In this document: piece after piece, positions 1 to 52,018 of the stretch | Layout of the letters: every line of letters begins with the position of its first letter | Position numbering within the stretch: position 1 is the first letter of the stretch | NCBI GenBank assembly: GCA_945787615.1 | Contig: CALZJI010000152.1 | Span: 1 to 52,018, forward strand | Direction: 5' to 3' | Source: an uncultured Chromatiaceae bacterium | Lineage (GTDB): Bacteria > Pseudomonadota > Gammaproteobacteria > JAADHS01 | Length of the DNA: 52,018 nt | Notes under the pieces: model-generated | What the model was told of the DNA's origin: nothing | Database searches by the model: none | Seen by the model: the letters and a program-made list of their open reading frames with translations, nothing else | Translations under genes and position numbers: made by a program

Positions 1-447
1 AATAGCACGCCCTCTTCATTCCATGTCTGCGTTGAAACTCCTCGCAATAGTCCGGCTATTACTCGTCATTTCGCCTTGCCACGAAATGAATATGACGCAC
101 TCTTAACACCTAAATCTCAATCGCCATGGGTATATCTCAAATTTCGGAGGTCGGCTTCGCTGATACAGTTTTGTTGGGTTTCGTTCCTCAACCCAACCTA
201 CATTAAATGCTACAACAACGTTAGTTGGGTACACGTAAGACGAACTCCGAAACTTGCTCTACGGATCCCCATTGTTTGTGTTTCCGACGCGCGTTTGATC
301 CCCGACTTCATTGCCGGCTTCATACCGTGTCGCGACCCCTTTTTGGTTCTCAGCCCAAGAAAGACGCTTTTCTACTGAACGAACATAGGGTTCTTACAGT
401 CAAAGTTACCAGGGACAATATACCCTTAAGCATTTTCCGCAATCTTT
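1..447. other. non-coding left edge of window
   Basis: No convincing gene is seen. Open frames here lack ribosome-binding sites and have compositions unlike proteins. The first ~110 bases may form a weak, gapped dyad around base 53, where AATAG (46-50) faces CTATT (56-60). A clear small hairpin lies at 172-202. The rest probably holds the promoter and leader of the AraC-type gene that follows, but I see no clean -35/-10 pair. Confidence 0.5.
172..202. repeat. GTTGGGTT hairpin, REP-like
   Basis: GTTGGGTT and AACCCAAC pair across a short loop containing TCGTTCC. Hairpins of this type (GTTGGGTTTCG ... CAACCCAAC) are scattered through many bacterial genomes as intergenic repeats. Only one copy was noticed in this window, so calling it a repeat rests on recall of the motif, not on copy number here. 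It lacks a T-run, so it is not a typical intrinsic terminator. Confidence 0.5.
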
Positions 448-1473
448 GTGCAAAACCGTGAGCGGCAAAAAAACGTGTTTTCATCAACGATATCTTCGCT
501 GGCGCTTCTTATCGCCAAAGCGATGGAGTCGTACGGCTACGACAGTAGAGTCGTGTTTCACCAAGTCGGGCTTGACGCCGATAAGTTGTACGACCCAAAT
601 GCTCGTTATTCATATTCAAAGATGGTTAGGTTGTGGGATCTGGCGATAGGTAAGACTAAGGATCCCTGTCTAGGGCTCAAAGTTGCGCAGTTTTGGCACC
701 CTACCACCGTGCACGCGTTAGGCTATTCTTGGCTAGCCAGTTCGTGTCTCAAGGATGCGTTCATGAGAGCGTCGCGCTACGGCCGCATACTTAATACCAG
801 CGTAAGGCTGCGATTAACGGAGACCTCGTCCAGTTATTACTTTATTATCGATGATTCCAGGCTGAGCCCACCGCTACGAGATGAAACGATGGATGCGACG
901 TTGGCAATCTTCATGATCATGTGCCGCGTTAGTTACGGGTCAGACGTCGCGCCGCGACGGGTTTTAATGCGCAGAACGTCGCCACAATGTAGCAACGAGT
1001 TTGTACGATTTTTCCGGGCTCCGATCACATTCGCCGCCTCTACGAATGGCTTTGTCTTTGACAGAGAATTGCTAAATACACGTTTGCCAACGGCTAACGA
1101 ACGTTTAGCATTGGCCAATGACAAAATTGTAATGGAGTATTTAACCGATCTGGACCAGACGGATATCGCCATGCGTGTCAAAAACACCATCATCGACAAG
1201 CTGTCGTCGGGAGAGTTTGGTGAAGAAACAATAGCCGATGCATTTAGTACGAGCCTTCGGAGTTTACAGCGCAAACTTCATGATGCGGGCACTTCTTATA
1301 AACAATTGCTCGACGAAACCCGCCGCGAATTAGCCGAGCAATACATTCAAAATTCCCAGCTAAAGGTTAACGAAATTACGTTCTTGTTAGGTTTTTCAGA
1401 ACCAAGCAGTTTCTCGCGAGCCTTTAAACGTTGGAAGGGAATCTCACCGACCTCCTATCGGCAAGTGAACTAA
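448..1473 (+). CDS. AraC-family transcriptional regulator
   Basis: This 341-residue protein has two parts. Residues about 15-210 match the arabinose-binding-like N-terminal domain seen in the OruR/ArgR-type branch of AraC regulators. Residues about 240-341 form the double helix-turn-helix, with the typical second-HTH pattern GFSEPSSFSRAFKRWKG followed by SPTSYR. It should bind DNA in the cytoplasm and respond to an unknown small molecule. The frame opens with GTG at 448; no good ribosome-binding site is visible, and an ATG at 523 is the next option, but the N-terminal sequence from 448 fits the family. No target gene is adjacent: the next gene, tatD, converges on it. Its TAA stop abuts the left end of a palindromic repeat at 1473. 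Confidence 0.85.
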   Translation: MQNRERQKNVFSSTISSLALLIAKAMESYGYDSRVVFHQVGLDADKLYDPNARYSYSKMVRLWDLAIGKTKDPCLGLKVAQFWHPTTVHALGYSWLASSCLKDAFMRASRYGRILNTSVRLRLTETSSSYYFIIDDSRLSPPLRDETMDATLAIFMIMCRVSYGSDVAPRRVLMRRTSPQCSNEFVRFFRAPITFAASTNGFVFDRELLNTRLPTANERLALANDKIVMEYLTDLDQTDIAMRVKNTIIDKLSSGEFGEETIADAFSTSLRSLQRKLHDAGTSYKQLLDETRRELAEQYIQNSQLKVNEITFLLGFSEPSSFSRAFKRWKGISPTSYRQVN

Positions 1474-1633
1474 GGGCCACGGAAAAAAATAATTATCCAA
1501 CCTTTCTTGTCTTTTTGCTCAGATTCAAGGCGCGTCAAGTGGCGCATATTGGAATATGCAACACTTGCCGTAACGCAGAAGCTGAGCAAAAATCCAGCGC
1601 AATCTTTGGATAATTATTATTTTCCGCGGCCCT
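1473..1633. repeat. palindromic element family 1, copy A
   Basis: About 161 bp running from AGGGCCACGG to CCGCGGCCCT. The outer ~27 bases at each end are inverted repeats, and the interior pairs as well (TTGCTCAG with CTGAGCAA, and GGCGCATA with TATGC), so the whole element can fold into one long hairpin with its loop near 1555. It has no ORF. It fills the gap between two converging genes, where it probably also ends transcription in both directions. It differs from the other copies (18691, 35910, 51760): the outer arms are in the opposite orientation while the inner ~65 bases are in the same orientation. Confidence 0.9.
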
Positions 1634-1655
1634 GACGATGTAATGACGCAGTAAC

Positions 1656-2444
1656 CTACCGCGATGCATCCTTGAACAGGGAGAAAAAGTTTGCCGTTGT
1701 TGTTTCGGCAACGGTCTCAAATGATTCGTTGCGTAACGTGGCTATGTGCTCCGCGACATGTTTAACGTAAGCAGGTTGGTTCGTTCTCCCTCGATGGGGA
1801 ACCGGCGCAAGATACGGTGAGTCTGTCTCGATTAATATCTTGTCCGCCGGCATGGCCGCCGCAACCTGGTGTAACGTTTGCGCCGATTTAAAAGTGACAA
1901 TCCCCGAAAATGAGATATAGAAGTTGAGGTCCATGGCCTTGGCCGCCGTTGCCCAATCTTCGACAAAGCAATGCATCACACCGCCGACCTGGTCTGCGCC
2001 CTCTTCTTTTAGTATCCTCAGCGTGTCATCCCTCGCATCCCGACAATGAACGATTAGGGGTTTGGACGTTTGCTTCGCAGCCGCAATATGCACTCGAAAC
2101 CGTTCCCGCTGCCATTCCAAGTTCCCTTCTCCGCGAAAATAGTCCAAGCCCGTCTCGCCAATAGCGATGACGTTGCGGTCGCTTGCACGTTCCACTAACC
2201 CGTCAACGGTCGGTTCCGCACATTCGCGACTGTTGGGATGCACACCTACAGACGCGAATATCGTGTCGTGGTCGGTTGCGATTGCGAGAATTTCGGGATT
2301 GGTCTCCAGATCAATGGAAACGCATAACATGTAGTCAACGCCGTTATCCCGTGCGGTGGCGAGGGCGTTTTCTAAATCCCCGCCGAGTCTCTCGAATTCC
2401 AATAAATTCAGATGGCAATGAGAATCAACAAGTGTCGAGGTCAT
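1656..2444 (-). CDS. ycfH: TatD-family metal-dependent hydrolase (YcfH type)
   Basis: 262 residues, the usual TatD length. Metal-ligand motifs are all present: DSHCHL near the start, IGETGLDY, LIVHCRDA, MHCF and ETDSPYLAP. TatD proteins are TIM-barrel hydrolases with 3'-5' exonuclease or deoxyribonuclease activity in those tested; the substrate of this YcfH branch is less certain. It is the last gene of the leftward block after holB and pilZ, an order found in E. coli (holB-ycfH) and Pseudomonas (holB-pilZ-tatD). Start ATG at 2444 comes 49 bases after pilZ. The 3' end lies 22 bases from palindromic element copy A. Confidence 0.92.
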   Translation of the reverse strand: MTSTLVDSHCHLNLLEFERLGGDLENALATARDNGVDYMLCVSIDLETNPEILAIATDHDTIFASVGVHPNSRECAEPTVDGLVERASDRNVIAIGETGLDYFRGEGNLEWQRERFRVHIAAAKQTSKPLIVHCRDARDDTLRILKEEGADQVGGVMHCFVEDWATAAKAMDLNFYISFSGIVTFKSAQTLHQVAAAMPADKILIETDSPYLAPVPHRGRTNQPAYVKHVAEHIATLRNESFETVAETTTANFFSLFKDASR

Positions 2445-2493
2445 GGCGAAATGTCTTAAACCGAGAAGTTATCGGAGGTATGCGAGAAGGAAA

Positions 2494-2874
2494 TTACATA
2501 GTATGCGTAAGGCGATCGGATTTTAAAGCGCCGGCAAGATAGGTTTCGATCTTATTGCGGACCTTCTCGCCTTCATGATCAGCTGAAAACTGGACCCCTA
2601 TTCCCGAGACGCGATTGCCTTGCGCAGCTTGGGGTGTTTTCCATACAACCCTCCCTACCACGGGCATTTTGTCCGCTTCGTCCATCAGTTTGAGAAGCAT
2701 GAACACCTCGTCGCCAAGTTTATATGTTTTATTGGTCGGAATAAACAGTCCGCCATTTTTAACGTAGGGCATATAGGCCGCATAGAGAGCGCCCTTATCC
2801 TTAATGGTTAAGGACAGAATCCCCTGTTTTGGCGATTGTTGGTTTTCGCCACTTGGGTTATCGCCATTACTCAT
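2494..2874 (-). CDS. pilZ: PilZ-domain protein, type IV pilus type
   Basis: 126 residues, almost entirely one PilZ domain. It contains the segment GILSLTIKDKGALYAAYMPY and the NGGLFIPT motif typical of the Pseudomonas PilZ protein itself. That branch lacks the RxxxR and DxSxxG signature of cyclic-di-GMP binders, and I do not see that signature here. The protein is needed for type IV pilus assembly in Pseudomonas and Xanthomonas, where it works with the pilus ATPase and FimX-type proteins. It starts 6 bases after holB stops, so it is co-transcribed. No pilus genes are in the window, so the role is inferred from family and position. Confidence 0.88.
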   Translation of the reverse strand: MSNGDNPSGENQQSPKQGILSLTIKDKGALYAAYMPYVKNGGLFIPTNKTYKLGDEVFMLLKLMDEADKMPVVGRVVWKTPQAAQGNRVSGIGVQFSADHEGEKVRNKIETYLAGALKSDRLTHTM

Positions 2875-2880
2875 AGTCAG

Positions 2881-3897
2881 CTAAGATAGTTGTGATTGTT
2901 GCCTCGCAGGCACCCACCTAGGCGCGTCACTCACCCACGCTATCAGGACGTCCTCCAGTAAAAGCTGCTTATTGGCCTGCCCCTGTACACGACGCAAAGC
3001 ATCCGTGACGCGGTCATAGTGTTTAAACAATTCGGTCAAGTCTACCTTGTTTGCTAAGTCTTGCAAAGGCTTGCGAAAATCCGGATTCGCAATCCGCCTT
3101 ACTTCTGGATTGGCGGCGAGCTTTATCATATCCGCCGCACAGCTTTGCACCCAGCGTAATATTTGCGCTACATCCTGCTTCACCCATGCGGCCGCTACGA
3201 TGATTGGATCTTTTTTTTTGGCGGTGAGATCGAAAAAGTCCCTAAACGCGTTCTGACGTATCTTCATGGTGTCATTTTCGACCAGCGCCAACGCGGCAAG
3301 AGGCGCGCCTCTCGCTAGCGCTAAAAATAATTGTATGTGTTCCGTGTTACGCAGTTGAGCCGCCAACCACGCCTCTGCCAAAGGCGGCGGCGGGACTGGA
3401 AAATCCATGCGCTGACAACGGCTACGAATGGTGGCCGGCAAACCGACTACCTGATCGGTAATCAAAATCAGCATAACGCCCGCCGCAGGCTCTTCAAGGT
3501 TTTTCAACAATCCGTTGGCAGCATGCACGTTCATCCTATCTGCCGGCGAGATGACGACAAATTTACCTTTCGCCTCTTGACTCGTTAGCGCTAAGAATCG
3601 CCCAATTTCTCGAATTTGATCGATGGTAATGGCTTTACCCGCTTCCATGGGTGAAACGGTCAAGACATCGGGATGATTACCCGCATCAAACAGTCTACAA
3701 CTGCTGCACCGGCGGCACGGTTCGCCATTGTCTTGCGGAGTTTGACAAAGTAGGGCATTGGACAAACAGCGAGCAAAAGCGTTCTTCCCAACACCGGCAG
3801 GCCCCGCTAACAACAATGCGTGGGGCAGCGTCTCACTGTGTTTTCGCTGGTGTATCCGCTGCCAATTATCTTGTTGCCAGGGGAGAATGGACATCAC
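2881..3897 (-). CDS. holB: DNA polymerase III delta-prime subunit
   Basis: 338 residues. An AAA+ clamp-loader fold is shown by the P-loop GPAGVGKNAF (about 32-41) and a four-cysteine zinc module, C51, C61, C64 and C67, as in HolB and DnaX. It forms part of the clamp-loader complex that places the sliding clamp on DNA. The text KNLEEPAAGVMLILIT is the usual sensor-1 region. The start overlaps the tmk stop by 4 bases, showing tight coupling, as in E. coli tmk-holB. Confidence 0.95.
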   Translation of the reverse strand: MMSILPWQQDNWQRIHQRKHSETLPHALLLAGPAGVGKNAFARCLSNALLCQTPQDNGEPCRRCSSCRLFDAGNHPDVLTVSPMEAGKAITIDQIREIGRFLALTSQEAKGKFVVISPADRMNVHAANGLLKNLEEPAAGVMLILITDQVVGLPATIRSRCQRMDFPVPPPPLAEAWLAAQLRNTEHIQLFLALARGAPLAALALVENDTMKIRQNAFRDFFDLTAKKKDPIIVAAAWVKQDVAQILRWVQSCAADMIKLAANPEVRRIANPDFRKPLQDLANKVDLTELFKHYDRVTDALRRVQGQANKQLLLEDVLIAWVSDAPRWVPARQQSQLS

Positions 3898-4520
3898 GTT
3901 TCCTGAAGCAATGGTTTTAGCACCTGCGCGATCTCTCGCTGGACATCGGCTAACGATTGCGCGGCGTTGATCACACGATAGCGATCACCGTCTAGGCAAG
4001 CCATTTTCTGATAGGCGTCTCGCACGCCTTCGAAAAATGCCGCGCGTTCTTTTTCAAAACGATCCGGTTCACTACGCTTCCCGGCTCGCTCCAGCGCCAA
4101 CGGCACCGGCGCATCCAGTAAGAGTGTAACATCTGGCCGCAATTCGCCTTGCACCCATGTTTCGAGCGTGGCGACTCGGTCCCAGGGTATCCCGCGCCCT
4201 CCGCCCTGATACGCGTACGTCGCATCGGTGAAACGATCACATAACACCCATTGACCACGCGCTAGGCACGGTCGAATCACCTTGGCGATATGTTCAGCGC
4301 GCGCGGCAAACATGAGTAACAGCTCAGTGTCAGAGGCCATCCCATCGTGCTTATGATCGAGCAATAAGTGACGGATTTGCTCACCCAGAGGCGTTCCACC
4401 GGGCTCTCGTGTGACAATCACCTCCTTGCCTGCCACGTCTAGCTGTTGCCGAACAAACTCAAGATTAGAACTCTTACCAACGCCCTCAATACCTTCAATG
4501 GTAATGAAACGACCTCTCAT
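3894..4520 (-). CDS. tmk: thymidylate kinase
   Basis: 208 residues, normal for bacterial TMK. The P-loop GIEGVGKSS is at 10-18, the DRF/REPGG thymidine-site motifs are TREPGGTPLGE and LCDRFTDATYAYQGGGRG, and the lid region is rich in arginine. It phosphorylates dTMP to dTDP with ATP in the cytoplasm. It sits between mltG and holB as in E. coli. Between it and mltG (4521-4577) lies a 13-15 base remnant identical to the end of palindromic family 3. Confidence 0.96.
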   Translation of the reverse strand: MRGRFITIEGIEGVGKSSNLEFVRQQLDVAGKEVIVTREPGGTPLGEQIRHLLLDHKHDGMASDTELLLMFAARAEHIAKVIRPCLARGQWVLCDRFTDATYAYQGGGRGIPWDRVATLETWVQGELRPDVTLLLDAPVPLALERAGKRSEPDRFEKERAAFFEGVRDAYQKMACLDGDRYRVINAAQSLADVQREIAQVLKPLLQET

Positions 4521-4565
4521 ATTCTCACACCGAATAGTTGAGTAACGAGTAAATGCCGCCAGTCC

Positions 4566-4580
4566 TTAGGGCTCGCGTCA
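4566..4580. repeat. solo end of palindromic family 3
   Basis: The 15 bases TTAGGGCTCGCGTCA are identical to the well-preserved terminus of the family 3 element at 50419-50824 (its right end read on the other strand). No partner end is seen nearby. The last three bases, read on the minus strand, are the TGA stop codon of mltG, so the remnant supplies that gene's end. A 15-base identity by chance in 52 kb is unlikely. Confidence 0.6.
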
Positions 4581-5615
4581 TTGGCGCGCGGTTTTACGCT
4601 CACGTCGTGGACGCAGTATCTGGTATTCGCGGACTGCCTTGTTGTGCTCCTCAAGCGTCGCCGAAAAGTAATGGCTGCCATCGCCGCGCGCGACGAAATA
4701 AAGATAATCGCGTTCATCGGGATGCAGCGCGGCATTAATCGCCGCTTTGCTAGGCATCGCAATTGGCGTCGGCGGCAAGCCTTTTCGCGTATAGGTGTTA
4801 TAGGGCGTATCTTTCAATAAGTCTTTACGACGAATGTTCCCGTCAAAGGATTCGCCCATACCGTAAATGACCGTCGGATCCGTTTGGAGGCGCATCCCTT
4901 TTTTCAGCCTACGTATAAACACACCGGCGATCCTATCTCGTTCTTCGGCAACGGCGGTTTCTTTTTCGACAATCGAGGCCAAAATAAGCGCTTCATCAGG
5001 CGTTTTAAGCGGTAAATCCGGCGCTCGCTCGGGCCATGCTTGCTCCAAATACGTTTGCATCTCTTCGTAGGCGCGTTGCAAAAATTCCACGTCGGTCGTT
5101 CCGCTTGGAAAGTGGTAGGTCTCCGGGCTAAAGCGACCTTCCGGATGTACACCTGAAAACCCCATTTGAGCCATAATCGCCTCGCCACTTAGTTCCGTAA
5201 GCGTACGCGTTAACGCCTCATGGTCATTAACGGCTTGCATCATTTGCTTAAATGACCAGCCTTCCACCAACGTCAGTGAATGCTGAACCACTCTCCCCGA
5301 CACGAGCATCTGTAGAAACTCATCCGGCGTCATATCGGCTTGAAGCCGATACTCGCCCGCTTGTAGCTTACGAGCGCTGCCCCGCCAACGCGCTAGCCAC
5401 TCAAAAAAAATGGGCTGTTCTATCACGCCTTGCTGCGATAGATTTTGAGACAGTTGCTTTACGTTGGTTCCCGGAGGTACGATTATGTTAGTACTCGAAT
5501 CTTCGACATTCAATGGCGTTTTCACAAAATGTTGCAACTCCATCCCCAGCCAACCGCCGCCAAGACTCAGAATAATTACAACAACGCCCGTTAACTTAAA
5601 AAAAATATTCCGCAT
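4578..5615 (-). CDS. mltG: endolytic murein transglycosylase MltG
   Basis: 345 residues with one N-terminal membrane helix (about 8-25), a LysM-like region, and the YceG catalytic domain. The catalytic glutamate is in LASIVEKETAV (about residue 217), followed by RLQTDPTVIYG. It cleaves nascent glycan strands in the inner membrane and so sets chain length. Start: ATG at 5615; an in-frame GTG at 5618 directly precedes it. It begins 17 bases after pabC. The order pabC-mltG-tmk-holB is as in E. coli. Its TGA stop lies inside the family 3 end remnant at 4566-4580, so the C-terminus may have been reset by an insertion. Confidence 0.94.
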   Translation of the reverse strand: MRNIFFKLTGVVVIILSLGGGWLGMELQHFVKTPLNVEDSSTNIIVPPGTNVKQLSQNLSQQGVIEQPIFFEWLARWRGSARKLQAGEYRLQADMTPDEFLQMLVSGRVVQHSLTLVEGWSFKQMMQAVNDHEALTRTLTELSGEAIMAQMGFSGVHPEGRFSPETYHFPSGTTDVEFLQRAYEEMQTYLEQAWPERAPDLPLKTPDEALILASIVEKETAVAEERDRIAGVFIRRLKKGMRLQTDPTVIYGMGESFDGNIRRKDLLKDTPYNTYTRKGLPPTPIAMPSKAAINAALHPDERDYLYFVARGDGSHYFSATLEEHNKAVREYQILRPRRERKTARQ

Positions 5616-5632
5616 CACCGTCGATATAGTAC

Positions 5633-6460
5633 TTAGCTAATCCAGCCATTGTTCCATGGTGCTAACTTTTCAGCAACCTGTTGCGTGATAAGCCCGGGTC
5701 CATAAGTGCACCGTTCCAGCTGCATAACTGGCCAAATCCCAATCAAGCTATTCGTTAGAAAGATCTCGTCGGCCTGTCTAACATCGTCGAGTGACAGCTC
5801 GGTCTCAGCTGAAGAAACGCCAAGGTTCTCGGCTATATCAATCACGCCATCACGAACAATCCCTTTGACGCCGCAAGATGTCAAATCCGGGGTATATAAC
5901 CTTTTATTTTTTACAACAAACACATTAGTCATTGTACCTTCGACTACATTTTCGCCCGAATCAAGCATTAAACCCTCAGCCACGTCCGGTTCGTCCCATT
6001 CGCTACGCGCTAGGACTTGCTCCAAGCGATTGAGATGTTTTATTCCCGCCAATGCAGGGTTGGCGCCCAAGCGATGTTGACATACTCTCACCTTCACGCC
6101 GCGACTCCAGTATTGAGAAGAATATTCCGGATAGGGATGAATCTGTACGATTCGAGTCGGATCGCTTTGCGCTGAGGGTCGATAGCCACGACCTCCCGCT
6201 CCCCGCGTAATTACAATTTTTAGTACGGCGCGCGCCTTATTCGTGCATAACGCCTCTGCGTCTGCGCGAAGCTTTGCTTCCTCAACACCGCCAATCCCTA
6301 ATCGCGAACATCCTTCCTTTAGTCGCTGCATATGTTGTCGCCATCGTCGCGGCGCCCCATCGACAACCAATAACGTCTCGAACAGGCCATCGCCATACAA
6401 AAGGCCGCGATCCTGACAACTCACTGTTCGCCTCGCTTCTCCGTTTATCAATACGTCCAT
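5633..6460 (-). CDS. pabC: aminodeoxychorismate lyase
   Basis: 275 residues, a fold-type IV pyridoxal-phosphate enzyme. The PLP lysine is in GIKHLNRLEQVLA (K141), and the glutamate of VVEGTMTNVF is the usual second marker. It converts 4-amino-4-deoxychorismate to p-aminobenzoate and pyruvate for folate synthesis. It follows pabB by 5 bases, so both steps made by this operon are adjacent. A branched-chain aminotransferase would be larger (about 300 residues) and differ around the lysine. Confidence 0.93.
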   Translation of the reverse strand: MDVLINGEARRTVSCQDRGLLYGDGLFETLLVVDGAPRRWRQHMQRLKEGCSRLGIGGVEEAKLRADAEALCTNKARAVLKIVITRGAGGRGYRPSAQSDPTRIVQIHPYPEYSSQYWSRGVKVRVCQHRLGANPALAGIKHLNRLEQVLARSEWDEPDVAEGLMLDSGENVVEGTMTNVFVVKNKRLYTPDLTSCGVKGIVRDGVIDIAENLGVSSAETELSLDDVRQADEIFLTNSLIGIWPVMQLERCTYGPGLITQQVAEKLAPWNNGWIS

Positions 6461-6465
6461 ACGGT

Positions 6466-7881
6466 TTAACGTTGATCGCTGTTCAAAGCGAGCAAAATAC
6501 CCTGTGCCTTAGCCCGCGTTTCGGCGAGTTCCATTTCCGGTTCAGAGTCGGCCACGATACCCGCTCCGGCGCGTAGAGAAATCCGATTTTCCTCGACGGA
6601 CAGCGTTCGAATTAAAATATTCAAGTCCATGGAACCGTCCCGATTAATATAGCCAAACGAGCCGGTATAGGGACCTCTCGGCGCGCCTTCAAGTTCGGCA
6701 ATGATTTCCATACAACGCACCTTTGGACAACCGGTTATGGTACCGCCCGGAAAAACGGCTGCAACTACCTGCCCCGGCGCCGTATCGGGCTGGAGGCGAC
6801 CCCGCACGTTCGAGACGATGTGATGGACATGAGAATAAGATTCCAAAACCATCAGTTCATTCACTTTCACGGACCCGGCACGACAGATCCGGCCCAGATC
6901 ATTGCGTTCGAGGTCTATAAGCATAATATGCTCGGCCCTTTCCTTAGGGTGAGACATCAACACCTCCGACAGCTGTCGATCTAACGTTATTCCGCTACCA
7001 CGAGGCCGAGTTCCCGCGATGGGCCGCGTTTCAACACGCTCGCCGGACACTTTCACGAGACGCTCTGGCGATGAACTTAAGATATAGTTTGATCTGTGGC
7101 GAACCAATCCCGCAAAGGGCGCAGGATTGGTTTGACGTAGACGCTTATACAGGGTAACAGCATCAACGTGGGGCGAAAAACACCCCTGCCAGACGCGCGA
7201 AAGGTTAACCTGGAACACATCACCGGCGACGATATAGTCCTTTATCCGCCTCACGCCCGACAGAAAGCGTTGTGGGTCCTCTTCTTGAAGAGACTCGGAA
7301 AGACCGCCAATTTTCTCGCCAGATTCGTTTCGTTGGATCCCAGCCAGGTCCTGTTCCATCGCATCAAGCAGATATCTATGGTCTTCCTCGGCCACTAAAT
7401 AAATGGCTCGCTCCGTGTGGTCTCTGATTACCGCGGCAGGAATACGTGTAGCGAACGCAATAGGCAACGTTTTCTGAAACGCCAACGGTAGTCGCAGACG
7501 CGGCTCAATCTGTTGGGCGAGCTCGTAGGCCATGTATATAAACCAGCCGCCGTCAAACGGCAGCTGAGGGCAAGCCCGTTCGTCCGTTCGCTCTCGCCGC
7601 CACCACTCATCAAAACCGTCGAGGAATGTTTCATTACTCGTGGACCCCTCCGGGCTGATCAGTTGCCCATTAGGACGTAATACCAACTGCTGCTGGGGAA
7701 ACGCGAATAAAACGTCAAATCGGCTGTTGGTCGAGCCCCGCGCAACGCTCTCTAACAAAAACGGATAGCGATCCGAAAACGCGGAGTGAAGAAGCAACAG
7801 ATCAGCGTATTGGGAGGTGGCGCGGACAACTGCGCTCCCCATCGCTTTATCGCTAGTCAATGTGAAGGGTGAACTGGCCAC
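6466..7881 (-). CDS. pabB: aminodeoxychorismate synthase component I
   Basis: 471 residues: an N-terminal anthranilate synthase I-like domain and a C-terminal chorismate-binding domain. Family motifs include RPIAGTRPRG, DLERNDLGR and FPGGTITGCPKVRCME, the last of which favours PabB over TrpE. It aminates chorismate with ammonia from PabA, which is not in this window. The frame opens with GTG at 7881; an ATG at 7842 is an alternative start and neither has a strong ribosome-binding site. In E. coli pabB lies elsewhere; here it stands between fabF and pabC, joining two steps of p-aminobenzoate synthesis to the fatty acid cluster. Confidence 0.93.
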   Translation of the reverse strand: MASSPFTLTSDKAMGSAVVRATSQYADLLLLHSAFSDRYPFLLESVARGSTNSRFDVLFAFPQQQLVLRPNGQLISPEGSTSNETFLDGFDEWWRRERTDERACPQLPFDGGWFIYMAYELAQQIEPRLRLPLAFQKTLPIAFATRIPAAVIRDHTERAIYLVAEEDHRYLLDAMEQDLAGIQRNESGEKIGGLSESLQEEDPQRFLSGVRRIKDYIVAGDVFQVNLSRVWQGCFSPHVDAVTLYKRLRQTNPAPFAGLVRHRSNYILSSSPERLVKVSGERVETRPIAGTRPRGSGITLDRQLSEVLMSHPKERAEHIMLIDLERNDLGRICRAGSVKVNELMVLESYSHVHHIVSNVRGRLQPDTAPGQVVAAVFPGGTITGCPKVRCMEIIAELEGAPRGPYTGSFGYINRDGSMDLNILIRTLSVEENRISLRAGAGIVADSEPEMELAETRAKAQGILLALNSDQR

Positions 7882-7932
7882 CGCATCAACGCCCCATAGG
7901 TGTTTTTACTCCATACTGGAGTGAACCCGTTA

Positions 7933-9177
7933 TCAGGGCGCCTTGCGCAAAACAAGCGTACCGTTGGTTCCTCCAAAGCCAAAGGAGTTCGATAGCGCCA
8001 CGTTGATGGGCATCTTTCGCGCGGTACCCGGAACGTAATCCAGATCGCAGTCAGGATCCGCCGTAAATTGATTGATCGTGGGGGGGGCGACCTGGTCACG
8101 CAGCGCTAACGCACAGAAGATAGCTTCGATGCCGCCGGCCGCGCCCAACAAATGGCCTGTCATTGACTTCGTCGAGCTCATCGCAACTTTATAGGCATGA
8201 TCACCAAAACTTCGCTTAACAGCCAGCGTTTCGGCAATGTCGCCAACCGGTGTCGAGGTCCCATGGGCGTTGATATAGTCAACATCCTCGGTATTAACTC
8301 TCGCATTACGTAGCGCATTGTCCATACAGCGGCTCGCACCCTCTCCACCTTCTGAGGGCTGCGTCATGTGGTAGGCGTCACCGCTCATACCAAAGCCCAC
8401 GACTTCGGCGTATATCGTTGCGCCGCGCTTTTTGGCGTGCTCATATTCTTCCAGCACGACCACCCCGGCGCCATCACTTAGCACAAAACCATCACGGTCC
8501 TTATCCCATGGACGACTCGCCGTTTCCGGGTCATCGTTACGGGTCGATAATGCGCGCGCGGCGGCGAAACCACCGAGGCCGGTAGGTGAAGCTGCCATCT
8601 CCGCGCCGCCCGCTATCATCACATCCGCCTCGTTACGTTCGATGATACGCGCGGCTTCGCCAATGTTATGGGTGCCTGTTGTGCAAGCCGTTACGATGGC
8701 GATATTCGGCCCTTTCATCCCGTAAATAATCGAAAGATTCCCGGAGATCATGTTAATGATGTTGCTGGGTACAAAAAACGGTGAGATTTTACGAGGCCCC
8801 CCCTTTACGAGAGCGTCGTGGCCTTTTTCAATGCCAGTGATACCGCCGATACCCGAACCGATCGCCACACCAATGCGATGGTCGTTATGGTCAGTTACCT
8901 CCAGGCCTGAGTCTTCAACGGCCTCTTTCGCTGCGGCGATCCCATAGTGGATGAACGCATCCATCTTTTTCGCGTCTTTACGATTAATGTATTGCGTGAC
9001 ATCGAAACCCCACACAGAGCCGCCAAATCGTACGGTAAAATCTGAGACGTCGAAATGGGCAATTGGGCCAATGCCGCATTTTCCCGCTAATATGTTTTCC
9101 CAAGAATCGCGAACATTGAGGCCTACGGGCCCTACCATGCCCAGACCGGTTATTACTACACGTCTTTCACCACCCAC
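7933..9177 (-). CDS. fabF: beta-ketoacyl-ACP synthase II
   Basis: 414 residues, typical of FabF. The Cys-His-His triad is visible: C165 in TACTTGTH, H305 in NAHGTSTP and H342 in [11 protein letters not shown]. It elongates acyl-ACP with malonyl-ACP in the cytoplasm. The start is GTG at 9177 with AGGAGAAGG about 7 bases upstream. It lies 218 bases downstream of acpP; that gap holds a stem GCCGCT/AGCGGC (9349-9376, minus-strand reading) that could reduce read-through from the highly expressed acpP. Confidence 0.96.
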
Positions 9178-9348
9178 GGGACTACCTTCTCCTGGTAAAA
9201 CTATTTCTTGACTACAGAATTGCGATAATACGTTGAACGCTCGAACGACACGCTGTCCTTCGGACCTTACGCGCAGTATTTACACGTAAAGTGCGTGCGC
9301 GTTACCAAAATCTTTACGGCTTAGCGCTGCCAACCGTAGAAATGGCGA

Positions 9349-9376
9349 GCCGCTACCAGACAAGGCCGGCAGCGGC
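9349..9376 (-). promoter_or_regulatory. possible attenuating hairpin after acpP
   Basis: On the minus strand GCCGCT pairs with AGCGGC across a loop, 20-47 bases past the acpP stop. There is no following U-run, so it is not a clear intrinsic terminator. It could stabilise the acpP 3' end or reduce transcription into fabF. This rests on pairing and position only. Confidence 0.3.
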
Positions 9377-9395
9377 TTTCATAAGCAATTGCCAA

Positions 9396-9632
9396 CTATT
9401 TGATGTTGGCGTTGATATAGTCTATCGCTTGCTGAACAGTTGTTATTTTTTCTGCTTCTTCATCAGGTATTTCACACTCGAATTCTTCCTCGAGCGCCAT
9501 GACTAACTCTACAGTGTCTAACGAGTCTGCGCCAAGATCGTCTACAAAGGAGGATTCGCTGTTAACTTCCTCTTCCTTGACGCCAAGTTGCTCAACAACA
9601 ATCTTCTTGACGCGTTCCTCAACGTTACTCAT
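9396..9632 (-). CDS. acpP: acyl carrier protein
   Basis: 78 residues, highly acidic, with the phosphopantetheine attachment serine in [14 protein letters not shown] (S37). It carries acyl chains for fatty acid, lipid A and phospholipid synthesis. ATG at 9632 is preceded by GGGAGG about 11 bases upstream. It lies between fabG and fabF as in most gammaproteobacteria. Confidence 0.98.
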
Positions 9633-9894
9633 AACTCTTTATGCCTCCCATCTATGGTAAAAGGGGTATCTCGAAAAGCCGCTAGTTTGTACTTTATTCA
9701 CTACCTACCTGTTTTTGATACGGGCTTCAATCCATTGCGTTACCCCGGCTATCTTCCAGGGTTGCCATCATATAACAAAAACACTCATCGGTGGTGATGC
9801 GCTCGCGGTCGGTATTGTAGTGAAAACGCAGCGGATATTCCAGCGACTCCTTCCAGGGCTTGGCCGAAAATCCGGTTCGCGATATTTATCCTTT

Positions 9895-10638
9895 TTAATT
9901 CATATACATACCACCATTAACGTGTATCGTTTCACCGGTAATGTACGCGGCTGCGGGTGATGCGAGAAACCCCACAGCGGCCGCCACCTCCTCAGCACGG
10001 CCCAATCGTGCTAACGGAATTTGCTGTAACAATGCCTCTCTTTGCCCCTCTGGCAGACCCCGAGTCATATCAGTATCAATAAAACCGGGGGCCACGGCGT
10101 TGACCGTAATGCCCCGCGACGCAACCTCTCGGGCCATGGACTTACTGAAGCCAATCAGCCCCGCCTTAGCTGAGGCATAGTTGGTCTGACCGGCGTTTCC
10201 ACTAAAACCCACTACGGAGGCTATGTTGATTATGCGCCCTTTACGCGACTTCATCATTCCGCGCAGGCAGGCTTTTGACAACCGGTAGACCGACGTTAAG
10301 TTTGTTTCTATGATATCCGTCCACTCCTCATCCTTCATACGCATCAACAAGTTATCGCGGGTTATCCCTGCATTATTGACTAAAATACCGGTGCTCCCAT
10401 AATCAGAAGCAATAGCGCTGATTAATGCATCGATAGATGCCAATTCGGTGACGTTCAACACTGCGCCGCGACCTGAGACGCCGTTTTCGCTTAAGTAGCT
10501 CGTTATTTTTTCCGCACCACTTTCTGTTGTGGCGGTTCCAATCACCGTAGCGCCGTGCCCCCCCAGCTCCAACGCAATGGCACGACCAATTCCTCGGCTC
10601 GCACCCGTAACTAGCGCAATTTCATTTTCTAATGGCAT
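9895..10638 (-). CDS. fabG: 3-oxoacyl-ACP reductase
   Basis: 247 residues from the ATG at 10638. I prefer this start over one 29 codons upstream because AAGGA lies about 9 bases before it and the Rossmann motif TGASRGIG then falls at 11-18 as in FabG. The catalytic set S141, Y154 and K158 is present (NYASAKAG). It reduces 3-oxoacyl-ACP with NADPH. The C-terminus TGETIHVNGGMYMN is typical. It follows fabD by about 40 bases; the 256-base gap before acpP likely carries an acpP promoter, though none stands out. Confidence 0.96.
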   Translation of the reverse strand: MPLENEIALVTGASRGIGRAIALELGGHGATVIGTATTESGAEKITSYLSENGVSGRGAVLNVTELASIDALISAIASDYGSTGILVNNAGITRDNLLMRMKDEEWTDIIETNLTSVYRLSKACLRGMMKSRKGRIINIASVVGFSGNAGQTNYASAKAGLIGFSKSMAREVASRGITVNAVAPGFIDTDMTRGLPEGQREALLQQIPLARLGRAEEVAAAVGFLASPAAAYITGETIHVNGGMYMN

Positions 10639-10678
10639 TATTTTCGTCCTTGCCTCTGAACAACGGTATATATCTTGG

Positions 10679-11614
10679 TTATATCTCCAAGGCGCTACGG
10701 GCTTTCTCCAGTGTCGCCGTATCATAGACGGGTAACGCCTGGAGATCGGGCGTAATCCGCTTGTTTAGTCCCGCGAGCACCTTACCTGGCCCGCATTCTA
10801 CGACGTGTGTCACCCCGCGGCGCCCCATTTCTCGGATAGTCTCCACCCACCGTACGGGGCTATAGAGTTGTTTTATTAACGCTTCTTTTATGTCCTCGGG
10901 CCTTTCACGAAGCGCGACGTCAACATTATTGATGACGGGGATTTCCGGCGATTTCATTTCAACGGTGTCGAGTAAGTTCGCCAAGCGATCGGCGGCGGGT
11001 TTCATCAATAGGCAGTGAGAAGGTACGCTTACCGGTAAGATAAGCGCCCGCTTTGCACCGCTTTCTTTGGCCTGATCCACAGCCCGGGTTACCGCTTCTT
11101 TGTGACCTGCAACAACGACCTGCCCAGGTGAGTTAAAATTCACTGCCGACACGACTTGCCCTTCTGCGGCTTTATCACACAATTCCACAACCGTATGATC
11201 GTCCAAGCCTAAGATAGCGGCCATCGCGCCCTGCCCAACCGGCACGGCCTCTTGCATGAAGCGACCGCGCTCCGCAACGACATTGACAGCTGCTTTGAAA
11301 TCGAGCGTACCCGCGCAAACTAACGCAGTATATTCGCCCAAACTGTGGCCTGCCAAAACATCCGGCTGGCCGTAACCCAGAGAACGCCATGCCCGCCATA
11401 CGGAAAACCCAGCGGCCAGCATCGCCGGTTGAGTAACGCGGGTATCATTAATCTCTGCTTCCGGGCCGTGTTGAACCAACTGCCATAGGTCGTAATCCAA
11501 AATCTCAGAAGCCTCGGCAAATGTTTGTTTTACATGGTTAAATTGATCGGACAATTCCGATAACATGGCGATGGATTGCGAGCCTTGGCCCGGAAATACA
11601 AATCCTAGTCTCAT
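10679..11614 (-). CDS. fabD: malonyl-CoA:ACP transacylase
   Basis: 311 residues. The nucleophile is S91 in AGHSLGEYTAL, with H200 in PSHCLLM, and the N-terminus FVFPGQGSQ is diagnostic. It moves malonyl from CoA to ACP. It follows fabH after a 222-base gap (11615-11836) that is AT-rich near 11760-11800 and could hold a promoter, but I cannot define one. Confidence 0.96.
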   Translation of the reverse strand: MRLGFVFPGQGSQSIAMLSELSDQFNHVKQTFAEASEILDYDLWQLVQHGPEAEINDTRVTQPAMLAAGFSVWRAWRSLGYGQPDVLAGHSLGEYTALVCAGTLDFKAAVNVVAERGRFMQEAVPVGQGAMAAILGLDDHTVVELCDKAAEGQVVSAVNFNSPGQVVVAGHKEAVTRAVDQAKESGAKRALILPVSVPSHCLLMKPAADRLANLLDTVEMKSPEIPVINNVDVALRERPEDIKEALIKQLYSPVRWVETIREMGRRGVTHVVECGPGKVLAGLNKRITPDLQALPVYDTATLEKARSALEI

Positions 11615-11836
11615 TGTCTAAAATTTCCCCGTCGTCTCGAAATCATCGTCGACCGGTTTCCGAACGTACCGTGTTGAGCCCGCGTATTTCTTTTTGTCGC
11701 TGCAAAGTAGCCTCTCACAACTAACGGTTAGAAAATCTCTTAAGCCTTCCAAACAACTGGAAAAAGAGTGAATTTAAAAACTTTTTTGTTTTTTGTGGGA
11801 GAAAGCACAACACAACGCGCCGAAGTGATTCATTTG

Positions 11837-12805
11837 CTAGTACTTAACCAGGGCCGAGCCCCAGGTAAACCCACCACCAAAGGCCTCTAATAATAGCATG
11901 TCACCTTGTTTCACCCGCCCGTCTCTAACGGCCACGTCCAAGGCCAGCGGCACCGACGCCGCCGACGTGTTGCCATGCTCAGAAACGGTAAGAATAACGC
12001 GATCCATGGACATTTTTAATTTTTTTGCCGTCGCGGCGATAATACGCGTATTGGCTTGATGCGGTATCAGCCAGTCGATGTCGCTTTCAGCGAGGCCGTT
12101 GGCGGCGAGCGTTTCATCGACAATACGCCCTAGAGTATTAACCGCCATTTTAAACACTTCTTTGCCCTCCATTTGGATGTACGCTTCACCGTTTTGGACG
12201 GCATCGTACCCTTGCGAGATGCCCTTTGGTACGTGCAGCAACTCCTCGAATTGGCCGTCAGCATGAAGGTGCGTCGATAGAACGCCTGGAGTGTCCGATT
12301 CTTTGAGTATGACGGCGCCAGCACCGTCGCCAAACAATACGCAGGTGCGCCGGTCAGTCCAATCGATGATACGAGACAACGTCTCTGCGCCAATCACTAA
12401 GGCGCACTTCGCACTACCGGTCTTGATGAATTTATCAGCAACGGACAAGGCATAAATAAACCCCGTGCAAACGGCCTGAACATCAAACGCGGGCGTACCG
12501 TGAATGTCGAGACGCTGCTGCAACAAACAGGCCGTACTGGGAAACACTTTATCGGGCGTGGTCGTTGCAACAACGATAAGATCGATATCTCGATTTTTGA
12601 TGCCCGCCGAGTCGATAGCGCTGTTAGCGGCCACCTCCGCTAGATCGCATGTGGTTTCACCGTCAGCGGCGACGTGTCGCTTGCGAATACCCGTTCGGTC
12701 GGCAATCCATTCGTCCGTGGTATCAACCAGTTTTTCCAAATCGGCGTTGCTAACGACTTTCTCTGGCAGAAACCCTCCCGTTCCTACGATTCGGGAGAAC
12801 TTCAA
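11837..12805 (-). CDS. fabH: beta-ketoacyl-ACP synthase III
   Basis: 322 residues. The Cys-His-Asn triad is seen as C113 ([10 protein letters not shown]), H249 (IPHQANTRI) and N279 (EHGNTSAAS). It condenses acetyl-CoA with malonyl-ACP to start fatty acid synthesis. It opens with TTG, overlapping the plsX TGA by 4 bases (TTGA), with GAGAGG about 8 bases upstream, so it is translationally coupled to plsX. Confidence 0.96.
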
Positions 12806-13824
12806 CCTGTGCGCCTCTCTTGTAATAACGTTTCGAGTTGCGTACTGATACGTTGCGGCACGGCTTTTTCAACTTCCAACATCGCTTCTTTGATAGCGTT
12901 GCCGAAGGCTAGCGTATCAGCGCCACCGTGACTTTTTATCACAATCCCCTGCAATCCTACGAAGCTGGCGCCGTTATATCGTCGCGGGTCAATCCGTCGC
13001 CGGAAAGCTTTTAACACAGGGAGCGCGACGACCGCCGCAAACCGACTAAACAGATTGCGCTGGAATTCTTCCTTCATGAAGTGGGTAATCATTTTTGCTA
13101 CGCCCTCACTGGTTTTTAAGGCGACGTTTCCAACAAAACCATCGCAAACAACCACATCTACCGAGCCTCGATAGATATCGTCGCCTTCTACAAATCCCGC
13201 ATAGTTAATATTGCTATCAGCTAAAAGGGTCGCGGCCTCCTTGACCTGTTCGTTGCCCTTTATTTCCTCTTCACCAATGTTGAGCAATCCCACCGTGGGT
13301 GAAGGTTTGTTTTCAACGGCTTCCGTTAACACGGATCCCATCAGGGCAAACTGCACCAAGTGTTCGGCGCGCGTATCCACATTCGCCCCTAGATCGAGCA
13401 TGTGGATCTGACCCCTCATGGTTGGCAGCGTCGAAACGATAGCCGGCCTATCGATACCGGGCAGCGTTTTCAGCACATACCTGGCGGTGGCCATCAAGGC
13501 ACCCGTGTTCCCCGCACTAACGCACGCTTGTACTACGCCTTCTTTAACCAAATTGATCGCCACGCGCATGGACGAATCTTTCTTCCCACGCAACGCTTGA
13601 GAAGGAAGCTCATCCATCTCAACCGTCTGCGTGGTATGCCGAATCGTTAGCGCCCCCCCCACATTGGCGTTGCGCTTACGCAGCTCCAGCATTATCAGCT
13701 CTTGGTTACCAACTAAGTGTAACGCTAGATCGGGGTATTTCGCTATGGCATCGAGAGCAGCTGGAATTACGACACTGGGGCCAAAATCCCCACCCATGGC
13801 GTCCAGAGAGATCGATACGCTCAA
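12802..13824 (-). CDS. plsX: phosphate acyltransferase PlsX
   Basis: 340 residues. It begins [13 protein letters not shown], the family N-terminus, and has GNTGALMA and the C-terminal [11 protein letters not shown]. It makes acyl-phosphate from acyl-ACP for phospholipid synthesis at the membrane surface. The start is TTG at 13824 with AAGGGCG upstream; it follows the rpmF stop by 3 bases, so the two are coupled. This is one of several non-ATG starts in the block. Confidence 0.95.
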
Positions 13825-13827
13825 ACT

Positions 13828-14007
13828 TTAATCGCCCTTTGTCTCAATGACTTTGCGTCCTCGGTAGTAACCGTCTGAACTCACGTGGTGACGACGGTGG
13901 GTTTCGCCGCTCTCTCGGTCAATGGACAACGTGGGCGTCGTGAGGGAATCATGCGCGCGGCGCATGCCACGTTTAGATGGTGACTTTTTATTTTGTTGCA
14001 CAGCCAT
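13828..14007 (-). CDS. rpmF: 50S ribosomal protein L32
   Basis: 59 residues, read directly from the minus strand. It begins [20 protein letters not shown] and contains [18 protein letters not shown], which fit L32 of gammaproteobacteria that lack the zinc cysteines. ATG at 14007 has AGGAGA about 7 bases upstream. It sits between yceD and plsX as expected. It is too short to appear in many ORF scans. Confidence 0.96.
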
Positions 14008-14241
14008 TATGACTTCTCCTGTTGTAACAATCCCTAACGTTTAAAACCTCTTTTGCCACGATTAGCGCGCTTGGTGACACGCTTTCGCGGGTATCCTGGT
14101 ATCAATATGCCTTTGCTGTGCTAGTCCGATGAGGCATGCGCTCCGCCCCTCACCTCAATGCTCACACAATAGCAAGACAAAGATCATCCACCCAGGCCGG
14201 TTGTTCTCACTGGCCTTGGACATCATTTTAAAATACTTAAT
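14008..14241 (-). other. yceD-rpmF spacer
   Basis: A 234-base spacer, longer than usual between these genes. It contains an imperfect stem AGGCCGGT/ACTGGCCT near 14196-14220, close after the yceD stop on the minus strand. It may also hold an rpmF promoter, but no consensus is clear. No small ORF with a ribosome-binding site was found. Confidence 0.35.
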
Positions 14242-14757
14242 CTATTTCGCTAATTTAAGGTCAGCCAGCACCGCAAATGGATTTTCGCGACCGGGACTTT
14301 GCGACGTTAATTCCGCCTCACTGGGCAACACTGAAGAACACACGCCCTCCGGATGCTTGGCAATATCGGGCAAGCTTAGTATCAGTTCGTCCTCGACAAG
14401 ATCAAACAACGAAAGCGTTTCCCTGTCTACGATGCATGGTTCGTAGCCTTCCGGCACTCGATTCGCTTGTTCGTCTGTTCTAACTATCGCCACAGACACG
14501 TCGACATCAAGCACCAGCGGCATATCTTCCATGCAACGCTGACACTGTACGGCGACTTCGCCTTTAATGGTACCGGCGATATAGCGAATCCCTTGTTCGT
14601 CAACGCCAAACTTCAGGTTCGCCTCAATTGCCCCCTGCGAGTGTCTCACCAAAGATGATAACCGCTTTAATTCCGACACCTGGATGCGAAGACATCGAGA
14701 CTGACCTCTTTCGGCAAGGACAAATGGATCAATAGCCCGCTGCTTATCTTTGGACAT
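14242..14757 (-). CDS. yceD: YceD (DUF177) 23S rRNA accumulation protein
   Basis: 171 residues, DUF177 family. The VQCQRCME segment and the acidic stretch DLVEDELILSLP are family features. It is required for normal 23S rRNA levels in E. coli, though the mechanism is not settled. Its place upstream of rpmF is strongly conserved. It is the first gene of the leftward block. Confidence 0.9.
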   Translation of the reverse strand: MSKDKQRAIDPFVLAERGQSRCLRIQVSELKRLSSLVRHSQGAIEANLKFGVDEQGIRYIAGTIKGEVAVQCQRCMEDMPLVLDVDVSVAIVRTDEQANRVPEGYEPCIVDRETLSLFDLVEDELILSLPDIAKHPEGVCSSVLPSEAELTSQSPGRENPFAVLADLKLAK

Positions 14758-15203
14758 AACCGCAAAATCATATAATTATCGTAGCGTGGTGTCAAAATTT
14801 GATGATTTTCAACACGTGCGGAGTGATTATGGCTTGACTTCGAGCGAGGATTCCCGTACATACCGGGGAGCGAGTACGGCCTTGCTTCTTGCTCCTAATC
14901 GTACCGGGTCTGTCCGCGCGATCGTACCGGGTCTGTACGCGCGCATCATACTGGAGATTGTTCTAACACGATTTTTTCGACGCGCGGTGGACCTTGACAG
15001 CCGGTCCACCGGGATGTAAGAAACGCGATCCAAAACAAAAAGCTAAACAATGCGGTTGCGGATAGTATTGCGCACCGACATAATGGCATTTGTATGTTGA
15101 CTTTTACGATGTAACACTGAACTGGGGGAATTCTACACGCGTAAACCAGATTGCATTAAGGACAGCCCCGTTTTCGTAACCTAACGAATTAAATGGAAAA
15201 AAT
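14758..15203. other. divergent intergenic region yceD / pycA
   Basis: 446 bases between divergent genes, presumably carrying both promoters. It holds a 23-bp tandem duplication (14898-14943) and a hairpin formed by CGGTGGAC (14985-14992) and GGTCCACCG (15003-15011). A TTGACT at about 15098 is a possible -35 for pycA but no good -10 follows. No small gene was seen. In Pseudomonas a LysR-type gene often lies beside pycA; it is absent here. Confidence 0.45.
14898..14943. repeat. 23-bp tandem duplication
   Basis: Two adjacent 23-base units, 14898-14920 and 14921-14943, differ at one base. Each reads ATCGTACCGGGTCTGT and ends CGCGCG. They lie in the divergent yceD/pycA control region, so they could be duplicated regulator sites or a recent slippage event. 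Confidence 0.8.
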
Positions 15204-16625
15204 TTGACCATAAAGAAAGTTCTCATAGCCAATCGCGGCGAAATCGCCGTGCGGATTGTAAGAGCATGTGCAGAGATGGGCATCAAATCGGTGGCGGTAT
15301 ACACCGATTCGGACCAACATTCCCTCCACGTTAAAAAAGCAGACGAAGCCTACAACATTGGACCCGCCTCGGTAGCGGGCTACCTGAACGCCCACCGCAT
15401 TGCGAACCTGGCGGTTGCCACGGGGTGTGATGCCGTCCATCCCGGCTATGGATTCCTTTCCGAAAACCCACAGCTTCCGGATATATGCAAACGACGCCGC
15501 ATACGCTTTATAGGGCCCAGTGCGACGGTCATTCGCCGGATGGGAGATAAAATCGCCGCTCGCCAAGCGATGATTGAAGCCGGAATCCCGGTCACGCCCG
15601 GTAGCGAAGGCAACGTTAACGACGTAGCGGAGGCCTTGGTTTGCGCGGAACAAATCGGCTACCCTGTCATGCTGAAAGCGACTTCCGGTGGTGGCGGCCG
15701 CGGCATTCGCCGATGTAGCGACGCCGCGGACCTAAAAAGGAATTACGACCGCGTGGTCTCGGAAGCCACAAAAGCCTTTGGTAGCGCCGAAGTCTTTTTA
15801 GAGAAATGTATCGATAATCCACTTCACATTGAAGTGCAAATACTTGCCGATAGCCATGGCAACGTGATTCACCTTTTCGAGCGTGACTGCTCTATTCAGC
15901 GCCGCCACCAGAAACTCATCGAAATTGCACCCTCACCTCAAATCGACAATACCCTACGCAAGAAACTAGGTGGGTGGGCCGTGGCAGCCGCCAAAGCTGT
16001 GGAGTACGAAAACGCCGGCACTGTGGAATTTCTCGTCGACAAGGACAAAAACTGCTATTTCATGGAGATGAATACGCGACTACAGGTCGAGCATCCTATT
16101 ACGGAACAAATTACGGGCATCGATATAGTGCGCGAGCAAATCCGCGTCGCCTCTGGCCTAAAGCTCTCTTATCAACAGAAAGATGTGAAAAAACGCGGTT
16201 ACGCGATGGAGTTTCGTATCAACGCCGAAGACCCAAGAAACGACTTCTTACCCAGCTTCGGTCGAATAACGCGCTATTTTGCCCCCGGTGGGCCGGGCGT
16301 GCGTACCGACGGCGCAATCTATACCGGTTACGAGATTCCGCCATACTACGATTCGCTGTGCGCAAAATTGACCGTATGGGCATTAACCTGGGATGAATTG
16401 TTAGACCGGGCCAATCGTGCGCTGAACGATATAGCGGTGTACGGCATTAAAACCACTATCCCCTACCATCTGGAAATCATCAAATCGCCTGAGTTTCGGG
16501 CGGCGAGGTTTGACACCAGTTTCGTCGAAACCCACCCGGAACTGGTCAATTATTCAATTCGCCGACCCGCTCGAGAGCTGGCCGCAGCCATTGCCGCGGG
16601 TATTGCCGCCCACATGAGGCATTAG
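15204..16625 (+). CDS. pycA: pyruvate carboxylase subunit A (biotin carboxylase)
   Basis: 473 residues of biotin carboxylase type: an N-terminal domain starting VLIANRGEIAVRIVRAC, an ATP-grasp domain with KATSGGGGRGIR and EMNTRLQVEHPITE, and a C-terminal domain. It carboxylates the biotin carried by PycB. The start is TTG at 15204; no ATG fits, and the sequence from TTG matches the family. I call it PycA rather than AccC because pycB follows, no accB is present, and the order matches the Pseudomonas two-subunit enzyme. The gap to pycB is 183 bases. Confidence 0.88.
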   Translation: MTIKKVLIANRGEIAVRIVRACAEMGIKSVAVYTDSDQHSLHVKKADEAYNIGPASVAGYLNAHRIANLAVATGCDAVHPGYGFLSENPQLPDICKRRRIRFIGPSATVIRRMGDKIAARQAMIEAGIPVTPGSEGNVNDVAEALVCAEQIGYPVMLKATSGGGGRGIRRCSDAADLKRNYDRVVSEATKAFGSAEVFLEKCIDNPLHIEVQILADSHGNVIHLFERDCSIQRRHQKLIEIAPSPQIDNTLRKKLGGWAVAAAKAVEYENAGTVEFLVDKDKNCYFMEMNTRLQVEHPITEQITGIDIVREQIRVASGLKLSYQQKDVKKRGYAMEFRINAEDPRNDFLPSFGRITRYFAPGGPGVRTDGAIYTGYEIPPYYDSLCAKLTVWALTWDELLDRANRALNDIAVYGIKTTIPYHLEIIKSPEFRAARFDTSFVETHPELVNYSIRRPARELAAAIAAGIAAHMRH

Positions 16626-16808
16626 CACGATTTTGCTATGGCGGTAACGATCGATTCGAATGCACGTAATTGCACACTCAAGAGAGCTCGAAATTGTCGA
16701 CACCTCGAAAATCGCTGTTTGCGAAAGCGAAGACGAGAAGCCGTTTATCAGTCCCAGCAACGCAGGACCATTAATCATCGTTTTGTCAACCACGAACGAG
16801 ACTGAGCC

Positions 16809-18629
16809 ATGTCAAAGATCCAGATAACCGACACAATTTTACGTGACGCGCATCAGTCACTGATTGCAACACGCATGAGAACTGAAGACATGCTTCCCAT
16901 CTGCGGGAAGCTGGATGAAGTGGGTTTCTGGTCATTAGAAGTGTGGGGGGGCGCGACGTTTGATGCGTGCTTACGGTTCCTTAAAGAGGACCCATGGGAG
17001 CGGCTACGCCGCTTACGCAGCGCGCTGCCTAACACGCGTTTACAGATGTTATTGCGGGGGCAAAATCTTCTTGGCTATCGCCATTACTCTGATGATGTCG
17101 TAAGCGCTTTTGTTCGATGCGCTGCTGACAACGGCGTCGATGTGTTTAGAATTTTTGATGCCTTAAATGACGTACGCAACTTTCGCGTTTCCGTCGAGGC
17201 GGTCAAGGCAGCAGGAAAACACGCACAGGGCGCTATATCGTACACGACCAGCCCCGTTCACGGCACACCACAGTTTGTGAATATGGCAAAGCAACTCCAG
17301 AGCATGGGGTGTGACAGTATCGCGATAAAAGATATGGCGGGCCTGCTAACGCCCGCTGCCACCGCGGAGCTTGTCATCGCGCTAAAAGAAGTTATAACAG
17401 TCCCACTACAACTCCATAGTCACGCCACCACCGGTTTAGCCAGTATGTGCCAACATAAAGCGGTAGAACTCGGCTGCGATAGAATCGACACGGCCATATC
17501 TACCTTTTCTGGCGGAACAAGCCACCCTCCCACCGAGACTATGGTAGCAGCGTTCCGAGGAACCCCCTATGACACGGGATTGGACCTAACGCTCCTCCAA
17601 GAAATCGGCTATTACTTCTACGAGGTTCGGAAGAAATATAGAGCATTTGAGAGCGAGTTCACTGGTATCGACACACGTGTGCAAGTCAATCAGATCCCTG
17701 GCGGTATGATCTCCAATTTGGCCAACCAATTACGTGAACAAGGCGCGCTGGAACGAATGAACGACGTGCTAAACGAGATCCCGCGTGTACGCGAGGACTT
17801 GGGGTATCCCCCACTCGTGACCCCTACTTCGCAGATTGTTGGAACGCAAGCGGTGTTGAACGTGTTAACGGGTGCGCGATACAAAAACATTACCAACGAA
17901 GTGAAATACTACCTGCAAGGACGATACGGAAAGGCGCCGGGAACGGTCAATTCAATAGTCAGACAACAAGCTATTGGCAACGAAGACGTGATAGACTGCC
18001 GTCCGGCTGACTTATTGCGCAACGAAATGGAATCGCTACAAGAAGAAATTGGCGCACGTGCAAAGTCGGAAGAAGACGTGCTCTCGTACGCAATGTTTCC
18101 CGAAGTTGGCCGTAAATTTCTCGAAGAGCGAGAAGCGGGCACGCTTATTCCGGAACCGTTGGAACCATTAAGCGGGGGCGCTGAATTCTGCGGACCCTCC
18201 CCTGTCGAGTTCAACGTTACGATGCACGGAGAGACATATCACATCAAGGTGACAGGAACGGGGCACAAGACTCAAAATCAGCGCCCCTTTTATTTATCGG
18301 TCGACGGTGTGCCTGAGGAAATCTTGGTGGAAACGCTGGATGAGATGTTTATCGGGGGCGAAGAAGGGGGCGCTACCGGTCAAGCTAAAGGGAGCAAGCG
18401 GCCGAAAGCCAAACAGCCGGGTGATGTGACTGCGTCAATGCCGGGAACGATAGTCGACGTGTTAGTAAAGGAAGGTGACGAGGTCAAAGAAGGCGACCCG
18501 GTTTTAATAACGGAGGCCATGAAGATGGAAACGGAAGTCCAGGCGCCGATCTCCGGTAAAGTGGTGGCCGTTAATGTTAGCAAGGGGGACAGTGTCAATC
18601 CCGATGAGACATTGGTCGAAATAGACTAA
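16809..18629 (+). CDS. pycB: pyruvate carboxylase subunit B / oxaloacetate decarboxylase alpha type
   Basis: 606 residues: a carboxyltransferase TIM barrel starting ITDTILRDAHQSLIATRMRTE, a conserved PYC/OADA domain, a flexible linker (about 515-540, rich in G, K and A), and a biotinyl domain with EAMKMETE (K572 biotinylated). It transfers CO2 from biotin to pyruvate to form oxaloacetate for anaplerosis. The membrane beta and gamma subunits of the sodium-pump decarboxylase are not next to it, which favours a soluble carboxylase. Confidence 0.9.
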   Translation: MSKIQITDTILRDAHQSLIATRMRTEDMLPICGKLDEVGFWSLEVWGGATFDACLRFLKEDPWERLRRLRSALPNTRLQMLLRGQNLLGYRHYSDDVVSAFVRCAADNGVDVFRIFDALNDVRNFRVSVEAVKAAGKHAQGAISYTTSPVHGTPQFVNMAKQLQSMGCDSIAIKDMAGLLTPAATAELVIALKEVITVPLQLHSHATTGLASMCQHKAVELGCDRIDTAISTFSGGTSHPPTETMVAAFRGTPYDTGLDLTLLQEIGYYFYEVRKKYRAFESEFTGIDTRVQVNQIPGGMISNLANQLREQGALERMNDVLNEIPRVREDLGYPPLVTPTSQIVGTQAVLNVLTGARYKNITNEVKYYLQGRYGKAPGTVNSIVRQQAIGNEDVIDCRPADLLRNEMESLQEEIGARAKSEEDVLSYAMFPEVGRKFLEEREAGTLIPEPLEPLSGGAEFCGPSPVEFNVTMHGETYHIKVTGTGHKTQNQRPFYLSVDGVPEEILVETLDEMFIGGEEGGATGQAKGSKRPKAKQPGDVTASMPGTIVDVLVKEGDEVKEGDPVLITEAMKMETEVQAPISGKVVAVNVSKGDSVNPDETLVEID

Positions 18630-18690
18630 CTAAAGGTGATCCGCGGTCAATAGCCTGGTCACGCCATCGTGTTATTTCTCTTCCGAGTTA

Positions 18691-18852
18691 AGGGCCACGG
18701 AAATAAATAATTGTCCAAAGATTGCGCCGGATTTTGGCTCAGATTCAAGGCGCGGCAAGGGGCGCATAATCGCTTTATGTAACCCTTGTCGCAACACAGA
18801 AGCTGGGCCAAAAGACAAGCAAAATTGGATGATTATTTGTTTCCGCGGCCCT
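18691..18852. repeat. palindromic element family 1, copy B
   Basis: 162 bp from AGGGCCACGG to CCGCGGCCCT, foldable into one long hairpin: the left half TGTCCAAAG...GGCTCAG...GGCGCATAA faces TTATG...CTGGGCC...TTGGATGATT. It is nearly identical to copies C and D. It has no coding capacity. It is followed at once by a family 2 element, the two joined at CCCTAAGGG. Confidence 0.92.
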
Positions 18853-18853
18853 A

Positions 18854-19034
18854 AGGGCGGGCGAAAAAATAACTTCGTATTTTTCGCGCCCAGTTTTGGG
18901 TCATGTTTGGACAATCCGATTGAGCAAAACCGCGGGACTAGCCCGGCTAATTCGAGGTTTTTGCCATTGAGGATTATTCAAAGGTGGCGCGAATATGGGA
19001 TGCGAAAATCGTAAGTTATTTTTTCGCGAGCGCT
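18854..19034. repeat. palindromic element family 2, complete copy
   Basis: 181 bp with inverted ends: left AGGGCGGGCGAAAAAATAAC, right GTTATTTTTTCGCGAGCGCT. The arms pair almost throughout (for example TTTGGACAATCC with GGATTATTCAAA, and GCAAAACC with GGTTTTTGC), and the dyad centre is AGCCCGGCT at 18940-18948. No ORF. The same sequence follows family 1 copy D at the right edge of the window. Together with copy B it occupies most of the pycB-ridA gap. Confidence 0.9.
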
Positions 19035-19081
19035 AAGTGCGTCGTTGACGCATTCATAGCATTTTAGAAAGGGAGTTTTTT

Positions 19082-19471
19082 ATGTCACGAGAGGCGATCT
19101 ATACCGAAACTGCGCCGAAAGCCATCGGTACGTATTCGCAAGCCGTTAAAGTTGGAACCACGGTGTACTTATCGGGCCAGATCCCCTTGCTGCCGGAAAG
19201 TATGGAACTCGTCGATGGCGATATGGAGGCCCAGATTCGCCAGGTATTCGAGAACCTCCAAGCGGTTGCCAAAGCGGCGGGAGCGCGTTTGGCTGATGTG
19301 GCGAAGTTGAATGTGTTTCTCACGGATCTTGGTGACTTTCCTCTGGTCAATCAAGTTATGGCAAACTATTTCGTTGAGCCGTACCCGGCTCGCGCGGCCG
19401 TTGGCGTTGCGGCGTTACCCAAAGGTGCCCGGGTTGAAATGGATGCGGTACTCGTTGTTGCTGATGAGTAG
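19082..19471 (+). CDS. ridA: RidA family enamine/imine deaminase
   Basis: 129 residues, normal RidA length. It has [18 protein letters not shown] and the active-site segment [20 protein letters not shown], whose arginine binds the substrate carboxylate. It hydrolyses reactive 2-aminoacrylate and related enamines. ATG at 19082 has AAGGGAG 6 bases upstream. It precedes recG, an order also found in other gammaproteobacteria, often behind spoT, which is not here. Confidence 0.94.
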
Positions 19472-19522
19472 CATCAGTTGCCACATTTGACTATGAGTTA
19501 TTATCAGCGGAATAGCGATTTT

Positions 19523-19550
19523 TTGACATCGTACCGTGCGACGCTAGAAT
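19523..19550 (+). promoter_or_regulatory. sigma-70 type promoter for recG
   Basis: TTGACA (19523-19528), a 16-base spacer, then TAGAAT (19545-19550), ending 36 bases before the recG ATG. This is close to consensus. It suggests recG is also transcribed separately from ridA. Confidence 0.55.
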
Positions 19551-19586
19551 TCATACGCTAGCAAGCTTCAGCGGATTCTTTTGGCC

Positions 19587-21701
19587 ATGCCCACCTCTCT
19601 CTCTCGCAACCCCATTACTGTACTGACGGGCGTCGGCCCTCGGATGGCCGAGAGGCTCGGGCGGCTGAATATCCATACTGTTGAAGACCTCTATTTCCAT
19701 CTTCCAACCCGTTATGAAGACCGAACGCGCGTGTGGTCAATTGGGGAATTATCCGCCGGTGACACCGTATTGGTAGAGGGTACGGTTGTAGTAACCGATA
19801 TTCGCTTCGCTCGACGTCGTATGTTAGTGTCCAGGCTCCGCGACAGTAGCGGCGAAATCCTATTGAAGTATTTTCATTTTTCCTCTAGCCAAAGGGCGCG
19901 TCTTGCGCCTGGGACGCGTTTGCGTTGTTTTGGAGAGGCGCGTTTAGGCGCCGCAACGTTAGAAATGGTTCATCCTGAAACTCAGGTGCTACGCGACGCC
20001 GCGCCGTCCCTGGCTACTCACTTAACGGCGATTTACCCGGCCGTTGATGGAATCCGACAAGGGGTGTTGCGTCGATTGGTCGACCAAGCGCTAAAGCTTA
20101 CTTCAACGGTTGACCCCCTAGAGGTTATCGAAGAAGACCGCGCCTGGAATGTTGCGGAACTATTGCCTCGGGAGATATGCAAAGCGCTAGGATTGCCGAC
20201 GCTGGTTGATGCCTTACGGTTTCTCCATCAACCGCCTGTCGATGTTTCTTTGACCCTATTGAACCAAGTCCGCCATCCCGCGCAGCAGCGCCTAATCTTC
20301 GAAGAGTTACTTGCACACCATCTGAGTCTAAAGCAGCTGCGCCTACAGGTGAAAAATGAGAGCGCGCCGGCGCTAACGGCGCCCGATTCGCTAACACGCG
20401 CACTTCTAGACGCATTACCTTTCAGGTTAACGGCGGCGCAGCAACGGGCGTTGGATGAGATTCGTTCCGATATAGCGCGTCCCCATCCAATGCACCGGCT
20501 GTTGCAAGGGGATGTGGGATCCGGGAAGACATTAGTCGCTACGCTGGCGATGTTAACCGCGATAGAAGCCCGCTATCAGGCGGTGATGATGGCTCCGACA
20601 GAATTGTTGGCCGAGCAGCATTATACTAATTTGCGGCGGTGGTTGGAGCCGCTTGGGATACGTACAACATGGATCGCTGGCACTATGCAGAAAAAGGCCA
20701 GGCGCGAAACACTCGATCGGGTAGCGCGTGGAGAGGTGGCATTGGTCGTTGGAACCCATGCTTTATTCCAGGCGGACGTGTCATTTGATCGTCTAGGAAT
20801 AATTGTTATTGACGAACAGCACCGGTTCGGGGTGCACCAACGGCTCGCCCTGCGAGAGAAGCGCGCCGATGGCTCAGAATACCCGCACCAGTTGACGATG
20901 ACGGCGACACCGATTCCTCGAACGCTGGCGATGACGGCTTATGCTGACCTTGACTTATCGGTGATCGATGAAATGCCGCCAGGTCGTCAGCCCGTGGAGA
21001 CAGTTGCAGTGTCCGAGAAACGCCGCGAGGACGTGATGACTCGTATCCTCGAGGCGTGTAGGAGTGGGCGCCAGGCTTTTTGGGTCTGTACGCTTATTGA
21101 TGAATCGGAATCGTTGCAATGCCAAGCGGCGGTGGAGACGTTTCAGTGGCTGGCTGAGAGATTAACTGGGCTGCGGGTGGGGCTCGTACATGGGCGGCTA
21201 AAGTCTTTAGAGAAAGAAGCCGTGATGAATGCGTTTCGGCGCGGCGACATTGATCTGCTTGTGGCGACGACGGTGATTGAAGTGGGTGTCGATGTTGAAC
21301 AGGCCACACTGATGATCATCGAGAACGCCGAGCGGTTGGGGCTGGCTCAGCTCCACCAGTTGCGTGGCCGAGTTGGGCGCGGCACCGAGAGGAGCGTTTG
21401 TGTGCTGATGTATCGAGGACCGCTGTCCGAACCGGCACGTGCTCGCCTGGCGGTGATGCGTGATACAAATGATGGTTTTGAAATTGCGCGACGCGATCTG
21501 GCGTTGCGTGGCCCCGGTGAGGTGCTCGGAACACGGCAAAGCGGCGATTTCAATTTCCGCATAGCAGATTTGGTGAGGGATCAAGGGCTAATTCAGGAAG
21601 TCGAGAGGGGTGCTAAGTTATTGTTGAAACGGTATCCGCGCTACGTCCAGCCACTCGTTCGCCGGTGGCTGGGCGATGTTAGCCGGTACGGCGGCGTATA
21701 A
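19587..21701 (+). CDS. recG: ATP-dependent DNA helicase RecG
   Basis: 704 residues from ATG 19587 (an in-frame TTG lies 6 bases before). An N-terminal OB-fold wedge domain begins near ITVLTGVGPRMAERL. Helicase motifs follow: LLQGDVGSGKT (Walker A), APTELLAEQH, VIDEQHRFGV (the DEQH box), TMTATPIPRT, and the C-terminal VGRGTERSVC and GEVLGTRQSG. It remodels stalled forks, R-loops and Holliday junctions. Length and motifs are typical. Confidence 0.97.
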   Translation: MPTSLSRNPITVLTGVGPRMAERLGRLNIHTVEDLYFHLPTRYEDRTRVWSIGELSAGDTVLVEGTVVVTDIRFARRRMLVSRLRDSSGEILLKYFHFSSSQRARLAPGTRLRCFGEARLGAATLEMVHPETQVLRDAAPSLATHLTAIYPAVDGIRQGVLRRLVDQALKLTSTVDPLEVIEEDRAWNVAELLPREICKALGLPTLVDALRFLHQPPVDVSLTLLNQVRHPAQQRLIFEELLAHHLSLKQLRLQVKNESAPALTAPDSLTRALLDALPFRLTAAQQRALDEIRSDIARPHPMHRLLQGDVGSGKTLVATLAMLTAIEARYQAVMMAPTELLAEQHYTNLRRWLEPLGIRTTWIAGTMQKKARRETLDRVARGEVALVVGTHALFQADVSFDRLGIIVIDEQHRFGVHQRLALREKRADGSEYPHQLTMTATPIPRTLAMTAYADLDLSVIDEMPPGRQPVETVAVSEKRREDVMTRILEACRSGRQAFWVCTLIDESESLQCQAAVETFQWLAERLTGLRVGLVHGRLKSLEKEAVMNAFRRGDIDLLVATTVIEVGVDVEQATLMIIENAERLGLAQLHQLRGRVGRGTERSVCVLMYRGPLSEPARARLAVMRDTNDGFEIARRDLALRGPGEVLGTRQSGDFNFRIADLVRDQGLIQEVERGAKLLLKRYPRYVQPLVRRWLGDVSRYGGV

Positions 21702-21765
21702 TTGCGTTCGCTAGTGCTCGATCTCCCTTTTACGTTTTTAATTTTGCAGCAACGGATCAAAAAGT

Positions 21766-22335
21766 TTGAGTTTTAATAGTGAACCGGTGTGGCGTGCGTT
21801 AAAGCACGTGAGCGGAGAGAAACCACCGCCTCAATTGTTGTTTTGGCTCATGGATGCGGAGTCGTTGACGAAACGAATGCGAACTCTGTGCGGTGAGCGC
21901 TTTCGCGTGGCATTACTGCAACAGAATTGGCAGCGTCCAATGCGCAGCGAGCGCATAGCGTTGAATATGACGGAGCGCGGCGTTGGCCTAATACGACAGG
22001 TCCACCTTATGTGCGGCGACCGCCCGACCGTATTTGCGCGGACAGTTATCCCGCGAACGACGCTCCGCGGTAAACAGAGGCGCCTTGCTCAGCTCGGTAG
22101 TAAGCCGCTCGGTGAGATGCTTTTTTCCGAAAAGTCGATGCGCCGTGGGGAGGTGCAGATAGCGGCCATAACCGTTGGCCAGCGTTTGTTTAGCCAAGCG
22201 CTCGCCGACGGGGGTAAAGGCGTCACCTCTATTTGGGGTAGGCGCTCAGTGTTTTGGTTGGACAACAAGCCGCTATTAGTAAGCGAGATTTTTCTGCCGG
22301 CGTTGGATGTGGCGCTACAGAAACAGGTTACCTAA
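21766..22335 (+). CDS. ubiC: chorismate pyruvate-lyase
   Basis: 189 residues. UbiC markers are present: VHLMCGDRPTVFARTVIP, LGSKPLGEMLF and LVSEIFLPAL (E174). It converts chorismate to 4-hydroxybenzoate and pyruvate, the first step of ubiquinone synthesis. It starts with TTG at 21766; no ATG is available upstream. ubiA, the next enzyme, follows after 193 bases. Confidence 0.93.
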   Translation: MSFNSEPVWRALKHVSGEKPPPQLLFWLMDAESLTKRMRTLCGERFRVALLQQNWQRPMRSERIALNMTERGVGLIRQVHLMCGDRPTVFARTVIPRTTLRGKQRRLAQLGSKPLGEMLFSEKSMRRGEVQIAAITVGQRLFSQALADGGKGVTSIWGRRSVFWLDNKPLLVSEIFLPALDVALQKQVT

Positions 22336-22528
22336 AAATTGGAATTAGCCCTTTGGAGCGTATAGCTAAGAGACTGTGAAAAGGTTGCTGTGTTTGCGAA
22401 TACCGTGTTGGTTCTCGGCTCGGAATGCTCATTAAGTACTATGAATTTTTATTATGAGCTTCGATTTTTTGTAAAAAGCGCTTTGTCTTCACGCGCTCGC
22501 AACACGCGTTCACAGGTTTAAGTCTACA

Positions 22529-23389
22529 ATGATTCAACGTATTTTTAATTATGCATTGCTGATGCGGCTGGACCGACCCATTGGTATTCTGTTGTTGCTC
22601 TGGCCAACGATGTGGGCGCTTTGGATAGCTAGCGAAGGAAACCCCAATTGGCAAGTATTTACAGTGTTTACGTTAGGGGTTATTTTGATGCGCTCGGCCG
22701 GCTGCGTCATTAACGATTACGCTGATCGCCATATCGATCCGCACGTTCGGCGAACTCGGAACCGCCCGCTGGCGGCGGGCCTGGTGTCGCCGCGCGAGGC
22801 GCTTACGCTTTTCGTATTGTTGTGTTGTGCCGCGTTTGGGCTTGTGTTGCTTATGAATCCGTTAACTATTGCCTTGTCGTTCGGTGGTGCGTTATTGGCG
22901 AGCATTTACCCATTTATGAAGCGCTATACGTATATGCCACAGGTTGTACTTGGGGCCGCTTTCGCTTGGGCAGTGCCAATGGCATTTGCGGCGCAGACAG
23001 GAACGGTGCCGACCGTATGCTGGCTCGTTTTTATTGCCACAGTACTGTGGACCGTCGCCTACGATACGATGTATGCCATGGTTGACCGAGAGGACGATCT
23101 TCGTATTGGTGTAAAATCGACGGCGATACTATTCGGTGACGCCGACAAGCTGATTATCGGTTTTCTCCAAATGGGCGTGCTGGCTATTCTGTTCCTCGTG
23201 GGGGAACAATTGGGGATGGGTGTTTACTACTATGTTGGTCTTGCGTGTGCCACGGTGTTAGCTCTTTACCAGCAGTCTTTGATCAGGGACCGAAGTCCGG
23301 GGGGGTGTTTCAAAGCATTCCTCAACAATAATTGGTTTGGCATTGTCGTTTACGCAGGAATCCTTGTCCATTATCTCATTGATTCCTGA
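22529..23389 (+). CDS. ubiA: 4-hydroxybenzoate polyprenyltransferase
   Basis: 286 residues with about eight or nine membrane helices. The two Asp-rich motifs are NDYADRHID (62-70) and DREDD (186-190), which bind magnesium and the polyprenyl diphosphate. It attaches the isoprenoid tail to 4-hydroxybenzoate in the inner membrane. The gap upstream has a weak stem, GCTCAT with ATGAGC (22426-22461). Confidence 0.95.
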
Positions 23390-23534
23390 ATGGGTGGGCC
23401 TACGCCTTCATCACTGCGCTCTGGTTGGCTCAGGCGCACGTAGCGTGTAATCGCCGGACTTATCAAGGCTGCGTAGTTGTTAGGTGCGGGTTGTAACTAT
23501 ATGTTAAACAGGGAAATTTCATAGGTAAGGGGTC

Positions 23535-24506
23535 ATGCTCGAGTCGGTGCTTGCTATTGTTGTCGGTTTCGCCCTGCTGGTGTGGGGTGCCGATAGGTTT
23601 GTCGCGGGTGCGTCGGGTATTGCTCGTCATCTCGGTGTTTCGCCGCTTATTATCGGTCTTACGATCGTGGGATTCGGTACCTCTGCTCCCGAAGTACTGG
23701 TTTCGGCGGTGGCCGCGTTTGAGGGTAACCGCGGTTTGGGCGTCGGAAACGCGTTGGGCTCCAATATTGCCAATGTGGCGTTGGTGGTTGGTGCGACGGC
23801 TTTGGTTATGCCATTGTTGGTACAGTCAAACGTATTACGCCGAGAATTTCCGGTCCTTCTTGTGACGATGTTTGCTGTGCTGGCACTGCTTTGGGACAAA
23901 GAGCTGAGCCGTATAGATGGTGTGCTGCTGATTTCTGGAATGATCGTAATGATTGTACTCGTTGTAAGAATCGGGCAAAAATCTCAAGTCGATGATCCGC
24001 TGGCCGCCGAGTTTAATCTCGAAATACCGCCTCCTCTGAAGATGAGTTACTCCGCTGCCTGGTTCGCGCTAGGACTGGTAACACTTTTAGTCAGTTCGCA
24101 AGCGCTTGTGTGGGGTGCGAGTAATGTTGCCCAAGCGATGGGGATCAGTGATCTCGTTATTGGTCTGACTATTGTTGCCATAGGCACAAGCCTTCCTGAA
24201 CTGGCCGCATCAATAATGGGCGCCTTGAAGAACGAACACGATATTGCCATTGGCAATATCATCGGTTCCAACATGTTTAATATTCTTGCGGTTATGGCTA
24301 TGCCAGGCCTTATCGAACCGGGTGCTATTGAACCGCAAGTTTTATCGCGAGATTATCCTTTGATGTTGGTGCTTACCCTCGCGCTCTGGGCGATGGCGCA
24401 CGGCATGCACGGTCGACCGGGTAAAGTCACTCGTACTGAGGGCGGATTCCTGTTGGCGGCATATATTAGTTATTTAGTTTGGTTGTACATGACCGAAGTC
24501 GCGTAA
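23535..24506 (+). CDS. CaxA/YrbG-like sodium/calcium exchanger
   Basis: 323 residues of membrane protein, about ten helices, with two inverted alpha repeats: GFGTSAPEVLVS ... GNALGSNIANV and AIGTSLPELAAS ... GNIIGSNMFNIL. These are the ion-binding repeats of the Ca2+/cation antiporter superfamily. It sits directly before kdsD, as E. coli yrbG does, so it is the YrbG orthologue by position. The ion carried has not been firmly shown for this branch. The start ATG at 23535 has AAGGGG 4-9 bases upstream. Confidence 0.9.
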   Translation: MLESVLAIVVGFALLVWGADRFVAGASGIARHLGVSPLIIGLTIVGFGTSAPEVLVSAVAAFEGNRGLGVGNALGSNIANVALVVGATALVMPLLVQSNVLRREFPVLLVTMFAVLALLWDKELSRIDGVLLISGMIVMIVLVVRIGQKSQVDDPLAAEFNLEIPPPLKMSYSAAWFALGLVTLLVSSQALVWGASNVAQAMGISDLVIGLTIVAIGTSLPELAASIMGALKNEHDIAIGNIIGSNMFNILAVMAMPGLIEPGAIEPQVLSRDYPLMLVLTLALWAMAHGMHGRPGKVTRTEGGFLLAAYISYLVWLYMTEVA

Positions 24507-24663
24507 AGTAGTGCAAGGGTAGTGGTTTGTGAGCAACGTGTTTCCGCAGGTGGGACGGTTTAATGTGTTGAGCGTGTAATGTGGTGGCGGCCTCACCACT
24601 ATGGGCAAAGATCACGCGCGGGTGACCGGGTCTGGTGAGTAATATAAAAACTGAGGGAATAGA

Positions 24664-25662
24664 TTGAAACGGCTCGAAAAGACGGCAGTCAAGGATGTTC
24701 GAAAATTGCGGGAGCTGGGACTGGCCGTAATCGAAACGGAAGCAAAAGCCGTTGCCGCGCTTGCCGCGCAGGTGGACGAGAATTTCGTCAATGCGTGTCG
24801 CCATATGCTTGCGTGCTCCGGGCGTATTGTTGTGCTTGGTATGGGTAAGTCGGGGCATATCGGCGGCAAGATTGCGGCCACCCTGGCTAGTACTGGAAGC
24901 CCCGCGTTCTTTGTTCATCCAGGTGAGGCGAGCCACGGGGACTTGGGCATGATTACCAGCAAAGACGTCGTCATAGCCATATCAAACTCAGGGGAAACCG
25001 AGGAGATATTAACTATTTTACCCATCATTAAACGTCTGAATGTCCCTTTGATTGCCTTGACAGGCAGCCCATCGTCGACGCTGGCGACCAGCGCGACGGT
25101 TCACATTAATGTCGGCGTTGAGCAGGAAGCATGTCCGCTTGGCCTGGCGCCAACGTCGAGTACCACCGCAACGCTTGCCATGGGTGATGCGTTGGCGGTT
25201 GCATTGCTCGAAGCACGCGGTTTCACGGCCGATGATTTCGCGCATTCCCATCCTGGCGGGCGCTTGGGGCGACGATTACTCCTCCATATTAGCGATATTA
25301 TGCACACGGGTGAGGGGATCCCTGCCGTAGCCTACGACGCGCCGTTGAAAGAGGGGCTAGTGGAAATGAGCAAGAAGGGTCTAGGTATGACTGCAGTGGT
25401 TGATGAACAACGTCGGGTAATGGGTGTCTTTACCGACGGTGACTTACGTCGGACACTGGATCACGGCGTCGATTTTCATCGCGCAATGATCGCGGACGTT
25501 ATGACAACGAATTGTAAGACCGTCGACCATGACATTCTTGCCGCCGAAGCCTTGCAAATAATGGAGTCAAGTAAGATCAACGGGCTTTTGGTCATTGATG
25601 AGAATAACAAGCTCGTCGGTGTACTGAATATGCATGATTTGTTGCGCGCCGGGGTTGTTTAA
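24664..25662 (+). CDS. kdsD: arabinose-5-phosphate isomerase
   Basis: 332 residues: a SIS domain with LGMGKSGHIGGKIAATLAST and HPGEASHGDLGMI, then two CBS domains (about 210-332). It makes D-arabinose 5-phosphate from ribulose 5-phosphate for Kdo synthesis. It starts with TTG at 24664 preceded by GAGGGAA at good spacing. kdsC follows by 21 bases, starting the Kdo/LPS export operon. Confidence 0.95.
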   Translation: MKRLEKTAVKDVRKLRELGLAVIETEAKAVAALAAQVDENFVNACRHMLACSGRIVVLGMGKSGHIGGKIAATLASTGSPAFFVHPGEASHGDLGMITSKDVVIAISNSGETEEILTILPIIKRLNVPLIALTGSPSSTLATSATVHINVGVEQEACPLGLAPTSSTTATLAMGDALAVALLEARGFTADDFAHSHPGGRLGRRLLLHISDIMHTGEGIPAVAYDAPLKEGLVEMSKKGLGMTAVVDEQRRVMGVFTDGDLRRTLDHGVDFHRAMIADVMTTNCKTVDHDILAAEALQIMESSKINGLLVIDENNKLVGVLNMHDLLRAGVV

Positions 25663-25683
25663 AGCGGACGGAGAGCACTTTTT

Positions 25684-26217
25684 ATGGACGATGCTTACAC
25701 GCGCGCAGAGAAGATCAAGTTAGTCATTTTTGATGTAGACGGCGTACTTACTGACGGTCGTCTATATTACGCTCATGACGGACGGGAATTAAAAGTGTTT
25801 CATTCTCGCGACGGACACGGCATGAAGATGTTGCGCCAAAGCGGGGTCGAGATCGCGATCATTAGTGCACGCGTCTCGCAAGCCGTGGCCCACCGGATGG
25901 CGAATCTTGGTATTGTCCACGTTTACCAGGGTCAGTTGGAAAAATTACCGGCTTTTGAGGCGTTGTTGGAGAAACTGGCGCTGGATTCGAGCCAAGTCGC
26001 GTACGTCGGTGACGACGTTGTGGACTTGCCCGTGATGATGCGGGTGGGTTTTGCTATTGCGGTGGCGGATGCCCACGAGGCGGTTGTTGCCCGTTCTCAT
26101 TGGCAAACCCCTAGTGTCGGAGGACATGGCGCTGCCCGAGAAGTTTGTGAAATGATAATGAAAGCGCAAGGTACCTATCAAAACCTCTTGCAGCAGTACC
26201 TTCACGTTGATACATAG
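25684..26217 (+). CDS. kdsC: Kdo-8-phosphate phosphatase
   Basis: 177 residues, a HAD phosphatase without a cap domain. Motif I is FDVDGVLTDG (D17, D19) and the motif IV region is YVGDDVVDLPVM. It dephosphorylates Kdo 8-phosphate and acts as a tetramer. Its place between kdsD and lptC is the standard arrangement. Confidence 0.96.
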   Translation: MDDAYTRAEKIKLVIFDVDGVLTDGRLYYAHDGRELKVFHSRDGHGMKMLRQSGVEIAIISARVSQAVAHRMANLGIVHVYQGQLEKLPAFEALLEKLALDSSQVAYVGDDVVDLPVMMRVGFAIAVADAHEAVVARSHWQTPSVGGHGAAREVCEMIMKAQGTYQNLLQQYLHVDT

Positions 26218-26235
26218 TGAGGTTTCGGCGGTTGC

Positions 26236-26820
26236 ATGGTAATAATAGGGCGTAATCTAGCGCAAGAAAGCGTGAAGATAGTGGCGCTTCTGACGCTTGT
26301 AGGAATCTCTTGGTGGTTACTGGATCAAAATCGCTCTGCGCCGTCGGAGGGCGTGAGCGACGACGCACAAGAGCCGGATGCATTCATACGCGATTTTGTG
26401 GCGACTACGACAGATAATGCGGGCAGACCTCAGTATCGGCTCGAGGCGCAGAGCATGGTCCACTATCCTCACAACGACACCTCCGAAATGGAGAAACCCT
26501 ATCTCACGTTGTACAGGGAGGATGAACTTCCCTGGTATGTCCGAGCCGAGCGCGGCCTGATAGCTCCTCAAGGCGAAACTGTATTTCTGTTGGGAAAGGT
26601 TTACATGGAGCATGAAGACGGAAGGGGGCGCCAGCTGCAAGTGCATACCCATGATTTAGAAATTTATCCGGATGACCAATACGCTGAAACGGATCAAAAA
26701 GTGACTATCTTGCATGACCTGGGTACGACCCACGGTATTGGGCTCGAAGCTTTCCTTCGAGAGGGTCGGTTATCACTGCTTACCAATGTAAAAGGAGAAT
26801 ATGATCCAACACCTAAGTAG
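26236..26820 (+). CDS. lptC: LPS export protein LptC
   Basis: 194 residues: one N-terminal membrane helix (about 13-30) and a periplasmic beta-jellyroll domain. Family features include the DFVATTTDNAGRPQYRLEA strand region and the LTNVKGEY C-terminus. It sits in the inner membrane with LptBFG and passes LPS to LptA. It overlaps lptA by 20 bases. Confidence 0.93.
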   Translation: MVIIGRNLAQESVKIVALLTLVGISWWLLDQNRSAPSEGVSDDAQEPDAFIRDFVATTTDNAGRPQYRLEAQSMVHYPHNDTSEMEKPYLTLYREDELPWYVRAERGLIAPQGETVFLLGKVYMEHEDGRGRQLQVHTHDLEIYPDDQYAETDQKVTILHDLGTTHGIGLEAFLREGRLSLLTNVKGEYDPTPK

Positions 26821-27358
26821 CCTATGGCGCTGGACAATAATCTTAACGATAGTGTTTTCCGGTAAGGCGATCGCGCTGTCCAGTGACCGAGAACAGCCTG
26901 TAAAAATCGAGGCAGACCGGCTCGACGTGGATGACGTCCAAGGAATCAGTACCTATCGCGGCAACGTTATCGTTACTCAAGGCTCGTTAACCCTGAAAGC
27001 TGATGTAATTGTCATCCGTACCACCAAGCGGCGGGCCTTAAACCGTATTGAAGCGAGCGGAAATCCAGCGCTGTTTAGTCAATTAATGGACGAAACAGGT
27101 GCGCAACTGCGTGGCCAAGCCCAGCGAATCGAATATGATGTTAGCGACGAGTATGTCTTGTTTAACGGATTGGCCCATTTCTGGCATTGCGGCGACGAAT
27201 TCTCAGGGAATCGCGTTGAGTATTTCGCTAAACAAGAACTGGTTAAGGCGAGTAAAGCAACCAGTGGTGAAGAGCGGGTCCACGTGGTTCTGCAGCCACG
27301 CCCCGAAAACAGTGACCAAGGGGAGCGGCCGTGTGATACGACGCAGGACCCGCCGTGA
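26801..27358 (+). CDS. lptA: periplasmic LPS transport protein LptA
   Basis: 185 residues with a signal peptide (about 1-26, cleavage near AIA-LS) and an OstA/LptA beta-jellyroll: [25 protein letters not shown] and [14 protein letters not shown]. It forms the periplasmic bridge for LPS. ATG at 26801 has AAGGAG just upstream, inside lptC. The C-terminal tail (about 165-185) is hydrophilic and low complexity. It overlaps lptB by 4 bases. Confidence 0.94.
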
Positions 27359-28080
27359 GCGTACTTGCAGTGAAGCATCTTGCTAAGCGTTATCGGTCAC
27401 GGGCCGTTGTGAATGATGTCTCCCTTGACGTTAACAGTGGCGAGATCGTGGGTTTGCTGGGGCCTAACGGTGCCGGCAAAACGACCTGTTTTTACATGAT
27501 CGTCGGTCTAATAACGTGCGATGAGGGCGCCATCATTCTCGATGGCCATGATATTAAAGATTATCCCATGCACGCGCGCGCGCGGATGGGCGTGGGTTAT
27601 TTACCTCAGGAGCCGTCAGTATTTCGAAAACTAACGGTTGCGGAGAATATCATGGCTATTTTAGAAGCTGTTCCAGGGCTCAATAGAGATCAACGGCATA
27701 CACGCCTTGAAGAATTGCTCCAAGAACTCCATATTACACATATACGCGATAGTTTAGGTATGAGCTTGTCGGGCGGCGAGCGACGCAGAGTGGAGATTTC
27801 TCGCGCGTTGGCGACCCGGCCGCGTTTTCTGTTGCTGGATGAGCCTTTCGCCGGAGTCGATCCAATTTCCGTTCTCGATATACAAGGCATAGTAAAACAA
27901 CTGCGTAATAGTGGGATAGGCGTGCTTATTACTGATCATAATGTGAGGGAAACCTTGGGGATCTGCGAAAGAGCCTACATCGTCAGTGAGGGTGGAGTGA
28001 TCGCCGACGGTGCGCCCGAGCATATTCTCAGTAATCATAAGGTTAGGGAAGTGTATCTCGGAGAAAATTTCCGTTTGTGA
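27355..28080 (+). CDS. lptB: LPS export ABC ATPase LptB
   Basis: 241 residues. Walker A is GPNGAGKTT (36-44), the signature is [15 protein letters not shown], Walker B is [12 protein letters not shown], and the H-loop is in LITDHNVRE. It powers LPS extraction with LptFG. The start is GTG in the GTGA overlap with lptA. The C-terminus [12 protein letters not shown] is typical of LptB. rpoN follows, but only after a 618-base gap. Confidence 0.97.
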
Positions 28081-28698
28081 GAGGCTGGCCCGCATTGCTC
28101 GCAGGGACGTGTGAAAATCGCGAAGACCCTGTGAGAGATGGAAGATCCCGTGAGAGATGTGGGCTAGGATGGCGCCACCTTATTGTCGGTCAACTGTGCA
28201 GGTTGCTTAGGGGCTGAAGGGTGTCGCGCTTTGTCCGAAAACAATAAATAGAGTCGACGATAAAGTCTAACCGTCTCTTCGGTGGAGTGCTATGGTGTAG
28301 ACGCTGATTTGCAAAGGCGAATACGGTAAAATGGCATTTAAGGTGTATGATTTATGTCTGGGTAGGTTAAATGTGACCCAGTACGGCGATACAGTCATAA
28401 CATTTTGTTTTTGATCGCAAAAGTACTTTGCCGACGAAAGCAGAGGAGGATTCATAAGATCTGCGTCGCTAGGATCACGCCGACTTTAAAAATAGATGTT
28501 ACTGGTCAGCACAACGTAGAAATAACGTAAAAAATATTGAGCAAATATTTCAGATTACCTCTTTTTGGTTTCAGAGCAAGGATAAATACCGATGCATGGG
28601 CAGTTCCGACGCCGTGCTCGATCCCGAGAGAGGTGAACTGAATAGTCGCAAGAAATTTAGCGAGTTTTTAGTGCGTATGCGAGGCAAACAGAAATAGC
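28081..28698. other. long lptB-rpoN spacer
   Basis: 618 bases with no supportable gene. In enterics these genes are almost adjacent. It contains a tandem 19-base pair of units (28122-28140 and 28141-28159) each ending GTGAGAGATG, and an AT-rich stretch at 28490-28570 that may hold the rpoN promoter. No sigma-54 GG-N10-GC site was recognised. Confidence 0.4.
28122..28159. repeat. 19-bp tandem pair
   Basis: Units 28122-28140 and 28141-28159 both begin GAAGA and end GTGAGAGATG, with 17 of 19 bases the same. They lie 42 bases after the lptB stop. Function unknown; slippage is the simplest origin. Confidence 0.7.
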
Positions 28699-30216
28699 AT
28701 GAAACAATCCCTCCAGCTGCGGCTCGGGCAGCAGCTAACAATGACTCCCCAGTTGCAACAAGCGATTCGCTTGCTGCAGCTCTCAACATTGGATCTACAA
28801 GCCGAGGTACAAGAGATACTCGAGGCAAATCCGATGCTCGAGCTTACAGAAGGTGAAGAGGGTGAGGCCTCCACGCAAAGTGATGAGTGGGAAACGGGCG
28901 ACCGTTCGGAGTCTGTTGAAAATCAAGCGCTCCAGTCTGATACCACGCAATCATCCGAGCCCACACCCGAACCGGAAAGTCGCAATGACCGTGAGTCAGC
29001 CCTCTCTGAGATTCCTGATGACCTGCCCGTAGACAGTAATTGGGACGATATTTACGATGTTCCTACGACCTCGGCGAGTTATTCCGACCAGGATAATGCG
29101 CCGTACGAAGGGCAAAGTAGTAGTACCTCTGAGACATTGCAAGACCATTTAGTGTGGCAAATGCGGCTTAATCGATTTAGCGAAACCGACGAGTTGATTG
29201 CCGAGGCCATCATCGACGCCATAAGCGAAGACGGTTATTTGTCATCGAGCCTGGAAAGTCTTTGGGAAAGCCTTAAAGACGAACTGGATATCGAATTCGA
29301 CGAAGTGGAGGTCGTCTTGCATCGGATCCAATCGTTTGATCCAATCGGGGTTGGCGCCCGCGATCTGCGCGAATGCCTATTGCTTCAGTTGCAGCGATAC
29401 GTCAACGCCAGTCCCGCCATGGCAAGAGCCAAGAAATTGGTTTCGGAATATTTAGACGTGTTGGGAAATCGCGACTATACACAACTGATGCGCCGGCTAC
29501 AATTGAGTAAGGAAGAGCTCCAGGAAGTGATCGTATTGATACAGTCTCTTAATCCGCGGCCTGGAACTTTAGTGGCGTCGTCGCATGCCGAATATATTGT
29601 TCCCGACGTGATCGTTAAGAAAAATAAGGGCGTGTGGCGTGTTGAGTTGAATTCGGACGCGGTGCCTAGGTTGAGGATTAACTCAGGGTACGCGGGCTTG
29701 GTAAAGAGAGCCGATAATAGCGCCGACAATACTTTCTTAAAGAATAACTTACAGGAAGCTCGTTGGTTTATAAAAAGCTTACAAAGCCGCAATGAAACAT
29801 TGCTTAAAGTGGCGACATGTATCGTCGAGCGCCAGCAGGGCTTTCTCGAGCACGGTGAAGAAGCCATGAAGGCATTGGTTCTGCACGACGTCGCTGAAAC
29901 GGTTGATATGCACGAATCCACAATCTCGCGTGTAACAAATCAGAAATATATGCATACACCGAGAGGTATTTTTGAGCTTAAGTACTTTTTTTCCAGTCAC
30001 GTTTCTACGGCGAGTGGGGGGGCATGTTCTGCGACCGCAATACGCGCCCTTATCAAAAAACTTATTGCAGCCGAAAACGCGCAGAAGCCGCTGAGTGACA
30101 GTAAGATCGCCAACGTCTTGTCTGACCAAGGCATTAACGTGGCGCGGCGCACCGTGGCGAAATATCGGGAGGCGATGTCTATTCCACCGTCAAACGAACG
30201 TAAACGGTTAGCTTAG
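28699..30216 (+). CDS. rpoN: RNA polymerase sigma-54 factor
   Basis: 505 residues. Region I is the Gln/Leu-rich start [20 protein letters not shown]; region II (about 50-120) is acidic; region III has the core-binding domain, the HTH ([20 protein letters not shown]) and the RpoN box [12 protein letters not shown] near the C-terminus. It directs RNA polymerase to -24/-12 promoters that need an enhancer-binding activator. It heads the conserved rpoN-hpf-ptsN order. Confidence 0.97.
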
Positions 30217-30243
30217 TAGTAAAAACAACCGGAGGACAAATAC

Positions 30244-30558
30244 ATGCAGATACAGCTCACGGGACATCATGTTGATGTCACACCTTCTTTGCGCGATTAC
30301 GTCAACAATAAGTTTGAGAAACTTGAGCGACATTACGAGCATGTAAATGATGTACATGTTGTGCTGACGGTCGAAAAATTGACACAAAAAGCCGAAGCAA
30401 CGATTCAAATTAGTCGTGGAAACGTCTTCGCGGACGCGCAAGCTGAGGATATGTATGCCGCGATTGATGCATTGGTGGATAAGCTGGATCGCCAGATAAA
30501 GAAGCACAAGGAGAAAAACGCTGATTATCGTAGTAAGGTCGTACCACAACAAGTCTAA
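30244..30558 (+). CDS. hpf: ribosome hibernation promoting factor
   Basis: 104 residues, short HPF/YhbH type. It begins MQIQLTGHHVDVTPSLRDYV and has the basic C-terminal helix region DKLDRQIKKHKEK. It binds the 30S decoding centre in stationary phase and promotes 100S dimers. The ribosome-binding site GGAGG is 8 bases before the ATG. Confidence 0.95.
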   Translation: MQIQLTGHHVDVTPSLRDYVNNKFEKLERHYEHVNDVHVVLTVEKLTQKAEATIQISRGNVFADAQAEDMYAAIDALVDKLDRQIKKHKEKNADYRSKVVPQQV

Positions 30559-30564
30559 CTAAGG

Positions 30565-30605
30565 GCGGGTACGCTCGGCGCAGTTCTAGTGAGGAGCGTA
30601 CCCGC
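30565..30605 (+). promoter_or_regulatory. strong hairpin between hpf and ptsN
   Basis: GCGGGTACGCTC (30565-30576) and GAGCGTACCCGC (30594-30605) pair perfectly over 12 bases with a 17-base loop. The stem ends 12 bases before the ptsN ATG and no U-run follows. It may be an RNA processing or stability element, or mask the ptsN start region, rather than a terminator. Confidence 0.55.
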
Positions 30606-30617
30606 GAGACCATAAAA

Positions 30618-31106
30618 ATGAATATCGCAGATTTGCTATCTATACAACGAGTCGTTTGTGGTGCACAGGTCGCGAGTAAAAAGCGTGCGATAGAATTATT
30701 GAGTCAACTGCTTGCGAGTTCGAACGAGTCGCTTATTCAGGTGGAAGTTTTTGAGAGTTTGCTTTGCAGAGAGCGATTGGGTAGCACCGGACTAGGGCAC
30801 GGGGTCGCGATACCACACGGGCGTATGGCTGGCCTAACGGAGGCAGTGGCAGCCTTTGTGCAGCTTGGTGAGGGGGTCGATTATGATTCAATTGATCAAC
30901 AGCCTGTGGATTTGCTGTACGCATTATTAGTACCCCAAGAAGCGACCGACGCGCATTTACAAATTTTAGCTTCGTTGGCTGAGATATTTAAGGATCCGGA
31001 CCTTCGGGAGCGCTTAAGACAAGCTGAAACTGCGGAAGAGCTGCACGCTTTACTGACTCGTTCTTCTATCGAAGAGACGTCCCATGCGGAGTCTCCTCTT
31101 ATATAA
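30618..31106 (+). CDS. ptsN: nitrogen PTS enzyme IIA (PtsN)
   Basis: 162 residues, EIIA fructose/nitrogen family. The phosphorylated histidine is in GVAIPHGRM (H67). It is the output protein of the regulatory nitrogen PTS and in enterics controls potassium transport and other targets by direct binding. It lies just before hprK and upstream of HPr and EI in the same block. Confidence 0.94.
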   Translation: MNIADLLSIQRVVCGAQVASKKRAIELLSQLLASSNESLIQVEVFESLLCRERLGSTGLGHGVAIPHGRMAGLTEAVAAFVQLGEGVDYDSIDQQPVDLLYALLVPQEATDAHLQILASLAEIFKDPDLRERLRQAETAEELHALLTRSSIEETSHAESPLI

Positions 31107-31112
31107 ATATCC

Positions 31113-32075
31113 ATGCGAGAGCCGTTAACCGCCAAAGCGTTGTACGATTCGCTCCAGGAAAAGCTACAACTCAACTGGCGTTCGGGGGACATTGATGCGG
31201 ATCGCAATTTGCTTTTGGCGGCGCCGAGAGGAAAGGACGTTAGTTCCGGTTCTGTAACGCTGGTTGGTTATTTAAATTTTATTCGACCTCATCAGATTCA
31301 AGTTCTTGGGCAGCAGGAACTGACGTTCTTGGCCCAGCTAGGCAAGAACTCACGTCAGGATTCTCTCGACCAATTATTCGCAAACGGCCCGATATGCATC
31401 ATAGTCGGTGATGATCAAGTCGCACCGGAGGTTCTCGTATTCGAGGCAGACCGTAACAACACTCCACTGTTTACTTCGCGCTTAGGGGCCGACGAAGTGG
31501 TGGAATATTTGCGACATTATTTTTCCAGTCGCAGTGCGCAGCGCGCAACACTGCACGGTGTTTTTATGGAAGTAATGGGTATTGGTGTCTTGATGGCTGG
31601 GCCAACGGGAGTGGGAAAGAGCGAACTGGCGCTTGAATTGATCACACGTGGTCACCGGCTAATTGCAGATGATGCGCCCGAATTCTATCGAGCCTCGCCT
31701 GAGAATATAATGGGCAAGTGCCCGAAGCCGTTAAAGGATTTCCTGGAAGTTCGCGGGCTGGGTATTTTAGATATTAGGGCGATGTTTGGCGATAATGCGT
31801 TAAAGCACGAGGAAAGGTTACGCCTGATTGTGCAACTGAAGCGTTTTCCGGAGCGAGAGGTTGTTAATATGGATCGGCTGAAAGCCAATATGCAGATTCG
31901 CCAAATACTGGGAACCGAAATCCCGGAGATAACGTTACCGGTTATCATGGGGAGCAATTTGGCAGTGCTGGTTGAAGGCGCTGTACGTAATCATTTGTTA
32001 TTCATGAAGGGGTATAGCGCGACCGAAAAATTTATTACCCAGCAACGACGTTTTATGGCGCAAGATGATAAATGA
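31113..32075 (+). CDS. hprK: HPr kinase/phosphorylase
   Basis: 320 residues. Walker A is GPTGVGKS, followed by GHRLIADDA and the HprK signature EVRGLGILDIRAMFG. It phosphorylates, and reverses phosphorylation of, Ser46 of HPr. In proteobacteria it usually appears with ptsN, rapZ and a mannose-type EIIA, as here. The start is 6 bases after ptsN; it overlaps rapZ by 4 bases. Confidence 0.95.
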   Translation: MREPLTAKALYDSLQEKLQLNWRSGDIDADRNLLLAAPRGKDVSSGSVTLVGYLNFIRPHQIQVLGQQELTFLAQLGKNSRQDSLDQLFANGPICIIVGDDQVAPEVLVFEADRNNTPLFTSRLGADEVVEYLRHYFSSRSAQRATLHGVFMEVMGIGVLMAGPTGVGKSELALELITRGHRLIADDAPEFYRASPENIMGKCPKPLKDFLEVRGLGILDIRAMFGDNALKHEERLRLIVQLKRFPEREVVNMDRLKANMQIRQILGTEIPEITLPVIMGSNLAVLVEGAVRNHLLFMKGYSATEKFITQQRRFMAQDDK

Positions 32076-32929
32076 AACTGATTATTGTTAGCGGAACGTC
32101 CGGTGCCGGTAAGAGTATCGCTCTACAGGCGTTAGAGGATCTAGGTTTTTATTGTATCGATAATTTACCGATTGGGATGTTGCCCGTATTCGCAACGCAG
32201 ATTGTGAGCCCATCCCAACGAGGCTATGACGACGCCGCCGTGGGGATTGATGCGCGCAATCTAAAGGGCGACTTTAGTCAATTTCAAAATATGTTGGACG
32301 GAATCCGCCGTGCGGGATTGGCCTGCGAGATCTTTTTTTTGGATGCGGATACCTCAACCTTATTGAAACGGTACAGTGAAACGCGACGTCGCCATCCGTT
32401 GACAAACTCGAATGTGCCGCTTTATGAAGCGATCAAGGCGGAAAGAGGGTTATTAAAGCCGATGGCTGAGTGCGCAGACTGGCATATTGATACAAGCCGT
32501 ACGACGATTCACCAGCTGCGCGAGATTATACGAGAGCGGGTTAAAGACAAAATATCTCAATCACTGTCACTATTGTTCCTGTCCTTTGGTTACAAGCACG
32601 GATTGCCTAGCGATGCGGATTTCGTCTTCGATCTAAGGTGCTTACCTAATCCCCACTGGGACCCGTTTCTGCGTCCAAAAACTGGACGAGACGATGAAGT
32701 TGTTGAGTTTTTACAGTCGCAATCGTCGGTCGAGAAAATGTTGGGTGGTATTGTCGGCTTTCTGAATGACTGGGTGCCATATTTTGAAGCCGAAAATCGC
32801 AGTTACTTAACGGTCGCTGTTGGATGTACGGGGGGGCAGCATCGTTCTGTATACATGGTGGAGGCGTTGGCGGCGCGGTTGAGGCCAACGTATCCTAACG
32901 TGTTGGTTCGCCATAGGGAACTGTCGTGA
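32072..32929 (+). CDS. rapZ: RNase adapter protein RapZ
   Basis: 285 residues. Walker A is SGTSGAGKSIAL, followed by ALEDLGFYCIDNLP and the C-terminal GCTGGQHRSVYMVE. In E. coli RapZ binds glucosamine 6-phosphate and directs RNase E to GlmZ small RNA. It is coupled by 4-base overlaps to hprK and to the EIIA gene that follows. Confidence 0.95.
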   Translation: MKLIIVSGTSGAGKSIALQALEDLGFYCIDNLPIGMLPVFATQIVSPSQRGYDDAAVGIDARNLKGDFSQFQNMLDGIRRAGLACEIFFLDADTSTLLKRYSETRRRHPLTNSNVPLYEAIKAERGLLKPMAECADWHIDTSRTTIHQLREIIRERVKDKISQSLSLLFLSFGYKHGLPSDADFVFDLRCLPNPHWDPFLRPKTGRDDEVVEFLQSQSSVEKMLGGIVGFLNDWVPYFEAENRSYLTVAVGCTGGQHRSVYMVEALAARLRPTYPNVLVRHRELS

Positions 32930-33327
32930 GTATCGGCGTTGTATTGGTGACGCATGATGATGTTGGTTCTGTATTATTGAATACAGCCACGGCAATGCTG
33001 GGCATGTGTCCGTTAAACGTCGAACTATTGTCTGTGCGTCGCGGGGATGATCCTCAGCAGCTCATTGGCAAAGCGCAGCAAATTGTAGAAGAACTGGATC
33101 AAGGGGCGGGCGTATTGGTTTTAACGGATATGTATGGTTCGACACCTAGCAATGTCGCCAGCGCGTTATTAGCTACAGATAGCGTTCGCATCATTGCGGG
33201 CCTTAACTTACCGATGTTAATTCGCATCCTCAATTATCCCCGTTTGACTCTAGACGAACTGGTGTACAAGGCAGTGCAAGGAGGCCGCGAAGGTGTGATG
33301 ACATGGACCTTCGGGGCTAATACCTAG
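32926..33327 (+). CDS. mannose-family PTS EIIA protein
   Basis: 133 residues, EIIA-man domain only. The phospho-histidine is H10 in LVTHDDVG, and DMYGSTPSNVA is the second conserved loop. No EIIB, EIIC or EIID gene is nearby, so it is probably a regulatory phospho-acceptor, not part of a sugar transporter. It starts with GTG at 32926, overlapping rapZ by 4 bases. Confidence 0.9.
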   Translation: MSIGVVLVTHDDVGSVLLNTATAMLGMCPLNVELLSVRRGDDPQQLIGKAQQIVEELDQGAGVLVLTDMYGSTPSNVASALLATDSVRIIAGLNLPMLIRILNYPRLTLDELVYKAVQGGREGVMTWTFGANT

Positions 33328-33339
33328 ATCTAGCGCGTT

Positions 33340-33609
33340 ATGATTTGCAGGGAAATAACGATTATTAACAAATTGGGTTTGCACGCTCGCGCCGCGGCAA
33401 AATTTGTTACTATGGCTTCTGTTTTTGAGTGCGACGTACGTCTGGTGAAGGGCGAACGCGAAGTAAACGGGAAAAGCATCATGGGTGTGATGATGTTAGC
33501 GGCAGGGCGTGGTAGCCAGCTTGAGATTGTTGCCGACGGTAAGGATGAACAGCAAGCAGTATGCATGCTAACGGAACTTGTGGAAAAGCGCTTTGGTGAG
33601 ACAGAGTAA
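33340..33609 (+). CDS. ptsH: phosphocarrier protein HPr
   Basis: 89 residues. H15 in LGLHARAAAKF is phosphorylated by enzyme I; S46 in VNGKSIMGVMML is the HprK site. Having both sites next to hprK fits a regulated nitrogen-type phosphorelay. It may also be called ptsO/NPr. Start ATG at 33340, 12 bases after the EIIA stop. Confidence 0.94.
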   Translation: MICREITIINKLGLHARAAAKFVTMASVFECDVRLVKGEREVNGKSIMGVMMLAAGRGSQLEIVADGKDEQQAVCMLTELVEKRFGETE

Positions 33610-34138
33610 CCACAGCTCTGGCGCGCAATCTCAACGTTGATGGCAGGTCGTAAGATCGGAGCGGGCTTTACCACGCCATCAACTTCTTTACAAATCTCTG
33701 GGGAGAAGAAGGACGAGGATCCGCCAGGAAGGTCGGGATTAGGCGGAACACAGGATCTAGGCCGAATTTCTCCACGGTACGGGCGGATATACTGTAACCG
33801 TTTGTTTTAAAATAGATTTTCTCCTAACAAGGGGCCGAGGTCCGAACTAGAATGCACGGCGTATATCCGCGCGAACAAAAATCCGCCGGGAGCGGATTTT
33901 CGCGCAAGCCCCGGAGGGGTTAGGCGCAGGGATGCGTCGAAGAATATTTTTCGTGGAAATACCGCGTTCCCCCTTGTGGGGCGGGGGAAGGCAAGCTAGG
34001 GCGACCGGATCCGGTTTGAAATGTGGGCAATCCATGACGGGCACTAGGACAGGAAGTAAACACGAAAGGTGGTTGCCAGGGAGGGTGTAGGTGACTGAAT
34101 ACGATCTTTTGACGGTGAACTAAGGTCTCTTTTTAGCC
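33610..34138. other. structured ptsH-ptsI spacer
   Basis: 529 bases with no supportable gene where most relatives have little space. It holds several inverted repeats: GTTGATGGC (33636) with GCCATCAAC (33674); a hairpin at 33869-33905 in which GCGCGA...AAATCCGC faces GCGGATTTTCGCGC; and TTCCCCC (33967) with GGGGGAA (33983). A 52-codon frame at 33931 has an unprotein-like composition. It may be a decayed insertion or hold a ptsI promoter. Confidence 0.45.
33869..33905. repeat. hairpin in ptsH-ptsI spacer
   Basis: The two arms GCGCGA + AAATCCGC and GCGGATTT + TCGCGC pair around the loop CGGGA, with a small bulge (ACAA) on the left arm. The stem is long and GC-rich at its ends. No clear U-run follows on either strand, so a terminator role is only possible. 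Confidence 0.5.
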
Positions 34139-35881
34139 ATGACGTTAGCGCTCTACGGACTGGGAGTATCGAGAGGGATTGCCATCGGCCAAGCTTACGT
34201 GTTGGCGCACGATGAACTAAGGATAACCGAATACAAAATCGCGGCCGATCAGGTAGACAAGGAAATCGCGCGATTTGAAGATGCCCTCGATACGGCACTC
34301 CAACAACTGCAACAGGTTCGCTACCAGATTCCAACTAACACCCCCGTTGATATTCAGTCATTCATTGATACGCATCTTTTGATGCTGAAAGATGCCGCAC
34401 TTGCTCAAGTACCCATAGATACAATAACAATGCGACGCTGTAACGCAGAATGGGCACTACAGCTGCAACGTGATGCACTGGTTAACGTCTTTGAGGCGAT
34501 GGATGATGCCTACTTGCGTACTCGCCGGGATGACGTGGATTTCGTTGTTAGCCGGGTGCAACGAATTTTGCTAAACAGATCCGAGCATCCGTCAGAACTT
34601 CTGGGCAATCCATTGCGCGATGCTATCGTGTTGGCCGATGATTTGTCGCCGGCGGACGTGGTGTTAATGCAACATCAGGGTATAGCGGCATTTATTACGG
34701 AGTTTGGTGGCACGACTTCCCATACCGCAATACTTGCTCGTAGTCTGGGTATTCCGGCGCTAGTGGGTGTGCACAACGCAAGACGTTACCTCAAAGATGG
34801 CGAGTTGTTGATTGTTGATGGTCGCCGGGGGGTGTTATTAGCAAGCCCCGACGACGCTATCGTGGAGTTTTTCATTAGCCGCCGACAGCAAGAGAGCGCG
34901 ACGGCCGCGGAACTGAATAAGCTAAAAGGGCGGCCTGCGATAACTCACGATGGCAAGAAAGTTAACTTGTTGGCTAACGTGGAACTGCACGAGGATCTCG
35001 TGGCTATCGAACGGGTTGCCGCTGAAGGTATCGGGCTTTACCGAACCGAAATGCTATTTATGAATCGTCCTGATCTGCCCAGCGAAGAAGAGCAGCTCGA
35101 GACCTACTTGAACGTGTTAAATGCTGTCAGTGGCGCGCCTGTCACGATCAGGTCTCTGGATATTGGTGGAGATAAAAACGTTACGTGGCCGCAGCAAAGT
35201 TGCAGCATTGTATCGAATCCAGCACTTAGCCTTCGGGGCATACGTCTATGTCTAAAGGAGACGGCGGTCTTTCGCGTCCAGCTACGTGCCATATTGCGGG
35301 CCTCGGCTTACGGCGAAGTACGATTGATGCTGCCCATGTTGAGCAATTTGGGAGAGTTAACGCAAGTAAGGCGGCTTATCGACACGGTAAAAAAGGAACT
35401 AACCGCTCAAGGCCTCAAATTCAATTCCAAACTCCCCGTGGGCGGTATGATCGAAGTGCCCGCCGCGGCCCTAAGCGCGGAAATGTTTGCAAAATACCTG
35501 GATTTTTTATCCATTGGAACGAACGATCTAATTCAGTATACGGTCGCAGCAGATCGTATTGATGATGCGGTGAGCTATTTGTATGACCCGTTACACCCAG
35601 GTGTTCTGCGCCTCATCAAAATGACGATTGACGCAGGAAACACTGTGGGGATTCCCGTCGCTATGTGTGGTGAAATGGCGGGGGATATTCGGTACACGCG
35701 TTTATTACTGGGACTGGGTCTGCGTGAATTTAGTATGCATCCAGCGTTTTTGCTCGAGGTAAAACGGCGGGTAAACAATAGTGACTTTGATCACCTTAAA
35801 AAGCAGGTGGGCGAGATATTGCCGGTTGCTGAACCGGCCGTGATTGTCGAATTGGTCGACACCTTGAACGACGACCTCTAA
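34139..35881 (+). CDS. ptsI: PTS enzyme I
   Basis: 580 residues without an N-terminal GAF domain, so of PtsI rather than PtsP type. H195 in GGTTSHTAILARSLGIPALVG is phosphorylated by phosphoenolpyruvate; the PEP-binding barrel has GIGLYRTEMLFM, SIGTNDLIQYT and VAMCGEMAGD. It phosphorylates HPr. With no PTS permease in the window, the chain likely ends at PtsN and the EIIA-man protein. Confidence 0.95.
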   Translation: MTLALYGLGVSRGIAIGQAYVLAHDELRITEYKIAADQVDKEIARFEDALDTALQQLQQVRYQIPTNTPVDIQSFIDTHLLMLKDAALAQVPIDTITMRRCNAEWALQLQRDALVNVFEAMDDAYLRTRRDDVDFVVSRVQRILLNRSEHPSELLGNPLRDAIVLADDLSPADVVLMQHQGIAAFITEFGGTTSHTAILARSLGIPALVGVHNARRYLKDGELLIVDGRRGVLLASPDDAIVEFFISRRQQESATAAELNKLKGRPAITHDGKKVNLLANVELHEDLVAIERVAAEGIGLYRTEMLFMNRPDLPSEEEQLETYLNVLNAVSGAPVTIRSLDIGGDKNVTWPQQSCSIVSNPALSLRGIRLCLKETAVFRVQLRAILRASAYGEVRLMLPMLSNLGELTQVRRLIDTVKKELTAQGLKFNSKLPVGGMIEVPAAALSAEMFAKYLDFLSIGTNDLIQYTVAADRIDDAVSYLYDPLHPGVLRLIKMTIDAGNTVGIPVAMCGEMAGDIRYTRLLLGLGLREFSMHPAFLLEVKRRVNNSDFDHLKKQVGEILPVAEPAVIVELVDTLNDDL

Positions 35882-35909
35882 CCGGCATTTTTCGCGAGGC
35901 CGCGAATAA

Positions 35910-36068
35910 TATGCCGCGGAAATACATAATTGTCCAAAGATTGCGCCGGATTTTAGCTCAGATTCAAGGCGCGGCAAGGGGCGCATAATCGCTTTATGTA
36001 ACCCTTGCAACACAGAAGCTGTGCCAAAAGACAAGCAAGATTGGATGATTATTTGTTTCCGCGGCCCT
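35910..36068. repeat. palindromic element family 1, copy C
   Basis: About 159 bp, closely matching copies B and D. The left end is eroded (GCCGCGG kept, the first bases changed); the right end CCGCGGCCCT is intact and runs straight into a family 3 element. Just before it, 35889-35902 (TTTTTCGCGAGGCC) resembles the right end of family 2 and may be a remnant. It lies 28 bases after the ptsI stop. Confidence 0.9.
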
Positions 36069-36069
36069 T

Positions 36070-36328
36070 AGGACTCGCGTCAAAATTAATTCACATTTTG
36101 GACGTCGATCCATCTCGCCTGGCTGCGTTGCCTACATGGACGTAGGTAAGGGGCGAGAGCACGCCTACAGGGACGACGCACATGGATGTGCTAGTGTCAT
36201 GAGAGGGCAGGAGCCCGAAGTGACCGTAGGTGGTAGGGCAACGCAGGACGCAGTTGCCGAGGACGCGGTAGCTTTGCCAGGCGAGCGCCTCAACGCCCAA
36301 AATGTAAATTAATTATGACGCCAGCCCT
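36070..36328. repeat. palindromic element family 3, copy 1
   Basis: 259 bp with ~50-base inverted ends: left AGGACTCGCGTCAAAATTAA, right TTAATTATGACGCCAGCCCT (the reverse complement with few changes). The interior includes GAGGGCAGGAGCCCGAAGTG and CACATGGATGTG. The second copy at 50419-50824 shares nearly all of it. Reading frames inside are not real genes. The element fills the ptsI-mgtE gap together with copy C. Confidence 0.88.
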
Positions 36329-36369
36329 TAGGTCTCCGGTTGGTTGTTCCGTCCTGATATAGTCCAAAG

Positions 36370-37728
36370 ATGTCTGAACAAACAGAAGTCGAAAACAGTC
36401 AAGAGCGGCTTAAAACGTTTAAGCGGGCGCTGGAGCGTCGTGCCTATTCGGAAGCTCGTTCAATCATCAACGGGCTGCATCCGGCGGAAATAGCGTTGTT
36501 ACTGGAGTCGCTGCCACCGGATGAACGCGAGCCCGCATGGGACTTGGTGGACCCTGATCATGGCGGGGACGTACTCCTTCATGTTAATGAGGATTTGCGA
36601 GCGGGATTTATTAGGGATATGGCGCATACCGAGCTGGTCGCAGCCACGGAGGGGCTAGAAACCGACGATCTCGCGGATATTATCCAAGATCTCCCGGGGC
36701 AAGTGATCCAAGACCTGTTGAAGTCGATGGATCACCAGGACCGGATACGCCTTGAGGCCGTTCTCTCCTATCCAGAGGACACGGCCGGTGGTTTGATGAA
36801 CACCGACACCATCACGGTTCGACCCGATGCAACGTTGGACGTGGTGCTTCGGTATTTGCGATCACGAGGCGAAGTTCCGGACATGACCGACAGTCTGATC
36901 GTGGTAGATCGGGACGATACTTTTTTAGGTATTTTGCTAATCACCGACCTATTAATCAAATCACCATTGGCGACGGTCGCTGATGTGATGACACGGGAAG
37001 TGGAAGCGATCTCCGCGCTGACTCCTGCTCACGAGGTTGCGACGATATTCGAACATCGCGATCTTATTTCGGCGCCGGTTGTTGACATAGCGGGCAAGCT
37101 CGTCGGCCGTATTACGATCGATGATGTGGTCGACGTCATTCGCGATGAGGCGGACCATTCGCTATTGAGTATGGCGGGACTAAGCGAAGAAGAGGACATG
37201 TTTGCGCCTGTCGTTGTGAGCGCGCGTCGCCGTGGTATCTGGCTGGGTCTAAATTTAGTGACGGTGCTGATTGCGTCATGGGTCATCGGCCTGTTTGAGG
37301 CGACCATTGAGAAAGTAGTGGCGCTTGCTGTGTTAATGCCTATTGTTGCCAGCATGGGCGGAATAGCCGGAAGCCAGACCTTGACTATCGTAATACGGGG
37401 CATGGCACTAGGCCAGATCGGGAACACCAACGCGCCATGGTTGATGGGTAAAGAATTAGCAGTCGGGGCGCTAAACGGAGTCTTGTGGGCCCTCGTAATT
37501 GCGTTGATTACCATGTTCTGGTTCGACGATTTTCAGATCGGCGTAATTATCGCGTCGGCTATCGTGATTAACCTTGTAGTGGGGGCGCTAGCAGGGGTTA
37601 CGATTCCGTTCGCTATGCGTAAATTTGGCGCGGATCCCGCTTTAGGCGGGTCGGTACTATTGACCGCAGTGACGGATGCGGTAGGCTTTTTTTGCTTCTT
37701 AGGGCTCGCAACCGTGTTTTTGCTCTAA
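36370..37728 (+). CDS. mgtE: magnesium transporter MgtE
   Basis: 452 residues: an MgtE N-terminal domain (about 1-130), two CBS domains (about 135-255) and five membrane helices (about 280-452). PEDTAGGLMNTD and the pore region GGIAGSQTLTIVIRG are family motifs. It is a magnesium-gated channel. It closes the rpoN-PTS block, as in other gammaproteobacteria, though here after about 290 bases of repeat. Confidence 0.95.
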   Translation: MSEQTEVENSQERLKTFKRALERRAYSEARSIINGLHPAEIALLLESLPPDEREPAWDLVDPDHGGDVLLHVNEDLRAGFIRDMAHTELVAATEGLETDDLADIIQDLPGQVIQDLLKSMDHQDRIRLEAVLSYPEDTAGGLMNTDTITVRPDATLDVVLRYLRSRGEVPDMTDSLIVVDRDDTFLGILLITDLLIKSPLATVADVMTREVEAISALTPAHEVATIFEHRDLISAPVVDIAGKLVGRITIDDVVDVIRDEADHSLLSMAGLSEEEDMFAPVVVSARRRGIWLGLNLVTVLIASWVIGLFEATIEKVVALAVLMPIVASMGGIAGSQTLTIVIRGMALGQIGNTNAPWLMGKELAVGALNGVLWALVIALITMFWFDDFQIGVIIASAIVINLVVGALAGVTIPFAMRKFGADPALGGSVLLTAVTDAVGFFCFLGLATVFLL

Positions 37729-37896
37729 GTTAGCCCGTGTTTCGCAATTCGAAGTGGGAAGATCGCGTCGGGAATTGGTTTCTCACGCTATTTTTGGAAG
37801 GAGCGGGATCGCTACGCTGTCTCCGACTGACAAAAATCGCGTGAGGAATAAAAGACCAAGCGAGGGCGCGGGGCGAATTCCGAAAGACGGGTTAGC
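37729..37896. repeat. long palindrome after mgtE (family 4)
   Basis: About 168 bp with inverted ends: GTTAGCCCGTGTTTCG at the left faces CGAAAGACGGGTTAGC at the right, and inside TTTCTCACGCTATTTTTG (37781 on) faces CAAAAATCGCGTGAGGAA. It starts directly after the mgtE stop and lies between converging genes (mgtE and hyuA), so it may act as a bidirectional terminator. The ends do not share the AGGGC signature of families 1-3. Only one copy is seen. Confidence 0.75.
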
Positions 37897-37964
37897 AATT
37901 TAGTATATAGTTACGCTACGTCGAGCGAATCTTGGCGTCGGCAATAATTTTTATCTTAGCCTAG

Positions 37965-39944
37965 TCAACTACTCCGGTTGACCTTTCCCAATAACAAATT
38001 GCCGTACCGATCCTTTTGACAATACCAGCCGGCGGCGACATAAGTTGTTGACACGGTTTCGGTAACAAGGAGCGGCCCGGGAACGCGTGTATCGACAGGC
38101 ATGTTGTCGCGATGCCACACCGCTACGGTGTTCTTAACGCCGTAGAGGGTCGCTTGAGCATAAGGCGCGGGATTAGGGTCGCAGGCACATGCCGGTTCCA
38201 GTTTAATGGCCGGCACCGGCCCACGAACGGCAACACGAACATTGACGAGCTCAACGGGCAGGGGTAGCTGGTGCCCATAACGTTGTTCATGAGCTTGGTG
38301 AAAATCCTTGTCAATCGCTGCCAGCTCAGACCATGGGAGAGTGAGTGTATACGATTGGCCCCGATAACGAAGGTCGGCGCTACGGGCCACTGTGAGCTCG
38401 GAGGCGGCAATGCCTTCTTCGGTTAATGCGACAGAACCTTCATGTTCCAACGCCTGAAACAGCACGGATATACGGGCGAGTGTAAACTCAGAGACGAGAC
38501 CGGTTACTGTACGCGATAAGTGGCGCGTCCGAGGCGCGACCAGCATGCCTAACGCGGATAGAACCCCTGCATGTAAAGGGACTATTGCTCGGGTCATACC
38601 CAGTGCCTCGGCTAGGGCACACACATGGAGTCCGCCAGCTCCGCCAAAAGAAACTAAGGTAAAGTCTCTTGGATCAAGACCGCGTTGCACGGAGATAACG
38701 CGTAATGCCTGCGCCATATGTTCGTTTGCTACACGTATGATGCCCATCGCCATTTCTTCTATAGTCATGCCTAACGGGTCGGCGCACTTCACGATAGCGT
38801 GGAAGGCGGCATCGATATCAAGCGACATCGAGCCGCCGAGGAAGGCATCCGGGCGCAATCGCCCTAACACGGCATTTGCGTCTGTGACTGTTGGCTGTAG
38901 TCCGCCGCGTCCGTAACAAGCAGGTCCTGGCGCCGCACCTGCTGAATCCGGGCCAACTTGGAGTAGACCCCCGGCATCGAGTTTGGCGATAGAGCCACCG
39001 CCTGCACCTATGGTGTGTATATCAACCATTGCGACGCCGACAGGATACCCGCCGATTGACCCTTCCGAGGTGAGGCGTAGGTCGCCATCGACCAATGAAA
39101 CGTCTGTCGATGTGCCGCCCATGTCAAACGTGAGCAGCTGATGATTGCCGCTGGCCGCCGCAATGGATTGCGCTCCCGCCAGCCCGCCAGCCGGCCCGGA
39201 TAACAACATACGGACAGCTTGCTTGCCTGCTTGCGAGGCCGAGATTGTCCCGCCGGAACTCTGCATTACGCTAATGGAGCAGCGAGGTAACTGATTGGCA
39301 AGTCGCGCCAAGTAACGTTCCACAATCGGCCCGACCCACGCGTTTAACCAGGTTGTCATGCCGCGTTCATATTCTCGATATTCTGGCAAGATGTACGATG
39401 ACCGCGAGACGAAGATGCCGTCGGGTACGATGCCCTCTATGGCACGTTCAAATCGCTCGTCAAGAAATGAGAACAACAAATTTATGGCCACCGCTTGAGG
39501 GGAGAGCTGATCGAGTTTCTGTTGCAGGTCGATTAGATCCTGTTCGGTTAACGGTTCGACGACCTGGCCACCGGCATCAAGGCGCCCGCCCGTTTCAAGG
39601 CAATAGGATCGAGGGACGGGTATGGGATTAGGGGCGGGCTGTAGCGCGTAGAGTTGGCGGCGAGCTTGTCGACCGATGGTGAGCATGTCACCGAGGCCGT
39701 GGTTGGAAATAAATACCGTTTTTACGCCTTTCCTTTCCAAGACCGCGTTCGTCGCTACGGTAGAGCCGTGAACGACATGCAATTGTTCATGAGGGATGCC
39801 AAGGTCGGCGATTCCTTCAAGTATGGCCGCTTCGGGGTTCGCGGGGGTCGACAACCGCTTATGAATACGTAACGAGTGTCCGTCGAATAGCACAAAATCC
39901 GTGAAAGTACCTCCTGTGTCGACACCAAGTAGCCATTTACTCAT
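37965..39944 (-). CDS. HyuA-type hydantoinase/oxoprolinase subunit
   Basis: 659 residues from ATG 39944, chosen because AGGA lies 7 bases upstream and the protein then begins MSKWLLGVDTGGTFTDFVLF, the family start. Other actin-fold motifs are VHGSTVATNAVLERKG and DMGGTSTDVSLVDG. Family members hydrolyse hydantoins or 5-oxoproline, or carboxylate acetone, usually with a HyuB partner. No hyuB lies on either side, so the substrate and partner are unknown. Confidence 0.85.
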   Translation of the reverse strand: MSKWLLGVDTGGTFTDFVLFDGHSLRIHKRLSTPANPEAAILEGIADLGIPHEQLHVVHGSTVATNAVLERKGVKTVFISNHGLGDMLTIGRQARRQLYALQPAPNPIPVPRSYCLETGGRLDAGGQVVEPLTEQDLIDLQQKLDQLSPQAVAINLLFSFLDERFERAIEGIVPDGIFVSRSSYILPEYREYERGMTTWLNAWVGPIVERYLARLANQLPRCSISVMQSSGGTISASQAGKQAVRMLLSGPAGGLAGAQSIAAASGNHQLLTFDMGGTSTDVSLVDGDLRLTSEGSIGGYPVGVAMVDIHTIGAGGGSIAKLDAGGLLQVGPDSAGAAPGPACYGRGGLQPTVTDANAVLGRLRPDAFLGGSMSLDIDAAFHAIVKCADPLGMTIEEMAMGIIRVANEHMAQALRVISVQRGLDPRDFTLVSFGGAGGLHVCALAEALGMTRAIVPLHAGVLSALGMLVAPRTRHLSRTVTGLVSEFTLARISVLFQALEHEGSVALTEEGIAASELTVARSADLRYRGQSYTLTLPWSELAAIDKDFHQAHEQRYGHQLPLPVELVNVRVAVRGPVPAIKLEPACACDPNPAPYAQATLYGVKNTVAVWHRDNMPVDTRVPGPLLVTETVSTTYVAAGWYCQKDRYGNLLLGKVNRSS

Positions 39945-40233
39945 GTTTAATCCTGCGAGTTCCCCGTCTTTATCTTCCCCGATCGAACTTGTTTTCCGTG
40001 TAATCACGGACTAGCTACTATAATAATCGGGAGCATACGTGGTTTTCTACGCTTTTAGGGATTAATAGCATCTCATTGCCCTTAGATCACCGGGCGCCGA
40101 CAATTTGTATTCATCGGTGTGGATCCCGCTACGGGTGCCAATTCCCGGCTTATGCACCGCGCGCGCCTCCTCGTAATCGGTGTACAATCCCCGAGATATT
40201 GTCGGCACCGTCTTACCGAAGGAGCAAGCCTTC

Positions 40234-41202
40234 ATGACTACAACTGCTTTGGTGCGTGTTGTTAACCTGGTTCGTGATTACGGTACACTTCGCGCCGTTG
40301 ATGATTTGAGCTTTACTGTGAATAAAGGCGAAGTGCTGGGTTTGTTGGGACCGAACGGTGCAGGAAAATCTACCACCCTGCGGCTACTTAGCGGGAGCTT
40401 AGCACCGACAGCAGGCACTATATGGATTAACGAGTTCAATCTTTTTACTCAGCCAATATTAGCCAAGGCACAGTTAGGCTATCTCCCAGATAGGCCGCCC
40501 CTATACGGCGAATTGACCGTGGACGAGTATCTGCAATTTTGTGCGAGTGTTAATCGTATCCCGCGAAGTCAGCGGCGCAAGGCGGTTGATTTTGTCAAAG
40601 AGCGTTGCGGATTGACAAAGGTTGGCAAACGGTTATTGAGTCAGCTTTCGAAAGGGTATCAGCAGCGCGTTGGGATAGCTCAAGCCGTTGTGCATATGCC
40701 AGCGTTAGTGATTCTGGATGAGCCAACGGTTGGGCTTGATCCTATTCAAATAAAGGAAATAAGAACATTGATTCGTGAATTAGGCGGGGAACATAGTGTA
40801 ATATTGTCGTCACACATCCTTCCTGAAGTGCAAACGATCTGCGATCGCGTGCAAATTTTGAATCGTGGAAAATTGGCGTTTTCCGATACAGTCTCACAAT
40901 TACAACAGGCAAGTGACTTCCTTAACGTCGCTTTTCGCAATCCTCCATCTCGCGAAGCGCTGGAGTCCATTAGTGGCATAACACGCGCTGATTATCGACG
41001 GCCTAATCGGGTAAGGTTGCTGATTGAACCCGGGACAGACGCTGCGGAACAGCTTGTGCAGACGGCCGTGAATAAAGATTGGCGACTTTATGAGCTAACA
41101 CCGGAAAGTGTTTCGCTGGAACAGGTCTTTTTTGACATTGTAAGTGGGGATACCGGTGAGGCGTTTGCGGCGAGGCCCGAACACGGGGAGGGCTTGTCGT
41201 GA
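40234..41202 (+). CDS. ABC transporter ATPase, GldA-like
   Basis: 322 residues from ATG 40234, which has AAGGAG upstream; a longer frame opening at 40180 has none. Walker A is GPNGAGKSTT, the signature is LSKGYQQRVGIAQA and Walker B is LVILDEPTVGLDP. A C-terminal domain of about 90 residues follows, as in GldA/CcmA-type exporters. It should drive the permease encoded next, with which it overlaps by 4 bases. The cargo is unknown. Confidence 0.9.
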   Translation: MTTTALVRVVNLVRDYGTLRAVDDLSFTVNKGEVLGLLGPNGAGKSTTLRLLSGSLAPTAGTIWINEFNLFTQPILAKAQLGYLPDRPPLYGELTVDEYLQFCASVNRIPRSQRRKAVDFVKERCGLTKVGKRLLSQLSKGYQQRVGIAQAVVHMPALVILDEPTVGLDPIQIKEIRTLIRELGGEHSVILSSHILPEVQTICDRVQILNRGKLAFSDTVSQLQQASDFLNVAFRNPPSREALESISGITRADYRRPNRVRLLIEPGTDAAEQLVQTAVNKDWRLYELTPESVSLEQVFFDIVSGDTGEAFAARPEHGEGLS

Positions 41203-41954
41203 TTCTAACGATAGCGAGGCAAGAATTGCGTGCTTTGTTTTTGTCACCCCTGGCGTGGGTGATCTTAGCGGTTGTTCAGGCGTTGCTGGGGTATATATTT
41301 CTATCTCAAGTGGAAAATTACATAGTCAACCAAGGGCAATTAGCCGCTATCACCGGTACACCCGGAATTACACGTTTCGTTGTGGCGCCGTGGTTCGGCA
41401 ATGTGGCGTTTGTGTTGTTTCTCGTCGTGCCCATGTTGACGATGCGCCTGATAAGTGAGGAACGGCGTAGCGGAACCATAGCGTTACTTTATTCTGCGCC
41501 CATTTCCATGACCGAGATTATTCTCGGAAAATATTTAGGTATTGTCGTATTTCTGGGGATTATGGTGTCGATGCTCGCACTAATGCCCCTGAGCCTGTTT
41601 TTGGGGGGGAGTATTGATATAGGATTGCTCGCCGCATGCCTTCTTGGTTTAACGCTATTAGTTGCAAGTTTTGCCGCGCTCGGATTGTTTATGTCATGTC
41701 TCACCGCGCAGCCTGTCGTTGCGGCAGTGAGTACGTTCGGATTGTTGTTGATGTTATGGGTTGTCGATTGGGGCGGTACTGCTAGCACGGGCGACGTGAG
41801 CAACTATTTGTCGTATTTGTCGTTGTTGCGTCACTACGAGCCGTTATTAAAAGGCGTTTTTGACAGCAGTGATGTGGTCTACTACGTTTTATTTATTAGC
41901 TTGTTTCTTGGTTTAAGCATTCGCCATTTATCGCGAAAACGACTCCAGCCTTAG
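41199..41954 (+). CDS. ABC-2 type permease, GldF-like
   Basis: 251 residues with six membrane helices. The segment LTMRLISEERRSGTIALLYSAPIS is typical of ABC-2 permeases of the GldF/NosY kind. It starts with GTG at 41199 in a 4-base overlap with the ATPase gene. With the next gene it forms a three-part exporter seen widely in proteobacteria but without a firmly known substrate outside gliding bacteria. Confidence 0.88.
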   Translation: MILTIARQELRALFLSPLAWVILAVVQALLGYIFLSQVENYIVNQGQLAAITGTPGITRFVVAPWFGNVAFVLFLVVPMLTMRLISEERRSGTIALLYSAPISMTEIILGKYLGIVVFLGIMVSMLALMPLSLFLGGSIDIGLLAACLLGLTLLVASFAALGLFMSCLTAQPVVAAVSTFGLLLMLWVVDWGGTASTGDVSNYLSYLSLLRHYEPLLKGVFDSSDVVYYVLFISLFLGLSIRHLSRKRLQP

Positions 41955-41999
41955 CTCAGTTGGCGGTAACATTGAGAGTGAGGAGAACAGGATAAGTCT

Positions 42000-43352
42000 A
42001 TGGGACGGCGCTTTACACAACTAAAAAGCTATGCCGTGCTAGTGCTACTTTGGGGCGTCATTGCGCTACTCGCCTGGCTAAGCCATGTGTATCATTTCCG
42101 GCTCGACTGGACGGCTGCTGGGCGCAACACGCTGTCGCAGGCTTCGATGGAACTGCTGGACACTATTGATTCGCGTATCGATATTACGGCTTTCGCGCGC
42201 CAAAATCCGCCTCTGCGTAAACGCATCAGTGATTTAGTAGGCCGGTATCAGCATTACAATAACAACATTCAGTTAACCTTCGTTGATCTCGACCAAGAGC
42301 TGGAACGAGCACGCAAGGAAGGGATTAGTGCGGGCGGCGAATTGCTGGTCGAATTTTCTAACCAAAAGCAAATCGTACGCGACCTAAGTGAACAAAATCT
42401 AACCAATGCGCTGAGTAACGTTGTGCGCGGTGGTGAGCGTTGGTTGGTATTTCTCGACGGCCACGGTGAGCGTGATCCATTGGGTGCGGCAAACTACGAT
42501 TTGGGCACCTGGGGGCAAACAATGCGTGACAAGGGACTACGAGTTCATACGCTTAGTCTGGCGAATGCACCCGCCATTCCGGAAAATATTGCCGTGTTGG
42601 TTATTGCTGGACCGCGAGTCGGCCTTCTACCAGGCGAGGTCACTTTAATTCGGGATTATCTCGAGCGAGGCGGAAACTTACTGTGGTTGCTAGAGCCCGG
42701 ATTGTTGCATGGTATGGAGCCCGTGGCTAAATGGTTGGGAATTGGTTTTCACCCCGGCGTGATTGTGGATCCGACGACGCAATTAATGTCGATCGACAAT
42801 GCAGCGATTACCTTGGCCGCAGGTTACGGTTCCCACCCAATTACGGACGGGTTTGAGGCGTTAACGGTCTACCCTTATGCTGCAGGACTTTTTAGTATGC
42901 CCAAAGAGCATTGGCAAAGCGTTGCGATCGTGGTGACTAACGCGGGCAGTTGGGCAGAGAATAGTGCTATTGTAGACGAAGTTCGTTTTGACCCGGAGCA
43001 AGATGTAGGCGGCCCTTTACATGTAGCCATTGCTTCCGAGCGCGTTATTGCCGAACAGGCGGGTGAATCGGCGTTCGAACAGCGCCAACGGGTCGTTATC
43101 GTCGGTGACGGTGATTTCTTATCGAACACGTATATTGGTAACGCTGGAAATTTAGAATTGGGTATGCGTATTATTAACTGGCTAAGTTGGAACGACCGGT
43201 TAATTCGTATTCCACCAAAGACGGCGCAAGATCTTACCTTAGAATTGTCGCGAACGCAGACAGCGGTGATTGGGTTTGGCTTTCTCTTTATTTTGCCCAT
43301 ATGTCTGTTATTAGTGGGCTCAGGCATCTGGTGGCTGCGTCGGCGACGCTAA
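42000..43352 (+). CDS. GldG-like ABC transporter auxiliary protein
   Basis: 450 residues: a membrane helix near 12-30, a long extracytoplasmic domain (about 40-415) and a C-terminal helix (about 420-443) with the basic tail WWLRRRR. The domain matches the ABC-transporter auxiliary family (GldG type), with FLDGHGERDP and VVIVGDGDFLSN. GAGGAG lies upstream of ATG 42000. In many relatives a gene for a DUF4340 protein follows; here mutM follows instead, 53 bases on. Confidence 0.85.
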   Translation: MGRRFTQLKSYAVLVLLWGVIALLAWLSHVYHFRLDWTAAGRNTLSQASMELLDTIDSRIDITAFARQNPPLRKRISDLVGRYQHYNNNIQLTFVDLDQELERARKEGISAGGELLVEFSNQKQIVRDLSEQNLTNALSNVVRGGERWLVFLDGHGERDPLGAANYDLGTWGQTMRDKGLRVHTLSLANAPAIPENIAVLVIAGPRVGLLPGEVTLIRDYLERGGNLLWLLEPGLLHGMEPVAKWLGIGFHPGVIVDPTTQLMSIDNAAITLAAGYGSHPITDGFEALTVYPYAAGLFSMPKEHWQSVAIVVTNAGSWAENSAIVDEVRFDPEQDVGGPLHVAIASERVIAEQAGESAFEQRQRVVIVGDGDFLSNTYIGNAGNLELGMRIINWLSWNDRLIRIPPKTAQDLTLELSRTQTAVIGFGFLFILPICLLLVGSGIWWLRRRR

Positions 43353-43405
43353 ACCGTTGTGCTTGTATAGTTTCGCACTTCTTATTTCTATAACCTGATA
43401 CTTCC

Positions 43406-44221
43406 ATGCCAGAATTGCCAGAAGTAGAGACCACACGACGCGGTATTGCTGAGCATATCGTTGGCCGACGCATTACCAAGGTCACAGTGAGAGAGCGTAG
43501 GTTGCGTTACCCCATTGCGGCAAATTTAGCCGCTACCTTGCAAGGGCGGACGGTGGCTGGTGTAGATCGCCGCGGCAAGTATCTGCTAATAGCATGCAGC
43601 GGTGGAACGTTAATTGTCCACTTGGGCATGTCGGGTAGCTTGCGTATAACAGCGGCCACAACGCCGGTCGAAAAGCATGACCATGTGGACCTGGTGTTAG
43701 ATGGAGATATGTGTTTACGTTTCCGTGATCCGCGACGATTTGGGGCCATCCTGTGGACCGCTCGAGATCCCTCGAAGCATAAACTCCTAAAAAATCTTGG
43801 CTGTGAACCGTTGAGTGACGAGTTTAATGGCGACTATTTGCGGGTTCGCTCGCGCGGCCGAACGATTACCGTTAAGCAGTACATTATGGACGGTCGCGTT
43901 GTCGTGGGTGTGGGTAACATCTATGCCAATGAAGCGTTGTTTTTAGCGAACATACATCCGCAGCGATCGGCAGCGCGAGTCGCCCGGGCGCGCTATCAAA
44001 TTCTCGCCGCAACGATTAAGCGAGTACTGGGTGACGCGATAAAATCAGGAGGAACGACGTTGCGCGATTTTGTAAACGGCGCGGGAAGTCCCGGGTATTT
44101 TCAGCAGTGCCTCAGGGTATATGGTCGGCGAGACGCGCCTTGCCTGGTGTGTGGGCACCACATTAAGTTAAACCGGCTGGGGCAGCGTGCCACCTATTAT
44201 TGCCCTCATTGCCAACGTTGA
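43406..44221 (+). CDS. mutM: formamidopyrimidine-DNA glycosylase
   Basis: 271 residues. It begins PELPEVETTRRGI with the catalytic Pro after Met removal, has VHLGMSGSL and RDPRRFGAILW, and ends with a zinc finger (C-x2-C ... C-x2-C: CLVCGHH ... YYCPHC). It removes 8-oxoguanine and cleaves the strand. The stop is 20 bases from the converging membrane-protein gene. Confidence 0.97.
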   Translation: MPELPEVETTRRGIAEHIVGRRITKVTVRERRLRYPIAANLAATLQGRTVAGVDRRGKYLLIACSGGTLIVHLGMSGSLRITAATTPVEKHDHVDLVLDGDMCLRFRDPRRFGAILWTARDPSKHKLLKNLGCEPLSDEFNGDYLRVRSRGRTITVKQYIMDGRVVVGVGNIYANEALFLANIHPQRSAARVARARYQILAATIKRVLGDAIKSGGTTLRDFVNGAGSPGYFQQCLRVYGRRDAPCLVCGHHIKLNRLGQRATYYCPHCQR

Positions 44222-44241
44222 TACGGACTTGCCATCCAACA

Positions 44242-45720
44242 CTACGACGTTTTGTCCGTGCTCTCTTCAGTTTCTTGCGCTGGCTGTTGGTCTATCGTAT
44301 GTTCGGTATTTCCGCGAAGATGAATAACAACCCCGCCGTCTTGAATTGAGAGCGTTTCGGCTACGCCTGCTAATTCGGCGATATTGCGAGCCAGCGCTTT
44401 ATTGTTCTCGTCGTTATGATCAAAAATAAGGTGAGTGATGCCTTTTACGTTTTCGAGTAGTGCCGCGCCGCTTTCCTGCGCTTGTGGAAGAGGGAACACG
44501 TCACGTCTACAAGAAAGCATGGTGCGAGCGGGCCATTGGCTGGCGGCTTTGAAATTGATCTCGGCCTCTTCAGGCACGTCTTGGCATAGCGTTTGAATAA
44601 GCGTATCTTCTGAACTCAGGAGGCCCATGGAGATGCTCCTCGCGTAACCTTTGTCTACCATCATAAACAGCGTCGAAACCGCGAAAACCGCGACAATGAC
44701 CAGCCCGCGTTGTCCCGCGAGACTTTGGTTGCGAAAAGACCGATTTACCGCAATTAGCTGTGGTAGTCCTCGATACATCAGCAGGGTTAGCGCAATAACC
44801 GCCCACGTCGCGTCGGCCGTCGTTAACCCAATGATAAGGCCGAATAACAGCACTGTTGCCATAAAATCCTTCATTAGCGCGTGCCTGTCACGGAGAAGTA
44901 CCACCAGCAACAAGGTAATAACGACAGCGCCGATAGCGATGTTCGCCGGTTCGGCAGCACCGCTCATACCGTTTCTGATAGCGTCGGAAAGCGTTGCTAA
45001 AGGGTTGTTAAACCAAGCCACATCGTCTTGCCAGCCCCAGCGAAACAGCACAATTAGGCCCGTGACGAGCGCTGATCCGATGAAAATGGATCGCTTTCGT
45101 TTTCCAGGAGCAATGGTGTCTTTTTCGTTGGCGACAGGGTTCTTCTGCCAAAGCCACGCGAGTGCGAGCGGATAAGCGAGACCCGCAGGGTGGATGCTGA
45201 CCGCCAGCGCGACAATCAATAATTGGATGAAATACCAACCACCGAGGTGGCGGCCCTTCGCTCGGTATCTATCGTTTGCCCAATGGCCCAATGCGAACGC
45301 CAATAACAGGTAGACGCCCGTTCCGATGGAGTCTATCTGGGTTATGGTGAGCGGGCAGATCAGTAACACAGCGGAAGCGATCAGTGCTGCTTCTTCGCCG
45401 TTTTCTTTTCGGCTCCATGAATACAAGAGGTAGATGGCGGCAAACGTCATCATCATCGTAAAAACTTTAGCGGCGACAATACTTCCGGGCCAATACATCG
45501 TGACAGGTAGAAACAGCAGCGTTCGGAAATCGGGCGTTCCGAATGTCCCGGCCGGGCTCGTGACGCGATCAACGATAGACCAAAGCAATATAAGGTCTTT
45601 CGCCGCACCCTCGGTTATTCCGACGACGTCAAAACGAACTAAACCAAAACTGAGTAGCGCCGCGCCCCAGACGAGGAGAATAGCCAAAGCGTAATGGCGA
45701 GTTGAAAGACGAAAATTCAT
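44242..45720 (-). CDS. polytopic membrane protein, possibly GT-C like
   Basis: 492 residues from ATG 45720 (an in-frame TTG lies 18 bases upstream). About ten hydrophobic helices cover residues 10-360, followed by a soluble C-terminal part (about 375-492) ending in a low-complexity acidic tail. The arrangement, with an early loop bearing D and a WSIVDRVTSPAGTF stretch, resembles GT-C glycosyltransferases (dolichyl-phosphate mannosyltransferase fold), but I see no decisive motif. It stands alone on the minus strand and its role is unknown. Confidence 0.65.
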   Translation of the reverse strand: MNFRLSTRHYALAILLVWGAALLSFGLVRFDVVGITEGAAKDLILLWSIVDRVTSPAGTFGTPDFRTLLFLPVTMYWPGSIVAAKVFTMMMTFAAIYLLYSWSRKENGEEAALIASAVLLICPLTITQIDSIGTGVYLLLAFALGHWANDRYRAKGRHLGGWYFIQLLIVALAVSIHPAGLAYPLALAWLWQKNPVANEKDTIAPGKRKRSIFIGSALVTGLIVLFRWGWQDDVAWFNNPLATLSDAIRNGMSGAAEPANIAIGAVVITLLLVVLLRDRHALMKDFMATVLLFGLIIGLTTADATWAVIALTLLMYRGLPQLIAVNRSFRNQSLAGQRGLVIVAVFAVSTLFMMVDKGYARSISMGLLSSEDTLIQTLCQDVPEEAEINFKAASQWPARTMLSCRRDVFPLPQAQESGAALLENVKGITHLIFDHNDENNKALARNIAELAGVAETLSIQDGGVVIHLRGNTEHTIDQQPAQETEESTDKTS

Positions 45721-46113
45721 ATTCGATCTCGATCTCAATAATGCGGCAGACTAATTTTTTGATGGGGTTGGCATGTTAACGGAGTCAGTTATCCCGCTAT
45801 TCCGTATGAAGCACCACTATAAGGCAACAGAAGCAATGCCTTATATGGCGAGGCGCCCGCTCTCCTAGTCATCGCGACGTGGAGTTCTTGGTGTTGCCGG
45901 TGGCGGTTAAAATCCGGTTGCGTATTTTCTCTACCCCCAACCTATCGTGTAAATCAATTCTTTATTTTCGTCTATGGTGGAGTATTAAGAGTAACAGGCA
46001 GGATCTATGCCGCACGGTGATATTGTTGGCCGAACGCCTAAGGCGCCCTATTGCAGGGCGCCTTGGGTTAATCCCTAACCCCAATATCAGGTTAGCTTCT
46101 ACTAATAGTCTTG
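45721..46113. other. gene-free stretch with nested hairpin
   Basis: About 390 bases with no supportable gene. At 46018-46089 TGATATTG and CAATATCA form an outer stem around a strong inner hairpin: CTAAGGCGCCC (46037-46047) with GGGCGCCTTGG (46055-46065). On the minus strand it lies just after the 26-codon ORF and could end that transcript, although no U-run follows. Confidence 0.45.
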
Positions 46114-46194
46114 TTAATTGCCTAACGCTAAAGGCAATATAATAAAAAACAACGCTACTAAAGTTAATGTAATTGCAGGCATAGCACTATTCAC
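46114..46194 (-). CDS. candidate 26-aa single-helix membrane peptide
   Basis: Read on the minus strand from GTG at 46194: MNSAMPAITL, then TLVALFFIILPLALGN. Residues 8-24 are a continuous hydrophobic helix. GAGGAGGGGAG lies just upstream, and a near-consensus sigma-70 promoter (46334-46362) points into it. The ~130-base leader has a GC-rich stem (ACGCTGC with GCAGCGT). I do not recognise it. It could be a small membrane protein, or a translated leader; the promoter plus ribosome-binding site make a transcribed unit likely. Confidence 0.45.
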   Translation of the reverse strand: MNSAMPAITLTLVALFFIILPLALGN

Positions 46195-46333
46195 GACAAC
46201 TCCCCTCCTCGATTTTCCAAAACGCAACCTGACGCTGCGGACAATGAGTCTTTCCCCCGACTGCAGCGTTTCTTCCCAAAAGCCCAGCAACGATTTATTT
46301 ATCTAAAACTACTGCCAACGCTTAGGGTTAAAA

Positions 46334-46362
46334 GAATACTAAGCACCGATATTAATTGTCAA
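46334..46362 (-). promoter_or_regulatory. sigma-70 promoter, leftward
   Basis: On the minus strand TTGACA (46362-46357), a 17-base spacer, then TATTCT (46339-46334). The start point would be near 46327. It reads toward the 26-codon ORF and the nested hairpin at 46018-46089. Confidence 0.6.
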
Positions 46363-46555
46363 CAACGTTTTACGATGTTGTTCGGCAGGCATCTGGCGGG
46401 ATGTCAGTTATTGACGCGTTTCTTGAAAGAGCTGCGATTACTAGCCCTGCAACGGATGTGTCGCCTACTCAAAGAAATCCATATCGCGTTGAACAGCGGT
46501 TAGGTCAATTTATCAACGCGTTATGCTAACAACTCAGCGAAATTGGTGTCCAAAA

Positions 46556-46618
46556 CTACAATGATACGTCTGGCATGTCTTGCATGCGTGGAGTGGATAG
46601 CTGCTGGTCTGGACTCAT
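46556..46618 (-). CDS. candidate 20-aa peptide with perfect ribosome-binding site
   Basis: On the minus strand TAAGGAGG (46635-46628), nine bases, then ATG at 46618 and the frame MSPDQQLSTPRMQDMPDVSL ending in TAG. The ribosome-binding site is a full match to the 16S tail. The peptide is hydrophilic, without cysteine and unlike any precursor peptide I know. It may be a leader peptide for RNA-level control, a remnant of a longer gene, or chance. No modification enzymes are nearby. Confidence 0.3.
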   Translation of the reverse strand: MSPDQQLSTPRMQDMPDVSL

Positions 46619-47069
46619 AATAATATACCTCCTTATGTTATAAATTCAGCGCGAGAAGTTGAAGTTAAAGCGTAGCTTGATTTTGAATTTAGCTCCCCCT
46701 CCAAGAGTCATAAGATTGTACCGCTTCCGCTTTCGAGGGGTTTTCTTTGCCAATATCGTTCGCGCATTTGCCGCCGCGGGATATCGTCTACGCAGAATAT
46801 TTGCAAACGCTTGGCTAAAGGGGATATTATTAATCGCTGTAGCCTTAAAATGAAATATTTGAGATGTCAGGATAGAGTGTTAAATCAGCGATAATAAACT
46901 CTTTGGGGATGGGAATTTTCGTGGACTTAGTGCTTGAATCTTTGGGCCGTGTCGTGTAAAACTAACCAAAATAGTAGCCTGTAGGGCAGCTATACGGCTA
47001 TAAATAACGAAAAGCAGTGCTTTCTCTGCGAATAATGACTTTGCTGTAACAAAAAAAGGAGCGATTACC
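46619..47069. other. AT-rich spacer before redox block
   Basis: About 450 bases without a supportable gene. A 64-codon frame at 46659-46853 opens with TTG, lacks a ribosome-binding site, and is Arg/Leu-rich. The right part (46930-47069) probably holds the promoter of the 30-codon gene: a TATAAA at about 47000 is a possible -10, but the -35 is poor. Confidence 0.4.
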
Positions 47070-47162
47070 ATGTTAGTAACAAATGAAGTGGCTATTGTAT
47101 ATATTCTTTGGTTTGTCTTAGCGCTTGGCCTAGCAGCGTTGATGTTGAAGGTGAATTCTTAA
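47070..47162 (+). CDS. 30-aa single-helix membrane peptide
   Basis: ATG at 47070 with AAAGGAG 7-10 bases upstream opens a frame of 30 codons: MLVTNEVAIV, YILWFVLALG, LAALMLKVNS, then TAA. Residues 7-26 form one membrane helix with a short polar N-terminus and a Lys-bearing C-terminus. It lies 202 bases before the cytochrome c4 gene on the same strand. Size and shape recall small subunits of respiratory complexes such as CcoQ or CydX, but there is no clear sequence match, so this is inference. The good start site makes a real gene likely. Confidence 0.6.
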   Translation: MLVTNEVAIVYILWFVLALGLAALMLKVNS

Positions 47163-47241
47163 GCTTAATTTCTTCGTTTAGCGATTTATTGTCCCAACAA
47201 GAAGGCCGGGTGGAGGGAATATGGCTGTCAAGTTGGGGTGT

Positions 47242-47271
47242 CGTCTACCGTAAGCGCGGTAGGCCGACAGG
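47242..47271 (+). promoter_or_regulatory. hairpin upstream of cytochrome c4
   Basis: TGTCGTCTACCG and CGGTAGGCCGACA pair around the loop TAAGCG. It lies between the 30-codon gene and the cytochrome c4 gene. Without a U-run it is not a clear terminator; it may protect or process the mRNA. Confidence 0.4.
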
Positions 47272-47364
47272 GGATTAGGAAGAAGATGTCAGAGCGATTG
47301 CTTCTTCTTAAGGTGTTATTTTTGAGGAGATAGGTTCCGTATCAATTCGGGAGGGGGTCTTGAA

Positions 47365-48093
47365 ATGCGAAGATATTTAATATCGGTAACGGCTGTAGCG
47401 TTTGTTGCAGGTGTATTTACCACCAGTGCTATGGCATCTGCGCAGTTTCCTAAGGGAGACGGCAATGTTCAGAATGGACAAGCAATTTATGAAAACGGAA
47501 AAGGGGATGTCCCTGCGTGTAATTCGTGTCACGGTGCTGATGGTAGCGGTGACGATGCGTTGGGCACGCCGCGGTTATCGGGTCAATGGTTTACCTTTCT
47601 TTTGAAACAGCTCGAAGATTTCGCAGCAGATAAGCGCATGGATACGACGATGTTTGTGATGAACGCCAACGCGAAAGGGCTTTCTCCGCAAGATCGTCGG
47701 GATGTGGCTACATATCTTGCAGCCAAAAAAATCGAATTTAAGGGCTCTAACCTTCAGGAATTAAAAGACCAAGGTATCGAGGTTGGTGCGACGAACTTCG
47801 GTAAGTCGCTGGTAGAGTTCGGTAGTGTGCAGTTGTCTGCATGTAAGTCTTGTCACGGTTATGCGGGGCGTGGCGCGCCACCTGTTTACCCGATCATCGG
47901 GAAGCAGCGCTACACCTATCTTGTTAGCCAGTTGAAGAAGTGGCGCGACGGTAGCCGCGCAAACGACCCGATGGGTCAAATGCAGGCGATAGCGCGTAAG
48001 CTCTCCGATGAAGACATCAACAACGCGGCGGCTTATCTGACATCCGCGAATCCGTATTCTGTCGGTAACGTAGCTACGCCGTACGACCACTAA
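47365..48093 (+). CDS. diheme cytochrome c4
   Basis: 242 residues with a signal peptide (about 1-26, ending SAMASA) and two cytochrome c domains. Heme sites are CNSCH (52-56) and CKSCH (160-164); methionine ligands are likely in MDTTMFVMNANAKGLS and DPMGQMQAIARKLS. It is a periplasmic electron carrier, often feeding cbb3-type oxidases. GGAGG lies upstream of the ATG. A strong terminator follows, so it is a separate transcript from the next genes. Confidence 0.93.
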   Translation: MRRYLISVTAVAFVAGVFTTSAMASAQFPKGDGNVQNGQAIYENGKGDVPACNSCHGADGSGDDALGTPRLSGQWFTFLLKQLEDFAADKRMDTTMFVMNANAKGLSPQDRRDVATYLAAKKIEFKGSNLQELKDQGIEVGATNFGKSLVEFGSVQLSACKSCHGYAGRGAPPVYPIIGKQRYTYLVSQLKKWRDGSRANDPMGQMQAIARKLSDEDINNAAAYLTSANPYSVGNVATPYDH

Positions 48094-48134
48094 GGCGTGT
48101 CAATTAAAAAGCCTCTAGCGGTAAGTACCGCTGG

Positions 48135-48166
48135 AAAAAAAGCGGGCCTCACAGCCCGCTTTTTTT
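48135..48166. terminator. intrinsic terminator after cytochrome c4
   Basis: AGCGGGC and GCCCGCT pair around CTCACA, flanked by a run of seven A on the left and seven T on the right. It can work on both strands; on the plus strand it ends the cytochrome c4 transcript 42 bases after its stop. Confidence 0.93.
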
Positions 48167-48270
48167 CTACACAGCTATTACAACAATAATTACACCTATA
48201 GTCTTCGGAAACTTTCCGCCGCTTGCCCGGTCTCTCTGAATATATTATTAAAACAGAGTGCAGAATAGTT

Positions 48271-48867
48271 ATGAAACAAAAACAGCCGTTAAAATCTGGA
48301 GAAAAAATCCTTCTATCCGTATTCGGGGTTTTTTTTGTCTTGGCGTGTATTGGGTACGTTATTCTCGAGTCGGTGAGGCTGACGTCCGATAAGCCGATGT
48401 TTCAACAAACAACCTTTTTTGATTTCTCGCCGGAAGGAAAAATGGGCGCTGGTATCTACCAGGCCTCTAACTGTAACGCTTGTCATCGTTCCATGCGCAG
48501 CGGAACCAGTATGGGTTTGTCGCTAGACGGTATCGGATCTAAGCGCTCTGTAGAATGGCTCGAAGCTTTTCTTGGAGACCCTGAAAACGTATACGGGGCG
48601 CCGACGATAGATCATGGTATGCGCCCCAAAGAGGCTGCGTTCATATCGGATATGTCGGCGGAAGATCGGCGTCTCTTAGCGGTTTACTTATCTGAGCTAC
48701 GCGCGGTTCCTGGATCGTCTGTCGCCAAAGTGCCGCCACCGGAGCACTCTGAATTCATTGACACCATGGTAAAGGCGTGGGCGCCGGCTGACTGGCAGCA
48801 CAAATACGAAGACATAAGAGTTCGAATAAAGCGGGAGCAGGCGGAAGAGAGTGAAATCAATGAATGA
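48271..48867 (+). CDS. membrane-anchored monoheme cytochrome c
   Basis: 198 residues from ATG 48271 (a longer frame opening with TTG at 48223 is less likely). One N-terminal membrane helix (about 12-34) anchors a periplasmic domain with a single heme site CNACH (68-72); a methionine ligand is likely in HGMRPKE or ISDMSAED. It resembles the heme subunit of NO reductase or the CcoO class only in layout. It begins a four-gene set and overlaps the next gene by 8 bases. Confidence 0.8.
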   Translation: MKQKQPLKSGEKILLSVFGVFFVLACIGYVILESVRLTSDKPMFQQTTFFDFSPEGKMGAGIYQASNCNACHRSMRSGTSMGLSLDGIGSKRSVEWLEAFLGDPENVYGAPTIDHGMRPKEAAFISDMSAEDRRLLAVYLSELRAVPGSSVAKVPPPEHSEFIDTMVKAWAPADWQHKYEDIRVRIKREQAEESEINE

Positions 48868-49384
48868 GTCGTGGTTACATCCACAAGAAGTCGTCTATCG
48901 CCGCTACACGCTATGGTTCGTTTATGCATGTGTAATCTACAGTATTATCGGGTTTTCCTGGGGAGCAATTATGGGCGGCATGGCGGATTTTCGCCATTTC
49001 GTTGATCACCGATTGCATGGCAATCTTATCGTTCGGGCCCACACCCATATCAACCTCCTAGGCTGGGTCGAAATGGCAATTTTCGCCGGCGTATACTACA
49101 TCATCCCGCGGCTAGCGAAGCGCCCGATCTTTAGTTTGAGTTTAGTGAAAGCTCATTTTTGGATTCATAACCTGGGGCTAATCGGCATGGTCGTTTTTTT
49201 TACCGTGGCCGGAGCGCTGGGTGGCATGGCAAGCGTGGAGGCAACGCCTGCCGAGGTGGAGAGTATCGTTGCTCCCCTTTTGGCGACAATGGGTATATTC
49301 GGTACGCTCGTGTTGCTCGCAAACTGTATATGGGCTTTTAATATCTTTCGGACGTGTGCTGGGTGGGAAAAAGCGTATGAGTAG
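48860..49384 (+). CDS. half-length heme-copper-oxidase subunit I-like protein
   Basis: 174 residues with four membrane helices (about 15-38, 54-77, 95-118 and 134-160). Helix 2 holds RAHTHINLLGWVEMAIFAG, like the first heme-ligand helix of cbb3 and NO reductase subunit I; helix 3 begins HFWIHNLGLIGMV. The rest of subunit I, including the copper-site histidines, is absent, so it cannot be a complete oxidase. It may bind a single b heme. An in-frame GTG at 48851 is an alternative start. It overlaps both neighbours, so it works with them. Confidence 0.7.
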   Translation: MNESWLHPQEVVYRRYTLWFVYACVIYSIIGFSWGAIMGGMADFRHFVDHRLHGNLIVRAHTHINLLGWVEMAIFAGVYYIIPRLAKRPIFSLSLVKAHFWIHNLGLIGMVVFFTVAGALGGMASVEATPAEVESIVAPLLATMGIFGTLVLLANCIWAFNIFRTCAGWEKAYE

Positions 49385-49889
49385 TAAATGGCGTAAAGGT
49401 TTTGGTTCTGGTCTAATCGTGCTTACAGTCGCTATTGCGACGGCTTGTTACGCTCCGGAGGGGGTCTTACAGGTGGGGGCTGAAGCGCCAAGCCTTAGAA
49501 CCAAAACGTTGCAGGACGTTGGCGGCGATTTCAGCAGGATTACCAGCTATCGCTATCCCGATGAGCGCATGTACCAGTACTCTCTCGACAAGGCCATTGA
49601 GCAAGGGAAACCTATTGTGCTCGAATTTGCCACGCCGGGACATTGTACCGTCTGCGATAAGCAACTCCAGATGCTAAAAGCGCTGCTTAAAAAGTACGAG
49701 AAGGACGTTATCTTTCTCCACATGGATCAGTATCAGAATCCAGAAGCGTTCATTGCGTTTAAGGTTCGCGGAGACCCATGGACGTTTGTGATTGACCAAG
49801 ACCAGAAGGTTCGCTTTCGTAGGGCTGGGCGTATGCTGTTCGGAGAGCTCGATGGTGTAATTAATGACGTTCTACAAGGTAAAGGTTAA
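49377..49889 (+). CDS. thioredoxin-fold lipoprotein
   Basis: 170 residues from ATG 49377, within an 8-base overlap with the gene before; upstream codons in this frame belong to that gene's shadow. A lipoprotein signal is likely, with C24 in AIATAC. The thioredoxin-like domain has ATPGHCTVCDKQ (C90, C93) and GDPWTFVID around the cis-proline. It should act outside the inner membrane, perhaps reducing the apocytochrome heme cysteines or a metal site in its partners. Confidence 0.78.
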   Translation: MSSKWRKGFGSGLIVLTVAIATACYAPEGVLQVGAEAPSLRTKTLQDVGGDFSRITSYRYPDERMYQYSLDKAIEQGKPIVLEFATPGHCTVCDKQLQMLKALLKKYEKDVIFLHMDQYQNPEAFIAFKVRGDPWTFVIDQDQKVRFRRAGRMLFGELDGVINDVLQGKG

Positions 49890-49912
49890 GTTACTAATCG
49901 TAGGTAAATTGG

Positions 49913-50371
49913 ATGGCTAAGAAGGAGAAACGCTGTACGTTAATACAAGATATAAAGGGCATGTGGTGGGACTTGGCGTTGTACGTGCCTACCGTAGTGT
50001 TTTTGTTATCGATTGGGTTTAAGCTCTGGTATACGGCGGACAAAAACTGGACCTATCTCCTCGTATTCCTCGCAACTTTTTTCTTTCTCGCTGGTACCAA
50101 TAGAATTTTAAAAACGCGGATGATGTTGTTGCCGTCTTCGCCCATAGGGATAGATGCCAATAAGCAACGCGTGTTGCTACAGTTGCGGAGCGGACAGCAG
50201 GTGGAGTTAGTGAAAGCGCTTCGTTATTATCCTGATTTTGTCGGTAAGAGCTTTGCCTTGTCGGGTCTAGACTTGTCGGGTGCTAAGCGACAGCATGTTT
50301 TTCACCGAGGCCAGTTTGCGAACGACAAGGAATACCAAGAGATGCGCGATTTCTTGCGCGTGTTTGCATAA
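49913..50371 (+). CDS. two-helix membrane protein of unknown function
   Basis: 152 residues. Two membrane helices (about 20-39 and 46-64) precede a soluble C-terminal part (about 75-152), likely cytoplasmic, with DLSGAKRQHVFHRGQF. I do not recognise the family. It follows the thioredoxin gene by 23 bases and is the last gene of this run, so a part in assembly or regulation of the same redox unit is inferred from position only. Confidence 0.65.
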   Translation: MAKKEKRCTLIQDIKGMWWDLALYVPTVVFLLSIGFKLWYTADKNWTYLLVFLATFFFLAGTNRILKTRMMLLPSSPIGIDANKQRVLLQLRSGQQVELVKALRYYPDFVGKSFALSGLDLSGAKRQHVFHRGQFANDKEYQEMRDFLRVFA

Positions 50372-50418
50372 CCTCGTCGCTGTCTTTCGATAATTCTGAG
50401 ATCTGTGCCAACACGTTT

Positions 50419-50824
50419 AGGGCTCGCTTCAAAATTACTTCGTATTTTTGGGTATTGAGGCGCTCGCCTGGCAACGCTTCCGCGTCCTCGATTGCCGTTC
50501 CCGACGCAATTCTACCACCTACGGTCACTTCGGGCTCCTGCCCTCTCGTGACACTAGCGCATCCATGTGCGTCGTCCGTGCAGTCGTGCTCACGCCCCTT
50601 GCCTACGTCCCTGTAGGCAAAGCTTCCGCGTCCTCGGCAACTGCGTCCTGCGTTGCCCTACCACCTACGGTCACTTCGGGCTCCTGCCCTCTCATGACAC
50701 TAGCGCATCCATGTGCGTCGTCCCTGTAGGCGTGCTCTCGCCCCTTACCTACGTCCCTGTAGGCAACGCAGCCGGGCGAGAGGGATCGACGTCCAAAAAG
50801 TGAATTAATTTTGACGCGAGCCCT
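50419..50824. repeat. palindromic element family 3, copy 2 with internal duplication
   Basis: 406 bp from AGGGCTCGCTTCAAAATTAC to TTTTGACGCGAGCCCT, in opposite orientation to the copy at 36070. Its core is duplicated with a period of about 146 bases (for example CTTCCGCGTCCTCG at 50477 and 50623), which explains the length. Reading frames inside are not real genes. It separates the redox genes from the coiled-coil protein gene. Confidence 0.88.
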
Positions 50825-50969
50825 AAGTGCGGCGGCGAGAGTTAGAACGTAAGGTAGCAGAGACATCGCTCACGAACGCGATGAACCTCGTGGTACGCGT
50901 GCGGTCGAAGATTAGAAAGGTCTCCACGAATATTGAAAAACGCTAATGTAAGCATAGCCGAGCGATTCT

Positions 50970-51407
50970 ATGGCGAAAACACAGCTTCTCGCGGTTGCAC
51001 TTTTTACACTATGCATAACGTCGTCCCTAGCAGATGTCGCGAGAGACAATTTAAAGTTAGAACTCAAGCAGAAAGAGGCGAGTATTGAACAGAAAAATCA
51101 ACAGCAAATAGAGAAAATACGAACCGATCCGGCTACGCTCCCTGATAAGCAGCAACTCGATAATGAGCAGCAGCGAGAGCGCTTAGAACAACAAAGACTC
51201 GAGGAAAGCCAACTCAAGGAACGCACCGGGTTACGATTAAGGTTGAAAAGTGATCGTGACATCGACGCAGCCTCGAAACTCAATCAACAACAACTCAAAT
51301 TCGAAACGCAGCAACAACGACAACTATTAGAGTTTCGCATGAATCAACAGATTCGATCGACGCAGCCAACAACAGGAATTCCGAGCGTATCAGAAAGTTT
51401 AGACTGA
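50970..51407 (+). CDS. secreted Gln-rich coiled-coil protein
   Basis: 145 residues. A signal peptide (about 1-21, SSLADVA region) is followed by a long charged, Gln-rich helix (about 25-130) with many LEQQ, QQQ and KLNQQQ stretches and no cysteine in the mature part. It is predicted periplasmic. I do not recognise the family. It stands alone between repeats, with GAGCGA as a weak ribosome-binding site before ATG 50970. Confidence 0.65.
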   Translation: MAKTQLLAVALFTLCITSSLADVARDNLKLELKQKEASIEQKNQQQIEKIRTDPATLPDKQQLDNEQQRERLEQQRLEESQLKERTGLRLRLKSDRDIDAASKLNQQQLKFETQQQRQLLEFRMNQQIRSTQPTTGIPSVSESLD

Positions 51408-51759
51408 CCTTGGTAGCAAGCCGAAACTTTAGTGTAAGGAATCCAGGATCCTTAAGACGCTTCTTTCTAGGTGAAAACGATTAGAAACTCTACTTTTTTC
51501 AATATGATACGCCCGTAGATAACGGAGTATCTATCGGAACTAGCGCTACGCCGTAAGGACCGTGGTGCAGCCGTAGGGCGTGGTAATGGGTCTCTGTAGT
51601 CGGATACTGGTCCGCATGACTCACCAATGTTCCCAGCAATTTCTACGCGATCGCTCCTGCTTTAGCCAATCGCCCACATCCACGTAGGCCCGCATTGCTC
51701 TACCGGCAGTCACTTTGGGCTTCATCCCGCTCACCCACCCCTCTGTGCTCCGTGGCTTA
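51408..51759. other. right-edge spacer with decayed family 3 sequence
   Basis: About 350 bases without a supportable gene. The part 51670-51740 (CGTAGGCCCGCATTGCTC, then CAGTCACTTTGGGCTTCATC) resembles the interior of family 3 (GTCACTTCGGGCTCCTG) and looks like a decayed copy. The rest shows no feature I can name. Confidence 0.45.
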
Positions 51760-51921
51760 AGGGCCGCGGAAATAAATAATTGTCCAAATATTGCGCCGGA
51801 TTTTGGCTCAGATTCAAGGCGCGGCAAGGGGCGCATAATCGCTTTATGTAACCCTTGCCGCAACACAGAAGCTGGGCCAAAAGACACGCAAGATTGTATG
51901 ATTATTTGTTTCCGCGGCCCT
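51760..51921. repeat. palindromic element family 1, copy D
   Basis: 162 bp, AGGGCCGCGG to CCGCGGCCCT, nearly identical to copy B. As in copy B it is joined directly at CCCTAAGGG to a family 2 element. Confidence 0.92.
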
Positions 51922-51922
51922 A

Positions 51923-52018
51923 AGGGCTCGCGAAAAAATAACTTCGTATTTTTCGCGCCCAGATTTGGGTCAGATTTGGACAATCCGATTGAGCAAAACC
52001 GCAGGACTAGCCCGGCTA
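51923..52018. repeat. palindromic element family 2, cut by window end
   Basis: 96 bases matching the left half of the complete copy at 18854-19034, from AGGGCTCGCGAAAAAATAAC to CCCGGCTA. The window stops about 5 bases past the dyad centre, so the right arm is not seen. Confidence 0.88.

Follow-up and report, generated by a model that had tools for sequence, protein, structure and literature searches.

The small subunit of cytochrome bd, CydX/CbdX, has about 30-37 amino acids (aa) and one helix, and is encoded with respiratory genes, and CcmD, together with CcmD_alt, is a small haem-delivery membrane protein associated with cytochrome c. The cbb3 oxidase contains a 36-aa subunit, CcoM (PMC10433244). 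According to the main text of Eddie et al. 2017 (PMC5371394), Candidatus Tenderia electrophaga has a very highly expressed diheme cytochrome c4, Cyc1, whose gene region shows synteny to that of Mariprofundus, and the oxidase complex IV-2 of the same genome is highly expressed; a small gene upstream of cyc1 is not mentioned in that main text. Cyc1 has been proposed as a periplasmic carrier in iron and cathode oxidation (PMC5371394, PMC7029218), linking Cyc2 to the oxidase (PMC7029218, PMC6443915). Neutrophilic iron oxidation and biocathode growth both raise the question of how electrons get across the periplasm from Cyc2, in the outer membrane, to the oxidase of the inner membrane.

The locus considered here lies in a stretch of DNA of 52,018 nt, referred to below as the window (Table 1). 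An earlier note on this DNA had pointed out a clean AAGGAG, an ATG and a 30-codon frame with one membrane helix, and had suggested a real small membrane protein gene, of a kind often missed, that could belong with the cytochromes encoded next. Read directly, the frame consists of the ATG at 47070, 29 more sense codons and a TAA ending at 47162, and yields MLVTNEVAIVYILWFVLALGLAALMLKVNS, which is modeled by AlphaFold2 as one helix (residues 4-29, mean pLDDT 94.9); thus, the description of the frame is confirmed by the sequence and by the predicted helix. The combination of an ATG frame of 25-45 codons, a strong Shine-Dalgarno site and a membrane segment occurs in the window once, in this very frame, while shuffled windows contain 0.05 such frames per window (1 in 20 shuffles).

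Table 1. Features of the microprotein locus in the window.
Feature	Position	Strand	Basis and remarks
Shine-Dalgarno site AAGGAG	47056..47061	+	8-nt spacer to ATG; read directly
30-codon single-span membrane microprotein gene	47070..47162	+	homologues, dN/dS 0.14, near-invariant residues, helix 4-29
Spacer, microprotein to c4	47163..47364	+	can form strong hairpins
Diheme cytochrome c4-type periplasmic protein, Cyc1-type	47365..48093	+	two CxxCH, signal peptide, two cytochrome c domains
Membrane-anchored monoheme cytochrome c	48271..48867	+	Pfam Cytochrom_C; order conserved
Short COX1/CcoN-like membrane protein	48860..49384	+	PF00115 positions 310-433, E 1.8e-16; TIGR00780 ccoN 342-462
Redoxin/thioredoxin-like protein	49377..49889	+	PF00578 AhpC-TSA E 3.3e-7; PF00085 E 3.6e-6
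152-aa membrane protein, conserved in cluster	49913..50371	+	52-72% identical in relatives

Of 56 relatives searched, seven have the peptide, and in each of them a c4 orthologue follows shortly after it. The COX1-like protein, used as a query over 84,980 species genomes, yielded 80 loci; they come from gammaproteobacterial metagenome-assembled genomes (MAGs), Candidatus Tenderia among them, and from Zetaproteobacteria such as Mariprofundus. In 51 of the 80 loci, these being from gammaproteobacterial MAGs, the microprotein profile identifies a homologue of 28-32 aa that is encoded ahead of c4 in the same direction, and a start codon with a Shine-Dalgarno-like site is present in each of the 51 gammaproteobacterial loci listed. 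The dN/dS ratio for 25 independent, disjoint pairs of homologues is 0.14 (pooled pS 0.495, pN 0.106), with 114, 57 and 283 changes at the first, second and third codon positions, respectively (third-position share 283/454), and the mean identity of the coding sequence is 0.80, compared with 0.63 in the upstream and 0.55 in the downstream flank. Among the distinct short-form sequences, Tyr11 is invariant (54/54), and Ala22 (53/54) and Lys27 (52/54) are nearly so. One homologue (L088) differs at the C-terminal end from its near relative L066, possibly due to an assembly or sequencing error.

Since homologues share the same place across many genomes and show synonymous bias, it is close to certain, judging from these alignments, that the frame is a true gene whose protein product is kept by purifying selection. 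Conservation upstream of cytochrome c4 in relatives and synonymous bias, which the earlier note had named as the signs to look for, are both present, the frame is not broken, and the suggestion of a real small membrane protein gene stands.

The distribution of the microprotein was compared with that of the COX1-like cluster marker in 369 genomes of the class: the short form was detected in 30 genomes (E < 1e-7), the marker in 34, and both in 29. In two of the five genomes having the marker without the short form (G011, G366), the contig begins within c4; the other three (G128, G244, G341), belonging to one family, encode a 47-aa relative upstream of c4, in which STGDVLxxYGII replaces TGEVxxxYxxWF. 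In the genome with the short form and without the marker (G079), the contig ends within c4, and hence all mismatches are accounted for by contig breaks or by the 47-aa variant. The microprotein is almost always single-copy in a genome, though genomes carry several c4-like genes, and therefore it appears to pair with one c4 type. Profile searches with the microprotein in Pfam, NCBIfam and PDB gave no significant family match, and a plasmid search with the peptide gave no match; the family is absent from the catalogues searched (Pfam, NCBIfam, PDB) and is unnamed in those libraries.

The c4 orthologues encoded downstream of the microprotein gene in relatives show 56-77% identity, and the window c4 is 47-51% identical to zetaproteobacterial c4 proteins. 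The latter value and synteny, as far as sequence comparison goes, assign the window c4 to the Cyc1 type. The c4 match in Mariprofundus PV-1 is truncated, in agreement with the published cyc1 assembly gap in that draft.

Zetaproteobacteria have a different arrangement. Most of their oxidase clusters start at the monoheme cytochrome, without c4 and without the microprotein, and their c4 genes are mostly located away from the oxidase cluster (in the exceptions, L133 and L136, the cluster is nearby). Nevertheless, in nine of the 11 fetched zetaproteobacterial c4 loci a single-helix protein of 42-46 aa ends 17-41 nt before c4, while in the other two (L132, L135) no such upstream frame is found by the same criterion. 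This long form is extended at the N-terminus (MLAHFIEASVNF...) and has the [TNS]xDV...Y core in common with the short form; a comparison of the two profiles gives 95% (E 3.1e-8), and the Tyr early in the helix is invariant in 54/54 short forms and 12/12 long forms. Altogether, a microprotein gene lies adjacent to Cyc1-type c4, upstream and on the same strand, in 51 gammaproteobacterial loci, in 9/11 zetaproteobacterial loci and in three loci of a further gammaproteobacterial family. A scan of the phylum with the short-form profile alone produces weak matches, and all five small-frame matches that were inspected adjoin a diheme c4 and are counted with the loci above. Since zetaproteobacterial c4 genes, mostly lying away from the oxidase cluster, are in general still preceded by a relative, the gene travels with c4; gene order indicates that across Gamma- and Zetaproteobacteria it is genetically tied to c4, not to the oxidase.

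Other matches of the phylum scan fall within frames of about 540 aa, where, in two loci read, they correspond to an N-terminal-near helix of cytochrome oxidase subunit I, and these were set aside as chance similarity. The weak similarity in L208 and L212 is to a helix close to the N-terminus of subunit I of the aa3 type (IGILYLIGSIAAF.LAG.M), and is probably due to chance, possibly to mimicry.

The conserved gene order of the cluster is: the opposite-strand membrane protein, the microprotein, c4, the monoheme cytochrome c, the short COX1-like protein, the redoxin and the 152-aa protein, followed in relatives by a divergent cbb3-type oxidase (CcoN-like and CcoO-like). The first of these genes (44242-45738, other strand) encodes a multi-span membrane protein of about 498 aa conserved beside the microprotein/c4 pair, and its homologue adjoins c4 in one zetaproteobacterial locus (L141). 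The short COX1-like protein (174 aa) resembles only the C-terminal part of subunit I, as a stand-alone fragment with conserved His, and is 64-78% identical across aligned relatives. The 152-aa membrane protein has no match in Pfam or NCBIfam and is kept in the cluster of both Gamma- and Zetaproteobacteria. The window contig stops short of the oxidase core; the CcoN-like gene of the same genome is truncated at the edge of a different contig (C564), its C-terminal 83 residues being 90% identical to the query from the relative G002. Where relatives have the oxidase genes, the window contains near-repeats (50400-52018, with the peptide GHFGLLPSxDTSASMCVV in several frames) and a Gln-rich frame of 145 aa (50970-51407). 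In three loci (L043, L049, L107), translations downstream of the CcoN-like gene read as a formylglycine-enzyme-like protein and a spermine-synthase-like membrane protein, which are unusual neighbours for a cbb3-type oxidase. An uninformative search with a simple pattern gave no Cyc2-like gene in the fetched loci.

We propose, with a probability of roughly 0.55, that the microprotein is a single-span inner-membrane protein working with the adjacent Cyc1-type diheme c4. It is almost always encoded just upstream of c4 (Cyc1) in iron- and electrode-oxidizing bacteria, and is probably a small membrane partner of this cytochrome (an anchor or docking subunit). The link to the cytochromes encoded next, suggested by the earlier note, is thus supported and narrowed to the Cyc1-type c4, while the physical association is what we infer, neighbouring genes being no proof of a complex. 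Charge only (acidic residues ahead of the helix, Lys behind it) predicts an N-out, C-in topology, which would put the N-terminus on the c4 side of the membrane, in the periplasm. Through its helix, in which the invariant Tyr lies close to the periplasmic side, the microprotein would hold c4 or draw it to the membrane, so that electrons arriving by the outer-membrane route would reach the cbb3-like oxidase, whose genes follow downstream. More tentatively, the family may constitute a dedicated inner-membrane dock of Cyc1-type c4, by which a soluble periplasmic carrier would become the membrane-bound point where electrons enter the iron- and cathode-oxidizing respiratory chain.

The main competing explanation is that the microprotein belongs to the cbb3-like oxidase itself, as a small accessory subunit stabilizing the membrane complex in the way of CcoM, CcoQ or CydX. 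In size and in having one helix it is similar to oxidase microsubunits already known, such as the 36-aa CcoM (PMC10433244), and in Gammaproteobacteria it heads the oxidase cluster, its presence matching the cluster marker. The zetaproteobacterial arrangement weakens this explanation, as most oxidase clusters there start without the microprotein, while c4 located elsewhere retains one; the constant company of oxidase genes, expected of a CcoM/CydX/CcoQ-type subunit, is thus not observed in Zetaproteobacteria. Moreover, no significant Pfam, NCBIfam or PDB match places the microprotein in a family of this type (the best match, to CbdX, is shown by one member with E 0.17), and we consider an oxidase subunit unlikely. 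Still less likely is a role in the assembly or maturation of this c4, outside the finished complex, for example in haem attachment or export, in the manner of CcmD. Strict pairing with one c4 type agrees with such a role, as does the weak similarity to CcmD_alt, but the latter is below the significance threshold and is seen in only two of the 26 members compared with CcmD models (best E 0.011), and maturation of other c4 proteins needs no partner of this kind. A further difference from CcmD is that no ccm genes were recognized beside the microprotein in the window.

The short frame and its upstream position would also suit a leader or regulatory peptide that controls c4 expression by being translated, the exact sequence being of minor importance. 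The spacer in the window is indeed structured (MFE -69.1 kcal/mol, z -3.2), and no terminator-like site was found in it, but the mean z of 50 homologous spacers is -0.94, and hence a conserved structured RNA, strong as it looks in the window, was rejected. Neither the length nor the sequence of the spacer is conserved; in Gammaproteobacteria it is long (39-282 nt, median 151), so tight translational coupling to c4 is not general, a point against the proposed partnership with c4. Conservation acts at the protein level (low dN/dS, 0.14, and invariant Tyr11), which weakens the leader hypothesis and makes it very improbable. Finally, one could regard a frame of only 30 codons with no family match as a chance open reading frame, but the frame is kept in more than 50 loci, synonymous bias is strong and the start sites are conserved as well, and this explanation is already refuted by the synonymous bias. 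The preferred reading remains a membrane partner of the Cyc1-type c4.

As a conserved component that accompanies the proposed carrier Cyc1 in nearly all cases, the microprotein is a concrete candidate for the inner-membrane end of the periplasmic wire between Cyc2 and the oxidase, and it provides a second marker of Cyc1-type c4 in metagenomes. The Cyc1 region of Candidatus Tenderia electrophaga and Mariprofundus ferrooxydans, as described in the main text of PMC5371394, very probably contains the same c4 and cluster. Among known small proteins, CcoM, the single-span protein of the Pseudomonas stutzeri cbb3 oxidase, is likewise a tiny one-helix protein of a cbb3-type chain, easily missed by annotation; however, the PDB profile search detects no sequence relation between the two, and the microprotein gene tracks c4 rather than the oxidase. 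CydX/CbdX resembles the microprotein in size, single helix and respiratory gene context, but belongs to another oxidase class. CcmD and CcmD_alt share with it the features of a small membrane protein tied to cytochrome c.

Follow-up and report, generated by a model that had tools for sequence, protein, structure and literature searches.

A conserved four-gene unit encoding a single-repeat relative of CcoN accompanies a divergent cbb3-like oxidase

A short membrane protein that carries the haem-ligand helix of an oxidase subunit I, encoded among three other small genes, raises the question of which enzyme it belongs to, if any. We analyzed such a locus in a window of 52,018 nucleotides (positions 1 to 52,018 of contig CALZJI010000152.1, assembly GCA_945787615.1) from an uncultured Chromatiaceae bacterium. 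The unit consists of four genes on the forward strand: P1 (48271..48867), an anchored monohaem cytochrome c; P2 (48860..49384), a single four-helix repeat related to CcoN of the cbb3 oxidases; P3 (49377..49889), a thioredoxin-fold lipoprotein; and P4 (49913..50371), a membrane protein of two helices with a beta domain toward its C terminus. A first-pass annotation had described four overlapping or close genes at 48271..50371. The ORF map confirmed them, with 8-base overlaps at P1/P2 and P2/P3 and a 23-base gap between P3 and P4, and all four genes were detected in 79 of 80 related loci. In the single exception (L033), P4 was missing, yet the sequence after P2 spans just 586 bases.

P1 scored 27.4 bits against Pfam Cytochrom_C (cut-off, 21.3). 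Its haem c motif, CxxCH at residues 68 to 72 (48472..48486, forward strand), has C68, C71, and H72 invariant in a 29-row alignment, and exactly one CxxCH was present in 68/68 members of the P1 cluster. A hydrophobic N-terminal stretch ahead of the motif was judged by eye to be the anchor, in agreement with the initial description of P1 as an anchored monohaem cytochrome c. Upstream of the unit, 47365..48093 (forward strand) encodes a dihaem cytochrome c with two Cytochrom_C stretches, which by our own judgement may be c4/Cyc1-like. Its relatives were detected by tblastn in 56 of the 80 related loci, and 51/53 members of its cluster contained two CxxCH motifs. Between this gene and P1, we noticed by eye a hairpin with a T-rich 3' arm (48140..48167, forward strand; −25.6 kcal/mol and z of −6.5 by RNA folding). 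The hairpin is probably a terminator, and the P1-P4 unit is thus probably on its own transcript. A consensus terminator scan did not list this hairpin before P1. The T run of the hairpin is consumed by its own stem, a feature that counts against a terminator.

P2 is a protein of 174 aa that AlphaFold2 models as four long helices, without the twelve-helix core of subunit I. It matched Pfam COX1 (PF00115) with 60.5 bits (cut-off, 34.8), but only over profile positions 310 to 433 of 436. The DUF2871 profile (PF11070) also reached P2, yet with 19.4 bits it stayed under its cut-off of 27.4. Foldseek returned cbb3 and NOR chains as top matches (prob 1.00), the best E-value being 6.3e-3 and none falling below 0.001. 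VIA-align of P2 against R. capsulatus cbb3 gave a Z of 11.3, a score that says little, since unrelated helical bundles reached Z values of 10 to 11. A better fit of P2 to a non-haem family, which had been put forward as a reason to abandon the oxidase connection, was not observed: haem-copper oxidases came first in the family, sequence, and Foldseek searches.

Only four histidines, at positions 61, 63, 99, and 103, are conserved across all 70 P2 sequences. H61 and H63 (100% conserved) form an HxH motif (49040..49048, forward strand) that aligns with H344 and H346 of CcoN and is therefore equivalent to the helix-X haem ligands, and H99 pairs in the alignment with CcoN H382, not with any CuB ligand. 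The 70-sequence alignment showed no equivalent in the P2 chain of the three CuB histidines or of the second low-spin haem ligand. As this second ligand is missing from helix 1, another chain would have to help hold a haem b. Haem binding by P2 is a prediction from sequence, and the role that we assign to P2 below is likewise putative. These data bear out the initial view of a 4-helix protein with the haem-ligand helix of subunit I but no copper site; being a single four-helix repeat without a copper site, P2 is by itself no oxidase.

P3 exceeded the Pfam cut-offs for AhpC-TSA (30.7 bits; cut-off, 26) and Thioredoxin (27.4; cut-off, 23.5). Its proposed identity as a CxxC lipoprotein held in 28/28 alignment rows, in which C24, the cysteine of a lipobox recognized by eye (49446..49448, forward strand), and the CxxC motif (C90 and C93; 49644..49655, forward strand) are invariant, as are H89, just before the CxxC, and H115. 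The copper motif of SCO proteins is CxxxC. P3 carries CxxC and not CxxxC in every row, and we rejected its assignment as an SCO copper chaperone. P4 had been described as a two-helix protein; the two helices stand, but the AlphaFold2 model (mean pLDDT of 89.8), considered along with a 29-row alignment, contains in addition a beta domain of six strands and, at the C terminus, a further helix. P4 had no Pfam or NCBIfam match at E 1, and Foldseek found no convincing fold relative, the best match being a double PH domain (E of 0.03, TMq of 0.26).

The larger gene island around the unit is beyond view from the window sequence alone and emerged from related loci. A ccoN gene was found near the unit in 55 of the 59 loci with enough downstream sequence (50 full-length, 5 partial). 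It lies downstream of P4 in 54 of these 55 loci, 787 to 4556 bp after P4, and upstream in L002; no ccoN was found in L037, L052, L062, and L067, where 5.5 to 6 kb downstream was searched. In a class sample of 369 genomes, P2 and the matching CcoO occurred together in 32, P2 alone in 2, CcoO alone in 1, and neither in 334; in a phylum sample of 398 genomes, the corresponding numbers were 39, 6, 3, and 350. In these co-occurrence and locus counts, each genome was counted as independent even when related to others. The two collections also overlap: five contig pairs were compared, and all proved identical. P2 and CcoO were encoded at most 5 kb apart on one contig in 26 of the 32 class genomes that have both. 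Four genomes of family f22 carry the unit away from ccoO, yet both are present, at distances of 332 kb (G277) and ∼189 kb (G368) or on separate contigs (G023 and G170).

In the window's own genome, the oxidase is encoded on a separate contig, C564, which starts within ccoN (residue 393 of the 475 of a relative) and continues through ccoO, so that ccoN is cut. No further fragments of this ccoN were detected in the assembly at E 1e-5, and none of the ccoN and small linker genes tested was found in the last 1647 bases of the window (best E of 0.19). The contig ends in a dispersed repeat (51757..52018, no strand assigned) with 86 matches in the same genome, both strands counted, and copies up to 98% identical; this repeat hides what follows. 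With the window contig ending in this repeat and the oxidase present on C564, a true orphan unit in this genome is not supported. With most of ccoN missing from the assembly, the link between unit and oxidase in this genome is drawn from relatives; in two of the same family, P2 and CcoO are encoded on one contig, 3.5 to 3.9 kb apart.

Judged by its sequence, this oxidase is related to the cbb3 enzymes but has diverged from them. As in cbb3 (CcoNOP), the island encodes a full-length CcoN, a monohaem CcoO of the FixO family (Pfam, 58.4 bits; cut-off, 29.6), and a CcoG-type polyferredoxin. The linked full subunit I had ccoN as its best NCBIfam equivalog match, and all six haem and copper positions of CcoN (H65, H206, H256, H257, H344, and H346) are kept in 47/47 sequences. 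In contrast to cbb3, CcoN, CcoO, and CcoG stay under the NCBIfam cut-offs (CcoN of L094, 222.3 against 583.15; the CcoO of the window's own genome, 59.3 against 200.65; CcoG, 135 bits against 317), and the island adds the single-repeat proteins P2 and P2b as well as P1, P3, and P4. It also differs in the protein encoded in ccoP's place, which lacks CxxCH in 40/40 cases and has no Pfam or NCBIfam match. In the absence of a family match, kinship of this protein with CcoP is our own reading, and the notion of missing CcoP haems is based on gene position; as the protein carries no haem motif, the absent haem may be provided by P1. The labels CcoP-like, CcoS-like, and FixH-like found no support in Pfam or NCBIfam and serve only as labels given by position or by eye. 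The oxidase is perhaps the "distal" form of cbb3-type oxidase named in passages of PMC7029218 and PMC8788666, a label that we take from the descriptions in papers on iron oxidizers, not from placement in a tree.

In cNOR, an anchored monohaem cytochrome c (NorC) stands beside a subunit-I-type membrane protein (NorB). The adjacency of anchored monohaem P1 and subunit-I-type P2 may be seen as a similar arrangement, and a Roseobacter NorB was the best non-cbb3 fold match of P2. Unlike NorB, P2 has well under half the length and no catalytic metal site. A cNOR has a full NorB with a catalytic non-haem iron site beside NorC, whereas P2 is one repeat and the linked subunit I is closest to ccoN with the cbb3-type histidines kept.

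P2 matches each of the three 4-helix repeats of CcoN. It matched repeat 1 with an E-value of 1.5e-7, whereas repeat 3 of CcoN matched repeat 1 with only 0.12; in control searches of P2 (two unrelated families, five window-shuffled CcoN profiles, and the reversed CcoN profile), the best E-values were 0.026 to 0.22. For P2b, a second single-repeat protein, the reversed CcoN profile gave 0.0015 over 12 columns, and we therefore do not claim its match to repeat 1 (0.004). A joint alignment of four independent subunit I sequences revealed all three repeats (4.4e-17, 1.3e-7 across no more than 28 columns, and 9.3e-7). Searched singly, repeat 1 was clear in Bernardetia (1.7e-5) and weak in Azoarcus (0.0011). 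The remaining two sequences gave no repeat 1, and the archaeal one yielded repeat 3 only. The motif search having missed some repeats, the rows of the repeat tree include repeat 3 alone for Bernardetia and Salinigranum and no repeat 1 for Azoarcus. In this tree, where the program flagged long branches, every single-repeat protein grouped with repeat 3 (96/84), and P2 fell outside the clade of eight bacterial CcoN repeat-3 rows (95/91), as did the archaeal repeat 3. This placement and the long branches do not establish that P2 is older than the triplication, and an ancient repeat-3 fragment also fits.

On this evidence, we consider it an even call that P1 to P4 form an accessory module of the divergent cbb3-family cytochrome c oxidase, with P1 and P2 as subunits and P3 and P4 as assembly factors. 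An assembly unit for another oxidase was among the options of the first-pass annotation, and the unit is now read as accessory subunits plus maturation genes. In such a module, the dihaem cytochrome c would pass electrons to P1, and P1 and CcoO would supply the c haems normally carried by CcoP. P2 would anchor P1 either within the oxidase or next to it, and the HxH of P2, at the periplasmic end of the second helix, would hold haem b or guide haem. P3 would serve thiol or copper maturation in the periplasm, and P4 would act as a membrane scaffold. With more doubt than belief, we also entertain that the entire unit serves assembly and that none of its products stays in the finished enzyme: P2 would be a decoy or chaperone repeat holding haem or nascent CcoN, while P1 and P3 would maintain the proper redox state of thiols or copper. 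The thioredoxin-fold lipoprotein P3 with its invariant HCxxC and the occasional location of the unit far from the structural genes are in line with such a function. The position of the paralogue P2b favors an assembly role for single-repeat proteins too, because P2b lies in one stretch with the CcoG-type polyferredoxin gene ccoG (in L113, also with a small c-type cytochrome); P2b itself was present in each of the 34 class genomes with P2. However, a haem c motif is found in every P1 but not in the protein encoded in ccoP's place, which suits an electron carrier, and the conservation of P2 matches that of the structural subunit CcoO (mean column identity of 76% and 74%, respectively; P1, P3, and P4, 57 to 58%).

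A redox shuttle or haem-based gas sensor that works on its own and is tied to no particular oxidase, as the first-pass annotation had also proposed, would fit the compact transcript that these genes probably share downstream of a strong hairpin and the 4 of 59 testable loci without ccoN within reach. We regard it as very improbable: co-occurrence with one oxidase is near perfect and adjacency is usual, which speaks strongly against a stand-alone unit, and no known sensor output domain appeared among the Pfam and NCBIfam matches of P1 to P4. An invariable position of the homologues next to a complete subunit I had been named in advance as refuting the first-pass proposal, and the loci come very close to it. 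We give almost no credence to P2 as a decayed or truncated copy of the neighboring ccoN, even though its best match is the C-terminal third of CcoN. P2 shares 69 to 79% identity with 29 aligned relatives from Gamma- and Zetaproteobacteria, lies outside the CcoN repeat-3 clade, and fits repeat 1 far better than repeat 3 does; on conservation and tree, we rejected such a copy.

Proteins of one repeat make the internal threefold symmetry of subunit I visible in sequence and allow it to be studied as an isolated unit. A bolder and improbable reading is that the four-helix unit present three times over in the haem-copper oxidase core has living single-repeat relatives in P2 and P2b. Assembled into homo- or hetero-oligomers, at the extreme into a three-subunit ring like subunit I, they would use their HxH to bind haem b and would provide a modern oxidase with an additional electron path through haem b. 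If this were true, the triplication origin of subunit I would be open to test by expressing a single repeat.

The lineages with this oxidase, self-feeding bacteria of which some are iron oxidizers, include Mariprofundus and Ca. Tenderia, for which the entry of electrons from iron or a cathode into the terminal oxidase is of interest. The presence of P1 and P2 in an island that lacks a recognizable CcoP with haem points to another, testable route of electron entry. Sections of PMC5371394 report that the surroundings of the cyc1 (c4) gene are syntenic in Mariprofundus and Ca. Tenderia electrophaga; they also describe, in this Cyc1/cbb3 region, three hypothetical genes together with a polyferredoxin, and a second complex IV among the most highly expressed genes of Ca. 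Tenderia. One of our loci (L014) is Ca. Tenderia with P1 to P4, and we infer that the Cyc1/cbb3 region of those sections is the region of this unit, the synteny of which is already published; unlike our account, those sections mention neither a half-length CcoN nor a role for the small genes. We found no description of single-repeat proteins or a half-length CcoN in this cluster in the literature listings searched or in passages of PMC7029218, PMC3179512, PMC8788666, PMC4013037, PMC5371394, PMC5513912, PMC4643136, and PMC5566968.

P2 resembles alphaproteobacterial single-repeat proteins in size and in the motif AHAHLNLVGW (for example, a Ciceribacter protein of 150 aa, L145:2965-3417). Among the 25 matches listed, plasmid-borne proteins of the single-repeat type are annotated "hypothetical protein," often along with a cupin protein, and once "cbb3-type cytochrome c oxidase subunit I."

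The first-pass annotation had claimed four overlapping or closely spaced genes at 48271-50371, and the ORFs read in the window bear this out: all four exist and lie close together. P1 (48271-48867) encodes an anchored monohaem cytochrome c (N-terminal anchor judged by eye); P2 (48860-49384), a single four-helix repeat with a COX1 match; P3 (49377-49889), a thioredoxin-fold lipoprotein with a CxxC motif; and P4 (49913-50371), a protein for which searches of Pfam and NCBIfam found no relative. A dihaem cytochrome c gene (c4; 47365-48093) lies upstream. Between c4 and P1, at about 48140-48167, stands a strong hairpin, one arm of which is rich in T (fold, -25.6 kcal/mol; z, -6.5), yet a terminator consensus scan did not include it among its calls, so P1-P4 probably, rather than surely, form their own transcript.

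P2 matched Pfam COX1 with 60.5 bits (cut-off, 34.8), but only at the end of the profile. Its top NCBIfam match was CcoN, subunit I of cbb3 oxidases (TIGR00780; positions 342-462 of 474, under the model's cut-off), and solved cbb3 structures ranked first when structures were searched. A 70-sequence P2 profile gave three separate, consecutive matches to a CcoN profile, at residues 325-454 (1.6e-13), 12-114 (4e-6), and 168-297 (1.9e-5). Against excised parts of CcoN, E-values were 2.2e-15 (repeat 3), 1.5e-7 (repeat 1), and 2.9e-6 (repeat 2); the excised repeats matched one another at 0.042, 0.12, and 1.5e-4, and controls gave 0.026 to 0.22. All three matches recurred (4.4e-17; 1.3e-7 over 28 columns; 9.3e-7) with an independent, jointly aligned set of four subunit I proteins that carry a cbb3-type annotation and come from a member of the Bacteroidota, an alphaproteobacterium, a betaproteobacterium, and an archaeon; taken singly, only one of the four showed repeat 1 clearly. 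Because the P2 profile matches three parts of CcoN, P2 is, as judged from sequence, the equivalent of one of the three four-helix repeats of subunit I, and the HxH motif that it carries (H61/H63) corresponds to the ligand-bearing helices. An AlphaFold2 model of P2 (pLDDT, 80.2) has four long helices, and Foldseek placed cbb3 and NO reductase chains on top, with E-values that were not strong. P2 is strongly conserved, with a mean column identity of 76%, compared with 74% for CcoO, the monohaem partner of CcoN, and 57 to 58% for P1, P3, and P4.

When the repeats were placed in a tree, proteins made of a single repeat fell on the repeat-3 side (96/84), on long branches, and outside the clade of eight bacterial CcoN repeat-3 rows (95/91). 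By this placement, P2 is not a broken copy of the neighbouring ccoN. The split cbb3 subunit I mentioned for Midichloria (PMC4013037) is a different case. Our literature search, in which sources were available in part, found no account of P2 or of P2b, a second, related single-repeat protein.

When 84,980 species, each represented by one genome, were scanned by pattern, 217 P2 relatives were returned, of which we kept the best 80 loci. By title, these 80 belong to Gamma- and Zetaproteobacteria, with Ca. Tenderia and Mariprofundus among them. All four genes are present in 79 of these best 80, the remaining one having just 586 bases of sequence past P2, and 56 of the 80 have a dihaem c relative. 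Where 3.5 kb or more of sequence follows P2 (59 loci), ccoN was found in 55 (50 full-length, 5 partial) and not found in L037, L052, L062, and L067. Four partial copies lie at the end of the available sequence; in the fifth (L025), the match stops earlier. The gene starts 787 to 4556 bp after P4 in 54 loci and precedes the unit in one (L002). Several Mariprofundus-type loci (L059, L060, L064, L070, L072) carry a multicopper oxidase-family gene downstream of the unit; where the sequence covers both P4 and ccoN, it lies between them. The L070 copy matches Pfam Cu-oxidase_3. The accessible parts of earlier reports describe a region around cyc1 that is syntenic in Ca. Tenderia and Mariprofundus and includes a polyferredoxin and three hypothetical genes, as well as a second complex IV with high expression alongside a weakly expressed canonical cbb3 (PMC5371394); a proximal and a distal form of cbb3 in Zetaproteobacteria (PMC7029218), which differ in subunit composition (PMC8788666); and two zetaproteobacterial strains lacking both cbb3 and cyc1 (PMC5513912).

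In genome G242 (locus L113), c4 and then P1, P2, P3, and P4 are followed by ccoN, ccoO, and a gene in the position of ccoP. After some small genes come a second monohaem c, several further genes, a polyferredoxin of the CcoG type, and a small c-type cytochrome, with P2b and a partner facing them. P3 was detected there by tblastn, and the ORF list has an antisense ORF at the same place. The relatives' CcoN is divergent: ccoN-type models match it best, with 222 of the 583 bits required. It nevertheless keeps, in 47/47 sequences, the six His expected for two haems and copper, whose individual roles we presume from the cbb3 structure. One CxxCH is present in P1 (68/68) and CcoO (47/50) and two in c4 (51/53). 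The protein in ccoP's place has none (40/40) and no match in Pfam or NCBIfam, so that "CcoP-like" is a label without family support. For the polyferredoxin copy of the window's own genome, CcoG came first among NCBIfam models, under the cut-off (135 versus 317 bits).

In the window's own genome, CcoO belongs to the FixO family (58.4 versus 29.6 bits) and the second monohaem c to Cytochrom_C. The gene run goes on with a long Spermine_synth-domain protein and an FGE-sulfatase protein by Pfam (L085:570-3254 and 4018-5085), and ORFs similar in size and start recur at this position in relatives. The oxidase lies on contig C564, which begins (minus strand) within ccoN and carries ccoO and the subsequent genes; the assembly yields only a part of ccoN matching residues 393-475. 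The window's contig, C152, ends in about 260 bases of a repeat (51757-52018) with 86 matches in the genome, counting both strands. Copies, among them those at 18688-18949 and 35913-36099, are about 165 to 260 bases long and up to 98% identical, and several contigs begin in this repeat. Since its two strands match each other (at about 70 to 73%), it is an imperfect, MITE-like palindrome. As C152 ends in a repeat, C564 begins inside ccoN, and the two nearest relatives have unit and oxidase in linked order, we infer that the two contigs are neighbours across an assembly gap. The genome also contains RuBisCO, in line with an autotroph.

The unit is tied to this oxidase across genomes as well. In a class sample of 369 genomes (P2, E ≤ 1e-20; matching CcoO, E ≤ 1e-40), P2 occurred in 34 and CcoO in 33: both in 32, P2 only in G035 and G077, and CcoO only, as a partial match, in G037. 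In G035, ccoN does follow the unit, as two ORFs at the contig end; the G077 contig is only 3645 bases long. Both genes lie on one contig and strand, at most 5 kb apart, in 26 of the 32, and on different contigs in G000 and G191. Four genomes of one family (f22) retain both, with the c4-P1-P4 unit 332 kb (G277) or about 189 kb (G368) from ccoO or on other contigs (G023, G170); the stretches from G277, G023, and G368 contain c4 and P1-P4 and lack ccoN. In a phylum sample of 398 genomes (true P2, E below 1e-80), P2 occurred in 45 and CcoO in 42, with both in 39, P2 only in 6, and CcoO only in 3; weaker P2 matches lay mostly in long open frames of about 470 to 580 aa, like full-length subunit I. 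Because the sampled genomes share ancestry and overlap with the 80 loci (five contig pairs compared were the same DNA), these counts are non-independent tests, and we give no probability for them.

P2b (C178:605-1126, the same span in locus L084) matches COX1 with 50.1 bits (cut-off, 34.8), and its HxH is invariant in 11 aligned sequences. It occurs in 36 of the 369 class genomes, namely every P2-bearing genome (34) and also G037 and G305, and shares a stretch with the CcoG-type polyferredoxin. A single-repeat protein of 150 aa is also encoded in Ciceribacter (L145:2965-3417), and tblastn matched it on Rhizobium plasmids; the matches there often coincide with features annotated as a hypothetical protein and as a protein with a cupin domain.

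We are confident that the unit serves this divergent cbb3-type oxidase, as subunits or as assembly factors. Whether it is an accessory module for electron flow is an even call: electrons would pass from c4 through P1 to CcoO, P2 would serve as an anchor and might hold a haem b towards the periplasm (topology judged by eye), P3 may be a thiol or copper maturation factor, and P4 could be a scaffold. Finding no family support for a CcoP-like protein made this reading slightly less likely and its rival slightly more so. The main rival, in which all four proteins are assembly factors, is favoured by the CcoG-type gene neighbouring P2b, and we regard it as possible though the less probable of the two.

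Two tandem copies of a second repeat, 86% identical, follow P4 (50419-50836); it also occurs at 36059-36328, with copies up to 96% identical. Farther on, an ORF of 145 aa (50970-51407) has a signal-like N terminus and a Gln/Glu-rich body, and relatives have small linker genes in the same stretch.
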